A stretch of DNA of 64,000 bases, from the NCBI RefSeq assembly GCF_001898315.1, contig NZ_MKTQ01000010.1, positions 222,678 through 286,677 of the forward strand, in the 5' to 3' direction. This stretch comes from Microbacterium sp. 70-16. GTDB lineage: Bacteria > Actinomycetota > Actinomycetes > Actinomycetales > Microbacteriaceae. The notes under the pieces were generated by a model. The model worked only from the letters and a program-made list of their open reading frames with translations. It made no database searches and was not told the origin of the DNA. Of this stretch, positions 1-64,000 are shown piece after piece. The position numbers and the translations under genes were made by a program. Positions within the stretch are counted from its first letter, which is position 1, and every line of letters begins with the position of its first letter.

Positions 1-3042
<3,042 letters not shown>

Positions 3043-3046
<4 letters not shown>

Positions 3047-4344
3047 AGGCCGGCGACCTCGTCGCCTCGGCGGTGACGAACACGTTCCGCTCGAAGACGC
3101 GCACGATCCTGACCATCCTCGCGATCTTCGTCGGCGCGTTCACGCTGACCGTCACGAATGGGCTCGGCACTGGGATCAACCGTTACATCGACGACACGGT
3201 GGCCTCGATCGGCGCGAGCGATGTCATGACCGTCACGAAGACCTCGGACTCGGCGACGGGCCTCGACTCGGGCCCCACCGAGTACGACCCCAACGCCATC
3301 AGCGCGGGAACGCCCGGGCCTGGCGGCGGCGGCACGGTGACGGCCCTCACCGACGACGACATCACGATGCTGCAGGGCATCGCGGGGGTCGAGCGGGTCG
3401 AGGCGACGAAGTCGATCAGCGCCGACTACATCCAGGCCGGCGACGGCACGAAGTGGGTGACGGGCGTCGGCTCGCTCATCCCGGGGCAATCGCTGCAGCT
3501 CGCCGCGGGTGAGGCGCCTGACGCCGACGCGACGGACCTCGAGGTCGCGATCCCCGACGCCCTCGTCGAACCGCTCGGCTTCGCGGATGCCGCCGACGCG
3601 ATCGGGCAGACCGTAACGATCGCCGTGACCGACGCCGTGCGCACGCAGCACACGGTCGAGGCGACCGTGACGGGCGTCAGCGAGCAGACCCTCGTGGGCG
3701 CGGGCTCGACCATCACGCCGAACGAGGCGCTGACCGACGAGCTGTTCACGCTGCAGAACACCGGCGTGCCGGCCGACCAGCAGGACCGCTACGCGAGCGC
3801 GAGTGTGTGGTTCGCCTCCGGCGCGACGGCCGCTCAGGTCGACGATCTGAAGACCGCACTGTCGGATGCCGGGTTCACCGGCACGACCGTCGAAGACCAG
3901 CTGGGCTCGTTCACGGCCGTCATCGACGCGATCGTGCTTGTGCTCAACGCGTTCGCGATCATCGCCCTGCTCGCGGCGAGCTTCGGCATCGTCAACACAC
4001 TGCTGATGAGCGTGCAGGAGCGCACGCGCGAGATCGGCCTCATGAAGGCGATGGGCATGGGCTCGGGCCGCGTGTTCTCGCTGTTCAGCCTCGAGGCGGT
4101 GTTCATCGGCTTCCTCGGCAGCGCGATCGGCGCCGGCGTCGGCATGCTCGTCGGCACGGCGGTGAGCTCGGCGCTCGCGCAGGGGCTGTTCTCCGACCTG
4201 CCGGGGCTGCAGCTGATCGCGTTCGACCCCGTGTCGATCGCGGTGATCATCCTCGTCGTGATGGCGATCGCGTTCCTCGCCGGGACGCTCCCCGCCGCCC
4301 GCGCCGCGCGCGCCGACCCCGTGGAGTCGCTCCGCTACGAGTGA
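3043..4344 (+). CDS. ABC transporter permease, FtsX/MacB-like
   Basis: N-terminal TM, large extracytoplasmic region, C-terminal FGIVNTLLMSVQERTREIGLMKAMGM motif. Confidence 0.92.
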
Positions 4345-4355
4345 CCCCCCGCGGC

Positions 4356-4394
4356 ACTCCCGGATTGATCCTCCTGGCGGATCAGTCCGGGAGT
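4356..4394. repeat. Short palindrome, family P6 copy 1
   Basis: actcccggattgatcc tcctggc ggatcagtccgggagt, ~16-bp arms. Confidence 0.85.
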
Positions 4395-4409
4395 GTGCGC
4401 GATCGCCGT

Positions 4410-4448
4410 GTTCCCGAACTGATCCTCCTGGCGGATCAGTTCGGGAAC
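4410..4448. repeat. Short palindrome, family P6 copy 2
   Basis: gttcccgaactgatcc tcctggc ggatcagttcgggaac, perfect 16-bp arms. Confidence 0.9.
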
Positions 4449-4573
4449 AGCCCGTGGATGGGGGTGGCGGCCATGGCGGCGGGCGATCGGTTGTATCGCC
4501 GTCGGGCGGTGTCGGGACGGGCGCGACGGCGCGAGAGTGGAGGGGCGCGCACGCGCGGGACGAGGAGGTCGCG

Positions 4574-5596
4574 ATGAGGATCGCACGCTGGGTGGGGTCG
4601 CATCCGGACGCTGCCAAGAGTGGCGACGGCGCGGATACCGCGGAGACGGGCCGCGTCGCGGGGTCCGTGTCGGAGGGCTTCGTGATCGACGATCGGGTCG
4701 TGCCGTTCCCAGGCGGTGCGACCGTCGCCGAGATCCTCGCCGGAGGGCTGGATGCCGCGCGTGCCGCGCTCGCCCAGGTCGACCCCACGGCCGGTGAGCC
4801 GCTGGCGAGCATCCGTCTGCTGGCGCCCGTGGTCCCGGTATCCCTCCGCGATTTCGTCGCGTTCGAAGAGCATGTCGAGGGCGTCAGCGCGAGCGTTGAC
4901 GGCGCGAGTGGCGTTGTCGCGGAGTGGTACGAGTACCCGACCTTCTACTTCACGAACACGCACACGATCTCCGGTCCGGGCGACGTGGTCGCCACGCCCG
5001 TGACCGAACGCCTGGACTTCGAGCTCGAGGTCGCGGTCGTCATCGGCGGGCCGGGAGGCGCGAACCTTGACGCCGATGCGGCATCCGCCGCGATTTTCGG
5101 CTACACGATCATGAACGACTGGTCAGCGCGCGACCTGCAGTCCCGCGAGATGAAGGTGCGCCTCGGGCCCGCCAAGGGCAAGGACTTCGGCACAACGCTC
5201 GGCCCCTGGATCGTCACAGCCGACGAGCTCGCCGGATACCTCGACGACGACGGATTCCTCGCCGTCCGCGCGGAGGTCTACGTGGGCGGGGAGCTGATCG
5301 GCGAAGACCTCGTCTCGAACGCCGGCTGGCCGTTCCCCGAGTTCGTCATGTACGCCGCGCGCAACTCGCGCGTCGTCGCGGGCGACGTGCTCGGCTCGGG
5401 AACGGTCGGGGGCGGCGGATGCCTCGGCGAGCTCTGGGGCCGCGCCGGCGCGCTGACCCCGCGGCCGCTGCGCGAGGGTGACGAGGTCCGCATGGTCATC
5501 GAGGGCATCGGCGAGCTCGTCAATACCGTGGGCGCGGCGGTGGCCGCCCCGCCGATCCCGCCGGCGCGCCCGCGTAGCCGCGCGCGGCGGCGCTAG
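4574..5596 (+). CDS. Fumarylacetoacetate hydrolase family protein
   Basis: FGYTIMNDWSARDLQSREMKVRLGPAKGKDFGTTLGPWIV FAH-fold motif. Confidence 0.88.
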   Translation: MRIARWVGSHPDAAKSGDGADTAETGRVAGSVSEGFVIDDRVVPFPGGATVAEILAGGLDAARAALAQVDPTAGEPLASIRLLAPVVPVSLRDFVAFEEHVEGVSASVDGASGVVAEWYEYPTFYFTNTHTISGPGDVVATPVTERLDFELEVAVVIGGPGGANLDADAASAAIFGYTIMNDWSARDLQSREMKVRLGPAKGKDFGTTLGPWIVTADELAGYLDDDGFLAVRAEVYVGGELIGEDLVSNAGWPFPEFVMYAARNSRVVAGDVLGSGTVGGGGCLGELWGRAGALTPRPLREGDEVRMVIEGIGELVNTVGAAVAAPPIPPARPRSRARRR

Positions 5597-5759
5597 CCGC
5601 CCGGCGCCGGCCGTCACGCGCAGACGCCGCATGACGGGATGCCGCAGTGTACGCATCGGCGAGCCGGGCGCAGGGTCCTGGCCCTCGCGTATATCTCGGG
5701 CACGCGCGCGGACCGCTACTGTGCAGGGCAACCCGAAGACGACGCCCGGAGGTCGTGCC

Positions 5760-7310
5760 ATGAGTGAGTTCGGATCCACCACGCCCATCCACCTCGAGCG
5801 CGCGGACGGCAAGGGCCTCGCCGCCGGCACCCTGGGCCTGTGGGGCTCGACCGTCATCGGCCTGGCATCCACTGCGCCCGTCTACTCGCTCGTCGCGACC
5901 CTCGGCTGGGTCGTGCTCGCCGTCGGCGGGCAGGCTCCGATCGCCTTCATCATCGCGTTCGTGCCGATGCTGTTCATCGCGTACGGGTATCGCGAGTTGA
6001 ACAACGAGGTACCCGACTGCGGCACGACCTTCACGTGGGGCACGAAGGCGTTCGGCCCGTGGGTGGGCTGGATGGGCGGGTGGGGCGTCGCCGTCGCCGG
6101 CATGGTCGTGCTCGCCAACCTCGCCCAGATCGCCTCCATCTACTTCTGGGCGATGTTCGGGCTCGAGTTCGAGAACAACGACTGGCGGATCATCCTCGTC
6201 GCCGTCTTCTTCATCGCGGCGATGACCTACATCAGTTGGCGCGGCGTCGAGATCGGCGAACGGATCCAGAACATCCTGCTGGCGATCCAGTACCTCGCCC
6301 TGATCGTCTTCGTGATCGCGGCGCTGTGGCAGTTCTTCGCGGGCACCGCGCCGAACCCCACGCCGTTCGACTGGGAGTGGATGAACCCGTTCGCGTTCAC
6401 CGACTGGCACGGGTTCACCGAGGCCGTGCTGCTGGCGCTGTTCATCTACTGGGGCTGGGACACGTGCCTCGCCCTCAACGAGGAGACGAAGGACCCCAAG
6501 CGGATCCCGGGCCTCGCGGCCCTGCTGACCTGCGTGCTGCTGCTCGTTACGTACGTCTCGGTCACGATCGCCGCGATGATGTACGCCGGCCTCGGCGAAG
6601 GCGGAGTGGGCCTCGGCAACGAAGCCAACGCCGACGACGTGTTCAGTGCGATCCGCGACGGACTGCTCGGCCCGTGGGGCTGGCTGCTCGTGATCGCCGT
6701 CCTCATCTCGGCGGTGTCGTCGACGCAGACGACGATCCTGCCGACCGCCCGCGGAACCCTCGCGATGGGCGTGTACCGGGCGCTGCCCGCGCGGTTCAAG
6801 GACGTCCACCCGAAGTACAAGACGCCGTCGTTCTCGACGCTGGTCATGGGTGTCGTGGCATCCGCGTACTACATCGGCATGACGCTGGTCAGCGACAACA
6901 TCCTGCAGGACTCGATCCTGTCGCTCGGCCTCGCGATCGCGTTCTACTACGCGATCACCGGTTACGCGTGCGTCTGGTACTACCGCCGCGACCTGTTCAC
7001 CTCGGCGCGGAACCTCTGGTTCAGGGGGATCTTCCCGCTGCTGGGGGCGGTGATGCTGACGTTCGCGTTCGTGCAGTCGGCGATCGACATGTACGACGTC
7101 GACTACGGCTACACGGTGCTGTTCGGCATCGGCGGCACGTTTGTCGTCGGCATCGGCGCACTGCTCGTCGGTGTCGTGCTGATGTTCGTCTGGTACCTGT
7201 TCCCGCGTTCGAAGCCGTTCTTCGACGGGCGCTCGCTCAACCGCGATACTCCGGTCATGGTGCCCGACGACACCGCCGACCTCACCCGCTCGATCGACGG
7301 GGGCATCTAG
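5760..7310 (+). CDS. APC-superfamily amino acid permease
   Basis: 12-TM hydrophobic profile, GTLGLWGSTVIGLASTAPVYSL N-terminus, SSTQTTILPTARGTLAMG. Confidence 0.88.
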   Translation: MSEFGSTTPIHLERADGKGLAAGTLGLWGSTVIGLASTAPVYSLVATLGWVVLAVGGQAPIAFIIAFVPMLFIAYGYRELNNEVPDCGTTFTWGTKAFGPWVGWMGGWGVAVAGMVVLANLAQIASIYFWAMFGLEFENNDWRIILVAVFFIAAMTYISWRGVEIGERIQNILLAIQYLALIVFVIAALWQFFAGTAPNPTPFDWEWMNPFAFTDWHGFTEAVLLALFIYWGWDTCLALNEETKDPKRIPGLAALLTCVLLLVTYVSVTIAAMMYAGLGEGGVGLGNEANADDVFSAIRDGLLGPWGWLLVIAVLISAVSSTQTTILPTARGTLAMGVYRALPARFKDVHPKYKTPSFSTLVMGVVASAYYIGMTLVSDNILQDSILSLGLAIAFYYAITGYACVWYYRRDLFTSARNLWFRGIFPLLGAVMLTFAFVQSAIDMYDVDYGYTVLFGIGGTFVVGIGALLVGVVLMFVWYLFPRSKPFFDGRSLNRDTPVMVPDDTADLTRSIDGGI

Positions 7311-7354
7311 CGGAAGTCGGGGCCGCCGCCGAGCCCGGTGCGAGGATGGATGCC

Positions 7355-8050
7355 ATGAGCATCCACCTCCTCACCGGCGCGGGTTCGGGCATCGGGCGGC
7401 TGCTCGCCGAGCGCCTGCACGCGCGCGGCGATGACCTCGTGCTGATCGCCCGCGACGACGACCGCGCGGCCGAGCTCGCCGCTGCCTTCCCCGGCGCGAC
7501 GACGGTATCCGCCGACCTCGCGCATCCCGAGCAGATCGCGCCCGCGCTTGCCGCGGCGGCGCTGCCCGCGCGCATCGACGCCGTGATCCACGCGGCGGGT
7601 GTCGTCGCGCTGGGCCCGGTCGCAGAGCTGCCGCTGGATGCCTGGACATCCCAGCTCATCGTCAACCTCGTCGCGCCGGCCGAGCTCACCCGCGCTGTCC
7701 TGCCGCGGGTGCGCGCCGCGCACGGCCAGATCGTCTTCGTCAATTCGGGCGCGGGACTCACCGCCCATCCGGACTGGGGGGCGTACGCCGCCTCCAAACA
7801 TGGGCTGAAGGCGCTCGCCGACGCCCTGCGCGGCGAGGAGGCCGCGCACGGCGTGCGTGTCACGACCGTCTACCCCGGACGCACCGCGACGCCGATGCAG
7901 GCCGAGGTCCACGCGCAGGAGGGGTCTGACTACGACCCGTCACGGTGGATCGACCCGGCCTCCGTCGTGACGGCGATCCTCACAGCGCTCGACCTGCCGC
8001 GCGACGCCGTGATCTCCGACCTCAGCGTGCGCCCGGGGCCGCGCGGCTGA
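7355..8050 (+). CDS. Short-chain dehydrogenase/reductase
   Basis: TGAGSGIGR nucleotide-binding motif, NSGAG, YAASKHGLK active-site motif. Confidence 0.9.
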   Translation: MSIHLLTGAGSGIGRLLAERLHARGDDLVLIARDDDRAAELAAAFPGATTVSADLAHPEQIAPALAAAALPARIDAVIHAAGVVALGPVAELPLDAWTSQLIVNLVAPAELTRAVLPRVRAAHGQIVFVNSGAGLTAHPDWGAYAASKHGLKALADALRGEEAAHGVRVTTVYPGRTATPMQAEVHAQEGSDYDPSRWIDPASVVTAILTALDLPRDAVISDLSVRPGPRG

Positions 8051-8070
8051 CGCGCGGCTGTCGGTTCGTG

Positions 8071-8544
8071 ATGGGCGGGACGGATGCCGCGGCGCTGTTC
8101 GACGCCGTGCGTGCGCGCCTCGCGGGGCATCCGCGTGAACGGCTCGGCGAGTGGGCGTTGTCGCGGCGAGTGCTGGGGTTCGGGCGCGCCCCGCGCATCG
8201 TGCCGGTCGGCGAGGCGTGGCATGTCGGCGTGCTGCTGATCGGGGATGGCGCTGTCTACGCGACCGCAGAAGTGCTGCGCGCCCGCACCGAAGCTGTGCG
8301 CGGGTACACCGCGCAGGCGCAGCGCGAGCGCTCCGAGCGCGCCGCGGCCGCTGCCCGCGGAGGCTTCGCCGACGGCGAGGTGCTGCACCTGGGTTTCGCC
8401 GCGATCGACCTCGCGGCGCTCGCGCGTGGCGAGGCATCAGGCCCGCTGTCGCTTGCCGGGGGCATCCCGCACGTGCGCTGGAGCGCGACCGGCGCCCCGC
8501 GCCCCCTCGCCGCCTACCTCGACGAGCAGCTCGACCTGCGGTGA
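8071..8544 (+). CDS. Conserved hypothetical protein
   Basis: Frame-consistent ORF with high GC3; no motif recognised. Confidence 0.65.
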   Translation: MGGTDAAALFDAVRARLAGHPRERLGEWALSRRVLGFGRAPRIVPVGEAWHVGVLLIGDGAVYATAEVLRARTEAVRGYTAQAQRERSERAAAAARGGFADGEVLHLGFAAIDLAALARGEASGPLSLAGGIPHVRWSATGAPRPLAAYLDEQLDLR

Positions 8545-8675
8545 TGCGCGGGCGCCGCGCTCACCCTGCCCCACGAGCGCTGCACGCTCGGCACTCGATC
8601 ACCGGTAGAGCTGATCTCGACCACCGCCGCGGCGGCGGGGTGTCTAGGCTGATGTCGACGACCAGGAGAGTGCAC

Positions 8676-10892
8676 ATGCAGATTTGGCCCGGTTCCGCGT
8701 ATCCCCTGGGTGCGACCTTCGACGGCAGTGGTACCAATTTCGCGTTGTTCAGCGAGGGCGCCGAGCGGGTCGAGCTGTGCCTGTTCGGTGATCGCGGCAA
8801 GGAGACGCGCGTCGAGCTGCGCGACGTCGATGCCCACGTGTGGCACGCGTACCTGCCGACGGTCCAGCCGGGGCAGCGCTACGGCTACCGCGTGTACGGG
8901 CCCAACGATCCCGAGAACGGGCAGCGGTTCAACCCGAACAAGTTGCTGCTCGACCCCTACGCGAAGGCCGTCGAGGGCCAGGTCGAGTGGGGCCAGTCGG
9001 TGTTCGGCTACAACTTCGGCGATCCCGACTCGCGCAACGACGACGACTCCGCGCAGGCGATGATGAAGGGCGTCGTGATCAACCCGTTCTTCGACTGGGC
9101 GGGCGACCGGCAGCCGAAGACGCCCTACGCCGAGAGCGTCATCTACGAGGCGCACGTGAAGGGGCTCACCGAGCGGCACCCGGACATTCCGGAGGAGATC
9201 CGCGGGACGTACAGCGCGATCGCGCATCCAGTCATCATCGAGCACCTCAAGCGCATCGGCGTGACGGCGATCGAACTCATGCCGGTGCACCAGTTCGTCA
9301 ACGACTCGACGCTCCAGGAGAAGGGGCTGTCGAACTACTGGGGCTACAACACGATCGCCTTCCTCGCACCGCAGAACACATACTCCTCGGCCGGCCAGCG
9401 CGGCCAGCAGGTGCAGGAGTTCAAGGGGATGGTGCGGGCCCTGCACGCGGCAGGCATCGAGGTCATCCTCGACGTCGTGTACAACCACACCGCCGAAGGC
9501 AACCACCTGGGGCCGACCCTGTCGATGCGCGGCATCGACAACGAGGCCTACTACCGCCTCGAAGAGACCGACAAGCGCTACTACACCGACTACACCGGCA
9601 CGGGCAACAGCATGAACGTCGGCAACCCGCACACGCTGCAGCTCATCATGGACTCGCTGCGCTACTGGGTGCTCGAGATGCACGTCGACGGATTCCGGTT
9701 CGACCTCGCGGCGACCCTCGCGCGCGAGTTCTACGAGGTCGACCGCCTCGCGGCGTTCTTCGAGATCGTCCAGCAGGATCCGGTGGTCAGTCAGGTCAAG
9801 CTCATCGCCGAGCCGTGGGACCTCGGCCCCGGCGGCTACCAGGTCGGCAACTTCCCGCCGCAGTGGACGGAGTGGAACGGCAAGTACCGCGACACCGTGC
9901 GCGACTTCTGGCGCGGCGAGCCTTCGACGCTCGGCGAGTTCGCGTCGCGACTGACGGGATCGGCCGATCTCTACGAGCACGACGGCCGCAGCCCCGTGGC
10001 ATCCATCAACTTCGTCACGGCGCACGACGGCTTCACGCTGCGCGATCTCGTGTCGTACAACGAGAAGCACAACGAAGCCAACGGCGAGCAGAACAACGAC
10101 GGCGAATCGCACAACCGCTCGTGGAACTGCGGCGTCGAAGGCCCGACCGACGACCCCGCCGTCTTGGCGCTGCGCGCGCGGCAGCAACGCAACTTCCTCG
10201 CGACGCTGCTGATCAGCCAGGGCGTCCCGATGATCAGCCACGGCGACGAGCTCGGCCGCACGCAGGGCGGCAACAACAACGGCTACGCGCAGGACAACGA
10301 GATCACGTGGGTCGACTGGGAGCACATCGACCAGCCGCTCATCGAGTTCACCGCCGCCCTCACCCGCCTGCGCCGCGAGCATCCGACGTTCCGGCGCAGC
10401 CGCTTCTTCAACGGGCGGCCGGTGCGGCGTGAAGAGGGCGCGCCCATTCCCGACATCGCCTGGCTGCGGCCGGACGGCACCGAGATGCAGCCGGAGGATT
10501 GGGAGTCGGGCTTCGGCCGCGCGATCGCGGTCTTCCTCAACGGCGGCGGCATCCGCGAGCGCGACCGGCGCGGCGAGGAGATCACCGACCGGCATTTCTT
10601 CATCCTGTTCAACGCGGGTGACGACGACGTCGAGTTCACGATCCCGCGCGCCGAGTACAGTCCGCGGTGGGAGGTCATCATCGACACGGCCGGCCAGCTC
10701 GCCGATACCGTCGTGCTCAGCGGCGGCGACACGATCGACGTTCCCGCCCGTTCGCTCCTCGTCGTGCGTGATCACGAGCAGGATGCCCCCGAGACCGGGC
10801 ACACCGTCGCGGCGTCCCTGGCCGCCCTGACGAGCCCGATCGACATCGTGCCCTCGCCGGCGCCGCAGGCCGAGCTGCCGCACGTCCGATAG
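8676..10892 (+). CDS. glgX: Glycogen debranching enzyme GlgX/TreX
   Basis: MQIWPGSAYPLGATFDGSGTNFALFSEGA; DGFRFDLAATLAREF; SHGDELGRTQGGNNNGYAQDNEITWVDWE; RBS aggag upstream. Confidence 0.95.
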   Translation: MQIWPGSAYPLGATFDGSGTNFALFSEGAERVELCLFGDRGKETRVELRDVDAHVWHAYLPTVQPGQRYGYRVYGPNDPENGQRFNPNKLLLDPYAKAVEGQVEWGQSVFGYNFGDPDSRNDDDSAQAMMKGVVINPFFDWAGDRQPKTPYAESVIYEAHVKGLTERHPDIPEEIRGTYSAIAHPVIIEHLKRIGVTAIELMPVHQFVNDSTLQEKGLSNYWGYNTIAFLAPQNTYSSAGQRGQQVQEFKGMVRALHAAGIEVILDVVYNHTAEGNHLGPTLSMRGIDNEAYYRLEETDKRYYTDYTGTGNSMNVGNPHTLQLIMDSLRYWVLEMHVDGFRFDLAATLAREFYEVDRLAAFFEIVQQDPVVSQVKLIAEPWDLGPGGYQVGNFPPQWTEWNGKYRDTVRDFWRGEPSTLGEFASRLTGSADLYEHDGRSPVASINFVTAHDGFTLRDLVSYNEKHNEANGEQNNDGESHNRSWNCGVEGPTDDPAVLALRARQQRNFLATLLISQGVPMISHGDELGRTQGGNNNGYAQDNEITWVDWEHIDQPLIEFTAALTRLRREHPTFRRSRFFNGRPVRREEGAPIPDIAWLRPDGTEMQPEDWESGFGRAIAVFLNGGGIRERDRRGEEITDRHFFILFNAGDDDVEFTIPRAEYSPRWEVIIDTAGQLADTVVLSGGDTIDVPARSLLVVRDHEQDAPETGHTVAASLAALTSPIDIVPSPAPQAELPHVR

Positions 10893-10927
10893 TCCCGAAC
10901 TGATCCGCTCAGAGAATCAATCCGGGA
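10893..10927. repeat. Short palindrome, family P6 copy 3 (degenerate)
   Basis: tcccgaactgatccgctcagagaatcaatccggga, directly after the glgX stop and before treY. Confidence 0.75.
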
Positions 10928-10934
10928 GCAGCTG

Positions 10935-13367
10935 ATGAGCGACCGCCGACCATCCATCCCGTCCTCGACGTACCGGCTGCAGGTGCACGCCGGATTCGAT
11001 CTGGATGCCGCGGCGGACGTCACCGGCTATCTGAGCGACCTCGGCGTCGGCTGGGCGTATCTCTCGCCGATCCTGCAGTCGGCGCAGGGTTCGATGCACG
11101 GGTACGACGTCGTCGATCCGACCCGCGTCGACGAGGCGCGCGGGGGTGCGGCGGGGCTCGAGCGGTTCTCGGCCGCGGCGCGTTCGGCGCGGCTCGGTGT
11201 GCTCGTCGACATCGTGCCGAATCATCAGGGTGTCGCGGATCCGCAGCAGAATCCTTGGTGGTGGGACGTGCTCGCCCACGGCGAGGCGTCGCGGTACGCG
11301 GCATCCTTCGACATCGACTGGGCCTACGGCGACGGGCGCGTGCGGCTGCCGGTGCTCGGCGGCGAGCTCGACGACGTCGTCGCGGCGGGGGAGATCACCG
11401 TCGCACCGCCCGAGACGGATGCCGAGTTCGGCACCGCCCGGTACTACGACCTCGTGCTGCCGCTCGCACCGGGGACGGCTCCGCTGCACGCGACGGCGGA
11501 TGCCGCGGCGGTGCGCGACGTGCTCGCGCGCCAGCACTGGGAGCTCGGCTTCTGGCGCCGCGAGGCGCGGCTGCTGAACTACCGGCGCTTCTTCACCGTG
11601 ACCTCGCTCGCGGGCGTGCGTGTCGAAGTTCCGGCCGTCTTCGACTCGACGCACGTCGAGATCGTCCGCTGGCTGCGCGAGGGCCTCGTCGACGGCTTGC
11701 GCATCGACCACCCCGACGGCCTCGCCGACCCCGGCGGCTACCTCGACCGCCTCGCCGCGGTGGCAGACCGGTCGTTGAGCGAGGAGCGCAGCGACGAGAC
11801 GAAACGCCCCTACGTGGTCGTAGAAAAGATTCTCGAACCGGGCGAGTCGCTGCCCGGGTGGTGGGCGACCGACGGCACGACGGGGTACGACGCGCTCGGC
11901 GAGATCGAGCGGGTGCTCGTCGACCCCGCGGGGGTCTGGCAGCTCACCGCGATCGACACCGACCTGCGCGGGGCTCCGGCCGACTGGGCCGCGATGATCG
12001 CCGGCACCAAGCGCGACATCGCCGACACGGCGCAGGCGGCCGAGGTGCGGCGCATCATCCACGCGATCCCGGACGGCTACGGCGGCACGTTCGAAGAGGA
12101 TGCCTTCGCGCGCGATGCGATCGCCGAACTGCTCGCCGCGTTCGCGGTGTACCGCGCGTACCTGCCGGCCGGGCGCGAGCATCTCGAGCAGGCGGTGGCC
12201 GCGGCATCCGCTCGTCGCCCCGACATCGCCGACGATATCGAATCCGTCGCGCGGCTGATCCTGCGCGACCCGCGCGGCGAGTTCGCGACGCGGTTCATGC
12301 AGACGACCGGTCCCGTGATGGCGAAGGGCGTCGAGGATCGGGCGTTCTACCGGTACAGCCGGCTGACGTCGCTCAACGAGGTGGGCGGCGATCCGTCGCG
12401 CTTCGCGCTGTCGGTGCCGCGGTTCCACGAGGCATTCGCGCGGCGGCAGGCATCGTGGCCGCACACGATGACGACGCTCACCACGCACGACACGAAGCGC
12501 TCGGAAGACGCGCGGGCGCGCCTCGACGTGCTGGCCGAGGTGCCCGAGCGCTGGCGCGACGTGCTCGCGCAGCTGCGCGGGTTCGCGAGCACCGGCGACG
12601 GCCCGCTCGACAACCTGCTTTGGCAGGCCATCATCGGCGCGTGGCCCGCACTGGCCCCCGAGCTTGTCGAAGGGCTCGCCGCCCGCCTGCACGGCTACGC
12701 CGAGAAGGCGGCCCGCGAAGCGGCGACCGGGACGAGCTGGGAGTCTCCGGATGCCGCGTTCGAGGCCGGCGTGCACGCGCTCGTCGACGCCGCGGTCGGG
12801 CCCGCCCGCCCTGTCGTCGAGGCGTTCGTCGCCGAGATCACCGCGTCCGGCTGGTCGAACTCGCTGTCGGCGAAGCTGCTGCAGCTCGCCGGCCCGGGCA
12901 TGCCCGACGTGTACCAGGGCACCGAGCTGTGGGATCACTCGCTCGTCGACCCCGACAACCGCCGCCCCGTCGACTACGACGTGCGCCGCAGCCTGCTCGC
13001 TCGGCTCGACGAGGGCTGGCTGCCGCCCGTCGACGCGTCCGGCGCGGCGAAGCTGTTGCTCGTCTCCCGTGCGCTGCGGCTGCGCCGCGACCGTCCCGAG
13101 CTGTTCACGCGCTACGCGCCGCTCGAGACCGTCGGCGGGGCATCCACTCACGCCATCGCGTTCGACCGCGGCGGCGCGATCGCCGTCGCGACGCGGCTTC
13201 CCGTCGGCCTTGCCGGCCGTGGCGGCTGGGCGGATGCCGCGGTCATGCTCCCGGCCGGCCGGTGGCGCGACGAGCTGACCGGGCGCATCGCCACGGCCGG
13301 GCCCACGGGACTGGCACTCGCGGCGCTGCTGAGCGACTACCCGGTTGCGCTGCTCGTGCGGGCGTGA
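10935..13367 (+). CDS. treY: Malto-oligosyltrehalose synthase
   Basis: STYRLQVHAGFDLDAAADVTGYLSDLGVGWAYLSPIL; DIVPNHQGV; GLRIDHPDGLADP; LTTHDTKRSEDARARL. Confidence 0.95.
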   Translation: MSDRRPSIPSSTYRLQVHAGFDLDAAADVTGYLSDLGVGWAYLSPILQSAQGSMHGYDVVDPTRVDEARGGAAGLERFSAAARSARLGVLVDIVPNHQGVADPQQNPWWWDVLAHGEASRYAASFDIDWAYGDGRVRLPVLGGELDDVVAAGEITVAPPETDAEFGTARYYDLVLPLAPGTAPLHATADAAAVRDVLARQHWELGFWRREARLLNYRRFFTVTSLAGVRVEVPAVFDSTHVEIVRWLREGLVDGLRIDHPDGLADPGGYLDRLAAVADRSLSEERSDETKRPYVVVEKILEPGESLPGWWATDGTTGYDALGEIERVLVDPAGVWQLTAIDTDLRGAPADWAAMIAGTKRDIADTAQAAEVRRIIHAIPDGYGGTFEEDAFARDAIAELLAAFAVYRAYLPAGREHLEQAVAAASARRPDIADDIESVARLILRDPRGEFATRFMQTTGPVMAKGVEDRAFYRYSRLTSLNEVGGDPSRFALSVPRFHEAFARRQASWPHTMTTLTTHDTKRSEDARARLDVLAEVPERWRDVLAQLRGFASTGDGPLDNLLWQAIIGAWPALAPELVEGLAARLHGYAEKAAREAATGTSWESPDAAFEAGVHALVDAAVGPARPVVEAFVAEITASGWSNSLSAKLLQLAGPGMPDVYQGTELWDHSLVDPDNRRPVDYDVRRSLLARLDEGWLPPVDASGAAKLLLVSRALRLRRDRPELFTRYAPLETVGGASTHAIAFDRGGAIAVATRLPVGLAGRGGWADAAVMLPAGRWRDELTGRIATAGPTGLALAALLSDYPVALLVRA
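11770..11806. repeat. In-frame interspersed repeat in treY (GGTCGTTGAGCGAGNAGCGCAGCGACGAGACGAAACG type)
   Basis: ggtcgttgagcgaggagcgcagcgacgagacgaaacg encodes ...RSLSEERSDETKR just before PYVVVEKIL. Confidence 0.6.
12651..12678. repeat. In-frame PEPVEG-type repeat in treY
   Basis: ctggcccccgagcttgtcgaagggctcg encodes LAPELVEGL; same core as copies in treZ and lhr. Confidence 0.6.
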
Positions 13368-13375
13368 GCGCGCGC

Positions 13376-13463
13376 CCGCAATAACTCAGGAGTTCCGCGC
13401 CGTCCGCGGCTCGAAACCGGCGTTTGCGGCAGTTCAGCGACCGTTGTTCCTGAGTTATTGCGG
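13376..13463. repeat. Intergenic palindromic element, family P1 copy 1
   Basis: ccgcaataactcagga ... tcctgagttattgcgg, perfect 16-bp arms, ~56-nt interior. Confidence 0.92.
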
Positions 13464-13483
13464 TGGGGCGGCAGGATGGGGGC

Positions 13484-15370
13484 ATGGGCATCGAGGTGTG
13501 GGCTCCGCGAGCCGATCGCGTGCGGCTGCGGCGGGCGGGGCATGACGACGTCGAGCTGACGGCGGGGGATGCCGGGTGGTGGCGCACCGACGTCGCGCTC
13601 GCGGCGGGGGATGAGTACGGCTTCGTGCTGGGCGGCGGCCCCTCGACAGGCTCGGCGACCAGTGGCGGCGGCCCCTCGACAGGCTCGGGGGCCAGTGTGG
13701 ACGGCCCCTCGACAGGCTCGGGGGCCAGTCCTACCGACCCGGGGGCCACGCCTGCACGGCCCGACCCGCGGTCGCGGCGCCAGCCGCACGGGGTGCACGA
13801 GCTGTCGGCGTGGGACGACCCGGCATCCTTCACCTGGACCGACCAGAACTGGCCGGGCCGGGCGCTCGCGGGCGGCCTCATCTACGAACTGCACGTCGGC
13901 ACCTTCACTCCCGAGGGCACGCTCGACGCCGCGATCGCGAAGCTGCCCCACCTCGTCGGCCTCGGCGTCACGCACATCGAGCTGCTGCCCGTCAACGGCT
14001 TCAACGGCACCCACAACTGGGGCTACGACGGTGTGCTCTGGTACACCGTGCAGGAAGACTACGGCGGCCCCGAGGCCTACCGCCGCTTCGTCGACGCCGC
14101 CCACGCGGCGGGCCTCGCGGTGATCCAGGACGTCGTCTACAACCACCTCGGTCCGTCCGGAAACTACCTGCCCGAGTTCGGCCCGTACCTGCGCGACGGG
14201 CAGGGCAATACCTGGGGAGCGAGCGTCAACCTCGACGAGCGGGCCGTGCGCGACTTCATCATCGACAACGCGCTGATGTGGCTGCGCGACTTCCACGTCG
14301 ACGGACTGCGGCTGGATGCCGTGCACGCGCTCCACGAGTCGGGCGGCAGCCCCGTGCACATCCTCGCCGAGATCGCCGCGCGCGTCGACGCGCTCTCCGC
14401 CGAATCCGGTCGCCCCCTCACCCTCATCGCCGAGAGCGACCTCAACGACCCGGTGATGATCCTGCCGCGGGAGGCGGGCGGCCATGGCATCCACGCGCAG
14501 TGGGCCGACGACTGGCACCATGCCGTGCACGTCGCCCTCACGGGAGAGACCGGCGGCTACTACGCCGACTTCGCCGACCCGCACGCGCTGCCGAAGACCT
14601 GGAGCGGCGGCTTCTATCACGACGGCACCTACTCCTCTTTCCGCGGCAAGAACTGGGGAGCGCCGGTGCCGGCCGGGGTTCCGTCGTGGCAGCTCGTCAC
14701 CTTCGCGCAGGACCACGACCAGATCGGCAACCGCGCCGCCGGCGACCGGCTGAGTCAGTCCCTCTCGCTGGATCGGCTCGCGGTCGCTGCCGTGCTGACG
14801 ATGACCGCTCCCGGCACCCCGATGCTGTTCATGGGCGAGGAGTGGGGCGCCTCCACGCCGTGGCAGTTCTTCACCTCGCACCCCGAGCCCGAGCTCGCCG
14901 AGGCGACCCGCCGCGGCCGCAAGGCCGAGTTCGCGCGCATGGGCTGGGACGAGTCGCTCGTGCCCGACCCCAACGATCCGGCGACGTTTGCGCGCTCGAA
15001 GCTGGACTGGGCCGAGGCATCCGTCGGCGACCACGCCCGGCTGCTGAGTCTGTACCGCGGCCTCGCGTTCCTGCGACGCACCCACCCCGAACTGACCGAC
15101 ACCGACCGCGCCGGGCACTCCGCCGAGGTGGTCGGCCCGGGCCGCTGGGTGCTGCACCGCGCCGCCGCGCGCGTCTACGTCAACCTGTCGCCCGAGCCGT
15201 GGACGATCGAGGTGGATGCCTCGGAAGAGGTGTGGGTGAGCACGGCGGCGCGCCACGACCGCCCGCGCGAGGAGGGTCCGCTCACGCTGACGCCCGACTC
15301 GGCCGCCGTCGTCGGTCCGCGCACGCCGCCCCTGCCGCGCGGCTACGCCGAGTACACCCGCGTCGAGTAG
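13484..15370 (+). CDS. treZ: Malto-oligosyltrehalose trehalohydrolase
   Basis: [69 protein letters not shown]. Confidence 0.95.
13634..13735. repeat. Three tandem in-frame PSTGSGAS repeats in treZ
   Basis: three copies of ggcccctcgacaggctcggsgrccagt encoding [18 protein letters not shown] and GPSTGSGAS. Confidence 0.85.
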
Positions 15371-15375
15371 GCGCG

Positions 15376-16101
15376 TCAGAACGTCTGCGCGAACGCGCGC
15401 AGGATGCGCGGTGGCTCTGACAGCGACGCCGCGAGCACCTGCGCGGCGATGCGGTCGTAGTCGTGCGCGGCGAAGTACCCGTCGTCGCGGTAGACGGCCA
15501 TGCGCTCGGTGAAGGCGCGGCCGGTCGGCTCGGGGTGGAACTGCGTCGCGTACAGCGTGTCGCCGACGCGGTAGGCCTGCACGGGGCATCCGTCATTGGA
15601 TGCCAGCAGAACAGCGCCCTCCGGCATCCGCTCGGTTCCCTCCTTGTGCGCCGTGAGCGCCGTGAAGGTCTGCGCGAGCGCCCCGAACAGCGGGTCGCGG
15701 CGGCCGTCGTCGGTGAGCGTCACGACGGTGGGTCCGGTGTCTTCGGGGTAGGCGCGGGTGACTTCGCCGCCGAGTGTGCGGGTCGCGATGCCGATGCCGT
15801 AGCAGGTGAACAGCGCCGCCATCTCGCCCGCCGCCGCGCTGCGCGCGAGCAGCGCAAGGCCTGCCTCGACGCCGAGTTGGACGTCGGTCTTGGTCGACTC
15901 GGGGTCGGTCACGTTGAACGGGCTGCCGCCCACGACGGCCCCGCGCCAGCGGGTCGCGAAGTCGGCCGGCAGTGGATCGCGCACGAGATCCCAGCGGTCG
16001 AGTTCGGTCTCCTCCAGCCGCATCGCGGTGCGGAACGACTCATACTCGGCCGCGGCGGCACCCGCCTGTGGACGCGCGCAGAGATAGACGAGCGGGGCCA
16101 T
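15376..16101 (-). CDS. Class I glutamine amidotransferase
   Basis: FTCYGIGIATRTLGG nucleophile region and YATQFHPEPTG His/Glu motif. Confidence 0.85.
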   Translation of the reverse strand: MAPLVYLCARPQAGAAAAEYESFRTAMRLEETELDRWDLVRDPLPADFATRWRGAVVGGSPFNVTDPESTKTDVQLGVEAGLALLARSAAAGEMAALFTCYGIGIATRTLGGEVTRAYPEDTGPTVVTLTDDGRRDPLFGALAQTFTALTAHKEGTERMPEGAVLLASNDGCPVQAYRVGDTLYATQFHPEPTGRAFTERMAVYRDDGYFAAHDYDRIAAQVLAASLSEPPRILRAFAQTF

Positions 16102-16196
16102 GGCGACGATTCTAGGCGGCCGCGCGACGAAGTGCCCGGGCCGTGTATCACGAAGACACTCGCCTGCCTCCTGCTTGTGTGACCAGAATGGGCGGT

Positions 16197-16853
16197 ATGA
16201 CAGAAGCCGACCCTCCGATCCGTCGCGACGTGCCCGAAGGCGCGGTGCCGACCGGCGGAGGGGACCTCGTCGTTCCCGTGACGATCTGGAGTCGTGCGAC
16301 CGACAGCTTCGAACGCTGGCGGGGCGGCGATCCGCGCGCGATGGATGACCTCGTCCGGCTCATGACGCCCGTGCTGTGGCACGTTGTGCGCGCCTACGGG
16401 CTCGAGCAGATGCTCGCCGAAGACGTCGTGCAGGCGACCTGGCTGACACTCGTGCGTCGGCACGAGTCCATCCACGACGCACGCGCGGTGGCCGGCTGGC
16501 TCACCACGTGCGCACGCCGCGAGGCTTGGCGCGCGGGCCGCGCGCACCAGCGTGCGAGACCGACCGACGACGTCGATCTCGAGCCGCTGCTGCCCAGCGA
16601 CCCGTCCGCTGAAGAGAGCGCCCACCTCAGTGAGCGCGACCGTCGCCTGTGGGGCGCCGTCGCGACGCTCGAGGAGCGCTGCCGCCGACTGCTGCGCGTC
16701 GTCGCCTTCGAAGAACGCCCCGACTATGCGCGCATCGCGCAAGACCTCAGCATGCCGGTCGGCTCGATCGGCCCGACCCGGGGCCGCTGCCTCGGAAAGC
16801 TGCGTGTCGCCCTCGAGAAAGACGGATGGAGCGAGGATACCCATGACCTCTGA
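16197..16853 (+). CDS. RNA polymerase sigma-70 factor, ECF-like
   Basis: LMTPVLWHVVRAYGLEQMLAEDVVQATWLTLVRRHESI (region 2) and YARIAQDLSMPVGSIGPTRGRCLGKLRVALE (region 4). Confidence 0.9.
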   Translation: MTEADPPIRRDVPEGAVPTGGGDLVVPVTIWSRATDSFERWRGGDPRAMDDLVRLMTPVLWHVVRAYGLEQMLAEDVVQATWLTLVRRHESIHDARAVAGWLTTCARREAWRAGRAHQRARPTDDVDLEPLLPSDPSAEESAHLSERDRRLWGAVATLEERCRRLLRVVAFEERPDYARIAQDLSMPVGSIGPTRGRCLGKLRVALEKDGWSEDTHDL

Positions 16854-17316
16854 ATCGACCACCGACGACGCGGCGCTGTTCGCCGCGCTGCGTCGCACCT
16901 GGGAAGGCGTCGACCCCGTGCCGGGCGGACTCGTCGACGCGATGATCGCGTCCGTGGCATCCGCCGACCTCGGCCGCGAATACGCGCTGCTGACGCTCAT
17001 CGAGAGCGACGCGACATCCGCCGTGCGAGGGGATGCCGACATGCTCACGCTGCAGTTCAGCGACGGCCACACGAACGTGCTGGTGCACGTGACGCCGACC
17101 GAGCGCGGCCGCAGCCGTCTCGACGGCTGGGTCGACGGCGACGTCGCCGACGTGCGGCTGGTGCAGGACGGCGCCGAAGTGGCGGCCACCTCAGACGGCG
17201 GCCGCTTCTCGTTCGAGGCCGTGCCGCCGGGCATCTCGCGCTTGCGCGTGCGGCTGGCTGCACCGCCCGAGCCCGGCACAGCCGACGAACTTCTGACACC
17301 GCGTTTCGAGATCTGA
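16843..17316 (+). CDS. Small protein with C-terminal transthyretin/carboxypeptidase-regulatory-like beta domain; candidate sigma-associated factor
   Basis: ATG overlaps the end of the sigma gene; TSDGGRFSFEAVPPGISRLRVRL resembles Cna_B/CarboxypepD_reg repeats. Confidence 0.75.
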   Translation: MTSESTTDDAALFAALRRTWEGVDPVPGGLVDAMIASVASADLGREYALLTLIESDATSAVRGDADMLTLQFSDGHTNVLVHVTPTERGRSRLDGWVDGDVADVRLVQDGAEVAATSDGGRFSFEAVPPGISRLRVRLAAPPEPGTADELLTPRFEI

Positions 17317-17357
17317 CCACCCCCCGCCGGTAGGACCGGCCCTGTGAAGGAGCGTGC

Positions 17358-19028
17358 ATGACCCCCGAAGACATCGACGTCCCCGGTGCGCAGCCGAAGG
17401 GGTGGTCGTGGCGCGACCGCGCCCGCGGTGCGATCGTCGAGGCGACCATCCTCGACCCCGGCATCGAACCGCTCGATGGCATCGAGGCGTTCCAGACCGC
17501 ATACGTGCCCGACCGGCTGCTGGTGTCGGACGGCGCTCGGGCGGGACTGCTCGACGACAACCTCCAGCGCGTGCGCGAGGCGGCGGGCGTCTTCGGCTGG
17601 GAGGCCGAGCCCGAGCGGCTCGACGGCACCGCGCTGAAGGACGGCGAGCGGATCGAGGCCCGCCTGCCTGGTGCGCCCGCCGTGATGCGCGTGCGACTGA
17701 CGGCGCGGGAAGGGGCGGATTCTGCCTCTCCCGCCCTCCCTGACGCCTGGCGCGTGCTGCAGCAGGTGCGCCGGATGCTGCTCGCGGGGGACGACGTCGT
17801 GCGTGATGCGAACGGAGGTGTGGATGCCCCGGCGTCGCTGCGGCGCACGGGAGTCGACCGGATCGGCCTCGACCACATCCTCACGGTCGATCCGATCGGG
17901 GTGAACCCGTACACGAAGTCGAACCCGTATACGAAGTCCAACCCGTATACGAAGTCGAACCCGTACACGAAGTCCAACCCCTACACGAAGTCGAACCCGG
18001 TCGGCGAGTACGCCGACTGTGGCTCGGGCGGGCGGCAGCCGGTCGCGTGGATCGGTCCGTCGCCGCGGGTGTCAGCGCTCGAGCGCGGGCACCGTCGTGC
18101 CGTCGTGGCCGTCCTCGACACGGGCATCGGCGCGCACTCGTGGCTGCCCGATGACCTCGTCGACCGTGAGGTGAAGCTCGACGGGCATGTGGTGGGCTTC
18201 AACGACGAGGCGAACCCCGAGGTGTACCCCGACCTCTACGGTCCGCTCGACGGTGAACTCGATCCCGTCGCGGGGCACGGCACGTTCATCGCCGGAATCG
18301 TGCGCCAGGTCGCGCCCGATGCCGAGCTGCTCGCCGTGCGAGTCGCCGATGCGCGCGGCATCGTCGAGGAGTCGAACCTGCTGAAGGTGGTCGAGCAGCT
18401 CGGCATCCTCGTGCAACGACACCGCGACGGGGTCAAGGGTGGGCGCGCGATCGACGTGGTGAACATGTCGCTCGGGTACTACCACGAGACGCCGGAGGAC
18501 GGTCTGTACACACGTGACCTGTACGACCTGCTGAAGGTGCTGCGCGACCTCGGCACGACGATCGTCGTCTCGGCGGGCAACGACGCGACCGACCGCCCGA
18601 GTTTCCCGGCATCGCTGTGGGCGTGGGACGGTGCCGACAACGGCCTTGCTGCTGACAAGGCCGCCGAGCACGTGTCGGTCGGGGCGCTCAACCCCGACTG
18701 CGCCACGACGGCGCTGTTCTCGAACGTGGGCCCGTGGGTGCGCACGTACGCCGTCGGTGCCGCGGTGCTGAGCACGATCCCCGACTTCCGTGGCGGCCTG
18801 CAGGCGACCGCGCGGGATGACCAGTACGCGCGCCGGCGCCTGACGATCGGCCCTGAGGACTATCGCGGCGGCTTCGCGGTCTGGAGCGGAACGTCGTTCG
18901 CGGCGCCGCTCGTGTCGGGCATGATCGCGGCGCGCCTGGGCGCTGTGCCGGAGCAGAAGGAGTCGATCGCGGTCTCGGTCGACGCTGCGCGCGCGGTGGT
19001 GAAGCAGGTGCTCGACGAGCTCGACTAA
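17358..19028 (+). CDS. S8 family serine peptidase (subtilase) with N-terminal NPYTKS repeat tract
   Basis: VVAVLDTGIG (Asp), GHGTFIAGIV (His), WSGTSFAAPLVSGMIA (Ser). Confidence 0.93.
   Translation: MTPEDIDVPGAQPKGWSWRDRARGAIVEATILDPGIEPLDGIEAFQTAYVPDRLLVSDGARAGLLDDNLQRVREAAGVFGWEAEPERLDGTALKDGERIEARLPGAPAVMRVRLTAREGADSASPALPDAWRVLQQVRRMLLAGDDVVRDANGGVDAPASLRRTGVDRIGLDHILTVDPIGVNPYTKSNPYTKSNPYTKSNPYTKSNPYTKSNPVGEYADCGSGGRQPVAWIGPSPRVSALERGHRRAVVAVLDTGIGAHSWLPDDLVDREVKLDGHVVGFNDEANPEVYPDLYGPLDGELDPVAGHGTFIAGIVRQVAPDAELLAVRVADARGIVEESNLLKVVEQLGILVQRHRDGVKGGRAIDVVNMSLGYYHETPEDGLYTRDLYDLLKVLRDLGTTIVVSAGNDATDRPSFPASLWAWDGADNGLAADKAAEHVSVGALNPDCATTALFSNVGPWVRTYAVGAAVLSTIPDFRGGLQATARDDQYARRRLTIGPEDYRGGFAVWSGTSFAAPLVSGMIAARLGAVPEQKESIAVSVDAARAVVKQVLDELD
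17904..17993 (+). repeat. Tandem 18-bp repeat, five full units, encoding (NPYTKS)5
   Basis: aacccgtacacgaagtcg x5 with synonymous changes (tac/tat, tcg/tcc, ccg/ccc). Confidence 0.95.
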
Positions 19029-19043
19029 CCCGTCGGCGCGCCG

Positions 19044-19078
19044 CGAACCCGACCGCCGGTGACACGGTCGGGTTCGCG
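19044..19078. terminator. Stem-loop after the S8 peptidase gene
   Basis: gcgaacccgaccg / cggtcgggttcgc, perfect 13-bp arms 9-nt loop, just after the stop codon; no U tract. Confidence 0.7.
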
Positions 19079-19150
19079 CGCGGCGCGCGCGGTACGCGTG
19101 CTGCGCGGCTTCGCTTCGCGCGCGAGCCGCGAAACGGGCATGCTGGGATC

Positions 19151-21664
19151 GTGACCCTTGAGCCCGCGATAGCCGCGCCGGACCTGTATGCGGCCGCGCT
19201 CGCGCTCACGAACGAACGTCGGTACCGCGAGGCCGAGGCGGCGTTGCAGGGTGTCGCCGCGGTGACCGACGACGTCGAGCTGCACGCGCGGATCGCGGGC
19301 ACGCTCGCGTTCGTGCTCGACCAGACCGGCCGCCCGGCAGAGGGCGAGCAGCTGTGTCGCGAAACGCTGGCGGATGCCGCGCTCAGCGCCCACACACGCG
19401 GCATCGTCGCGGGGCAGCTGGCCAGCATCGTCATGCACCGGGGCCGGCTCGACGAGGCGATCGGCTGGTTCGGACGCGCGATCGACGCGCTCTCGGACGA
19501 CCCGATGGCGGTCGCCAACCTGCGGATGAACCGCAGCGTCGGGGCGATGCAGCGGCGTGACCTCGCGGCGGCCTTCGCCGATCTCGAGGAAGCCGTGGCG
19601 GTCTACGAAGAGCACGGCACGCCCATCGACGTCGCCGAGGCGCGGCACAATCTCGGCTACACGGCGTTGCTCGGCGGCGACCTCATCAGGGCGATGCAGG
19701 AGATGGCCGCAGCGCGCCCCGTCATCGGCGAGGAGTCGGCGGCCAACGCCGCCATCGGCGACGTCGACATGGCCGAGGCCCTGCGCGACGCGGGCCTCGT
19801 CACGGAGGCTGAGCGCCTGCTGCGCGATGCGGCACGTGCGTTCCACAAGAACGGCATGGCGCAGGCCCGCGGTGAGGCCGAGCTGCATCTGGCCCGCTCG
19901 CTGCTGCGCCACGACCCCGCCGATGCGGCGCGTGCCGCCGGCCACGCCGCCCGGCACTTCACGGCGCTCGGCGCGACGTCGTGGGCCGACCGGGCACGGG
20001 GCATCCGTCTGCGTGCGCTCCTTTCCGGCGGCGCGATCGACCGGGCCGGGCGCACGGTCTCCGACGTCGCGGTCGACGATGCCGACGTCACCCCGGTCGC
20101 GGCGGCGCTCACCCGCGCGGGGTTCGCCGGTGAGGCGGCCGCACTGCGCCTGTCGCGCGAGCTGTGGCGCGCGCGCCACGACCGGCCTGCCGGCCGCATG
20201 CCGCGCATCGACGAGGCTGCGTCGCTCGAGGTGCGGATGCTCGCGCACGAAGTGCGCGCGGAGCGCGCCGCCCGCGCCGGCCGCGGTGCGGTGGCGCGCC
20301 GCCACGCGGCATCCGGACTCGACGAGCTCTCGGACTGGCGCGCATCGTTCGGCAGCCTCGATCTGCAGACGTCGTTGTCGATGTACGGCAACAACCTGAT
20401 GCTTGTCGGACTGAGCGCGGCGGTGCAGTCGCGCAGCCCCGAGACAGTCTTCGAATGGTCCGAGCGCGCCCGGCACCTGAGCCTGCAGGTCGTGCCGCTG
20501 CGACCCCCGGCCGACCCCGAGCAGGCGGCCGAACTGAGCGAGCTGCGCATGCTGCGCGCCGACGCCGGCAGCGACGACTGGACGAGCGACCCCCGCGCGA
20601 TCGAACTGGGTGAGCGCCTGCGTCGGCGGCAGTGGACGACGACCGGCGCGGCCGAGATCGAGCGCCCCGTCGATCTTGCGGCCGCGGTCGCAGCGCTGGA
20701 TGTCGACACAGTCCTGCTGAACTACGTGTTCAGCCCGGAGGGGCTGTCGTGCCTCGTCGTCACGACGCGGGGCGCGCAGCTGGTCGACCTGCCCGGCTGG
20801 AGCGAGGCGCGCAAAGCGCTGCCGGCGCTGCGCTCTGACCTGGACATGTCGGCGGCCGTGCGCTCGGGCCCGATGATGGCGATCGTCGGCCGGTCGCTGG
20901 CCGACCACCTCGACCGCCTGTCGACGCTGCTGGTGGCGGCCCCGCTGACCGGCGTCGATGCCCGGCGCATCGTCGTGACGGCACCCGGCGTGCTGGCAGG
21001 GCTCCCGTGGACGATGCTGCCGCATCTGTCCGGTCGCGCGGTGACGGTCGCCCGCTCAGCCTCGCGATGGGTGCTCGGCCGGCGCGCGTCGTCGGTCGAC
21101 GCCGACGTCGCGTTCGTCGTCGGCCCGCGCGTCGCCCGCGGCGTCGAAGAGGCACGGACAGGTGCCGCCGCATGGGCGGCCGCGCGTCCTGCCGACGACT
21201 CGTCGACCGAGCCGGTCGTGCTCACCGGCGCGGATGCCACGGTCGACGCCGTCGGCGGCGCGGCCGCGTCAGCCGACATCCTGCACATCAGCGCGCACGG
21301 CCGGCACGCCCTCGACAACCCGCTGTTCTCCGGTCTGACGCTGGCCGACGGCGCGCTGTTCGGCTACGACATCGACCGGATGCGGCGGGTGTCGGATGTC
21401 GTGATCCTGTCGGCCTGCGAATCGGGGCGCTCGGCCGTGCGGTGGGGCGAGGAGTCGGTGGGGATGACGCGGGCCTGGCAGCACGCCGGCGCGACGGCCG
21501 TGATCGCCGCACCCGTCGTCGTCGCGGACGACGACGCGTGCGAACTGCTCGGGCAGCTGCACGTCGGGCTCGCGGGCGGGCTCGCCCCCGCCGTCGCGCT
21601 CGCCGAGGCGAGTGTGCGCACGGGCATCCGATCGCCGTTCGTCTGCCACGGCAACGGATTCTGA
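19151..21664 (+). CDS. TPR-like repeat plus CHAT (caspase-HetF) protease-domain protein
   Basis: Helical repeats followed by ADILHISAHGRHALDNPLFSGLTLADG (His) and DVVILSACESGRSAVRWGEE (Cys) dyad. Confidence 0.92.
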   Translation: MTLEPAIAAPDLYAAALALTNERRYREAEAALQGVAAVTDDVELHARIAGTLAFVLDQTGRPAEGEQLCRETLADAALSAHTRGIVAGQLASIVMHRGRLDEAIGWFGRAIDALSDDPMAVANLRMNRSVGAMQRRDLAAAFADLEEAVAVYEEHGTPIDVAEARHNLGYTALLGGDLIRAMQEMAAARPVIGEESAANAAIGDVDMAEALRDAGLVTEAERLLRDAARAFHKNGMAQARGEAELHLARSLLRHDPADAARAAGHAARHFTALGATSWADRARGIRLRALLSGGAIDRAGRTVSDVAVDDADVTPVAAALTRAGFAGEAAALRLSRELWRARHDRPAGRMPRIDEAASLEVRMLAHEVRAERAARAGRGAVARRHAASGLDELSDWRASFGSLDLQTSLSMYGNNLMLVGLSAAVQSRSPETVFEWSERARHLSLQVVPLRPPADPEQAAELSELRMLRADAGSDDWTSDPRAIELGERLRRRQWTTTGAAEIERPVDLAAAVAALDVDTVLLNYVFSPEGLSCLVVTTRGAQLVDLPGWSEARKALPALRSDLDMSAAVRSGPMMAIVGRSLADHLDRLSTLLVAAPLTGVDARRIVVTAPGVLAGLPWTMLPHLSGRAVTVARSASRWVLGRRASSVDADVAFVVGPRVARGVEEARTGAAAWAAARPADDSSTEPVVLTGADATVDAVGGAAASADILHISAHGRHALDNPLFSGLTLADGALFGYDIDRMRRVSDVVILSACESGRSAVRWGEESVGMTRAWQHAGATAVIAAPVVVADDDACELLGQLHVGLAGGLAPAVALAEASVRTGIRSPFVCHGNGF

Positions 21665-21934
21665 GATTTTCTCACGCAGATGTATCAGGGGTGAGGGGGG
21701 CGCCTCTTGATCATCGGAAGGACCGTTCGGTGCCGACGGATACGGATGCACCGGGCCACCACTGGGGAGAGGTGGCATCCGGTCAGTCCGCAGGACGGCG
21801 GTTCGGGGGGATCTATGCCCGTCCGAAGGGTCGGCGATGCTGGGGCTCGCCGGCCCTTCTGCCGTGCCCGGGTGGGCCGCTGAGCGATGGGGCCGGGCGG
21901 TCGGCGGCTTGCCGGGTGAGGCGGTCGGGCGGCG

Positions 21935-22702
21935 TCAGCGTGAGGAGTTCGCGGTGCGGCCGCGCACGATGCCGATGAAGGTGTCGACGAGCGGGCCGTT
22001 CTCGCCGTCGGCGGTCGCGGGCCACGCGAGCGCCACCGTCGAGGTCGGGCCGTCCACCAGTGGGCGATGCGCGGCATCCTTGCGGTGATGCAGGCGTGCG
22101 AGTGACATCGGAACGATGACGATGCCGACGCCCGTCGCAGCAATGGCGATCGCATCGGCGACCGTCGCGGGGGCGGCGAATCGCGGCTGCGTCGTCCCGG
22201 GGACCTCGACCTGCACCGGCGGGTGCTCGGGGACGATCAGCACCTCTCCGGCGAGGTCGTCCGCCGTGAGCTCGTCCGCGGCGGTGAGGTGCGACTCGGC
22301 CGCGCACACGACGACCGGCGTCTCGTCGTAGAGGGCGATCACGTGCAGTCCCGTGCGGTCGATCGGCAGCCGCACCAGGGCGGCGTCGACGGGTTGCGCG
22401 AGGCCGGTCGGGTCTGGCTGGATGAGGGCAGCGCGCTGGTCGGGCAGGTCGAGCGGGACGAGCTCGAGCGGGATCTGCGGCATCCGCTGCTTCCACGCGT
22501 CGATCCACTTGCCGGGCGTCGCACCCTCGATCGCGCCCAGGCGGAAGGGACCTGTGGGTAGCGGTGGGGCGGGCTCGCTCGTCGCGCTTGTGGTGCCCCT
22601 CGCGCCGGCGCCGGGCTTGCGGCCGGGTGTGCGGCCGGCGCCGGCGGCGCGCGGGCGCCCCGCGCCCTTGCCGCGGCTGCCGCGGCCGCCTGCTGCCGCC
22701 AT
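21935..22702 (-). CDS. LysR-type substrate-binding-domain protein with Gly/Arg/Lys-rich N-terminus and no recognisable HTH
   Basis: LIQPDPTGLAQPVDAALVRLPIDRTGLHVIALYDETPVVVCAAESHLTAADELTADDLAGE; ATVADAIAIAATGVGIVIVP. Confidence 0.8.
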   Translation of the reverse strand: MAAAGGRGSRGKGAGRPRAAGAGRTPGRKPGAGARGTTSATSEPAPPLPTGPFRLGAIEGATPGKWIDAWKQRMPQIPLELVPLDLPDQRAALIQPDPTGLAQPVDAALVRLPIDRTGLHVIALYDETPVVVCAAESHLTAADELTADDLAGEVLIVPEHPPVQVEVPGTTQPRFAAPATVADAIAIAATGVGIVIVPMSLARLHHRKDAAHRPLVDGPTSTVALAWPATADGENGPLVDTFIGIVRGRTANSSR

Positions 22703-22727
22703 GACGCCAGCGTAGCCGCCGCTCGCG

Positions 22728-22815
22728 CCGCAACAACTCAGGAACGGCGGCGCCAGATCGGTGCCGCGGCCCCGATTCGGGTCGAGATCCGTGCGGAACT
22801 CCTGAGTTATTGCGG
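22728..22815. repeat. Intergenic palindromic element, family P1 copy 2
   Basis: ccgcaacaactcagga ... tcctgagttattgcgg, 15/16 arm match. Confidence 0.88.
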
Positions 22816-22848
22816 TCACGCGGTGAGTGCCTCCGCCCCGCGAGGGGG

Positions 22849-23256
22849 TCAGGCGGCCAGGCGCAGCCCGCGGCGGTCGGTCGCGACCTGCTCGCCGTCG
22901 GCGATCTGGGTGTCGTCGGCGATCAGTGAGCCGCCGGCGACGCGCGCGTGCGCTCCGACGACGGCGCGGATGCCGATCTTGGCGCCCGACCCGATCGCCG
23001 CGCCCGAGCCGATGTGCGCGTGCGGCGCGATCTCGGCATCGGGGCCGATGACGGCGTCGGGCTCGATCCAGACACCGCGGCCGATGTGCGCGCCCGCGGC
23101 GATCTGGGCGCCCGGCTCCACATACGCACCCGCCTCGACGAGTGCGGTCGCGTGCACCTTGGCGCCGTTGGCGATGAGGCCCCGCCCGTTCGCGTGCTTG
23201 CGGTAGCGCAGCGTGCGGCCCTGATCGTCTTCGATGTCGACGTAGTTCTTGCCCAC
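22849..23256 (-). CDS. Left-handed beta-helix (hexapeptide-repeat-like) protein
   Basis: GTG start VGKNYVDIEDDQGRTLRYRK then hexads GAKVHATALVEAGAYVEPGAQIAAGAHIGRGVWIEPDAVIG. Confidence 0.8.
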   Translation of the reverse strand: MGKNYVDIEDDQGRTLRYRKHANGRGLIANGAKVHATALVEAGAYVEPGAQIAAGAHIGRGVWIEPDAVIGPDAEIAPHAHIGSGAAIGSGAKIGIRAVVGAHARVAGGSLIADDTQIADGEQVATDRRGLRLAA

Positions 23257-23299
23257 AGAAATCCTCCTGAGAACTTCTACAACGATCGAGACCCTCAGA

Positions 23300-24409
23300 T
23301 CATTCCCGTGCATAGGTGTGAGCGGGCTCGATCCGGCGATCCGGAGCGAACACCACCGCCCGTTGCACCGAGAAGCTCACCGCGAACAGGGTCAGATCGG
23401 TCATGAGCTTCGCCGGCAGGGTCGCGATACCGGCATCCGTCAGCGCCGTCAGCATCCCGAAGCTCGCCGCGAGCAGCAGTGCCGCGAGGCCGAAGTAGCG
23501 CAGCGCCGCCGTGCGCAGCGGCACCGTGCGGCGGGCGCCGAAGACGAGGCTGCGGTTGATCGCGAAGTTCATGCCGGCGCTCGCGACGCGGGCGAGGGTG
23601 ACCGACAGCAGCAGCCAACCGGTCAGCGCCTGCAACACGAGCAGCAGGCCCGTGTCGACGACGAATGCCACGACGGCGGATGCCGCGAAGCGAAGCAGCG
23701 GCGCATAGATGCGCGCCGAGTCGGCGAGCGGACGGAAGTGGCTCGATGCGTTGCCGTCGAGGTAGACCGTCCGGATCGGCACTTCCTCGAGTGCGATCCC
23801 GGCCGTGGGCGCGGCCAGCAGCATCCGGAACTCGTACTCGAACCGGTCGCCCGGAACCGACAGCAGCCACGGCACGAGCTCGCTCGGGAACCCCCGCAGC
23901 CCCGTCTGGGTGTCGCTCACGTCGCGCCCCGTGGCGAGCCGGAACGCGCGCCGCGTCAGCGCGTTGCCCGCGCGGCTGCGCAGCGGCACCGACCCCGCGA
24001 ACGCGCGGACGCCGAGCACGACCGTGGCGCGGCGTTCGAGGAGCGCAAGTTGCCCTGCCTGAGGCCGATCGGGAGCCGTTTGCGCTCCTCGAACGCCGCC
24101 CAGGGCTTCCGCGACGCGGCTGATGTCGGCCGGGGTGTGCTGGCCGTCGGCATCCGCCGTGACGATGTCGAGCCCCGGCCAGTCGTGCGCGGCGCGCGCG
24201 AAGCCCGTGCGCAGCGCCGCTCCCTTGCCGCGATTGTGCGGGTGGGATGCCACGACCGCGCCCGCCGCGGCGCACGCCGCGAACACGCCGGCGTAGCCCG
24301 GTCCCGAGCCGTCGTCGACGACGAGCACGGGACCGCGTGGCGTCAGCTCGCGCACGAGCGCGACCAGCCGATCGTCGGGTTCGTAGGCGGGGATCAGCAC
24401 GAGAGGCAT
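23300..24409 (-). CDS. Bifunctional glycosyltransferase family 2 / GtrA protein
   Basis: MPLVLIPAYEPDDRL, VVDDGSGPGY, VTADADGQHTPADI; C-terminal GtrA helices. Confidence 0.9.
   Translation of the reverse strand: MPLVLIPAYEPDDRLVALVRELTPRGPVLVVDDGSGPGYAGVFAACAAAGAVVASHPHNRGKGAALRTGFARAAHDWPGLDIVTADADGQHTPADISRVAEALGGVRGAQTAPDRPQAGQLALLERRATVVLGVRAFAGSVPLRSRAGNALTRRAFRLATGRDVSDTQTGLRGFPSELVPWLLSVPGDRFEYEFRMLLAAPTAGIALEEVPIRTVYLDGNASSHFRPLADSARIYAPLLRFAASAVVAFVVDTGLLLVLQALTGWLLLSVTLARVASAGMNFAINRSLVFGARRTVPLRTAALRYFGLAALLLAASFGMLTALTDAGIATLPAKLMTDLTLFAVSFSVQRAVVFAPDRRIEPAHTYARE
24029..24099. repeat. Intragenic palindrome, in frame inside the GT2 domain
   Basis: gcggcgttcgaggagcgcaa / ttgcgctcctcgaacgccgc, perfect 20-bp arms, 31-nt loop. 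Confidence 0.93.
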
Positions 24410-24413
24410 CCGA

Positions 24414-25367
24414 TCACCCCGCCACATAGAGGATGTCGCTCGTCGCCCGCTCACCGCCGTTGGAAGGCTGGTTGACGACCTCGCCGTTGAACCACAGTTC
24501 GCTCGATCCGCCGCCGTCGAGGTTGTAGGCCGTCGTCGCGCCGAGCGAGATCATGATGTCGGCGAGCTCGGTGAGGGTGACGCCGCGGCTGTAGCCGGGG
24601 TCGCGTCCGTCGACAACGACGATGAGGATGTGCCCGTCGGCGGTGACGCCGATCGCGGTGCGCGGCTGCTCGCCCTGGATCGAGTGGTTGCCGATGTTCG
24701 TGTCGATCTCGACGTCGTCGATGCCGTCGATCACGGCGCCGTCGTCGACGATCGCGGGGCCGAAGCTGAGGGTGTTCCAGGCGCCGTCTGCGACCAGTTC
24801 GGCTGCCGTCGTCTGCGTCTCGTCGTAGATCGCGACCGTGCCGTCCTTGTAGAAGACGAGGCCTTCGCGGGCTCCGTCGTCGCGGTAGACGACGCCGTTG
24901 CGGATCACGATGCCGCTGTCGCGGAACCCGTAGTAGTCGCCGTTGACGGCCAGCACCGCGCCGTTGGCCTCGGCGGTCTCGCTGACCAGAGCGGTGATGT
25001 TCTCGCCGAACTGGTTGTTCGCGAAGGCGCTGCGCAGCACCGTCGGGTCACTGAGGTCCAGATCGGCGACGTAGTAGGTGACGGTGTCGTCGCCCGAGCC
25101 CTGCGTGTACTGCGTGACCGTGATCGACGCAGCGTCAGACGTGTAGGTCGTGTCGGTGATGACGGGCGTGGATGCCTCGGCATCCGCCGTGTCGTCGGTC
25201 GCGGCGGGAGTCGCGCTCGCGCTCTGCTCCGCCTCGTACGCGGCGACGTCGTCGACCACGACATGCGGGATCACGAACCGGTCGAGCGCCCACGCGGTGC
25301 CGCCGGTCGCGGTGAGCGCGACGACGATCCCACCCGCGATGAGGCTGTGCTTGAGTCGTCTCTTCAT
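24414..25367 (-). CDS. Phosphodiester glycosidase family (NAGPA-domain) exported protein
   Basis: MKRRLKHSLIAGGIVVALTATGGTAWA signal; LAVNGDYYGFRDSGIVIRNGVVYRDDG; PRTAIGVTADGHILIVVVDGRDPGYSRGVTLTELADIMISLGATTAYNLDGGGSS. Confidence 0.9.
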   Translation of the reverse strand: MKRRLKHSLIAGGIVVALTATGGTAWALDRFVIPHVVVDDVAAYEAEQSASATPAATDDTADAEASTPVITDTTYTSDAASITVTQYTQGSGDDTVTYYVADLDLSDPTVLRSAFANNQFGENITALVSETAEANGAVLAVNGDYYGFRDSGIVIRNGVVYRDDGAREGLVFYKDGTVAIYDETQTTAAELVADGAWNTLSFGPAIVDDGAVIDGIDDVEIDTNIGNHSIQGEQPRTAIGVTADGHILIVVVDGRDPGYSRGVTLTELADIMISLGATTAYNLDGGGSSELWFNGEVVNQPSNGGERATSDILYVAG

Positions 25368-25456
25368 GCGGACCAGTGTCGGAGATCGCCTGGAGAGCGC
25401 CGTAGGCACCGGCTACGCGGCGGCTATGAATCGTGCCGTGCCCCAGACGCGCGAGG

Positions 25457-26113
25457 ATGGATGCCGTGGCGACTCCCGACGACCCGACGACCGGCCCCTC
25501 CCTCGTGTTCGACGAGAAGGCCAACGCGCATTCGGTCCCGGAGGACGTGCTCGGCATCCTCACCGGCACCTTCCTGACCTCGTTCGGGCTGCACCTGCTG
25601 CACGCGTCGGGCGCCGTCACGGGCGGCACGGCCGGCCTCTCGCTGCTTCTCGGCTACGCGACGGGCTGGCCGTTCTGGGTGCTGTTCGCCGTCATCAACG
25701 TGCCCTTCGCGTTCCTCGCGGTGTGGCGGCGCGGGTGGGACTTCACGATCCGGACGGTCATCTCGATCGCCCTCGTGTCGACGTGGGCGCTCGTGCACGA
25801 CGCGCTGTTCCCGATCACGCAGATCGAGCCCTGGTACGGCACGCTCGCGGGCAACCTCCTGGCCGGCGTCGGCGTGCTGATCCTGTTCCGCCACCGCTCG
25901 AGCGTCGGCGGCGTCAACATCATCGGGCTCGAGATCCAGGACCGCACGGGCTTCCGTGCGGGGTGGACGATGATGATCTTCGACGTCCTGATCGTGCTGT
26001 CGGCGCTGCTCGTGGTGCCGTGGACGAACGTCCTGATGAGCGCCGTGGGCGCGGTGCTGCTGAACCTCGTGCTCGCGCTCAACCACCGGCCCGGGCGCTA
26101 CCTCGGGCACTGA
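25457..26113 (+). CDS. YitT-family membrane protein
   Basis: GTFLTSFGLHLLHASGAVTGGTAGLSLLLGYATGWPFWVLFAVINVPF. Confidence 0.85.
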   Translation: MDAVATPDDPTTGPSLVFDEKANAHSVPEDVLGILTGTFLTSFGLHLLHASGAVTGGTAGLSLLLGYATGWPFWVLFAVINVPFAFLAVWRRGWDFTIRTVISIALVSTWALVHDALFPITQIEPWYGTLAGNLLAGVGVLILFRHRSSVGGVNIIGLEIQDRTGFRAGWTMMIFDVLIVLSALLVVPWTNVLMSAVGAVLLNLVLALNHRPGRYLGH

Positions 26114-26119
26114 TGCGTC

Positions 26120-26890
26120 TCAGCGCTGGCAGCGCGGGCACCAGAACACGATGCGCTCGCTCGTCTCGTTCGCGCCGAGCTCGCCGCGGCGGATGAGCGT
26201 GCCGCACCGGCGGCACGGCCGCCCGGCGCGACCGTAGACCCAGTGCTCGCGACCGCGGCGCGCGTCACCCGTGAAGGTGCGGATCGGCCGGTCGCGATTG
26301 CTGCGGATCATCCGCGCGGCCGTGTCGACCAGGCCTGCATCCGTCTCGTTCGCGGGACGCGTGGGCAGGACGCCCCGCACGAACAGCACCTCGTTCGCAT
26401 ACTCGTTGCCCAGGCCCGCGAGGTTGCGCTGATCCAGCAGCGCGACGTGCACGGGGCGAGGGTCGGATGCCAGGTGGGCGGCCGCCTTCGGGGCATCCCA
26501 ATCGGGCCCCAGCAAGTCGGGGCCGAGATGCCCGACGAGCAGGTCTTCCTGCGCGGTGGGCACGAGGTCAACCTGGGCGATCTCGAAGCCGACGGCCTGT
26601 GCCCGCTCGATGCCGACGATCGCGCGCGCCTGGTGCGCGGGGGCGCGCCACGGCTCGCCGGGGCGGTAGACGAGCCAGCGTCCCTCCATCTTGAGGTGCG
26701 AGTGCAGGGTGTATTCCCCGAAGCGCATGAGCAGGTGCTTGCCGCGCGGGACGACCTCGCGGACGGTGTCACCGGTCAGATCCGCCGTCGCATGGCGTGG
26801 CACCCGCAGGTCGAAGCGCGTCACCGTCTGCCCCGCGAGGGCGGCGTGCAACGTGCGCGCCGTGCGGAAGACGGTGTCGCCCTCAGGCAT
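26120..26890 (-). CDS. nei: Fpg/Nei-family DNA glycosylase
   Basis: MPEGDTVFRTARTLHAAL catalytic N-terminus, LDQRNLAGLGNEYANEVLF, C-terminal zinc finger CRRCGTLIRRGELGANETSERIVFWCPRCQ. Confidence 0.93.
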   Translation of the reverse strand: MPEGDTVFRTARTLHAALAGQTVTRFDLRVPRHATADLTGDTVREVVPRGKHLLMRFGEYTLHSHLKMEGRWLVYRPGEPWRAPAHQARAIVGIERAQAVGFEIAQVDLVPTAQEDLLVGHLGPDLLGPDWDAPKAAAHLASDPRPVHVALLDQRNLAGLGNEYANEVLFVRGVLPTRPANETDAGLVDTAARMIRSNRDRPIRTFTGDARRGREHWVYGRAGRPCRRCGTLIRRGELGANETSERIVFWCPRCQR

Positions 26891-26919
26891 CAGGGGTGCC
26901 CCTTCTGGGCCGCGGCGGG

Positions 26920-26993
26920 AACTCCGCAGAATGTGACCAACTCCGCAGAATATGCCGTCGTTCTCTGCGGAGTACGTGACATTCTGCGAAGTT
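26920..26993. repeat. Nested palindrome upstream of nei (family P4)
   Basis: aactccgcagaatgt..aactccgcagaa..ttctctgcggagt..acattctgcgaagtt. Confidence 0.88.
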
Positions 26994-27032
26994 CGTGACC
27001 CCGCGATGCCGACGAGTGAGGATGCCCGCCCA

Positions 27033-30000
27033 TCAGCGCGCTCGCAGCGTGAGCCCGCGGCTTGACTCGACGAAGCCGGCCGCCTGCAGGGCCCGCCCGA
27101 CGGGGGTGCCGTAGACGAACACACCCGACACCTGCTCGATCGTCAGCGTGTCGAGCCGCCGCGCGCGCACCGTCTCAGCGAGGCTGCGCGCGGCCGCCGC
27201 GAGCGCGTTCTCGTCGTCGGTGAAGGCGAGCGCAGAGCGTCCGCCGCGCTCGAGATACAGCACGAGGCTGCCGTCGACGAGCGTCACGAGCCCGCCCGCC
27301 TTGCGGCCGGGGCGGTGCGCGACGTCCAGCCCCGGCCACGCAAGGGCCGCGCCGTACGGGTTCGCGGGGTCGGTCGCCGCGAGTGTCAGTGCCTGCAGCG
27401 GCGCCGGATCGGCAAGGGCCGCGAACTCGCGCAGCCGGTCGACCGTCGCCGAGGTCGCGAACTGCGCGGCCCCGAGCTTCTCGATGAAGTAGCCGCGGCG
27501 CGTGTGCCCGGCATCCTCGAACCCGGCGAGGATCCGGTAGACCTGCGCGAATCCGCCCGGCACGCCCTCGGACTGCACGCTGCCGCGCGTGACGACGCCG
27601 TAGCGGTCGAGCAGCAGGCTCGCCGACGCCGCGCCGCGCAGCGCGGCGTCAGTGCTCGGCTCGGGCAGCAGCGACCAGCGGCCGCCGACGGGCGGGCGAG
27701 GGGATGCCGCGCTGCGCGTGGCGGCCAGCGGTGTGCCGCGGAACATCCGCGCGCGCGGCGTGCGGCGCACGGCGCGGTGCGCCTGCGAGCCGCCGCCGAG
27801 CAGGGCGCGCACGGGGGCGAAGGTGTCGTTCGTGACGCGGGCCGTCCAGGTGAGGTTCCACAGCGCCGCGACCGTGTCCTGCTCGTTCGCTCCCGTCATG
27901 GCGGCCAGTTGCGTGGCGAAGTACGCGCCGCCCGCTGACATCGCGGTCAGTAGCTGTTGCTCGAGGACGGTCGGCGGCTCGGGGTCGTCGGGCAGCACGA
28001 GCGTGAGGGGGAGGGCGTCGGTGGGGTGCAGCGCGATCCAGCCGTCGCGACCGGGCAGCGACCCGTGCCCCGTCCAGACGACCTCGCCCGTTGAAGTGAG
28101 CTCATCGAGCATCGCGGGCGTGTAGTCGGTCACCCGCGAGGGCAGGATCAGTGACTCCCAGGCGCTCGCTGGCAGCGGCACTCCGGCGAGCTGCTCGATC
28201 GTCGCGAGCACGCCGTCGAGGCCCTCGAGCGGGCGTCCGCCCGCGGAGCCGTCGACGTGCTGCCATGCGGGCAGGAATCGCGCGAACGCCTCGGGAGTGA
28301 CCGGTTCGACCGTGCCGCGGATCGCGGCGAGCGACCGCAGCCGCAGCCGGCGCAGCACCTCGACGTCGCACCACTCGAGGTCGTCGGTGCCCGTGCTGGT
28401 GCTGCTGGCAGTGCTGGCTGGGGCGTCTGGCAGGAAGAACCCGCTCGTGACGCGCCCTTGTGCTTCGAGTCGTTGCAGGGTGTGCCGCGCAACGGCGGCG
28501 CCGATGCCGAAGCGCGCCGCGACGCTCGCCGTGCGGAACGGCCCATGCGTGCGCGCGTACCGCGCGACGAGATCGCCGAGCGGATCGGCGACCGGTTCGA
28601 GGAATGCGTTCGGGATGCCCACGGGCAAGGCTGCCCCGAGCGCGTCGCGCAGGCGCCCGGCATCCTCGATTGCCGCGATGCGCGCTTCACCCGCGATCGT
28701 GACCCCGATCGCCCGCCGCGCCGCGACGAGCTCGTCGAGGTGCCGCTGGGCTTGCGCCGTCGCGATCGCGGGCGGCCCCTCGACAGGCTCGGGGGCCAGG
28801 CCGGGCTCGGGGGCGAGGCGGGCGGCGACCTCGGGGGCGGTGAGCGGGCCGAGCATGCGCAGCAGGTCGGCGACGCCCTCCACCCCGCGCACGCGCCGGT
28901 CGGGGGCGAGGCGCTGGGCCTCGGCCTCGAACTGCGCGATCACCGCGGGGTCGAGCAGCTCGCGCATCTCGACCTTGCCGAGCAGCTCGCTCAGCAGTGC
29001 CGGATCGACCGACAGCGCCGCCGCGCGGCGCTCGGCCAGCGGCGAGTCGCCCTCGTACATGAACGCACCGACATATCCGAACAGCAGGTCGCGGGCGAAC
29101 GGCGACGGCTGCTGCGTCGTGGTCTCGACGAGCCGGATCCGCCGGTCGGCGATGCCGCGCGCGATCCGCAGCAGCGCGGGCAGGTCGTAGACGTCTTGCA
29201 GCACTTCACGCAGCGTCTCGAGGATGATCGGGAACGTCGGGTGGTTGCGCGCGACCTCGAGCAGCTGCGCGGACTTCTGCCGCTGCTGCCACAGCGGGGA
29301 ACGCTTGCTGGGGTTCAGGCGCGGCAGCAGCAGTGCCCGCGCGGCGCACTCGCGGAAGCGCGAGGCGAACAGTGCCGACCCGCCGACCTCGTCCGTGACG
29401 AGCTGTTCGAGCTCGTCCGCGTCGAAGACGAACAGCTCGGCGCCGGGTGGTTCGCTCTCGGCATCCGGCACCCGCGCGATGATCCCGTCGTCGCTCGCCA
29501 CGGCCGATCCGTCGACGCCGAGACGCTCCCGAATGCGTGCGCCGACGGCCAGCGCCCACGGCGCGTGCACGTGCATGCCGTAAGGGGAATGCAAGATGAT
29601 CCGCCAGTCGCCGACTTCGTCGCGCGAGCGCTCGACGGTCAGCGTCCGGTCGGTCGGCAGGCTGCCGGTGGCATCCTTCTGCTCGGAAAGGTACGCGAGC
29701 AGGTTGCTGATCGCGTTGTCGTCGAGCCCCGACTCGCGCAGGCGCGCGGCGGCCTTGTCGGGGGTCGCGCCGGCGACCTCGCGAGAGAACTTGCCGAGCG
29801 CTTCGCCGAGCTCGGCGGGTCGCCCGAGCCCGTCGCCGTGCCAGAACGGCAGCTTGCCCGGCTGCCCGAACGCGGGTAGCACGTTGACGCGGTCGTGCGT
29901 GATCTCGACGATGCGCCAACTGGTTGTGCCGAGGGTGAACACGTCGTTCACGCGCGACTCGTAGACCATCTCCTCGTCGAGTTCGCCGACGCGCGCGCCC

Positions 30001-31766
30001 TGCGTCTCGCCCGCGACGAAGACGCCGAACAGTCCGCGGTCGGGGATCGTCCCGCCGCTCGTGACCGCGATGCGCTGCGCGCCGGGACGTCCGGTGAGGA
30101 TGCCGTGATCGCGGTCCCATACGACGCGGGGCCGCAGCTCGGCGAACTCGTCGGACGGGTACTTGCCCGCAATCAGGTCGAGCGTCGCCTCGTACGCCGA
30201 GCGCGGCAGCGTGCGGAACGGCGCCGACCGGCGCACCGTCTCGAACCAGGTCTCGACGTCGAGGGTGCCCGTCGCGCACGCCGCGATCGTCTGCTGCGCG
30301 AGGATGTCGAGCGGATTCGCGGGCACCGCGATCGCCTCGATCTGACCGGCGAGCATGCGCTCGGTGACGACAGCGGTGTGCAGCACGTCGCCGCGGTGCT
30401 TCGGGAAAAGCGCCGCGCGGCTGATCTCACCGACCTGGTGGCCCGCGCGTCCGACGCGCTGCAGACCGGATGCCGCCGACGGCGGCGCCTCGACCTGGAT
30501 CACGAGGTCGACCGCGCCCATGTCGATGCCGAGCTCGAGCGAGCTCGTCGCGACGACGCAACGCAGGATGCCACTTTTCAGCTCGTCCTCGACCTGCGCC
30601 CGCTGCTCTTTCGACACCGACCCGTGGTGCGCCTTCGCGAGCACGGGCGGTGCCCCGGCGGACACCCCCGCCTGCGCCATCATCTCGGCGGGCATCGACC
30701 TGGCTCCCGAGCCCGTTGAGGCGGCCCCCGAGCCTGTCGAGGTGGCCCCCGAGCTTGTCGAGGGCCGCAACCCCACCCGCTCCTCGTAGATCTCGTTCAG
30801 CCGCCCCGTGAGTCGCTCGGCGAGCCGTCGCGAATTCGCGAACACGATCGTCGAGCGGTGCGCGAGCACGCGATCCACGATCGCCTCTTCGACGTGCGGC
30901 CACACCGATCCGGTGATCTCGGAGGGCTGCGGCGGAGCCTCGAACCAGTCGCCCTCGCCATCGTCCGGATCAGGCGGATCGGCACCCGGTGGCGGAGGCG
31001 GGTTGAGCATGTCGTCCATCGGGACGATGACCTGCAGATCGAACGCCTTGACGGCCCGCGGTGCGACGATCTCGACGGGCGCTGATCCGCCGAGGAAGCG
31101 CGCGACCTCATCGATGGGGCGCACCGTCGCCGATAGGCCGATGCGCTGCGCGGGGGCCTCGAGCAGGGCATCCAGCCGTTCGAGACTGACCGCCAGGTGC
31201 GCGCCGCGCTTGGTCGCCGCGACGGCGTGCACCTCGTCGACGATGACCGTGTGGATGCCCCGCAGTGTCTCGGATGCCTGGCTCGTGAGCATCAGATAGA
31301 GCGACTCGGGCGTCGTGATCAGGATGTCGGGCGGGTCGGTCAGGAGTCTGCGCCGGTCGGCCGATGGTGTGTCACCCGAGCGGACGCCCACCGTGACATC
31401 GGGCACCGCGATGCCCAGCCGCCGCGCCGACTGGCCGATGCCCACGAGCGGAGAGCGGAGGTTGCGCTCCACGTCGACGCCGAGCGCCTTGAGGGGCGAG
31501 ACGTAGAGGACGCGCGTCGCCGGGGCATCCGTCTTCTTCTTCCGCTTGGTGTCAGCGGGGGCGATCGGCTTCTCGCGGAACACGCGGTCGATCGCCCACA
31601 GGAACGCCGACAGGGTCTTGCCCGACCCGGTCGGCGCGACCACGAGCGCATGCTTGCCGTGCGAGATCGCCTGCCACGCGCCGGACTGCGCCGACGTCGG
31701 CTGCGCGAAGGCGCCGCGGAACCAGTCCTGCGTCGCAGGACCGAACCGTTCGAGCACATCGCCCAT
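27033..31766 (-). CDS. lhr: Large Lhr-family ATP-dependent helicase
   Basis: ALVVAPTGSGKTLSAFLWAIDR, VIVDEVHAVAATKRGAHLA, VQRVGRAGH-type motif VGRAGHQVGE; full-length actinobacterial size. Confidence 0.95.
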   Translation of the reverse strand: MGDVLERFGPATQDWFRGAFAQPTSAQSGAWQAISHGKHALVVAPTGSGKTLSAFLWAIDRVFREKPIAPADTKRKKKTDAPATRVLYVSPLKALGVDVERNLRSPLVGIGQSARRLGIAVPDVTVGVRSGDTPSADRRRLLTDPPDILITTPESLYLMLTSQASETLRGIHTVIVDEVHAVAATKRGAHLAVSLERLDALLEAPAQRIGLSATVRPIDEVARFLGGSAPVEIVAPRAVKAFDLQVIVPMDDMLNPPPPPGADPPDPDDGEGDWFEAPPQPSEITGSVWPHVEEAIVDRVLAHRSTIVFANSRRLAERLTGRLNEIYEERVGLRPSTSSGATSTGSGAASTGSGARSMPAEMMAQAGVSAGAPPVLAKAHHGSVSKEQRAQVEDELKSGILRCVVATSSLELGIDMGAVDLVIQVEAPPSAASGLQRVGRAGHQVGEISRAALFPKHRGDVLHTAVVTERMLAGQIEAIAVPANPLDILAQQTIAACATGTLDVETWFETVRRSAPFRTLPRSAYEATLDLIAGKYPSDEFAELRPRVVWDRDHGILTGRPGAQRIAVTSGGTIPDRGLFGVFVAGETQGARVGELDEEMVYESRVNDVFTLGTTSWRIVEITHDRVNVLPAFGQPGKLPFWHGDGLGRPAELGEALGKFSREVAGATPDKAAARLRESGLDDNAISNLLAYLSEQKDATGSLPTDRTLTVERSRDEVGDWRIILHSPYGMHVHAPWALAVGARIRERLGVDGSAVASDDGIIARVPDAESEPPGAELFVFDADELEQLVTDEVGGSALFASRFRECAARALLLPRLNPSKRSPLWQQRQKSAQLLEVARNHPTFPIILETLREVLQDVYDLPALLRIARGIADRRIRLVETTTQQPSPFARDLLFGYVGAFMYEGDSPLAERRAAALSVDPALLSELLGKVEMRELLDPAVIAQFEAEAQRLAPDRRVRGVEGVADLLRMLGPLTAPEVAARLAPEPGLAPEPVEGPPAIATAQAQRHLDELVAARRAIGVTIAGEARIAAIEDAGRLRDALGAALPVGIPNAFLEPVADPLGDLVARYARTHGPFRTASVAARFGIGAAVARHTLQRLEAQGRVTSGFFLPDAPASTASSTSTGTDDLEWCDVEVLRRLRLRSLAAIRGTVEPVTPEAFARFLPAWQHVDGSAGGRPLEGLDGVLATIEQLAGVPLPASAWESLILPSRVTDYTPAMLDELTSTGEVVWTGHGSLPGRDGWIALHPTDALPLTLVLPDDPEPPTVLEQQLLTAMSAGGAYFATQLAAMTGANEQDTVAALWNLTWTARVTNDTFAPVRALLGGGSQAHRAVRRTPRARMFRGTPLAATRSAASPRPPVGGRWSLLPEPSTDAALRGAASASLLLDRYGVVTRGSVQSEGVPGGFAQVYRILAGFEDAGHTRRGYFIEKLGAAQFATSATVDRLREFAALADPAPLQALTLAATDPANPYGAALAWPGLDVAHRPGRKAGGLVTLVDGSLVLYLERGGRSALAFTDDENALAAAARSLAETVRARRLDTLTIEQVSGVFVYGTPVGRALQAAGFVESSRGLTLRAR
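28771..28815. repeat. In-frame PEPVEGP repeat in lhr (C-terminal half)
   Basis: ggcggcccctcgacaggctcgggggccaggccgggctcgggggcg, minus-strand reading [16 protein letters not shown]. Confidence 0.8.
30700..30768. repeat. In-frame triple repeat in lhr, opposite orientation relative to coding strand
   Basis: minus-strand reading RPSTSSGATSTGSGAASTGSGAR. Confidence 0.8.
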
Positions 31767-31874
31767 CCCTCCATCTTCGCGCGGACGGCGGACATCGCGG
31801 CGGCCAGCTGGCCGTTCTGCCGGTGGCGGGCTAAGCTTGGAGGTTCATATCTTCAGCCGGAAGAGGGAAAGAAC

Positions 31875-32279
31875 ATGGCAGACACGATCGAAACGGTGTG
31901 GATGACGCAGAGTGCGCTGACCGCGCTCGAAGCCGAGCTCGCCGAGTTGAACGAGACGCCGGATGCCTCTGCCGCACGCATCGCCGAGCTGCGCAGCCTG
32001 ATCCGCCGTGCCGACACGGGAGCCAAGCCCGACGACGGCCTCATCGAGCCCGGCATGACCGTGACGGCGCGCTTCGCGGACGGCTCGGAGGAGACGTTCC
32101 TGCTGGGCAGCCGCACCGCCGCGCTCGAGTCCGGCGATGTCGAACTCGACGTGTACTCGCCGGACTCGCCGCTCGGCGGCGCGATCGCCGGCCACTACGT
32201 CGGCGAGACCGTGAGCTACACGGCGCCGACCGGTCGCGCCATCGAGGTCACGCTGGTCGCGGCGGCTCCCTTCGCCTGA
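31875..32279 (+). CDS. GreA/GreB-family (shortened coiled-coil) protein
   Basis: MADTIETVWMTQSALTALEAELAEL...IEPGMTVTARFADGSEETFLLGS...SPLGGAIAGHYVGETVSYTAPTGRAIEVTLV. Confidence 0.85.
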   Translation: MADTIETVWMTQSALTALEAELAELNETPDASAARIAELRSLIRRADTGAKPDDGLIEPGMTVTARFADGSEETFLLGSRTAALESGDVELDVYSPDSPLGGAIAGHYVGETVSYTAPTGRAIEVTLVAAAPFA

Positions 32280-32285
32280 GCGCGG

Positions 32286-34001
32286 TCACCCCTCCTCACC
32301 GTCGAGCTCGCCTTCGGCGAGCTGTCCGTCGCGCAACTCGAGCACGAGATCGGGCTCGAGCCGGCGCAGGAACGCGTCGTCGTGACTGACGACGAGCACG
32401 CCGCCACGGTACGCCGCGAGGGCAGCGACGAGCTGGTCGACCGTGTCGAGGTCGAGGTTGTTCGTCGGCTCGTCGAGCACGAGCAGCTGCGGCGGCGGGT
32501 CGGCCATCACGAGGCACGCCAGCGCGAGCCGGAAGCGCTCGCCGCCCGACAGCCCCGCGGCCGGCCGCAGCACGGCATCCCCGCGCAGCAGGAACCGGGC
32601 CAGCCGGTTGCGCAGCTCGACGTCGCCTGCGCCCGGCGCCGCCCGGCGCAGGTTCTGCAGCGGCGATTCCGCGCCGTCGAGCCCGTCGACGCGCTGTGAG
32701 AGGTACCCGATCCGGTCGGTGTGCGCGGTCGCCGTGACCGAAAGCAGGCTGAATTGGCTCGATCCCGGCCCGGCGGGGGCGGAACCGCCGTTTGAGCCTG
32801 CTTTCGCGTCGCGATCCGCCGGGCAGCCGACATCCGTCTGGTCGTTGTCATGCGCCGGGTCGGCGACCAGCTGCCGCAGCAGCGTCGTCTTGCCGGCCCC
32901 GTTCGGCCCGATCAGGGCGACCCGCTCGGGCCCCTGTAGCACCCACGAGCGCTCGCCCGACGACAGCGTCGCGAGGCGCCGGCCCGACCCGACCCCCGGG
33001 TCGGGCAGGTCGATGCGCACCGCATCGTCGTCGCGCACGCGCCGCTCGGCCGCGTCGAGCGCGGCGCGGGCGTCGGCCTCGCGACTCGAGGCCTCGACGC
33101 GCAGCCGCCCCGCCGACTCCTGCGCGGAGCGCTTGCGCGCGCCGGCGATGATCGGCGGCACGCGCTTCTCGCCGGCGGCCTTGCGACCGGCCGCGGCGCG
33201 CGTCGCGAGCACCTGCTCTTGGTGGATGCGGTCGCGCTTCTCGCGCTTCACGGCTTGACGGGCGGATGCCTCGGCTTGCCGCGCAGCGGCCTGCTCGGCA
33301 TCCAGCGCGTCGCGCCACTGCGAGTACGGCCCGCCGAACGTCGAGAGCGTGCTGCCGTACAGCTCGGCGGTGTCGTCCATCAGCTCGAGCAGCGCCGTGT
33401 CGTGGCTGACCACGATCAGCGTGCCGCGCCAGCGGCGCACGAGCTCGTGCACGCGCGCCCGCGCGTCACGGTCGAGGTTGTTCGTTGGCTCGTCGAGCAG
33501 GGCGATCGGCGCACCCCGCAGCCGCACTCCGACGAGCGCGACCAGCACGGCTTCGCCGCCGGACAGTTCGCCAACGCGGCGATCCAGGGCGCCCGGCGGC
33601 AGCCCGGCCTCGTCGAGCGCGGCGGTTGCGCGGGCCTCGACGTCCCAGTCGTCGCCGACTGCATCGAACCGAGCGGGGTCGACGTCGCCCGCGGCGATCG
33701 CGCGCACGGCATCCAACGCCGCGCCGACGCCGAGCACATCGGCGACGCGCCGGTCGGTCTGCAGCGTGAGTCGCTGCGGCAGCAGGTCGATCGCGCCGCT
33801 GGCGGTCACGGTGCCGGATGCCGGGGTCAGTGCCCCCGCGATGAGCGCGAGCAGCGTCGACTTGCCGGATCCGTTGCGGCCGACCAGGCCTGTGTGGCCC
33901 GTGCCGAAGGCGCCCGAGACCTCGCGCAGCGCGGGCGTGCCGTCGGGCCAGGTGAAGGTGAGGCGGTCGAGGACGACCGCGGAAGTGCTGAGTACGGGCA
34001 T
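32286..34001 (-). CDS. ABC-F family ATP-binding protein
   Basis: Two NBDs: [16 protein letters not shown] / [14 protein letters not shown] / [10 protein letters not shown] and [14 protein letters not shown] / [12 protein letters not shown] / [10 protein letters not shown]. Confidence 0.93.
32739..32806. repeat. Intragenic palindrome in the ABC-F NBD2
   Basis: cgaaagcaggctgaa / ttgagcctgctttcg, 14/15 arms, ~38-nt interior. Confidence 0.85.
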
Positions 34002-34020
34002 GGGATGCCTCCCTGTGGTT

Positions 34021-34043
34021 GGGTGCGCGAACGCCGCGCACCC
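34021..34043 (-). promoter_or_regulatory. Hairpin ~20 nt upstream of the ABC-F start codon
   Basis: gggtgcgcg aacgc cgcgcaccc, perfect 9-bp stem. Confidence 0.65.
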
Positions 34044-34146
34044 GCACTCACCCGCAGAAGGTGTGAAGTCGACGGTCGTCGGCGCGGAATGGATGCGCCG
34101 ACGTGTCGAGAGATCCCCGGATCGGAGGGGTCGACGGTGCGGCGCG

Positions 34147-34176
34147 ATTACTTCGCGGCGGCGTCGAAACCCTTCA
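34147..34176 (-). other. Candidate 9-codon leader peptide MKGFDAAAK ahead of ABC-F
   Basis: minus strand gaggaagaccg TTG AAG GGT TTC GAC GCC GCC GCG AAG TAA, purine-rich SD-like stretch upstream. Confidence 0.4.
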
Positions 34177-34297
34177 ACGGTCTTCCTCACACTCGGGACA
34201 GGGACCCTGACACTCTACCGGATGCCCCTGAGCGCCCGATCCGTGCGCGGCAGCGCGGCCGGTCGGCGCGGTTTCGCGCGCGGTCGGCGGGGCCCCT

Positions 34298-34407
34298 CCG
34301 CAATAACTCAGGAGATCTGGGGCGTCGTGGTTGAACACGCCGCGGAATCCCGCGACATCCCGCGGCAGGCGGGAGCGGCGGCGGGCGCGACTCCTGAGCT
34401 ATTGCGG
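34298..34407. repeat. Intergenic palindromic element, family P1 copy 3
   Basis: ccgcaataactcaggag ... ctcctgagctattgcgg, 16/17 arms. Confidence 0.9.
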
Positions 34408-34433
34408 TCGGCACACGACCAGGTGCGCCGGCG

Positions 34434-35120
34434 TCACTCCGCGAGGCGCTCGAGCTGCAGGTCGAGGAACGCGCGCACGTCGTCGAGTTCCTCTTGCGAG
34501 ACGCTGTGGGTCAGGCCGGGGTAGACGCGGCCGCTGAGGTCGACGTGCGCGGGCAGCCATTCCACGGTGTGGGCGACGCGGTCTGCGGGGATCACCTCAT
34601 CGCGCGCGCCGCGACCCCAGAAGACCGGCGGTCGCACGGCCGCGAGCGCGGAGTCGGTCGGCAGCGGATCGCCGTCGACGAAGCCCGCGAGGTTGACGGC
34701 GAACGCGAACCGCTCGGGGCGTAGTCGCAGGGACTGCATCGAGATGACGGCGCCCTGCGAGAACCCGAGCAGGCCGACGGGCGCCGCGGCATCCGTCGCG
34801 GTGTCGAGCCAGGCGAGGAACCGCTCGGTCGCCGCTGTCGCCGCTCCTGGCGCGCGTCCCCGCAGCCCCTCGATCGGGTACCACGACCATCCGGGGGTCG
34901 GGAACGGCGGGCTGAGCGGCGCGCGCACCGCCGCGACGACGAACTCTGCGGGCAGGTGCGGCGCGAGGCCGAACAGGTCGCGCTCTTCCGACCCGTAGCC
35001 GTGCAACAGCACGAGCAACGGCCGACCCGCACGCTCACCGGGCGGTGCCGACCACAGGACGGCCTCGGCATCGAGGTCGGGGATCTCGACGCCTGCGCTG
35101 TCAAAAGGCGAATCGCTCAT
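34434..35120 (-). CDS. Alpha/beta hydrolase, carboxylesterase/phospholipase-like
   Basis: LLVLLHGYGSEERD, GLLGFSQGAVIS nucleophile elbow, PVFWGRGARDEVIP, PGLTHSVSQEE. Confidence 0.9.
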   Translation of the reverse strand: MSDSPFDSAGVEIPDLDAEAVLWSAPPGERAGRPLLVLLHGYGSEERDLFGLAPHLPAEFVVAAVRAPLSPPFPTPGWSWYPIEGLRGRAPGAATAATERFLAWLDTATDAAAPVGLLGFSQGAVISMQSLRLRPERFAFAVNLAGFVDGDPLPTDSALAAVRPPVFWGRGARDEVIPADRVAHTVEWLPAHVDLSGRVYPGLTHSVSQEELDDVRAFLDLQLERLAE

Positions 35121-35255
35121 GGCGACATCTTCGCAGGACTCCATCGCAGGGACTCCCCGCAGAGACCCGTCGCAGCAACCGCCGCAGCGACGCCGCCACA
35201 GCAACCGCCGCCACAACGACCCGCCGCCACCGCGCCGACGGGGTATACAAGAGGC

Positions 35256-35936
35256 ATGGCCGTTCGCACCCCCGACCCCGATCCGAACGAGCGCGACGAC
35301 GACGGGACGCCGCGCGATCCGCTGCGCGATCTCGGCGCGGACATCGGGCGCACAGGCGGCACGGGCGGGCATCCGCTCGGCGACGGCACGTTCGGCTCGC
35401 CCGCGCCGGGCAACGCCGCCAATCCCGGCTGGCTGACCGATATCGAGCTGGCCGAAGCGCGCCGGCGCCTGCCGATCCTCTACGTCGAGGCGATTCCGGT
35501 GCGCACCGACGGCATGGGCCAGGTGACGCAGATCGGCGTGCTGCTGCGCGCGACGCCGCTCGGCGAGATCACCCGCTCGATCGTCTCGGGGCGCGTCCGC
35601 TACGGCGAGACCGTGCGCGACGCCCTGTTCCGTCACCTCGAGAACGACCTCGGCCCGATGGCGTTCCCGCTGCTGCCGCCGCAGCCGGTGCCGTTCACGG
35701 TCGCAGAGTACTTCCCGATCCCGGGCGTCAGCGCGTTCCACGACGACCGCCAGCACGCCGTCTCGCTCGCGTTCGTCGTGCCGGTGACGGGCACGTGCGA
35801 GCCGCGGCAGGATGCCCTGGAGGTGACGTGGATGACCCCCGAAGAAGCGGCATCCGACTCGCTGGCCTCTGAGATGGAGGGCGGCCGCTCGACGCTCGTG
35901 CGTCAGGCGCTCGCCTCCGTCGGCGCGCTGCGCTGA
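35256..35936 (+). CDS. NUDIX-like (DUF4916-type) protein
   Basis: LYVEAIPVRTDGMGQVTQIGVLLRATPLGEITRSIVSGRVRYGETVRDALFRHLENDLGPMAFP. Confidence 0.75.
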   Translation: MAVRTPDPDPNERDDDGTPRDPLRDLGADIGRTGGTGGHPLGDGTFGSPAPGNAANPGWLTDIELAEARRRLPILYVEAIPVRTDGMGQVTQIGVLLRATPLGEITRSIVSGRVRYGETVRDALFRHLENDLGPMAFPLLPPQPVPFTVAEYFPIPGVSAFHDDRQHAVSLAFVVPVTGTCEPRQDALEVTWMTPEEAASDSLASEMEGGRSTLVRQALASVGALR

Positions 35937-35943
35937 GCGCGCC

Positions 35944-36759
35944 GTGCCCGCCAGTCCCACGCTCGTCGACTTCGCAGTCGCGCTACCGGTCGTCCTGCTG
36001 CTCTCGTACCTGATCGCGCGGGGCATCCGCGCCGTCTTCGGCCGCCGGCTCTCGCTCTCACTGCCCGTCATGACGATCGTCGCGATCCTCGGGATGAGCC
36101 TCGGCCTGCTGCTGGCGGGCCTCTTCCTGTTCGGGCAGCGTCTGTGGATGACGACCACGATCCTCGTCGTCCTCGGGTGCAGCGTCGGCCTGAGCTTCGC
36201 GGTCGCGGCCGTCGCGGCGGTCGGCCGGGGCAGTCGCCGCGACATCGACATCGCGGCGCTGTTGGCTGCGGGCGAGTCTGAGCGGGTCGAGTTCAAGGAG
36301 ACCGCGCGCTGGAACGTGCGCGAAGACAAGAAGGATGCCCGCATGGAGGCCGTCGTCGCCAAGACGGTCGCGGCCTTCCTGAACAGTCGCGGCGGCACGC
36401 TGGTCATCGGAGCTGACGATGCGGGGCATCCGATCGGACTCGAACGCGACTTCTCGACGCTGCGCACCCCCGACGCCGACCGGTTCGAGCTGTGGCTGCG
36501 CGACCTGTTGTCGGCGACGCTCGGCAAGAACGCGGCGGCGCTGCCGGTGATCCGATTCGCGGAGGTCGACGGCCGCACCCTGTGCGCGCTGCGCTGCCCG
36601 CGGTCGCCCGAGCCCGTGTTCCTCGCGCAGGGCAGTGCGACCGACCTGTGGGTGCGGGTCGGCAACTCGACCCGCTCGTTCGGCGTCGACGAGGCCGTCA
36701 CCTACGTCGCGCAGCACTGGCGGCCGAGCCTGCGCACGTGGCTCCAGGGGCGCCCGTGA
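35944..36759 (+). CDS. Membrane-anchored AlbA_2/Schlafen-like ATP-binding protein
   Basis: Two N-terminal TM segments then ESERVEFKETARWNVREDKKDARMEAVVAKTVAAFLNSRGGTLVIGADDAGHPIGL. Confidence 0.83.
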   Translation: MPASPTLVDFAVALPVVLLLSYLIARGIRAVFGRRLSLSLPVMTIVAILGMSLGLLLAGLFLFGQRLWMTTTILVVLGCSVGLSFAVAAVAAVGRGSRRDIDIAALLAAGESERVEFKETARWNVREDKKDARMEAVVAKTVAAFLNSRGGTLVIGADDAGHPIGLERDFSTLRTPDADRFELWLRDLLSATLGKNAAALPVIRFAEVDGRTLCALRCPRSPEPVFLAQGSATDLWVRVGNSTRSFGVDEAVTYVAQHWRPSLRTWLQGRP

Positions 36760-36768
36760 CCGGATGCC

Positions 36769-37866
36769 TCAGCGCACGGCGGCCGTCGACTCGCGGGGCT
36801 GCAGGACCGGCAGCACGTACACGCGCTGCGCGGGGCGGTCGGGGCCGTCGATGAGGCGGTCGACCATCGTCTCGACCGCAAGCCGGCCGATGTGCTGCTT
36901 GGGGGGCCGCAGGGCGGTGATGGGCGGCTCGGCACTCTCGGCGACCTCGTCGTCGTAGGCGACGACCGCGAGGTCATCGGGGATCGTCCACCCGTGGTCG
37001 CGCGCGTACTGCTGCAGCAGCAGAGCCTGCGGGTCGTTGTGGATGAGCAGCGCGGTCGTCGACGTCGCCCGGCACTGCGCGAGCACGTCGACGATCGCGG
37101 CCTCGCGCGCGGCACTGTCGAGGTCGTCGAGCGCTCCGTCGATGTCGACCGGGCACTCCAGCCCCAGATCGGCGACCGCACGCTCCCAGCCGCGGCGCAG
37201 CTGCCATGAGGTCGGTGATCCCGCCGAAGTGAGGATGCCGACGCGCCGGTGACCGAGCGAAGCGAGGTGGCCGGCCGCGAGCGCGCCGCCGAACACGTGG
37301 TCGGTCGTCACCCACTCGAGGTGTGTCAGCGCGAGCGTCGACGGCGCCCGCCGCTCGACGAGCACGACGGGGATGGGCAGCGACTCGAGCCAGTGCAGCA
37401 GTGCGCGACCGTCGGGTCCGAGCGTTTCGGGCGCGACGATCAGCCCGTGCAGGGTGCCTGATTCGACCAGCGACGCGATCTGACGGCGCTGGTCGTCGAC
37501 CGAGTAGGTCGCTCCGCGCAGCACGAGCTGCACGCCCAGCTCGGTCGCCGCCGCCCGCGCGCCGATGATGACGTGCGGCCAGTAGTAGCTCAGCGAGGGC
37601 ACCATCATCCCGACGCGGAACCGCACCGGCGCACTGGCGGCGGAGCTCGGGACCGACCGGTCGAGCCGGCTGCGCAGCGTGGCGCCGCCGTGCACGCGGG
37701 TGAGCAGGCCCTGGTCGGCGAGCTGGCCGATGTCGCGCCGCACCGTCAGCTCCGAGACGCCCAGTTGGACGGCGAGCTCTGCGACGCGCACCGAGCCGAC
37801 GCGGCGCAGCTCGTCGAGGATGCGTTCGCGGCGCGACAGACCGAACGCGCGGGGCTCAGATTCCAT
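36769..37866 (-). CDS. Transcriptional regulator: DeoR-type HTH fused to LacI-type sugar-binding domain
   Basis: RRERILDELRRVGSVRVAELAVQLGVSELTVRRDIGQLADQGLLTRVHGGA; LASLGHRRVGILTS; IPDDLAVVAYDDEV. Confidence 0.9.
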   Translation of the reverse strand: MESEPRAFGLSRRERILDELRRVGSVRVAELAVQLGVSELTVRRDIGQLADQGLLTRVHGGATLRSRLDRSVPSSAASAPVRFRVGMMVPSLSYYWPHVIIGARAAATELGVQLVLRGATYSVDDQRRQIASLVESGTLHGLIVAPETLGPDGRALLHWLESLPIPVVLVERRAPSTLALTHLEWVTTDHVFGGALAAGHLASLGHRRVGILTSAGSPTSWQLRRGWERAVADLGLECPVDIDGALDDLDSAAREAAIVDVLAQCRATSTTALLIHNDPQALLLQQYARDHGWTIPDDLAVVAYDDEVAESAEPPITALRPPKQHIGRLAVETMVDRLIDGPDRPAQRVYVLPVLQPRESTAAVR

Positions 37867-38016
37867 GATGTGCGTCAGCGTACATCTGGTTTCGAATGCG
37901 CTCAATCATGATCGACTGTGTTCGTTTCTCTTCCCGTCGCACGCGCCGCGACGCCAGGATCTTGCGCGAGGACACGAAGCCGTGCCCTCGCGTCGCCCCT
38001 GAACGGAGTTGTGCAG

Positions 38017-41000
38017 ATGTCGAAGGCAATGATGCCGCGCGGAAAGACCGGATCCCCCACTGGTCGACTGCGGGCCGGAATGGCCATGATCGCCTCGGTC
38101 GCCGTGATCGGCACGGGCCTCGTCGCGGCGGCGCCCGCGATCGCGGCGCCGACCGACACCGTGACCGTCAACGTGACGGGCGCCGATGTCGCCACCGCCG
38201 CGCAGAACCGCAACGGCCTCACCTTCAAGGGCTTCGGCGTGCTGTCGGCGAACTCCACCAGCGCGCTGCTGATGGACTACAAGGCGCAGCACCCCGACGC
38301 GTATTGGGAGCTCATCGAGACGCTCTTCGGCGGCGATCACCCGATCATGAACACCGTCAAGATCGAGATGGGCAACGACCGCAACACCTCGACGGGCCCC
38401 AATGCGGCGACGATGCGCACGCGCGACGAGTACCCGAACGTGCTGCGCGAGCCGGGCTTCCAGCTCGCGGCCGACGCCGAGCTCGTCGCGCACGGCGACG
38501 TGCACGTGAGCCTGCTGCGCTGGAACCGTCCCGCGTGGGCGACGACGGATGCCGACCAGTACATCTGGTTCAAGAACACGGTGCTCGTCGCGTACCGCGA
38601 GCTCGGGGTCGTGGTCGACTCGATCAACCCCGACACCAACGAGACGTCCAGCCCCAACGTCCAGCTGTACAAGAACTTCTCGTCGTGGCTGCGAAACGAC
38701 ACCGCCGGCTACGAGGGTGCGACGGCGGATGACCCGAATAACGGCTTCGCCTCGACGGAAGAAGCCGACCTCTTCCACGCGATTCAGACGGTCGCCGCCG
38801 ACACGGTGGGCACGCCGCCGGTGTCGTTCGGGAACGCGATGACCGCGGCATCCGACTCGTCACTGCGCGATGCCGTCGACGTCGTCGGCTTCCACTACTC
38901 GAGCGCCGACGACAGCGCCGGCAACATGAAGAAGATCGCCGAGCAGCTCGACAAGGAGGTCTGGAACTCGGAGGGTCAGTCGACCTTCTCGAGCTCGGCA
39001 GATCGCCCCAACAACACCGCGAGCGACGAGCAGGGCGGCATCGGCACGCAGTTCGGCGGCACCAACAGCGCCCTCGAGATGGGCAACTGGGTCACCACCG
39101 GGTTCGCCGCGTCGCGTCGCACGATGAACATCTTCCAGCCGGCGATCGGGTCGTTCTACGACGGGTTCCAGTACTCGTCGAAAGAGCTCGTCAACGCGCG
39201 CGAGCCGTGGTCGGGGTGGATCGCCTACGACGGCGGACTGGCCGTGCTCGAGCAGTTCACGCAGTTCGCGACGCTCGGGTGGGAGAACGACGACAACACG
39301 GCCGGCATCTGGCGGGCGATCCCGCAGGCCTCCAAGAGCGAGCTGGGCACCGGTAACCCGCCGAGCGGTGCGCGGGCCGGTGGTGCGTCGTACACGACGC
39401 TCGCCGCCCCCGACGCGTCGGACTTCTCGACCGTGATCATCAACGACTCGAAGTTCACGAAGACCTACCGCATCGCCGCGAGCGACCTGAACCTTGGCGA
39501 TGACGCGACCGGCGAGCTGTGGGAGACCCGCGCCGCCGACGACGGTGAAGCGTACGACGCGAACTACCTGCAGCCCATCGGCGAGATCGCGCCGGCGGCG
39601 GACGGCTCGTACACGTTCACGGTCAAGCCGTGGTCGGCGCTGACCTTCACGACGCTCGACCACGCGGTGACGGGAACAGACGGCGCGGTCACCGCGCGTG
39701 CAGGCTACGGCAGCGCGCTGCCGAGCTCGGCCGAGTACACCGACGCCGACGGCGGGCGCGATGTGCTCGACACGGATGCCTCGGGTCAGGTCAACGGCGT
39801 GACCGATGACGCGACGCTGTACGCGGACGACTTCGACTACGCCGAGCAGCCCACGATCAGCGGCTACGACCCCGCGACGGGCGCTCTCGTCGACACCGGC
39901 GAGAGCTTCCTCGAGACGCGCGGCGCGCAGGCCAAACCCGACGGCACGCCGAACGTGCAGAGCGAGGATGCGGGGGCGACGCCGCGCTACACGAACGACA
40001 CGAACGGCGCGTTCGAATCGGTGGCGACGAGCGATCCGAGACACGACCGGGTGCTGCGCCAGCAGGTCGGCCCCGGCATGGCCGGCGGCGCCTGGAACAG
40101 CGGCGACCCCAAGACGACGATCGGTGATGCCCGCTGGGCCAACTACACCGTCGGCGCCGACGTGCTGTTCGAAGCGACCGGGTCGCAGTACGCGACGATC
40201 GGCGCGCGCGAGCAGGGCGGCACGGCCAACGGCCAGAGCGTGTCGGCGGCCGAGCTGAAGATCGACCCGACCGGCGCATGGATGTTCATGCGCTTCGGTG
40301 CGACGCTGTCGACCGGCACCGTCGCGAACACCCCCGAGGTCGCCTTCCAGGCGGGCGCGGGCGTGTGGAACCGCATCGCGGTGACCGTCGCGGGCTCGGT
40401 CTACACGGCATCCGTCAACGGCGTGCAGATCGCGAGCTACACGGATGCCTCGCCGCAGTCGACCGGACGCATCCAGCTCGGCTCGAGCTTCACGTTCGTG
40501 CAGTTCGACAACCTCACGGTCGAGACCGTGCCGGGGTACACGCCGTACTACGCGACCGTGATCGACGGCATGCACCAGACGAGCTGGGCCGACACCTCGG
40601 TTCCCGTGCTCGCCTTCGACGCGGACTGGAGCCACGTCAACGGGCAGGGCATGTTCGAGTGGCAGCGCACGGCGTCCAAGAGCACGAAGAAGGGCGCGAC
40701 GCTGACCTACTCGTTCACCGGCACGGGCCTGGACATCCTGGGCACCAACGCGGGCACGACGACCCTCGACGTGATCGTCGACGGCGTGCAGATCGCGACG
40801 GCCGCCCCGACGTTCGCGTCGGGCAGCGAGCGCACGACGTTCCAACTGCGCGGGCTCTCGGATGCCGCGCACACGGTCGTCCTGCGCACCGCGAATGACG
40901 CATCGATCAACGTCGACGCGGTCGGCGTGATCACCGCGACGGCGGACTCGTCGCAGGTCGACACGACGGCCCTCGCGGCCGCCGTCGCGGCCGTGCAGGA

Positions 41001-43464
41001 CCGCGCCGAGGCCGAGTACAGCCCCGAGACGTGGGCCGTGTTCGCCGCCGTCCTCGCCGATGCCGAAGCCGCGGTGGCAGACCCCGTCGCATTCGGTCTC
41101 GACGCCGAAGGCGCAGCCGCGATCGTCGGCCGGCTGCAGGCCGCCGCCGACGGGCTGACCCCGAAGGATGTCAGCGCCGACGTGGTCGATCTCGGCGTCA
41201 TCGCGATCGACGCGGGTGCGCGGACGCTCCCGGCCACCGTGACGCTCGACGGCGCCGACGTGGCGGCAACCTGGAGCCAGGCCGGTGTCACCGCGGCGCA
41301 GTCCACGGCGGAGCTCGCGACCTTCGTGGCGACAGGCCGCTCGACGCAGAAGCTCGCGTCGGGTGTCTACCAGCGATTCACCGCGACGGTCCTGGTGGCC
41401 CCCGCCGACCTCGCCTACTTCATCGACAGCGGCTCGGCCGGTGGCGACGGATCGGCGTTCGCCGCCGCCCGGGCATCCAGCCCCGCTCTGCTGAACGAGG
41501 CGAGCGACCAGAAGTGGGACGGAGTGAGCGCCGACAAGACGTGGGGCTACACGACGACCGCGACGACGCTCGCCGCCGGCAGCGCGCAGGACTGGGGCTC
41601 GTCGTACGTCGGTGCCGACTACAACAAGCCGATCACGTACCACCTGACCCTTCCGGCAGGCTCGTACAACGTGGTCGGGGTGCAGGCGCCGCGCGCAGGA
41701 CTGACGACCAACGTCTACTCCAAGGTGACGGCCGCCGGTGCGTCCACGACGAAGACCGCCACCTCGACGGGAGCTGCGACCGCGGTCGCCCAGACCGTGA
41801 CGACCGATGCCGACGGCATCGTCGACATCGAGTTCGGCACCAACGGCACGAGCGGCTACAACGCGCGCCTCGCGCTGGTGTACGTGCAGAGCCTGCCGCG
41901 CGACCTCGGCGTGCAGGGCGCGCTGACGACGACCGCGGAACTGCCCGAGACGGTGACCGTCGCGGGAACGGAGAGGGCGGTGACGTGGGATGCCGCGTCG
42001 GCGGCCCAGACCCGCACCGAGTACGAGAAGCTCACCGTCACGGGCCGCCTGGACGACACCGACCAGCCCGTCGTGGCCGGCTTCGAGATCATCCCTGCGG
42101 CACTCGTCTACTACATCGACGCCGGCACGTCGGGCGGGGCATCGCCGCAGTACTCGGCGGTCGCCGCGACCGTCGCGCTGCGCAACGACAAGGTCGATCA
42201 GGTGTCGACCGCGGCCGATCAGTGGGGCTACGACGCGTCGGGCATGAAGGTCAAGGCCTCGACCGACATCAACGACAAGTACTCCACCGGGTACTACCAG
42301 GACACGACGCGGCTCGTGTACCACCTGCCGCTCGAGGCCGGCACGTACACGCTGACGGGCGGGTTCACCGAGTGGTGGGGCGTGAGCCGCACGATGTACC
42401 ACACGGCATCCGTCGACGGTGTGGAGCTCGCGAAGGGCAGCATCCCGCTGTCGGGCTCGAACGCTCGCGTCGCGGCAGACCTCACGTTCACGCTGACCGC
42501 CGCCGCGACCGTCGACTACGTCGTCACGAACGAGGGCGCCGGCAGCGAGAAGCCGGTGATCTCGTGGCTCGCCGTGGCAGACGACACGCTGCCCGGCGCG
42601 CCGCAGAACGTGACGGCGGCACGGGCCGGCGACACCTCGATCGACGTCGCGTGGGATGCCTCGGCGCCCACGGGGCCCGGCTTCGTCGGGTACCGCGTGT
42701 ACGAGCAGGGCGGCACCGAGCCGGTCTGTGAGACCACCGCGACACAGTGCACCGTGACGGGCCTCGCGCTCGGATCGACGCACGCCTATGAGGTCGCCGG
42801 TGTCGGAGCGAACGGCGAAGGCGAGCGGTCGGCGGTGTCGGCATCCGTCACTCTTCCCGAGGTCGCGTCGAACGACGGCGCGACGGCCCGTCCGGCGGTC
42901 GGCGTGTTGTCGTCGAACGACGGGTGGGACACCGGCCTGAAGGACGGCACGTTCCAGGTCACGATGAACCTGTGGTGGGGCCAGAACGGGTCGCTGTTCA
43001 AGCTCTACCGTGACGGCGAACTGGTCGGCAGCGTGCCGCTCACGATGCTGACCCCCGGCGCGCAGCGCGCCGTCGTCGACATCACCGGCCTGTCCAACGG
43101 CACCTACGTGTTCACGGGCGAGCTCGTCAACTCGAAGGGTGCGACGGCGACGCAGCCGCTGACCGTGAAGGTGACGGATGCCTCGCCGGCGAAGCCCGTG
43201 CTCTCGGCGGACAACTGGGACGGCGACGGCGACTACACCGTGACGGCCGACCTGTGGTGGGGCACGAACGCCACCTCGTACCGGTTCTTCGAGAACGGCA
43301 CCGAGGTCTCGTCGGGCAGTCTGACCGCGGCTTCGCCGAGCGCGCAGCGTGCGACGCTGGCCGTCACGGGCAAGCCGAAGGGCTCGTACCTGTACACGGT
43401 CGAGTTCCGCAACTCCGCGGGAGCGACCGTGAGCGCGCCGGTGAAGGTCACGGTCTCGCGATGA
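38017..43464 (+). CDS. Very large secreted GH59-like (galactocerebrosidase-type) glycoside hydrolase with FIVAR, Ig-like, CBM-like, FN3 and C-terminal LWWG-repeat domains
   Basis: Signal peptide; FKGFGVLSANSTSALLMDYK...MNTVKIEMGNDRNTSTGPNAATM...REPWSGWIAYDGGLAVLEQFTQFATLGW; twin NLWWGQN/DLWWGTN modules. Confidence 0.78.
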   Translation: MSKAMMPRGKTGSPTGRLRAGMAMIASVAVIGTGLVAAAPAIAAPTDTVTVNVTGADVATAAQNRNGLTFKGFGVLSANSTSALLMDYKAQHPDAYWELIETLFGGDHPIMNTVKIEMGNDRNTSTGPNAATMRTRDEYPNVLREPGFQLAADAELVAHGDVHVSLLRWNRPAWATTDADQYIWFKNTVLVAYRELGVVVDSINPDTNETSSPNVQLYKNFSSWLRNDTAGYEGATADDPNNGFASTEEADLFHAIQTVAADTVGTPPVSFGNAMTAASDSSLRDAVDVVGFHYSSADDSAGNMKKIAEQLDKEVWNSEGQSTFSSSADRPNNTASDEQGGIGTQFGGTNSALEMGNWVTTGFAASRRTMNIFQPAIGSFYDGFQYSSKELVNAREPWSGWIAYDGGLAVLEQFTQFATLGWENDDNTAGIWRAIPQASKSELGTGNPPSGARAGGASYTTLAAPDASDFSTVIINDSKFTKTYRIAASDLNLGDDATGELWETRAADDGEAYDANYLQPIGEIAPAADGSYTFTVKPWSALTFTTLDHAVTGTDGAVTARAGYGSALPSSAEYTDADGGRDVLDTDASGQVNGVTDDATLYADDFDYAEQPTISGYDPATGALVDTGESFLETRGAQAKPDGTPNVQSEDAGATPRYTNDTNGAFESVATSDPRHDRVLRQQVGPGMAGGAWNSGDPKTTIGDARWANYTVGADVLFEATGSQYATIGAREQGGTANGQSVSAAELKIDPTGAWMFMRFGATLSTGTVANTPEVAFQAGAGVWNRIAVTVAGSVYTASVNGVQIASYTDASPQSTGRIQLGSSFTFVQFDNLTVETVPGYTPYYATVIDGMHQTSWADTSVPVLAFDADWSHVNGQGMFEWQRTASKSTKKGATLTYSFTGTGLDILGTNAGTTTLDVIVDGVQIATAAPTFASGSERTTFQLRGLSDAAHTVVLRTANDASINVDAVGVITATADSSQVDTTALAAAVAAVQDRAEAEYSPETWAVFAAVLADAEAAVADPVAFGLDAEGAAAIVGRLQAAADGLTPKDVSADVVDLGVIAIDAGARTLPATVTLDGADVAATWSQAGVTAAQSTAELATFVATGRSTQKLASGVYQRFTATVLVAPADLAYFIDSGSAGGDGSAFAAARASSPALLNEASDQKWDGVSADKTWGYTTTATTLAAGSAQDWGSSYVGADYNKPITYHLTLPAGSYNVVGVQAPRAGLTTNVYSKVTAAGASTTKTATSTGAATAVAQTVTTDADGIVDIEFGTNGTSGYNARLALVYVQSLPRDLGVQGALTTTAELPETVTVAGTERAVTWDAASAAQTRTEYEKLTVTGRLDDTDQPVVAGFEIIPAALVYYIDAGTSGGASPQYSAVAATVALRNDKVDQVSTAADQWGYDASGMKVKASTDINDKYSTGYYQDTTRLVYHLPLEAGTYTLTGGFTEWWGVSRTMYHTASVDGVELAKGSIPLSGSNARVAADLTFTLTAAATVDYVVTNEGAGSEKPVISWLAVADDTLPGAPQNVTAARAGDTSIDVAWDASAPTGPGFVGYRVYEQGGTEPVCETTATQCTVTGLALGSTHAYEVAGVGANGEGERSAVSASVTLPEVASNDGATARPAVGVLSSNDGWDTGLKDGTFQVTMNLWWGQNGSLFKLYRDGELVGSVPLTMLTPGAQRAVVDITGLSNGTYVFTGELVNSKGATATQPLTVKVTDASPAKPVLSADNWDGDGDYTVTADLWWGTNATSYRFFENGTEVSSGSLTAASPSAQRATLAVTGKPKGSYLYTVEFRNSAGATVSAPVKVTVSR

Positions 43465-43470
43465 AACTGC

Positions 43471-43505
43471 GGATGCGCGGGGCGGCCCGAACGCCCCGCG
43501 CATCC
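43471..43505. terminator. Strong stem-loop downstream of the GH59-like gene
   Basis: ggatgcgcggggcg gcccgaa cgccccgcgcatcc, perfect 14-bp stem. Confidence 0.8.
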
Positions 43506-43621
43506 GTGGCGTGGTCTATCGGACCCCGAGGTCAGGTATTCTTCCACGTGTCGGCCGACCCGGGCCGACACCCCCACCGCGGCGCAACCTTGGCGCCGCC
43601 TGCGTCGAAGCGGAGCGCCCC

Positions 43622-44932
43622 TTGTCTGATCTGCCCCACCGCGACGAGCCGTCCGGCTCCTCCCCGTTCGACGAGCTGATGGCGAGTGCTCCGGCGTCCG
43701 CCGCCGCAAGCTCCGGTGGCGGCGTGTTCACGACGACGTTCCGCGGCTACGACAAGGCCGAAGTGGATGCCGCGATCGCCGAGCTCACGGCGCAGCGCAC
43801 CGGCCACTCCGAAGAGCTCGCCCAGCTCAAGGACAAGCAGCACCGCATCGAGCTCGAGGTCAAGGAGCACCTCGCGACGATCTCGGCGCTCGAGTCGAAG
43901 ACCGCGAGCCTCGAGGCCGACCTCGCCGTCGAGTCGGCCCGCGCGTCGAACGCCGAAGACAAGGTGCAGACGCTCAGCGACGAGCTCGTCAATGCCGCCG
44001 ACGAGTCGACGAAGGGTCGCGAGCGGTTCGAGGAAGTGCTGCGGGTGGCGGAGGAGCAGGCATCCGTCATCATCAAGAACGCGAGCGTGCAGGCCGACCG
44101 TCTGCTCGAGGCCGCCCGTGAAGAGATCGCGGCGCAGCGTGCGGGTGCGCAGGCCGATGCCGACGCGCTGCGTTCGCAGGCCGAGACGGACGCCGCGCAG
44201 GCGCGCCTGCGCATCGAGACCGAGCTGACGGCGCACAGCGCGCAGCTTGAGCGCGAGTCGGCGCACGCCGCCGAGAAGGTCGCGCAGGCCGACCAGGAGG
44301 CCGCCGCGATCCGCACCGAGGCCGAGAAGGGCGCCGCGGCGCTGCGCTCGCTCGTCGCTCGCGAGAGCGAGCAGGCTCGCGGCGAGGCCGAAGACGCCGT
44401 GCGCGAGCAGCGCATGCGCGTGCTCGAGTTCGAGGAGTCGCTCACGCGCCGTCAGGATGACGCGCAGCAGGAGTTCCTGATGCTGCACAACCAGGCCGTC
44501 GCGCACGCCGAGCGCATCACGCAGGATGCCAACGACCAGGTCGCCGCGTCGATCGACCACGCGCAGCGCATCACGGCGAAGGCCGACGACTTCGACAAGC
44601 TCATGCGGGCCCAGTCGCAGCAGCTCGAGGCGGATGCCAAGCTGCGCGCCCGCGAGATCCTCGACCGTGCCAGCGTCAAGGCGCAGAAGATCATCGACTC
44701 GGTCACGACGCACTCGCAATCGGTGCTGCGCGACGCGGAAGACCGCACGCGCCAGCTGCGCTGGCAGCAGCAGCAGCTGACGAGCTTCATGTCGGAGGTC
44801 AAGGAGCTCATGCGCTCGGAGGGCGCCGCCGGCGCTGCCGGCGAGGCGGACCTCGACGCGGCATCCGTCATCGACCCCGCCCAGCCCGACGCCGACTTCG
44901 CCGCGGGCCTGGACGAGACCACCGAGGCCTGA
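43622..44932 (+). CDS. DivIVA/coiled-coil domain protein (TTG start)
   Basis: VFTTTFRGYDKAEVDAAIAELTAQ DivIVA-like N-terminus then long Ala/Glu/Gln coiled coil. Confidence 0.82.
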   Translation: MSDLPHRDEPSGSSPFDELMASAPASAAASSGGGVFTTTFRGYDKAEVDAAIAELTAQRTGHSEELAQLKDKQHRIELEVKEHLATISALESKTASLEADLAVESARASNAEDKVQTLSDELVNAADESTKGRERFEEVLRVAEEQASVIIKNASVQADRLLEAAREEIAAQRAGAQADADALRSQAETDAAQARLRIETELTAHSAQLERESAHAAEKVAQADQEAAAIRTEAEKGAAALRSLVARESEQARGEAEDAVREQRMRVLEFEESLTRRQDDAQQEFLMLHNQAVAHAERITQDANDQVAASIDHAQRITAKADDFDKLMRAQSQQLEADAKLRAREILDRASVKAQKIIDSVTTHSQSVLRDAEDRTRQLRWQQQQLTSFMSEVKELMRSEGAAGAAGEADLDAASVIDPAQPDADFAAGLDETTEA

Positions 44933-44962
44933 CCCGCGCTTTCTCCCTCTCGCGGAGCGGGC

Positions 44963-46024
44963 TCAGGTGAGGCGGGCGAGCTCCGCGACGAAGGCATCCA
45001 CGTCCTGCTCCGTCGTGTCGAAGGAGCACATCCAGCGGACCTCGTTCTTGGCGGCATCCCAGTCGTAGAACCGGAACGCGCGGCGCAGCTCGTCGGCCAC
45101 GCCGTCGGGCAGCGTCGCGAACACGCCGTTGGACTGCGTCGCCTGGCTGAAGCCGACGCCCGTGATCGTCCCGTCGGCGAGCCCGGCCTCGACACCGGCG
45201 CGCAGTCGCGCGGCCATCGCGTTGGCGTGCCGCGCGTTGCGCAGGTACAGGTCGCCCTCGAGCAGCGCGATCAGCTGCGCCGAGATGAAGCGCATCTTCG
45301 ACGCGAGCTGCATGTTGAGCTTGCGCAGGAACAGCAGTCCATCGGATGCCGCGGGGTCGAGCACGACGACGGCTTCGCCGCCGAGGGCGCCGTTCTTCGT
45401 GCCGCCGAAGCTCAGCACGTCGACGCCGACGTCGGTCGTGAACGCGCGCAGCGGCAGATCGAGCGCGGCGGCGGCGTTCGAGATCCGCGCGCCGTCGAGG
45501 TGCAGGCGCATGCCGCGCTCGTGCGCGTGGTCGGCGAGGGCGCGGATCTCGTCAGGCGTGTACAGCGTGCCGAGTTCGGTCGACTGCGTGATCGACACGA
45601 CGAGCGGCTGCGCGCGGTGCTCGTCGCCCCAGCCCCACGCCTCGCGGTCGACGAGCTCGGGCGTGAGCTTGCCGTCGTCGGTGGGCACGTTCAGGATCTT
45701 GATGCCCGCGACGCGCTCGGGCGCTCCGCCCTCGTCGACGTTGATGTGCGCGGTGGATGCCGCGATGACAGCGCCCCAGCGGGGCAGCATCGACTGGAGG
45801 CCCGTGACGTTCGCGCCCGTGCCGTTGAAGACGGGGAACGCCTGCACGCCCTCGCCGAAGTGGTGGGCGAACACCTCCTGCAGGCGGGCGGTGTAGGCAT
45901 CCTCACCGTAGGCGATCTGATGGCCGTCGTTCGCGGCCGCGATCGCGGCCAGAACCTCGGGGTGGACGCCGGAGTAGTTGTCGCTCGCGAAGCCGCGGAC
46001 GCTCGTGTCATGCAGGGTGCTCAC
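44963..46024 (-). CDS. Low-specificity L-threonine aldolase family
   Basis: FASDNYSGVHPEVLAAIAAANDGHQIAYGEDAYTARLQEVF; SFGGTKNGALGGEAVV PLP-lysine motif. Confidence 0.93.
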   Translation of the reverse strand: MSTLHDTSVRGFASDNYSGVHPEVLAAIAAANDGHQIAYGEDAYTARLQEVFAHHFGEGVQAFPVFNGTGANVTGLQSMLPRWGAVIAASTAHINVDEGGAPERVAGIKILNVPTDDGKLTPELVDREAWGWGDEHRAQPLVVSITQSTELGTLYTPDEIRALADHAHERGMRLHLDGARISNAAAALDLPLRAFTTDVGVDVLSFGGTKNGALGGEAVVVLDPAASDGLLFLRKLNMQLASKMRFISAQLIALLEGDLYLRNARHANAMAARLRAGVEAGLADGTITGVGFSQATQSNGVFATLPDGVADELRRAFRFYDWDAAKNEVRWMCSFDTTEQDVDAFVAELARLT

Positions 46025-46090
46025 GACGATCCAGCCTAGTTCGCGCCGCCCCCGTGTCGAATGTCGGAGGCGCCGAGTAGCGTCGCTGCC

Positions 46091-47569
46091 ATGAGCGATC
46101 GCGGGGGATCAGCGGAGGTGCCCGACGGTGCGGCGGATGCCGTGCCGCCCGCCGCGCTGCAGCCGGCGGGCGGCATGCGCACGTTCCTCGGCGTGCTCGT
46201 CAATACCGCGGCGGCGAACGTCACGACGAGCTTCCTGTGGTTCGCGCTGACGTTCTGGGTCTTCCTCGAGACCCGGTCGGTGCTCGCGACCGGCATCATC
46301 GGCGGCGCCTACATGCTGTTGCTCGCCGTGCTCGGCATGGTGTTCGGCACGATCGTGGACCGACACCGCAAGCACCGCGTCATGGTGGTTTCGGCTCTGT
46401 TCACGCTCGTAGCGTTCCTCACCGCAGGCGTCGTCTACCTGATGCTGCCGGAGGCGGCGATCCTCGACCTCAGCGGCCCCTGGTTTTGGATCTTCTCAGC
46501 CACGATCCTCGCCGGCGCCGTCGTCGAGAACCTGCGGAACATCGCCCTGTCGACGACCGTCACGCTGCTCGTGCCGACGGAGCGGCACGCCAACGCGAAC
46601 GGCCTCGTCGGAACGGTGCAGGGCCTCGCCTTCCTCGTGACCAGCGTGTTCTCCGGTCTCGCAGTGGGCCTTCTCGGTATGGGCTGGACCCTCGCGATCG
46701 CGATCGGGCTCACGGTCGTGGCGCTCGCGCACCTGCTGACGCTGCGCATTCCGGAGGAGGAGCCCGAGCGCACGCCGGGTGCGAAGGCGATCGACATCCG
46801 CGGTGCGGCCGCCGCGATCCGCGTCGTGCCCGGCCTGTTCGCTCTCATCCTGTTCTCGACGCTCAACAACCTCATCGGCGGTGTCTACATGGCGCTGATG
46901 GATCCCTACGGGCTCACGCTCTTCGACGTCAAGATCTGGGGCGTCGTGCTCGGGGTCACGGCGACGGGGTTCATCATCGGTGGTGCGGTCGTCGCGAAGT
47001 GGGGACTTGGGCGCAACCCGCTCCGCACGATGCTGCTCGCCGTCATCGCGATGGGTCTGCTGGGGGCGCTGTTCACGATCCGGGACTGGTGGTGGCTGTA
47101 TGCCGCAGGCATCTGGGCGTACATGACGCTCGTCCCGATCATCGAATCGGCCGAGCAGACCGTCATCCAGAAGGTCGTGCCGTTCACGTCGCAGGGGCGC
47201 GTGTTCGGCGCGGCGGCGACCTTCGAGGCGGCCGCCGCGCCCGTGACGGCATTCCTCATCGCGCCGATCGCGCAGTTCTGGGTCATCCCGTACATGGAGT
47301 CCGATGCCGGACGCGACGCGTGGGGGTGGTTGCTCGGCGATGGACAGGCGCGCGGCATCGCGCTCGTGTTCCTGTTCGCCGGCTTCGCGATGGTCGTGTT
47401 GACGCTGCTCGCGTTCACGACCCGTTCGTACCGGATCCTGTCGGCGAGGTATTCGCGGTCGGATCCCGCGCCGGGCGCCGACGCCGCGGCATCCGCCGCG
47501 CCGGTGCCGACCGTCATCTCGCCGAAGGACGTGATCGCCGGGTCGGCCGAGGGCGACCCGCGGCGCTGA
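46091..47569 (+). CDS. MFS transporter
   Basis: 12-TM pattern; TTSFLWFALTFWVFLETRSVLATGIIGGAYMLLLAVLGMVFGTIVDRHRKHR. Confidence 0.88.
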   Translation: MSDRGGSAEVPDGAADAVPPAALQPAGGMRTFLGVLVNTAAANVTTSFLWFALTFWVFLETRSVLATGIIGGAYMLLLAVLGMVFGTIVDRHRKHRVMVVSALFTLVAFLTAGVVYLMLPEAAILDLSGPWFWIFSATILAGAVVENLRNIALSTTVTLLVPTERHANANGLVGTVQGLAFLVTSVFSGLAVGLLGMGWTLAIAIGLTVVALAHLLTLRIPEEEPERTPGAKAIDIRGAAAAIRVVPGLFALILFSTLNNLIGGVYMALMDPYGLTLFDVKIWGVVLGVTATGFIIGGAVVAKWGLGRNPLRTMLLAVIAMGLLGALFTIRDWWWLYAAGIWAYMTLVPIIESAEQTVIQKVVPFTSQGRVFGAAATFEAAAAPVTAFLIAPIAQFWVIPYMESDAGRDAWGWLLGDGQARGIALVFLFAGFAMVVLTLLAFTTRSYRILSARYSRSDPAPGADAAASAAPVPTVISPKDVIAGSAEGDPRR

Positions 47570-47610
47570 CGCCGCGGAGGGCGACCCGCGGCGCTGACGC
47601 CGGGTGCGGA

Positions 47611-49050
47611 TCAGGCCGAGCGCCCCGTGATGCCCTCCGTCGAGGCGATGACGTCGCGCATCTTCTTCTCGAGCGCCTCGAAGAACATCGACAGGGGGAA
47701 CTCGTCGTCGAGCACCGCGTCTGTGTAGCCCTTCGGAGCGCCGGAGAGCACCTCGTCGGGCAGGCCGCGCGCCCACTGCGATGCCGGGTGCGGCGTCAGC
47801 ACCGACGCGACGAGGTCGTAGGCGGCGAGCCAGTGCGCGACCTTCGGTCGGTCGATCGACTGCCAGTAGAGCTGGTCGATCGCGTCGCTCAGGGCGATGA
47901 CCGCGGCGGGAACGCCGTCCCAGTCGAACGTGAGCGCGGTGTCGGTCCAGTGCAGCACGCCGCGCTGGTGCAGCCACGCGAACAGCAGTTGCCCGCCGAG
48001 CCCGTCGTAGTTGCGCACGCGCGAACCGGTGATGGCGAACCGGAAGATCCGGTCGAAGATGACGGCGTACTGCACGAGCCGCGCGTGCTCGAGCATCTCC
48101 TGCTCTGCGCCGGTGAGGTCATCGCGCGTGGAGAGCCGCTCGGCGATGCGCACCGACTCGCGGAACGCGGTCAGGTCGCACCGCAGCTCCTCGAGGGAGT
48201 ACAGGAAAAAGGGCATCCGCTGCTTGATCATGAACGGGTCGAACGGCAGGTCGCCGCGCATGTGCGTTCGGTCGTGAATGAGGTCCCACATGACGAACGT
48301 CTTCTCGGTGAGCTCCTGGTCGGCGAGCATGCGCGCGGCGCCGTCGGGCAGGTCGAGTTTCGTGATGTCGGATGCCGCGGCGACGACCCGGCGGAACCGT
48401 GCCGCCTCGCGGTCCTGGAAGATCGCGCCCCACGTGAACGTCGGGATCTCGCGCATCGCGACGGTTTCGGGGAACAGCACCGCCGAGTTCGTGTCGTAGC
48501 CGGGCGTGAAGTCGATCAGGCGCAGGCTCACGAACAGGCGATTCGTGTAGGTCTGCTCGAGCTCCGCGATGAACTCGGGCCAGATCACTTCGCACAGCAC
48601 GGCCTCGACGTGGCGGTCGCGCGACCCGTTCTGCGTGTACATCGGGAACACGACGAGGTGCTTCAGCCCGTCGATGCGGTCGCGCTGCGGCTGGAACGCC
48701 ACGAGCGAATCGAGGAAGTCGGGGACGCCGAATCCGCCGTCCACCCAGCGGTCGAAGTCGATGACGGATGTCTCGAGGTAGGCCGCATCGTGCGGGAAAA
48801 GCGGAGCGAGTGCCGCGATCGCGGCGGTGATCCGGGAGACAAGTGCACGCGCCGCGGCGTGGTCGGCGGCCTCGGGCACCGACCCGTCCTGCGCCTGCAG
48901 GGCCTGCAGGGCGGTCGCGGCATCCTTCAAGGCGAACCACGCGGGCTGCTGCTCGATCGGTCGGTCGTCTTCGACGACCTTTGTCGTCGGTCGGCCGTCT
49001 TCGACAACCTCGGGCTCTCCGATGACGGCCTTGGCGTGGGCAGTAAGCAT
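47611..49050 (-). CDS. DUF6421-type conserved protein
   Basis: Full-length ORF with HLVVFPMYTQNGSRDRHVEAVLCEVIWPEFIAELE and TKLDLPDGAARMLADQELTEKTFVMWDLIHDRTHMRGDLPFDPFMIKQRMPF; family name from memory. Confidence 0.75.
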   Translation of the reverse strand: MLTAHAKAVIGEPEVVEDGRPTTKVVEDDRPIEQQPAWFALKDAATALQALQAQDGSVPEAADHAAARALVSRITAAIAALAPLFPHDAAYLETSVIDFDRWVDGGFGVPDFLDSLVAFQPQRDRIDGLKHLVVFPMYTQNGSRDRHVEAVLCEVIWPEFIAELEQTYTNRLFVSLRLIDFTPGYDTNSAVLFPETVAMREIPTFTWGAIFQDREAARFRRVVAAASDITKLDLPDGAARMLADQELTEKTFVMWDLIHDRTHMRGDLPFDPFMIKQRMPFFLYSLEELRCDLTAFRESVRIAERLSTRDDLTGAEQEMLEHARLVQYAVIFDRIFRFAITGSRVRNYDGLGGQLLFAWLHQRGVLHWTDTALTFDWDGVPAAVIALSDAIDQLYWQSIDRPKVAHWLAAYDLVASVLTPHPASQWARGLPDEVLSGAPKGYTDAVLDDEFPLSMFFEALEKKMRDVIASTEGITGRSA

Positions 49051-49075
49051 GGGGAAACCTCCGATCGTCTACAGG

Positions 49076-49097
49076 AATAGTTCCGGTGAGAACTACT
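49076..49097. promoter_or_regulatory. Operator-like palindrome between DUF6421 and Lrp genes
   Basis: aatagttc cggtga gaactact in the divergent intergenic region. Confidence 0.5.
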
Positions 49098-49119
49098 TGC
49101 ATCCGATATTGTTTCATGC

Positions 49120-49566
49120 ATGGATGATGCTGTCGACCGACGGATCGTGGCCGAGGTCTCCCGCGACGGGCGTGCCACACTCGCCGATCTGTCCGCCGCG
49201 ACGGGCTTGTCGGTCTCCGCCGTGCAGGCGCGACTGAAGCGGCTCGAGTCGCAGGGAGTCATCGCGGGTTACCGCGCGATCGTCGACGCCGAGTCCGTCG
49301 GGCGTCCGCTCGCCGCGTTCATCGAGATCACCCCGCTCGACCCCGCCCAGCCCGACAACGCCCCCGAGCTGCTCGAACACCTCGACGCGATCGAGGCGTG
49401 CCACTCGATCGCCGGCGACGCGTCGTACATGCTCTTCGCTCGCGTCGCCTCGCCCCGCGCGCTCGAAGACCTCGTGCGCGACGTGCGGCAGGCAGCGAAC
49501 GTGCGCACCCGCACGACGGTCGTGCTGCAGACCTTCTTCGAGCACCGCCCGACCGTCGCGCTCTGA
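49120..49566 (+). CDS. Lrp/AsnC family transcriptional regulator
   Basis: MDDAVDRRIVAEVSRDGRATLADLSAATGLSVSAVQARLKRLESQGVIAGYRAIVD. Confidence 0.92.
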   Translation: MDDAVDRRIVAEVSRDGRATLADLSAATGLSVSAVQARLKRLESQGVIAGYRAIVDAESVGRPLAAFIEITPLDPAQPDNAPELLEHLDAIEACHSIAGDASYMLFARVASPRALEDLVRDVRQAANVRTRTTVVLQTFFEHRPTVAL

Positions 49567-49641
49567 CCCGTGGCGAGCGGCATCCGCCAGATACACCTGC
49601 AGACGGATGCCGCGGCGCGCCCCGTCGCGTAGCGTCGAAGG

Positions 49642-50880
49642 GTGTTCCGCAGGCTGACCCGCACTCAGCTCGTCGTCGACCTCGTCGCGGCGGGCCTGTT
49701 CGTGCTGGCGACGCTACCGTTCGACCTCGCGATCGGGCGCTTCGCCGATCACAACGCCCTCGGGACGATGCTCGTGTCGCTCGTCATGGGCATCGCCCTG
49801 GGCTTGCGCCGTGCGTCGCCGAGCCTCGCGCTGACGGTCGCGTGGGCCGGTGCGATCCTGCAGATGTCGCTCGGCCGCCCGCCGACCACCGCCGATGTCG
49901 CGATTTTCGGCGTGCTCTACACGACCGCCGCCTACGGCGGCCGGCGCACCTTCTGGGCGGGACTGGCCTCGGTCGGCGTCGGCGCTGTGGCGATCACGCT
50001 CTACCTGTTCGTGCCCTCGATCGTCGCCGTCGGGATCACCGCCTCGACCATCACGACGGCGCTCGCCGTCACGATCGCCGCGATGTTCGGCCTGGGCCTG
50101 GCCTGGACGACCGGCGCGCTCGTGCGCACCGGCATCCGCGCCCGCGACAACCGCCGCGCGCAGGAGGCTGCCGAAGCCGAGACCGCGGCCGAGGCCGAGC
50201 GCACGCGCATCGCGCGCGACATGCACGACGTCGTCGCGCACTCGCTCGCGGTCGTCATCGCGCAGGCCGACGGCGCCCGCTACGCCGCCGCGGCCGACCC
50301 CGACGCCGCGGCAGCGGCGCTCGGCACGATCTCGACGACGGCGCGCGCGGCGCTGTCTGACGTGCGGATGCTGCTGATGCAGTTGCGGCACGCTCAGGCC
50401 GCGGGTCCGCAGCCGACGCTCGCCGATCTCGAGCAGCTGTACGCGCAGGTGCGGGCCGCGGGGGTCGCGCTCGCGGTCGACGTCGATCCGGCGCCGCGGG
50501 GCGAGGCCTCGGCATCCGTTCAGCTCGCGGTCTACCGCATCCTGCAGGAAGCGCTCACCAACGCCTTGCGGCACGGCGCCGGCGGCGTGGTCGACGTGAC
50601 GCTCGCCTGGCACGATGATCGCGTGGAACTCTCGGTCTTCAACGACGTGGGGGCCGCCGTGCCGCCCGAGCCGGATGCCGCGCGCGGGCACGGGCTCATC
50701 GGCATGCGCGAGCGCGCGCAGCTCGTGGGCGGCGAGCTCACAGCCGGGGCGGGCGGCGACGGCCGCTTCGTCGTGCGGGCGACCCTGCCGATCGCGGCGA
50801 CCGGGGCGGCCGGACCGACGGGGGCGACCGGGCCGACCGGGGCGACGGGGGCGACCGGGCCGAGGGGGGCGACCGCGTGA
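49642..50880 (+). CDS. NarL-type sensor histidine kinase with collagen-like C-terminal tail
   Basis: RTRIARDMHDVVAHSLAVVIAQADGARYA H-box; HGLIGMRERAQLVGG; terminal GAAGPTGATGPTGATGATGPRGATA. Confidence 0.92.
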   Translation: MFRRLTRTQLVVDLVAAGLFVLATLPFDLAIGRFADHNALGTMLVSLVMGIALGLRRASPSLALTVAWAGAILQMSLGRPPTTADVAIFGVLYTTAAYGGRRTFWAGLASVGVGAVAITLYLFVPSIVAVGITASTITTALAVTIAAMFGLGLAWTTGALVRTGIRARDNRRAQEAAEAETAAEAERTRIARDMHDVVAHSLAVVIAQADGARYAAAADPDAAAAALGTISTTARAALSDVRMLLMQLRHAQAAGPQPTLADLEQLYAQVRAAGVALAVDVDPAPRGEASASVQLAVYRILQEALTNALRHGAGGVVDVTLAWHDDRVELSVFNDVGAAVPPEPDAARGHGLIGMRERAQLVGGELTAGAGGDGRFVVRATLPIAATGAAGPTGATGPTGATGATGPRGATA

Positions 50881-51536
50881 CCGCGCCGATCCGGGTCGTG
50901 CTGGTCGACGACCAGGCGCTGTTCCGCGCCGGCATCCGCATGGTGATCGACTCGCAGCCCGACCTCGAGGTCGTCGGTGAGGCCGGCGACGGCGCCGAGG
51001 GCGTGCGTGTCGTGCGGGCCGCACTGCCCGACGTCGTGCTGATGGACATCCGGATGCCCGTGCAAGACGGCCTCGCGGCGACCGCCGAACTGCTGGCCGA
51101 CCCGTCGTTCGGCGAGCACCCGCCGCGCGTCGTCATGCTCACGACCTTCGACCTCGACGAGGCCGCGGCCCGCGCGATCCGGCAGGGCGCGAGCGGGTTC
51201 CTGCTGAAGGACGCCGACCCGGAGTTCCTGCTCGCCGCCATCCGCACCGTGCACGCCGGGTCGGCCGTCATCGCCGCATCCGCCACGCGCGATCTCTTCG
51301 CCCACTTCGCGGCGCCCGCCGCGGCACCTACCCCCGCCGCGTTCGGAGAGCTCACCGAGCGCGAGCGCGAGATCTTCGCGCTCGCCGCGCGCGGGCTCTC
51401 GAACGCCGAGATCGCGCAGCGCGAGTTCCTCTCCGAGGCGACCGTCAAGACCCACATCAGCCGGATTCTCGCCAAACTCGCGCTCCGCGACCGCGTGCAG
51501 CTCGTCGTCTTCGCCTTCGAGCACGGGCTCGCGTAG
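50877..51536 (+). CDS. LuxR/NarL-family response regulator
   Basis: VVLVDDQALFRAGIRMVID, VVLMDIRMPVQDG, LTEREREIFALAARGLSNAEIAQREFLSEATVKTHISRIL; overlaps the kinase stop. Confidence 0.95.
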   Translation: MTAPIRVVLVDDQALFRAGIRMVIDSQPDLEVVGEAGDGAEGVRVVRAALPDVVLMDIRMPVQDGLAATAELLADPSFGEHPPRVVMLTTFDLDEAAARAIRQGASGFLLKDADPEFLLAAIRTVHAGSAVIAASATRDLFAHFAAPAAAPTPAAFGELTEREREIFALAARGLSNAEIAQREFLSEATVKTHISRILAKLALRDRVQLVVFAFEHGLA

Positions 51537-51656
51537 CGCGAGAGGGGCACCGAGCGCGGGCCGCGCGCGGCGCGGGTGCCGTGGCGCGGGTGGCGCGTAG
51601 TCCAGCGCCGCGTGGGGCCGCGTATCGCGGGCCGCGCGTGCTGAAGTCCTGCAGGC

Positions 51657-51704
51657 TGGGGCTGGTGAGTGCTGCCGGCGCCCTCCGAGCGCACTCCAGC
51701 CCCA
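51657..51704. repeat. Inverted repeat between regulator and ABC genes
   Basis: tggggctggtgagtgc / gcactccagcccca. Confidence 0.6.
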
Positions 51705-51818
51705 CCGAGCAGTGTTTCGGTACGCCGGCGGCGCGAGACCGACATCATCCTGCAGATGTACGCGCCCGCGACCCGCGGCCGACGCGGCGCGCGCCCGCCC
51801 GTCCGTAGCGTCGATGGC

Positions 51819-52580
51819 ATGGAGATCACGACGACAGAGATGGGCCTGGCGGCCCGTGTACAAGGCCTCAGCAAGACCTACGGCGCGGGGGAGAGCGGCG
51901 TCCGCGCGCTCGACGACGTGAGCGTCGGCATCCGCCGCGGCGAGTTCACCGCGATCATGGGGCCGTCCGGCTCGGGAAAGTCGACCCTCATGCACATCAT
52001 GGCGGGACTGGATGCCCCCTCGAGCGGCCGCGCCTGGATCGGCGACACCGAGATCACGGGCCTCGGCGACACCGAGCTGACGATCCTGCGCCGCCGCCGC
52101 GTCGGCTTCGTGTTCCAGGCGTTCAACCTCGTCCCGACCCTCGATGCGCTCGGCAACATCCTGCTGCCGTTCGACCTCGACGGCCGCACCCCGAGTGCGC
52201 TCGAGCGCTCGCGCATCGAGGGCCTCATCGACTCGCTCGGCCTGCGCGCACGGCTGCAGCACCGCCCGCACGAGCTGTCTGGAGGGCAGCAGCAGCGCGT
52301 CGCGATCGCCCGTGCCCTCGCGACGGCGCCCGACCTTGTTTTCGCCGACGAGCCGACGGGCAACCTCGACTCCCGCTCGAGCCGCGAGGTGCTGACCCTG
52401 CTCGCCGCCGCGAGCCGCGACCACGGGCAGTCGATCGCGATGGTCACGCACGACCCGGTCGCGGCCTCGCACGCCGATCGCGTGCTGTTCCTCGGTGACG
52501 GCCGGGTTGTCGCCGACAAGCCGCGCCAGAGCGCCGAGCAGGTCTCGGCGTTCATGCTCGCGGCGGAGGTGGCGGCATGA
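51819..52580 (+). CDS. ABC transporter ATP-binding protein (MacB/LolD type)
   Basis: GPSGSGKSTLMHIMAGLD, LSGGQQQRVAIARAL, LVFADEPTGNLD. Confidence 0.95.
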   Translation: MEITTTEMGLAARVQGLSKTYGAGESGVRALDDVSVGIRRGEFTAIMGPSGSGKSTLMHIMAGLDAPSSGRAWIGDTEITGLGDTELTILRRRRVGFVFQAFNLVPTLDALGNILLPFDLDGRTPSALERSRIEGLIDSLGLRARLQHRPHELSGGQQQRVAIARALATAPDLVFADEPTGNLDSRSSREVLTLLAAASRDHGQSIAMVTHDPVAASHADRVLFLGDGRVVADKPRQSAEQVSAFMLAAEVAA

Positions 52581-54034
52581 CCGCCGTGGCGGCGATTGAC
52601 ACGCGGATGCCCCGCTCCGCGACGCGTTCCTGGGCGTGGCTGCGCGAGCGCGGCATGGGCGCGACGGTGCTCGTCGCCGGCATCTCGGCCGCGTTCGGCG
52701 TGCTGCTGCTGAGCGCGACGGGATACCTCGGCGCGTGGATCTCCGCCGACCCGTACGTCGGCGGCGGCGACACGGCCACGATCGTCATCGGCATCCTCAG
52801 CGTTCTGCTCATCGGCGTCGCGATCTACGTCGCGGCGATCGTGACCGCCAACACGTTCGCGACGATCGTCGCGGGGCGCACGCGCCGCATCGCTCTGTTG
52901 CGCCTGATCGGAGCGTCGGCCCGCTCGCAGCGCGCCGAGGTCGCCCGCCAGGGGCTCGTCGTCGGCGTCATCGGCGCCGTCGCGGGCCTCGTCGGCGGCA
53001 CCGCGGTCGCGGCGGTGCTGATGCGATGGGCGGATGCCGCGCTCGGCATCACGACCGACTACGCCGTGCTGCAGCCCGTCCTCCTCGTCCCCGCCGTCGC
53101 GGTCGCCCTCACGACCTGGATCGGCGCGTGGAGCGGCTCGCGGCGCGTGCTCACCGTCACGCCGTTGCAGGCGATCGCGGGCTCGGCGCCCCGGTCAGCC
53201 GGCGAGGCGACGGCGGGCCGCGCGCGCCCGATCGGGGCCATCAGCCTGTTCATCGCGGGCGGAGCGTTGCTTGTCCTCGGCATCCTCGTCGGACTCGTCA
53301 CCCCGCTCGGGGTGGTCGTCGCCTTCTTCGGCGGCATCCTGTCGTTCACCGGCCTCGCGCTCGGATCGGTGCTCATCATGCCGCGGCTGCTGCGCCTGAC
53401 GGGGCGCCTGTTCGGCCGCTCGGCGACCGCGCGTCTCGCGGCGCAGAACGCGCTGCGCTACCCGGAACGCTCGAGCCGCATGGCGATCGGAGTCGTGATG
53501 GGCGTGACCCTCGTCGTCATGTTCGCCGTCGCGACCGAGTCGACGAAGGCGCTCATGTCGGCCTCGGCGGGCGGCGCGCCGACGCCGGAGATAGGCAGCC
53601 TGCTCGACACGTTCGGCGCGATCATGATGGGCCTCGTCGCTGTCTCGGCCGTCATCGCGGGGGTCGGCCTGGTCAACCTCCTGACGATCGGCGTCGTGCA
53701 GCGCCGCCGCGAACTGGGCCTGCTGCGCGCGCTGGGTCTGACGTCGGCGCAGGTGCGCCGCGTGGTGCTGCTCGAGGCGGTGCACGTGACGATCACGGCG
53801 CTCGTGTTCGGACTCGTGCTCGGCACGCTGTACGGCTGGATCGCGGCGCAGTCGCTGTTCGGCTCGGTGCCAATTCCGCCGGAATGGACCTCGCCGACCT
53901 TCGTCGCGCCGGCCCTGCCGTGGCTGCCGATCGCGGTCGTGGTCGTGGCGACGGCTGTGCTCACGCTCGTCGCCGCCGTCGTCCCGACGCGCCTCGCGAC
54001 CCGCGTCACCGCCGTCGAGGCGCTCGCCGAGTAG
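52577..54034 (+). CDS. ABC transporter permease, FtsX-like
   Basis: Multi-TM; VGLVNLLTIGVVQRRRELGLLRALGLTSAQVRRVVLLEAV. Confidence 0.92.
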   Translation: MTAVAAIDTRMPRSATRSWAWLRERGMGATVLVAGISAAFGVLLLSATGYLGAWISADPYVGGGDTATIVIGILSVLLIGVAIYVAAIVTANTFATIVAGRTRRIALLRLIGASARSQRAEVARQGLVVGVIGAVAGLVGGTAVAAVLMRWADAALGITTDYAVLQPVLLVPAVAVALTTWIGAWSGSRRVLTVTPLQAIAGSAPRSAGEATAGRARPIGAISLFIAGGALLVLGILVGLVTPLGVVVAFFGGILSFTGLALGSVLIMPRLLRLTGRLFGRSATARLAAQNALRYPERSSRMAIGVVMGVTLVVMFAVATESTKALMSASAGGAPTPEIGSLLDTFGAIMMGLVAVSAVIAGVGLVNLLTIGVVQRRRELGLLRALGLTSAQVRRVVLLEAVHVTITALVFGLVLGTLYGWIAAQSLFGSVPIPPEWTSPTFVAPALPWLPIAVVVVATAVLTLVAAVVPTRLATRVTAVEALAE

Positions 54035-54050
54035 GCGGCGCGGCGCGCGC

Positions 54051-54593
54051 TCAGCCGGTCGGGGCGGATGCCTCGGCCGGCGCGTCGTCGTCGCCGGAGA
54101 GCTCCGGGTCGTACGCCCACGTCGGGGCGAGCGCGCGCAGCCGCGCACCGCGCCACTGCCACGTCGCCCACAGCACGGGCCACAGCGCGGGCGCGGCGGC
54201 TCCACCGATCACGAGACGCTCGCGCCACAGGGTCTTCGTCGGGTCGGCGGGCGCAGGCGAGACCGCCATCTGGTGGTCCCACACATCGAGCGCCGCGAGC
54301 GGGCCGGTCAGCGGGATGCCACTGTCGCGCAGCACGCGCACCGGCCCACGCGCGTCCTGGGTGTACCGCTCGCTCACGTGGATCAGCTGGTCGCCGAAGG
54401 GCACGGTGCCGCCGAGCGTGACGCGCACCGGCACGTCGGCGCCGGGCGCGAGCGTGGTGGGCAGCCCCGCGGCATCCATCGGCGTCAGCTGCATCAGCGG
54501 ACCGTAGAGCTCGGCGAGGGCGCGCGGTGAGTGCAGCGCGCGCCAGGCGGCGTCGGCGTCGCAGTCGAGCACGAGCTTCAGCAGGATCCGCAT
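54051..54593 (-). CDS. SRPBCC-like / conserved hypothetical protein
   Basis: MRILLKLVLDCDADAAWRALHSPRALAELYGPLMQLTPMD...VSERYTQDARGPVRVLRDSGIPLTGPLAALDVWDHQMAVSP. Confidence 0.7.
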   Translation of the reverse strand: MRILLKLVLDCDADAAWRALHSPRALAELYGPLMQLTPMDAAGLPTTLAPGADVPVRVTLGGTVPFGDQLIHVSERYTQDARGPVRVLRDSGIPLTGPLAALDVWDHQMAVSPAPADPTKTLWRERLVIGGAAAPALWPVLWATWQWRGARLRALAPTWAYDPELSGDDDAPAEASAPTG

Positions 54594-54659
54594 GCGCCTA
54601 GTCTCGCATCGCAGATTCTTGCGTGCGACCATTCGATTTCTCGGTGTTTGCCGCTACCA

Positions 54660-54673
54660 TGGGAGCGCTCCCA
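54660..54673. promoter_or_regulatory. CebR/LacI-type operator upstream of the GH3 gene
   Basis: TGGGAGCGCTCCCA perfect 14-bp palindrome, identical to the described actinobacterial CebR box. Confidence 0.9.
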
Positions 54674-54703
54674 CAGTCGTTTCGATCCACGAGGTACCAC
54701 CCC

Positions 54704-57178
54704 ATGCCCCAGCCCGCCGCCATCGAATCCGGCGACCGCTCGCACGCGCTGCAGCCGGTCGAGTCCGTCGCGCAGATCTCGGTGCTGCTGCAAGACACCG
54801 ACCCGACGTTGGACCCTGCGCTCGCGGCATCCGCGCGCACGGCCGCCGGTGAAGGCGTCGTGCTGTTGCGCAACGAGGGCGTGCTGCCGCTGCCTGCGGC
54901 GGATGCCGGCGCGGTCGCCGTCTTCGGACGCGTGCAGATCGACTGGTTCGCGGTCGGCTACGGTTCGGGCGGTGACGTCAAGGTGCCGTACGTGTGGAAC
55001 CTGGTCGCGGGCCTGCGTGACGCGGGCGTCGCCGTCGATGAAGAGCTCGCGACCGTCTACCGTGAGTGGAGCGCCGCCAACCGGCCGAGCCTCGACGGCA
55101 CCTGGGGCACGTGGCCGCACCACTTCGCCGAGATGCCGCTCGATCCGGCCCTCGCCGTTGCGGCTGCGACTCGGGCTGATACCGCTGTCGTCGTGATCGG
55201 TCGCGCGGCCGGCGAGGCGCGCGAGAGCATCCTCGAGCCGGGCAGCTACTACCTCACGGGCGACGAGCGGGCGATGCTCGACGCCGTCACGGCCGCGTTC
55301 GAGAAGGTCGCCGTCGTGCTCGACGCCGGCAACGTCATGGACCTCGGCTGGCTCGAAGAGTACGGCGACCGCATCGGCGCCGTGCTCTACGCGTGGCAGG
55401 GCGGCATGGAGGGCGGCCGCGCCGTCGCCGGCGTGCTCGCGGGTGAGACCGCCCCGAGCGGGCGGCTCACCGACACGATCGCGCGCAGCTACGCCGACTA
55501 TCCCAGCGCGCCGAACTTCGGCGACCCGCTCGTCGGCGTCTACGCCGAGGACGTCTTCGTCGGCTACCGCTACTTCGAGACCTTCGCGCCCGAGCGCGTG
55601 CTGTTCCCGTTCGGCTTCGGCCTCGGGTACACGACGTTCGCCATCGACGTCGTGGAACAGACGACGGATGCCGGTGTCTTCCGCGCCGTCGTCGAGGTGC
55701 GCAACACCGGGGCGGTCCACGCGGGCAAGGAGGTCGTGCAGGTCTACGTGGGTGCGCCGGTCGACGCTCGCTTGTCGCAGCCGGTCAAGCGCCTCGCCGC
55801 GTTCGCGAAGACGGGCGAGCTCGCGCCGGGCCAGTCGCAGCGGCTCGAGCTCACGTTCGACCTCGCCGACTTCGCGTCGTACGACGACTCCGGCGTGACG
55901 GGGCACCGCAGCGCCTACGTCCTCGAGCCGGGGGAGTACCCCGTGTTCCTCGGCACCGACGTGCGCCGGGCGACGCAGGTCGCGGCATTCGACGTGGCCG
56001 AGCTGCAGGTCGTGCGGCAGCTGACGGAGGCATCCGCGGCATCCCCTCTCGTGCCCTTCGACCGGATGATCGTCACCCGTGGCGCCGATGGTCGCGCTGT
56101 CGTCGGCTGGGAGGCCGTGCCGACCGCGACCGTCGACCGCGCGACGCGCGTGCTCGCGGAGCTGCCGGCGGAGCTTGAGCCGACCGGCTACCGGGGCATC
56201 CGTCTGGATGATGTCGCGTCGGGTGCGGCGACCCTCGACGCGTTCGTCGCGCAGCTGTCCGATGCGGAACTTGCGCTGCTCGCCCGCGGCGACGTCACGA
56301 TGCACAGCCCGCTGGGAGCGCCCGGCAACGCGGGCGTGCTCGGCGGGGTCTCGCCGTCGCTGCGCGACAAGGGTGTGCGGCCGATCACGACGACCGACGG
56401 GCCGAGCGGGATCCGGCTCGCGGCGTACGCGTCGCTGCTGCCGTCCGGGACGGCGCTTGCCTCGACGTGGAACCCCGCGCTCGTGCAGGAGCTCGCCGCG
56501 CTGCACGGCCAGGAGATGGTGCGCAAGGGGTCGGATGTGCTGCTGAGTCCCGGCATGAACATCCACCGCGACCCGCTGTGCGGGCGCAACTTCGAGTACT
56601 TCTCCGAAGATCCGCTGGTCACCGGCCGGATCGGCGGCGCGGTCGTGCGTGGCGTGCAGTCGGCGGGCGTCTCGGCGTGCCCGAAGCACTTCGCGGCGAA
56701 CAACCAGGAGACCAACCGCACGCGGCACGACTCGCGCGTGTCCGAGCGGGCGCTGCGCGAGATCTACCTGCGCGGGTTCGAACTGTGCGTGCGCGAGGCG
56801 GCGCCGCGGGCGATCATGACGTCGTACAACAAGATCAACGGCGTGTGGGCGCACTACAACTACGACCTGGTGACCGTGATCCTGCGCGGCGAGTGGGGCT
56901 ATCAGGGCGCCGTCATGACCGACTGGTGGATGGAGGACGCCGTCGACCCGGATTTCCCCGCGCTGTCCGACAACGCGTACCGCGTGCGCGCGCAGGTCGA
57001 CGTGCTCATGCCGGGCGGCGTGAAGACGGATGCCGGGCCGCAGGCCTACGCCGACGACACGATCCTCGAGTCGCTCGCCCGCGACGGCGGCCTGACCCGC
57101 GGCGAACTGCAGCGCGGCGCCCGCAACGTGCTGGGGCTCGTGCTCGCCCTCGCCCCGGTGGTCGACGCGCGGGGGTGA
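54704..57178 (+). CDS. GH3 family beta-glucosidase
   Basis: GVVLLRNEGVLPLPA; GVSPSLRDKGVRPITTTDGPSGIRLA; HFAANNQETNR; AVMTDWWMEDAVDPDF; C-terminal FN3-like domain order permuted. Confidence 0.92.
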   Translation: MPQPAAIESGDRSHALQPVESVAQISVLLQDTDPTLDPALAASARTAAGEGVVLLRNEGVLPLPAADAGAVAVFGRVQIDWFAVGYGSGGDVKVPYVWNLVAGLRDAGVAVDEELATVYREWSAANRPSLDGTWGTWPHHFAEMPLDPALAVAAATRADTAVVVIGRAAGEARESILEPGSYYLTGDERAMLDAVTAAFEKVAVVLDAGNVMDLGWLEEYGDRIGAVLYAWQGGMEGGRAVAGVLAGETAPSGRLTDTIARSYADYPSAPNFGDPLVGVYAEDVFVGYRYFETFAPERVLFPFGFGLGYTTFAIDVVEQTTDAGVFRAVVEVRNTGAVHAGKEVVQVYVGAPVDARLSQPVKRLAAFAKTGELAPGQSQRLELTFDLADFASYDDSGVTGHRSAYVLEPGEYPVFLGTDVRRATQVAAFDVAELQVVRQLTEASAASPLVPFDRMIVTRGADGRAVVGWEAVPTATVDRATRVLAELPAELEPTGYRGIRLDDVASGAATLDAFVAQLSDAELALLARGDVTMHSPLGAPGNAGVLGGVSPSLRDKGVRPITTTDGPSGIRLAAYASLLPSGTALASTWNPALVQELAALHGQEMVRKGSDVLLSPGMNIHRDPLCGRNFEYFSEDPLVTGRIGGAVVRGVQSAGVSACPKHFAANNQETNRTRHDSRVSERALREIYLRGFELCVREAAPRAIMTSYNKINGVWAHYNYDLVTVILRGEWGYQGAVMTDWWMEDAVDPDFPALSDNAYRVRAQVDVLMPGGVKTDAGPQAYADDTILESLARDGGLTRGELQRGARNVLGLVLALAPVVDARG

Positions 57179-57243
57179 GGCCGGGCGGGCGCTCGGGGCG
57201 GGGCCGCGTGCGCCGCGCACCGGCGGCTCGTCGCCCGGCCGTC

Positions 57244-57324
57244 CGAACTGCAAGGGTTCGCGCGCGACACGCCCGCCCGTGCGACGCCGGCGCGGCGTGT
57301 CGCGGCTGAGGCCTTGCAGTTGCG
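57244..57324. repeat. Intergenic palindromic element (family P5)
   Basis: cgaactgcaagg / ccttgcagttgcg with a second nested pair cgcgacacgcc / ggcgtgtcgcg. Confidence 0.75.
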
Positions 57325-57432
57325 TTTGTGGCGCGTCCGCCGCTGGCGCCCCGCGGCTCATCCGTCGCTCCCGCGGCCCGGCCTCCCGCGGCACCGCCAC
57401 ACCCGTGGCCTGCTGCCCACCGGCGGCCCGCG

Positions 57433-57532
57433 CCGCAATAACTCAGGAGTGGCGCACCCCGCGGCGCCCGCCACCCCCGGAGTCTCGCGGGAGCGCGGCG
57501 GCGCGGGCATCGGAGTTCCTGAGTTATTGCGG
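57433..57532. repeat. Intergenic palindromic element, family P1 copy 4
   Basis: ccgcaataactcagga ... tcctgagttattgcgg, 100 bp. Confidence 0.95.
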
Positions 57533-57605
57533 CGGCTCGGCCCCCCCGGCGCACGGGCTGACCCGCGGGTCTGCCTCCCGCGGCGCTACGCCGCCCGAGG
57601 CCCCG

Positions 57606-57704
57606 CGCAATAACTCAGGAGTGGCGCACCCCGCGGCGCCCGCCACCCCCGGAGTCTCGCGGGAGCGCGGCGGCGCGGGCATCGGAGTTCCTGAGTTATT
57701 GCGG
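57606..57704. repeat. Intergenic palindromic element, family P1 copy 5; interior identical to copy 4
   Basis: ~97-bp exact direct repeat of 57435-57532. Confidence 0.95.
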
Positions 57705-57738
57705 CGGGCCGGCCGCGACCGCCGCCTACGCTGGAGCG

Positions 57739-58383
57739 GTGAGCACGCCGTTCGACCAGTCCCGCTACCAGATCCGCTTCGAGTGGGGCGTCGACGGACT
57801 CGACCGGCTCGCGGCGTCCGACATCGTCGTCGTGGTCGATGTGCTGCGCTTCAGCTCGACCGTCGCCGACCGCGTCGCGGCAGGTGAGCGGGTGCCACTG
57901 GATGCCGCGGCCCATGCCGGCTCCCTGAATGGTGCGCGCGTCGCAGCCCACGCGGCGGCCGCCCCGCATGCGCCCGTCGTTCTGCTCGGATGCCTGCGCA
58001 ACGCGTCCGCTGTTGCTCGCGAGGTGCTCGCCGAGCAGACCCGCCGCGCGGCGCGGACGAGCGTCGCGGTCATCGCCGCCGGGGAACTCACGGGGCGCGA
58101 GCCCGGCGCGCCGCTGCGGTTCGCTGTCGAAGACCTGCTCGGCGCGGGCGCCGTCATCGACGCGATCGGTGCGCTCGGGCTCGACCACACGTCGCCCGAG
58201 GCTGCGGCCGCGTGCGAGGCGCACCGCGGCCTCGCCCGCGCGACCCGGCACCTGCTGACCTCGAGCGGGTCGGGTCAGGAGCTCCTTGCCAGCGACCTGC
58301 GCGACGAGACCCTCCACGCCGCGCAACTGGACGCCGTGGCATCCGTACCGGTCCTGCGCGACGGCGCCTTCGTCGCGGCCTGA
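57739..58383 (+). CDS. 2-phosphosulfolactate phosphatase (ComB) family
   Basis: DIVVVVDVLRFSSTVADRVAAGERV; GAVIDAIGAL; SSGSGQELLA. Confidence 0.85.
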   Translation: MSTPFDQSRYQIRFEWGVDGLDRLAASDIVVVVDVLRFSSTVADRVAAGERVPLDAAAHAGSLNGARVAAHAAAAPHAPVVLLGCLRNASAVAREVLAEQTRRAARTSVAVIAAGELTGREPGAPLRFAVEDLLGAGAVIDAIGALGLDHTSPEAAAACEAHRGLARATRHLLTSSGSGQELLASDLRDETLHAAQLDAVASVPVLRDGAFVAA

Positions 58384-58392
58384 CCCGCCGCC

Positions 58393-58887
58393 CTACTCGC
58401 CGCGCGGGGTCATCGCCGCGAGGCGGGTCGCGGGGGTGATCTCGCGGCGCGTCCACGTGAACAGGAAGCGCTCGTCGAAGCGCCGCGAGCACTTCGCACA
58501 CGACGTCGCCCGCGTGGTCTTGCGATGCCGGTAAGCGACGTGCCCGGCCGGACATACGCCGACCCACGGCGCGAGCTCGGTCGCTGTCTCGCCGTGGTGG
58601 GTCACTCCACCCGTATAGCCGAGGCCGCGCGCCGTGCGCTTCCACACCGCGCCGTGGCCGGCTCGCGCGCCCGCGAGCGCGTGCGCGATCTCGTGCAGCA
58701 GCGTCTGGCGGTTGGTCTCGTCGTCGTACCGCGCCGACAGATAGCGCGACAGCGTGACGCGCTGCCGCGTGTAGTCGCAGGCTCCCGCCCGCCGCTTCGC
58801 GTTGTCGAACGCGAAGGTCCACGACGGGTCGAGGTGCGTCGCGATGAGCGCTTCCGCCTCGCGCCGCACGGCCAGCAGATCAGACAT
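58393..58887 (-). CDS. SprT-like zinc-dependent domain protein
   Basis: LLHEIAHALAGARAGHGAVWK HExxH motif; CPAGHVAYRHRKTTRATSCAKCSRRFD zinc ribbon. Confidence 0.9.
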   Translation of the reverse strand: MSDLLAVRREAEALIATHLDPSWTFAFDNAKRRAGACDYTRQRVTLSRYLSARYDDETNRQTLLHEIAHALAGARAGHGAVWKRTARGLGYTGGVTHHGETATELAPWVGVCPAGHVAYRHRKTTRATSCAKCSRRFDERFLFTWTRREITPATRLAAMTPRGE

Positions 58888-58936
58888 CGGAGACTCGTTC
58901 GGTCATGCCCGACAGGTTAGAACGAACCTGCGACAC

Positions 58937-59464
58937 TCAGCTGGCAACCGCGGCGCCCGTGCGCCGTCGCTCGGCCGCCTCGATCGCCAGGAGCGTCGAC
59001 TCGAGCTGGTCCTCGGGCGCGCCGGCCTCTTGTCGCAGGAACAGCGACCGCTTGAAATCGGCCCGCGCGTTGACGTAGTCACCCGCGTCGTAGAGCACCT
59101 TGCCGCGGTGCTGATACGCGAACGCCCCGAGCGCCGCCCACTTCTGCCCGTCCGCTTCTTCGGCACAGGTCGTGAGCTCCTGAACGGCGGCGTCGTACGA
59201 GCCGCGCATCTGCAGCACCGTCGCGTGGAGCACCCGCGCGCGTAGCAGGTCCTTGCGGGTCCCGCCCATGCGCGCCACGCGCACCGACTGCTCCGAGACG
59301 ACGAGCGCGTCGTCGAGCTTGTCGAGGACCTTCAGCAGCCACACCCGCTCGAGCAGTGCCTGCAGCGAGCGCTGGTCGCCGAGATCGGCGAGCCGCTCGC
59401 GGCACTGGGCGACGTCGACGATCTCGCGGAGAGTCTGCGGATCGTATCCCTGGATGTAGCTCAT
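58937..59464 (-). CDS. TPR-containing protein
   Basis: LLERVWLLKVLDKLDDALVVSEQSVRVARMGG...YQHRGKVLYDAGDYVNARADFKRSLFLRQEAGAPEDQLEST helical repeats. Confidence 0.82.
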   Translation of the reverse strand: MSYIQGYDPQTLREIVDVAQCRERLADLGDQRSLQALLERVWLLKVLDKLDDALVVSEQSVRVARMGGTRKDLLRARVLHATVLQMRGSYDAAVQELTTCAEEADGQKWAALGAFAYQHRGKVLYDAGDYVNARADFKRSLFLRQEAGAPEDQLESTLLAIEAAERRRTGAAVAS

Positions 59465-59573
59465 CGTCATCCCCTTTCGTGCGCGGGAGGTTCGCCTGTC
59501 CAGTGTCGCCCGGCTCCTCAGCCATCCGCCGACCCGGCCCGGCGTGCCGCCGAGACCATACGAAAGTCGGAGG

Positions 59574-60434
59574 TCAGCGCTCGAAGATGGATGCCGAGGG
59601 CTTCGGCGACGGGGTCGCGTCGGCATCCGTCATGATCGCCGCCGACCGCACGAACTCGTCGATCTCGTCGCCCTGCGCGACCTTCGCGGGGTGCGGTCCG
59701 GCGGCCATCAGGCGCGGCAGCCACTCGACGGGGAGGGGCGAGGCGGATGCCGCGATGACGAGATTCCCGAACCGGCGGCCCTTCAGCGTCTGCACCTCGG
59801 CGAGCACGATCGTCTCGGGCAGCACGGCGCGCACGGTCGCGACCTGGCGGCGCGCGAAGGCGAGCCCCGCGCCGTCGGCGACGTTGACCAGCAGCACGCC
59901 GCCGGGAGCGAGCAGCCCCGCGAGCACGCGGTAGTACTCGACCGTCGTCAGATGGGCGGGGGTCTGCGCGCCGGCGAAGACGTCCGAGACCACGAGGTCG
60001 GCGGCGCCCTGGAGCCCCGCCGGCAGCTTACTCGCGACCGCGCGGGCGTCGCCGATGCGCACGCGCAGCTGCGCCCAGCGCGGCAGGGGCAGCTGCTCGC
60101 GCACGAGGTCGATGAGCGCCTGCTCGAGCTCGATGACCTGCTGGCGCGAGCCGGGACGCGTGTGCTCGACATAGCGGGGGAGCGTCAGCGCGCCGCCGCC
60201 GAGGTGGATCGCGGTCAGGGGCTGTCCGGGCATCCGCAGCCGGTCGATGACGGCGGCCATGCGTCCGACGTACTCGAAGTGCAGGTGCGTCGGGTCTTCG
60301 AGGTCGACGTGCGACTGCGGCGTGCCGTCGACTTCGAGCTCGTAGCCGCCGGCGAACCGACTCGGTGTGACCGAAGCCATGCTGCCGTCGGACAGGCGCA
60401 CCTGCGCCGGCTTCTCGACGTGTGCGCGGGCCAT
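59574..60434 (-). CDS. Spermidine synthase-like methyltransferase-fold protein
   Basis: AIHLGGGALTLPRYVEHTRPGSRQQVIELEQAL; ADLVVSDVFAGAQTPAHLTTVEYYRVLAGLLAPGGVLLVNVADG. Confidence 0.9.
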   Translation of the reverse strand: MARAHVEKPAQVRLSDGSMASVTPSRFAGGYELEVDGTPQSHVDLEDPTHLHFEYVGRMAAVIDRLRMPGQPLTAIHLGGGALTLPRYVEHTRPGSRQQVIELEQALIDLVREQLPLPRWAQLRVRIGDARAVASKLPAGLQGAADLVVSDVFAGAQTPAHLTTVEYYRVLAGLLAPGGVLLVNVADGAGLAFARRQVATVRAVLPETIVLAEVQTLKGRRFGNLVIAASASPLPVEWLPRLMAAGPHPAKVAQGDEIDEFVRSAAIMTDADATPSPKPSASIFER

Positions 60435-60493
60435 GCTCTCAGGCTACCGGGGTCGGCGGGGTGGCCGCCGGGGCGGGTGGCGGTGGGCGGGCT

Positions 60494-60592
60494 GTTCGCA
60501 ATTCAGTCTCCGCGCCGCGGCGCGGCGGCGGCAGCCGCGGAATTGCGCGGGCGGCGGGCGCGCCGGGGTGAGTCCCAGACTGAATTGCGAAC
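60494..60592. repeat. Palindromic element, family P2 copy 1
   Basis: gttcgcaattcagtct / agactgaattgcgaac, perfect 16-bp arms. Confidence 0.93.
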
Positions 60593-60603
60593 GGTGGGTG
60601 GAC

Positions 60604-60673
60604 CATAACTCAGGCAGAAGCAGCCGCGGCGGGCGGATATCGGGGTACGAGGCGGGGTTCTGCCTGAGTTATG
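60604..60673. repeat. Palindromic element, family P3 copy 1
   Basis: cataactcaggcagaa / ttctgcctgagttatg, perfect 16-bp arms. Confidence 0.93.
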
Positions 60674-60748
60674 CGCCGGGCGGGGCCGGGCTGGGCCGGG
60701 ATGCACCGCGCCGGGCCGGGTGTCGCGCGTGGCTGCGGCGGGCGGGCT

Positions 60749-60846
60749 GTTCGTAATTCAGTCTGCGCGCGGCGGCGCGGCGGCGGCAGCCGCGGATTTC
60801 CGCGGGCGGCGGGCGCGTCTGGTGCCGACGAGACTGAGTTGCGAAC
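60749..60846. repeat. Palindromic element, family P2 copy 2
   Basis: gttcgtaattcagtct / agactgagttgcgaac. Confidence 0.9.
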
Positions 60847-60857
60847 GGTGGGCGGAC

Positions 60858-60927
60858 CGTAACTCAGGCAGATTCCGCTCTCGCGGCCCACAACCGGGGT
60901 GCGGGGAGGGTTTCTGCCTGAGTTATG
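60858..60927. repeat. Palindromic element, family P3 copy 2
   Basis: cgtaactcaggcaga / tctgcctgagttatg. Confidence 0.9.
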
Positions 60928-60986
60928 CGCCGGGTGGGGCGCACCAGGTGGGGTGGGGCGCCGGGCGGGGCGGGTACGGTGGCCGC

Positions 60987-61742
60987 ATGACCGCGATCGA
61001 CCTGAATGCCGACCTAGGCGAGACTGTCGACGGCGCCCCGACGGCCGACGACGCCGGGCTGTTCGCGGTCATCTCGAGCGCTTCCGTCGCGAGCGGCGGT
61101 CACGCGGGCGACGCGGCGTCGATGCGTGAGGCCGTTGCGCGGGCGGCGCAGCGCGGCGTCGCGGTGGGCGGGCATCCGTCGTACCCCGACCGCGCCGGGT
61201 TCGGGCGCACGCGCCTCGCGCTGCCGACCGCCGACCTGCGCGCGGCGGTCGCGGGGCAGCTCAACGCCCTCGTCGCGGCGGGTGCCGACCTCCGGTATGT
61301 CAAGCCGCACGGCGCGCTGTACCACGCCGTCCGCGACGATGCCGAGCAGGCGGATGCCCTGGCGGCCGCCGTCGCCGACGTGTCGGGCCGACTCGGACGG
61401 GCCCTGCCGATCCTGGGTCTGCCGGGCGCGATCGAGGGGGCGGCGGCGCGGGCGGGACTGGGCTTTCGGCTGGAGGCGTTCCTCGACCGCGGCTACCGCG
61501 CGGACGGATCGCTCGTGCCGCGCGGCGCCGCAGGCGACTTGCTGCACGACCCGGCGGAGGTCGCCTCCCGCGCCGTCCGCCTCGCAACGGAGGGAGTCGT
61601 CGTCGCGATCGACGGGACGCTCGTGCAGACGGATGCCGTGTCGCTGTGCGTCCACGGCGACTCGCCCGGAGCCGTCGCGATGGCCCGCGCCGTGCGCGCC
61701 GCGCTCGTGGCGGCGGGAGTCGAGATCCGGGCGCCGTGGTGA
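60987..61742 (+). CDS. pxpA: 5-oxoprolinase subunit A (LamB/YcsF family)
   Basis: MTAIDLNADLGETVDGAPTADDAGLFAVISSASVASGGHAGD; VGGHPSYPDRAGFGR; VKPHGALYH. Confidence 0.95.
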   Translation: MTAIDLNADLGETVDGAPTADDAGLFAVISSASVASGGHAGDAASMREAVARAAQRGVAVGGHPSYPDRAGFGRTRLALPTADLRAAVAGQLNALVAAGADLRYVKPHGALYHAVRDDAEQADALAAAVADVSGRLGRALPILGLPGAIEGAAARAGLGFRLEAFLDRGYRADGSLVPRGAAGDLLHDPAEVASRAVRLATEGVVVAIDGTLVQTDAVSLCVHGDSPGAVAMARAVRAALVAAGVEIRAPW

Positions 61743-61749
61743 GCAGGCG

Positions 61750-61932
61750 ATGGATGCCTCGTGGGGCCGGGCGTCGTGGTGAGCGGGCGGCGGTTGCCGC
61801 GAGGGCCGGGCGTGCGATGACGGGCGTCTGCGGGACGAGTGGGCGGCGGAAGCCGCTGGGGGCGGGCGCGCGATGACGGGCATCCGCGGGACGAGCGGAC
61901 GACGGGTGCCGCGTGGGGAGAGCGGGCGATGA
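61750..61932 (+). repeat. Diverged tandem repeat of the pxpBC start region (56-bp units at 61815, 61871, then the gene start at 61927) carrying overlapping micro-ORFs
   Basis: gcgatgacgggcrtcygcgggacgag... repeated at exact 56-bp spacing; xTGA overlaps at 61779, 61817, 61873 and 61929. Confidence 0.85.
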
Positions 61933-63905
61933 CGGGCATCCGCCTGCTGCCGTTCGGCGACCGGGGCATGCTCGTCGAGGTCGACTCGCTCGAGGAGGTG
62001 CTCGCGCTGCACGCGCGGCTCGCGGCATTGCGCCCCGAGGGCGTCGTCGACCTCGTGCCCGCCGCCCGGACGGTGCTCGTCCACGTCGATCCGACGCGGC
62101 TGAGCCTCGCCGCGGCGCGCGCCTGGATCGCCCGCGCGGGCGAGGTGACCGCGCCGCCGGCGCGCACGGGCGCGGTCGTGGAACTGCCGATCGTGTACGA
62201 CGGACCCGATCTCGACGAGGTCGCCGAAGCCCTGGGCATCCGCCCGGACGAACTCATCGAGCGCCACGCCGCGTGCGAGTGGACGGTCGCCTTCACAGGA
62301 TTCGCGCCGGGGTTCGGCTACCTCGCGAGCGCGGACTGGCCGTACGACATCGCGCGGCGCGCGAGTCCGCGCACGCGCGTTCCAGCCGGAGCGGTCGGTC
62401 TCGCCGGCGCGTTCGCCGGCGCATACCCGCGCGAGACCCCCGGCGGCTGGCAGCTCATCGGGACGACCCCCGCTCCGCTGTTCGACCCTGCGGGCGACCC
62501 TCCCGCGCTGCTCGCGCCGGGCGCCCGCGTGCGGTTCGTCGCGGCCCCCGCGTCGCCCGACCCGAGGCTCCACGCCGCCGCGCGTGCCGCCGCCGACGCG
62601 CCCAACCCCGTGGCGCTCCCCGCCGTCGCCGGGCCTGCGGCCGCTGCGGTGCCCGCCGCCGGGCGTGCCGCCGCCGCGGCTGCCGGTGCGCCCGCTGCCG
62701 CGGCGCTCCCCACCGCGCCGGCCGTCGGCCTGCCGGCTGCCGCGGCCCCTGACCCCACCGCGCCGCCCGGCCCCGCCGGGCCGACCGCCGCCCCCACGAC
62801 CGCCCCCGTGCCGGCGACCCCGGCCGCCCCCGCGTCGGCGACCCCCACAGCACCCACCCCGACACCGAAACTGCAGTGGCGCACCGAAACAGCATCCGCC
62901 GACCGCAGTCTCGGTGCACCACTGCAGTCTCGAGGCCAGGGCCAGGGCGAGGGCCAGGGCCAGGGCCCGGCCCGAGGAGGCCGGGGGAGCCCGGCGTTCG
63001 CCGCCATCGAGCCGGGGCTGCGCGCGACGCTGCAGGACCAGGGGCGGCCGGGGCACGCGGCGGAGGGCATCGCGGCATCCGGAGCCGCCGACCGCGCCGC
63101 ACTGCGGACGGCCAACCGGCTCGTCGGCAACCCCGAGGATGCCGCGGGCATCGAGATCACGATGGGTGGGTTCCGCGCCGTCGCGCGGGCCGACCTCCAC
63201 GTCGTCGTTGCGGGAGCGTGGGGGCCGATCCGCATCGACGGCCGCGCCGTCGATCCCTACACGGCGCACCCCTGGTCGAGCGGCACCGAACTGCACGTCG
63301 ACTGGTTCGCGCACGGCGCGCGCGGCTACCTCGCCGTGCGCGGAGGACTCGCACCGGCGGATGCCCGTGCGATCGTCGACTCCTTCGCGACCGACACGCT
63401 CTCGGGGCTCGGCCCCGCGGCGCTGCGCGCGGGCGACGTGGTCACGCTCGCGGGAACGCCGCTCACGCCGATCCCGCCCGACGACCTCCACCCGTGGAGC
63501 CCGCCCGCCGACGCCCTCCTCGAGATCGCGCTCGCTCCCGGCCCCCGCGCCGACTGGTTCGCCGCCGCCCCCAACCCAACCGCCACAGCCGCCGCCGCAA
63601 CCCACGCCGCCGACATCCCAACCGCCCTCTTCGAGACCATCTGGACGGTGTCGAATCAGGCCGACCGCGTCGGCATCCGTCTCGACGGGCCGCCGCTGAC
63701 GCGCACCCGCGCGGGCGAACTGCCGAGCGAAGGCATGCTGCCGGGTGCGATCCAGGTGCCGCCCGATGGGCATCCGGTCATCCTCGGCCCCGACGGTCCG
63801 GTGACGGGCGGCTACCCCGTCATCGCCGTGGTTGCGGATGCCTCGCGCGACGCCCTCGCACAAGCCCGCCCCGGCACCCGCCTGCGCTTTCGCCACGCCC
63901 ACTGA
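61929..63905 (+). CDS. pxpBC: 5-oxoprolinase subunit B/C fusion (allophanate hydrolase-like)
   Basis: MTGIRLLPFGDRGMLVEVDSLEEVLALHARL; FTGFAPGFGYL; C-terminal IEPGLRATLQDQGRPGHAAEGIAASGAADRAALRTANRLVGN. Confidence 0.93.
   Translation: MTGIRLLPFGDRGMLVEVDSLEEVLALHARLAALRPEGVVDLVPAARTVLVHVDPTRLSLAAARAWIARAGEVTAPPARTGAVVELPIVYDGPDLDEVAEALGIRPDELIERHAACEWTVAFTGFAPGFGYLASADWPYDIARRASPRTRVPAGAVGLAGAFAGAYPRETPGGWQLIGTTPAPLFDPAGDPPALLAPGARVRFVAAPASPDPRLHAAARAAADAPNPVALPAVAGPAAAAVPAAGRAAAAAAGAPAAAALPTAPAVGLPAAAAPDPTAPPGPAGPTAAPTTAPVPATPAAPASATPTAPTPTPKLQWRTETASADRSLGAPLQSRGQGQGEGQGQGPARGGRGSPAFAAIEPGLRATLQDQGRPGHAAEGIAASGAADRAALRTANRLVGNPEDAAGIEITMGGFRAVARADLHVVVAGAWGPIRIDGRAVDPYTAHPWSSGTELHVDWFAHGARGYLAVRGGLAPADARAIVDSFATDTLSGLGPAALRAGDVVTLAGTPLTPIPPDDLHPWSPPADALLEIALAPGPRADWFAAAPNPTATAAAATHAADIPTALFETIWTVSNQADRVGIRLDGPPLTRTRAGELPSEGMLPGAIQVPPDGHPVILGPDGPVTGGYPVIAVVADASRDALAQARPGTRLRFRHAH
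62866..62932. repeat. Intragenic palindrome in the PxpB-PxpC linker
   Basis: cgaaactgcagtggcgcaccgaaac / gtctcggtgcaccactgcagtctcg, about 22/25 arms. Confidence 0.9.
62933..62971 (+). repeat. GGCCAG/GGCGAG hexamer tandem tract in the PxpBC linker
   Basis: ggccagggccagggcgagggccagggccagggcccggcc encodes GQGQGEGQGQGP. Confidence 0.85.
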
Positions 63906-64000
63906 CCCCCGCCGCCGGTCACACCCGACCCCCCGGCCCCGCCTGCCGGCCCCGCCTGCCGGTCACGCGCGCCAGCCCCGCCCCGCCCGACCCGCCCGCC

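What the first reader, a model, noticed from the sequence alone, without database searches (positions are those of the whole stretch)
16197..21664. ECF-like sigma / small beta-domain protein / subtilase / TPR-CHAT protease locus: possible CRISPR-free proteolytic relay controlling transcription
Four co-directional genes encode a sigma factor (regions 2 and 4 recognisable), a small protein whose ATG overlaps the sigma stop, an S8 peptidase with intact D/H/S motifs, and a helical-repeat CHAT protein with an intact His (HISAHG) / Cys (SACESG) dyad. Established knowledge: in type III-E CRISPR (Craspase), a TPR-CHAT protease cleaves Csx30, which sequesters an RpoE-type sigma, and CHAT and subtilisin-like proteases act as effectors in several bacterial conflict systems. 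Here sigma, candidate sequestering protein and two proteases are linked with no CRISPR array or cas gene visible. Inference: a sensed signal activates CHAT, which processes the S8 zymogen or the small protein and releases sigma. Similar co-annotations probably exist in other actinobacteria, but I know of no assigned function.
Basis: partly seen in the sequence, partly recalled or inferred. Interest (0 to 1): 0.82.

Follow-up and report, generated by a model that had tools for sequence, protein, structure and literature searches.

The report
ECF54 sigma–protease operon with repeat-array zymogen
This is a Microbacterium copy of a widespread actinobacterial gene set (an ECF54-like sigma factor, a small partner protein and two intact proteases) that probably switches genes on by protein cutting; its subtilisin carries an unexpected run of identical short peptides, and the sigma factor appears to drive its own operon plus a neighbouring structured RNA.

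Summary
The four genes are real, co-directional and intact, and their linkage is conserved across Actinomycetota. The neighbourhood is not new: it matches sigma group ECF54, whose conserved carboxypeptidase-like, subtilase and CHAT neighbours had already led to a proposal of proteolytic control (PMC8999054). No CRISPR link was found (no Cas1 in the genome), and phage defence is poorly supported: the operon sits at a fixed site among housekeeping genes in about half the loci examined.

Three findings appear new. (1) The S8 protease is a cytosolic pro-subtilisin-like zymogen. In nearly all Microbacterium copies its prodomain/catalytic junction holds 2-9 tandem copies of a 5-8 residue peptide (window: NPYTKS x5), identical within a protein but different between species. 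Copies are near synonymous saturation (pS 0.52) yet almost free of amino-acid change (pN 0.0095). (2) A predicted sigma promoter, GTATCA-N16/17-CTC, precedes the operon and recurs just after the CHAT stop; genomes without the operon mostly lack it. (3) The second copy precedes a structured non-coding RNA with covarying stems, linked to the operon. In Streptomyces-like genomes the same promoter precedes the antibiotic regulator AbsR2.

Protease-released sigma remains inference; no cleavage or binding was tested.

The parts
16145..16171 (+). predicted sigma-dependent promoter of the operon, GTATCA-N17-CTCC
   Evidence: GTATCA present upstream of sigma in 93 of 93 non-redundant loci; strict pattern matched at sigma in 81 loci
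16197..16853 (+). ECF54-like sigma factor (218 aa)
   Evidence: Pfam/NCBIfam matches; alignment A2
16843..17316 (+). small two-domain protein: two N-terminal helices, flexible linker, C-terminal beta sandwich; candidate anti-sigma or protease substrate/inhibitor
   Evidence: alignments A1, A4; AlphaFold2 model mean pLDDT 86
17358..19028 (+). cytosolic pro-subtilisin-like S8 protease: N-terminal propeptide domain, repeat array, catalytic domain
   Evidence: Pfam; model pTM 0.86; Foldseek matches to pro-subtilisins over about 500 columns; invariant triad
17904..17993 (+). tandem array NPYTKS x5 (S8 residues 183-212) at the prodomain/catalytic junction
   Evidence: predicted disordered, pLDDT<50 for residues 184-232
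19042..19078 (.). perfect 14-nt inverted repeat between S8 and CHAT (hairpin in the transcript)
19151..21664 (+). TPR-CHAT protease (837 aa), His/Cys dyad intact
   Evidence: Pfam; conserved dyad
21682..21707 (+). second copy of the sigma promoter, GTATCA-N16-CTCT, directly after CHAT
   Evidence: only 3 matches to TGTATCA-N15-18-CTC in the whole genome, two of them at this locus
21708..21860 (+). candidate structured non-coding RNA under the second promoter; terminal hairpin about 21825-21859
   Evidence: covariation in relatives; UGGGG hairpin loops enriched; folding z -2.3; window matches model R1 only in the terminal hairpin

Best explanation
The locus is an ECF54-type signalling module that works inside the cell. 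The sigma factor is kept inactive, most likely by the translationally coupled small protein. An unidentified signal activates the TPR-CHAT protease and the S8 protease; they cut the small protein (or each other), free the sigma factor, and it transcribes from GTATCA-N16/17-CTC promoters. In Microbacterium these are its own operon (positive feedback) and an adjacent structured non-coding RNA; in Streptomyces-like relatives the second target is the LuxR-type regulator gene absR2. The S8 is a zymogen held by a subtilisin-type propeptide. Its junction has been expanded into an array of identical NP-aromatic peptides, most likely repeated self-processing or pseudosubstrate sites that each bind the same cleft or partner. 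Shown by computation: gene linkage, intact active sites, propeptide fold, array and the selection on it, promoter pair, RNA covariation. Inferred: sequestration, cleavage, order of events, signal, array function and RNA function.
For: Four-gene linkage in Microbacterium and distant families. The published ECF54 neighbourhood matches and proteolytic control was already proposed for it. Catalytic residues conserved in 81 operons. S8 model and Foldseek match pro-subtilisins including the propeptide; its profile also matches intracellular subtilisins, and no signal peptide is apparent by eye. Array copies: pS 0.52, pN 0.0095 over 90 arrays; motif switches without DNA homogenisation. Promoter: 93/93 loci upstream; a second copy after CHAT; 3.28 matches per genome with the operon versus 0.37 without, P 7e-21; also upstream in distant families. 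RNA: 15 pairs with changes on both sides versus 7.4 in shuffles and 2-6 in slid controls; 17 strong genome hits, all in operon-bearing genomes. AbsR2 gene behind the same promoter.
Against: No cleavage, binding or expression data. The small protein has no recognised anti-sigma domain and no confident PDB match. In L150 and L152 there are two or three small proteins for one sigma. L035 has no S8 and L133 no CHAT within reach, so neither protease is strictly required. No residue elsewhere in the operon co-changes with the array beyond multiple-testing expectation, so the array's partner is unidentified. The published ECF54 proposal assumes no anti-sigma factor.
Confidence: 0.5

Rival explanations
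1. The proteases act on the sigma factor itself: S8 and CHAT degrade sigma to keep it off, with no anti-sigma factor, as proposed in print for ECF54.
For: This is the published proposal (PMC8999054). No recognised anti-sigma domain in the small protein.
Against: It leaves the coupled, always-present small protein without a role. It also makes sigma drive production of the proteases that destroy it, since the operon promoter looks sigma-dependent; that is possible as negative feedback.
Confidence: 0.25
2. The small protein is a partner, inhibitor or substrate of the proteases rather than an anti-sigma factor, comparable in logic to the Ig-like intracellular protease inhibitor IPI reported to act on B. 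subtilis Isp1.
For: Tandem modules in L150 and L152 repeat small protein with CHAT and S8, with one sigma. Beta-sandwich domain. The S8 profile matches intracellular subtilisins; IPI precedent PMC3901451 (abstract).
Against: In Microbacterium the small protein is coupled to sigma by an overlapping start. L037 and L155, L156, L159, L163-L165 keep sigma and small protein with no S8 or CHAT found in the stretch searched.
Confidence: 0.22
3. Phage-defence relay: infection activates CHAT, which triggers a protective or suicidal response.
For: Patchy presence (60 of 119 Microbacterium genomes). Precedent of type III-E Csx29-Csx30-sigma. Some relatives' CHATs match the PADLOC BovA model weakly.
Against: Fixed housekeeping location in about half of the loci, no phage relatives, the window's CHAT has no PADLOC hit at E 0.001, Streptomyces link to an antibiotic regulator.
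Confidence: 0.07
4. The peptide array is a neutral by-product of DNA slippage.
For: Tandem copies; copy number varies between species.
Against: Copies are near synonymous saturation yet identical in amino acids (pN/pS 0.018); switches to a new peptide keep copy-specific codons; several unrelated-looking motifs arose at the same junction in distant families.
Confidence: 0.03

Closest known systems
ECF54 sigma factor group (Huang 2015; Casas-Pastor 2021; reviewed in PMC8999054)
   Same: Actinobacterial ECF-type sigma with conserved carboxypeptidase-like, subtilase and CHAT neighbours; proteolytic control proposed
   Different: The repeat array, the paired promoter and the adjacent RNA are not mentioned in the review passages read; the primary papers could not be read here, and a group promoter motif may be listed there
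Type III-E CASP/Craspase (Csx29 TPR-CHAT, Csx30, CASP-sigma)
   Same: TPR-CHAT protease, candidate sigma-binding protein and ECF-like sigma encoded together; may work alike
   Different: No Cas1 in the genome; no Cas7-11 or crRNA seen; the small protein is 157 aa, whereas Csx30 has 565 residues; extra S8 zymogen
Intracellular subtilisins with LIPY/F propeptide motif (PMC6220982)
   Same: Cytosolic S8; a Pro-aromatic motif before the catalytic domain
   Different: Here a full subtilisin-type propeptide domain plus a tandem array of NP-aromatic peptides
absR1/absR2 region of Streptomyces coelicolor (SCO6992/SCO6993)
   Same: Streptomyces-like genomes carry the sigma/small/S8/CHAT genes beside an absR2 homologue that has the same promoter
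   Different: No absR2 homologue next to the Microbacterium operon; a structured RNA occupies the second-target position

Membership tests
ECF54 sigma group | ECF-type sigma in Actinomycetota | tested here: met
ECF54 sigma group | conserved carboxypeptidase-like, subtilase and CHAT neighbours | tested here: met
   the carboxypeptidase-like match is below threshold
ECF54 sigma group | placement by the ECF54 HMM or beside the reference SFT86700.1 | not testable with these tools
   group HMM and reference sequence not held; ECF54 assignment rests on neighbourhood
Type III-E CASP | CRISPR/Cas machinery (Cas1 used as marker) | tested here: not met
   no Cas1 in genome G000; Cas7-11 itself not searched
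Type III-E CASP | CHAT cleaves a sigma-binding inhibitor | not testable with these tools
   needs biochemistry
Intracellular subtilisin (ISP) | no secretion signal, S8 catalytic domain | tested here: inconclusive
   S8 confirmed; absence of a signal peptide judged by eye only
Intracellular subtilisin (ISP) | short LIPY/F propeptide instead of a propeptide domain | tested here: not met
   folded propeptide domain present
RRNPP-type peptide signalling | TPR receptor | tested here: inconclusive
   CHAT TPR profile matches a Rap protein (6t3h, E 1.6e-7) among many TPR proteins
RRNPP-type peptide signalling | receptor co-varies with peptide | tested here: not met
   with limited power
Anti-phage defence system | match to known defence proteins, mobile or island context | tested here: not met
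   only weak generic subtilase/IetS and BovA matches; fixed location in about half of loci

The most novel reading that the evidence does not exclude
When activated, the S8 protease cuts its own array into several copies of an identical 5-8 residue peptide, which act as an intracellular message read by the TPR domain of the CHAT protease (or a multivalent dock for it); the message has drifted to a different sequence in each lineage while all copies in one protein are forced to stay the same.
Probability: 0.12. Interest if true: 0.92.

Novelty: new variant of a known kind. Interest (0 to 1): 0.68.

Why it matters
ECF54 is a sigma group for which the review read here gives only a proposed mechanism. 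A named promoter, a minimal predicted regulon (own operon plus one RNA, or AbsR2), and a protease with a built-in array of identical peptides turn a vague proposal into direct tests in small, culturable Microbacterium strains. The array is itself unusual: selection acts on the copies being alike rather than on any one sequence, which implies a recognition partner.

Tried and rejected
The primary ECF54 papers are not held. Coevolution scan for an array partner: nothing beyond multiple-testing expectation outside the array. Conserved protein after the second promoter: none. Rfam: nothing for the window, only low-scoring eukaryotic and viral microRNA matches for L123. Other genomic matches to the promoter mostly look like chance or prophage sites. 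Model R1 does not recover the RNA in the window's own clade beyond the terminal hairpin, and an alignment of that clade supports mainly the terminal stem. The idea that arrays were recently homogenised was rejected by the synonymous data.

Full report
What is there. The window lies in a 3.1 Mb Microbacterium-like genome. The four genes are at the stated coordinates and intact. Sigma region 2 is found by Pfam, and region 4 is the invariant MPxGSIGxTRxRCL block. The small protein starts inside the sigma gene. S8 and CHAT keep their active sites; across 81 operons S8 Asp/His/Asn/Ser are invariant and the CHAT dyad is kept in 79-80.

Conservation. The small protein is found in 60 of 119 Microbacterium genomes and in 34 of 396 genomes drawn across the phylum (a lower bound given the query). 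In Microbacterium nearly every locus with enough flank carries sigma, small protein, S8 and CHAT. In distant families the same genes remain adjacent although order and strand change, and two loci hold two or three small/CHAT/S8 modules with one sigma. About half of 95 loci share the same flanking GATase and LysR/hexapeptide genes: stable inheritance at a fixed place rather than a defence island.

Prior knowledge. [quoted passage not shown]). My assignment to ECF54 rests on neighbourhood, since the group HMM and reference sequence are not held. The type III-E CASP system (PMC10028731) is a fair functional analogy but not a family: the genome has no Cas1.

The repeat array. The S8 N-terminal half is a folded propeptide. 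AlphaFold2 gives a confident domain for roughly residues 30-180, a disordered stretch at 184-232 and a confident catalytic domain, and Foldseek aligns about 500 columns to pro-subtilisins such as 3afg, 3whi and PCSK9. The disordered stretch contains the array, NPYTKS x5 in the window. Across species the unit is NPFTRT, NPFSRT, NPYGST, NPFKA, NPFTG, NPHGMT, GYGDGV and others, 2-9 copies, period 5-8. In other classes there are GGPFTS, GHPFWG, NPAYQG and similar arrays, whereas some relatives have a single non-repeated junction such as LNHVIAGQPKYQGFP, suggesting that arrays amplify an ancestral junction motif (inference). Among 90 arrays, copies within a protein show pS 0.52 and pN 0.0095; codon differences between copies reach 0.37 against 0.42 expected for independent codon choice. 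In five closely related pairs with different motifs, representing about two independent switches, codons match by copy position (0.84) better than between copies (0.57). The peptide therefore changed in all copies in parallel, without DNA homogenisation. At least 10-15 changes occurred at motif positions 3-5 among 64 hexamer arrays. Selection acts on copies being alike. A Pro-aromatic pair at a propeptide junction fits a subtilisin processing or pseudosubstrate site: intracellular subtilisins use a LIPY/F motif to block their active site (PMC6220982), and Pro-Phe at P2-P1 is a classic subtilisin preference (own knowledge). What recognises the copies is unknown; a co-change scan found no partner.

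Promoter and regulon. All 93 non-redundant sigma upstream regions carry GTATCA, followed after 16-17 nt by CTC in most. A second copy lies a few nucleotides to some tens of nucleotides after the CHAT stop in most of 82 loci. Genomes with the operon hold 3.28 matches on average and those without 0.37 (control patterns 1.08 and 1.03), P 7e-21. In the window's genome only three matches to the slightly looser pattern exist, two at this locus. The same element precedes operon genes in the distant families, often as divergent pairs.

Second target. In Microbacterium no conserved ORF follows the second promoter. A clade of 24 relatives shows a structured RNA: 33 pairs, 15 with changes on both sides against 7.4 in shuffles and 2-6 in slid controls. 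UGGGG occurs 2.3 times per 200 nt versus 0.74 in shuffles, and UGGGG in hairpin loops 1.2 versus 0.19. A covariance model finds 17 strong hits in 119 genomes, all in operon-bearing genomes and mostly abutting the promoter; in G001 and G034 the RNA lies 8-12 kb from the small-protein gene, still in the same genome, and in G001 still directly behind the promoter. In the window's clade the RNA is more divergent and mainly the terminal hairpin is supported. In three Streptomyces-like genomes the second promoter occurs about 4.7 kb from the first; in L166 it precedes a gene scoring above the NCBIfam cut-off for AbsR2. The S. coelicolor AbsR2, SCO6993, negatively regulates antibiotic production (PMC9628970). 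In L036 the divergent target encodes HopA1-like and LanC-like proteins, in L153 a phosphotransferase and in L151 a trypsin/Nal1-like protein.

Mechanism. I favour protease-controlled release of sigma with positive autoregulation and one local output. Sequestration by the small protein, the cleavage order, the input signal, the array's role and the RNA's role are inferred. The strongest rivals are sigma degradation by the proteases (the published idea) and the small protein acting on the proteases.

Verdict. It is a known kind of locus with unexpected and testable variant features.

Noticed in passing
L150 and L152: Tandem S8-small-CHAT modules, two or three small proteins with a single sigma gene, each S8 with its own array motif
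   Followed up: partly
L166 14913-16877 and 16948-18033: Streptomyces-like locus: absR2 homologue with the sigma promoter, beside a divergent metalloprotease-like ORF resembling the description of SCO6992
   Followed up: partly
L036 2761-4898, L153 24-848: Divergent sigma-promoter units encoding HopA1-like, LanC-like and phosphotransferase proteins, a combination recalling class V lanthipeptide enzymes
   Followed up: no
L179 (G480 C15 near 156239): A second copy of the promoter and GGGG-loop RNA about 3 kb from the first
   Followed up: no
window 19042-19078: Perfect 14-nt inverted repeat between S8 and CHAT, possible attenuator or terminator
   Followed up: no
L035, L133: L035 keeps sigma, small protein and CHAT but no S8 was found in 12 kb; L133 keeps S8 but no CHAT was found nearby
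   Followed up: partly
L173, L174: Prophage-like repressor operators match the sigma promoter pattern by a GTACC palindrome; probably coincidence
   Followed up: partly
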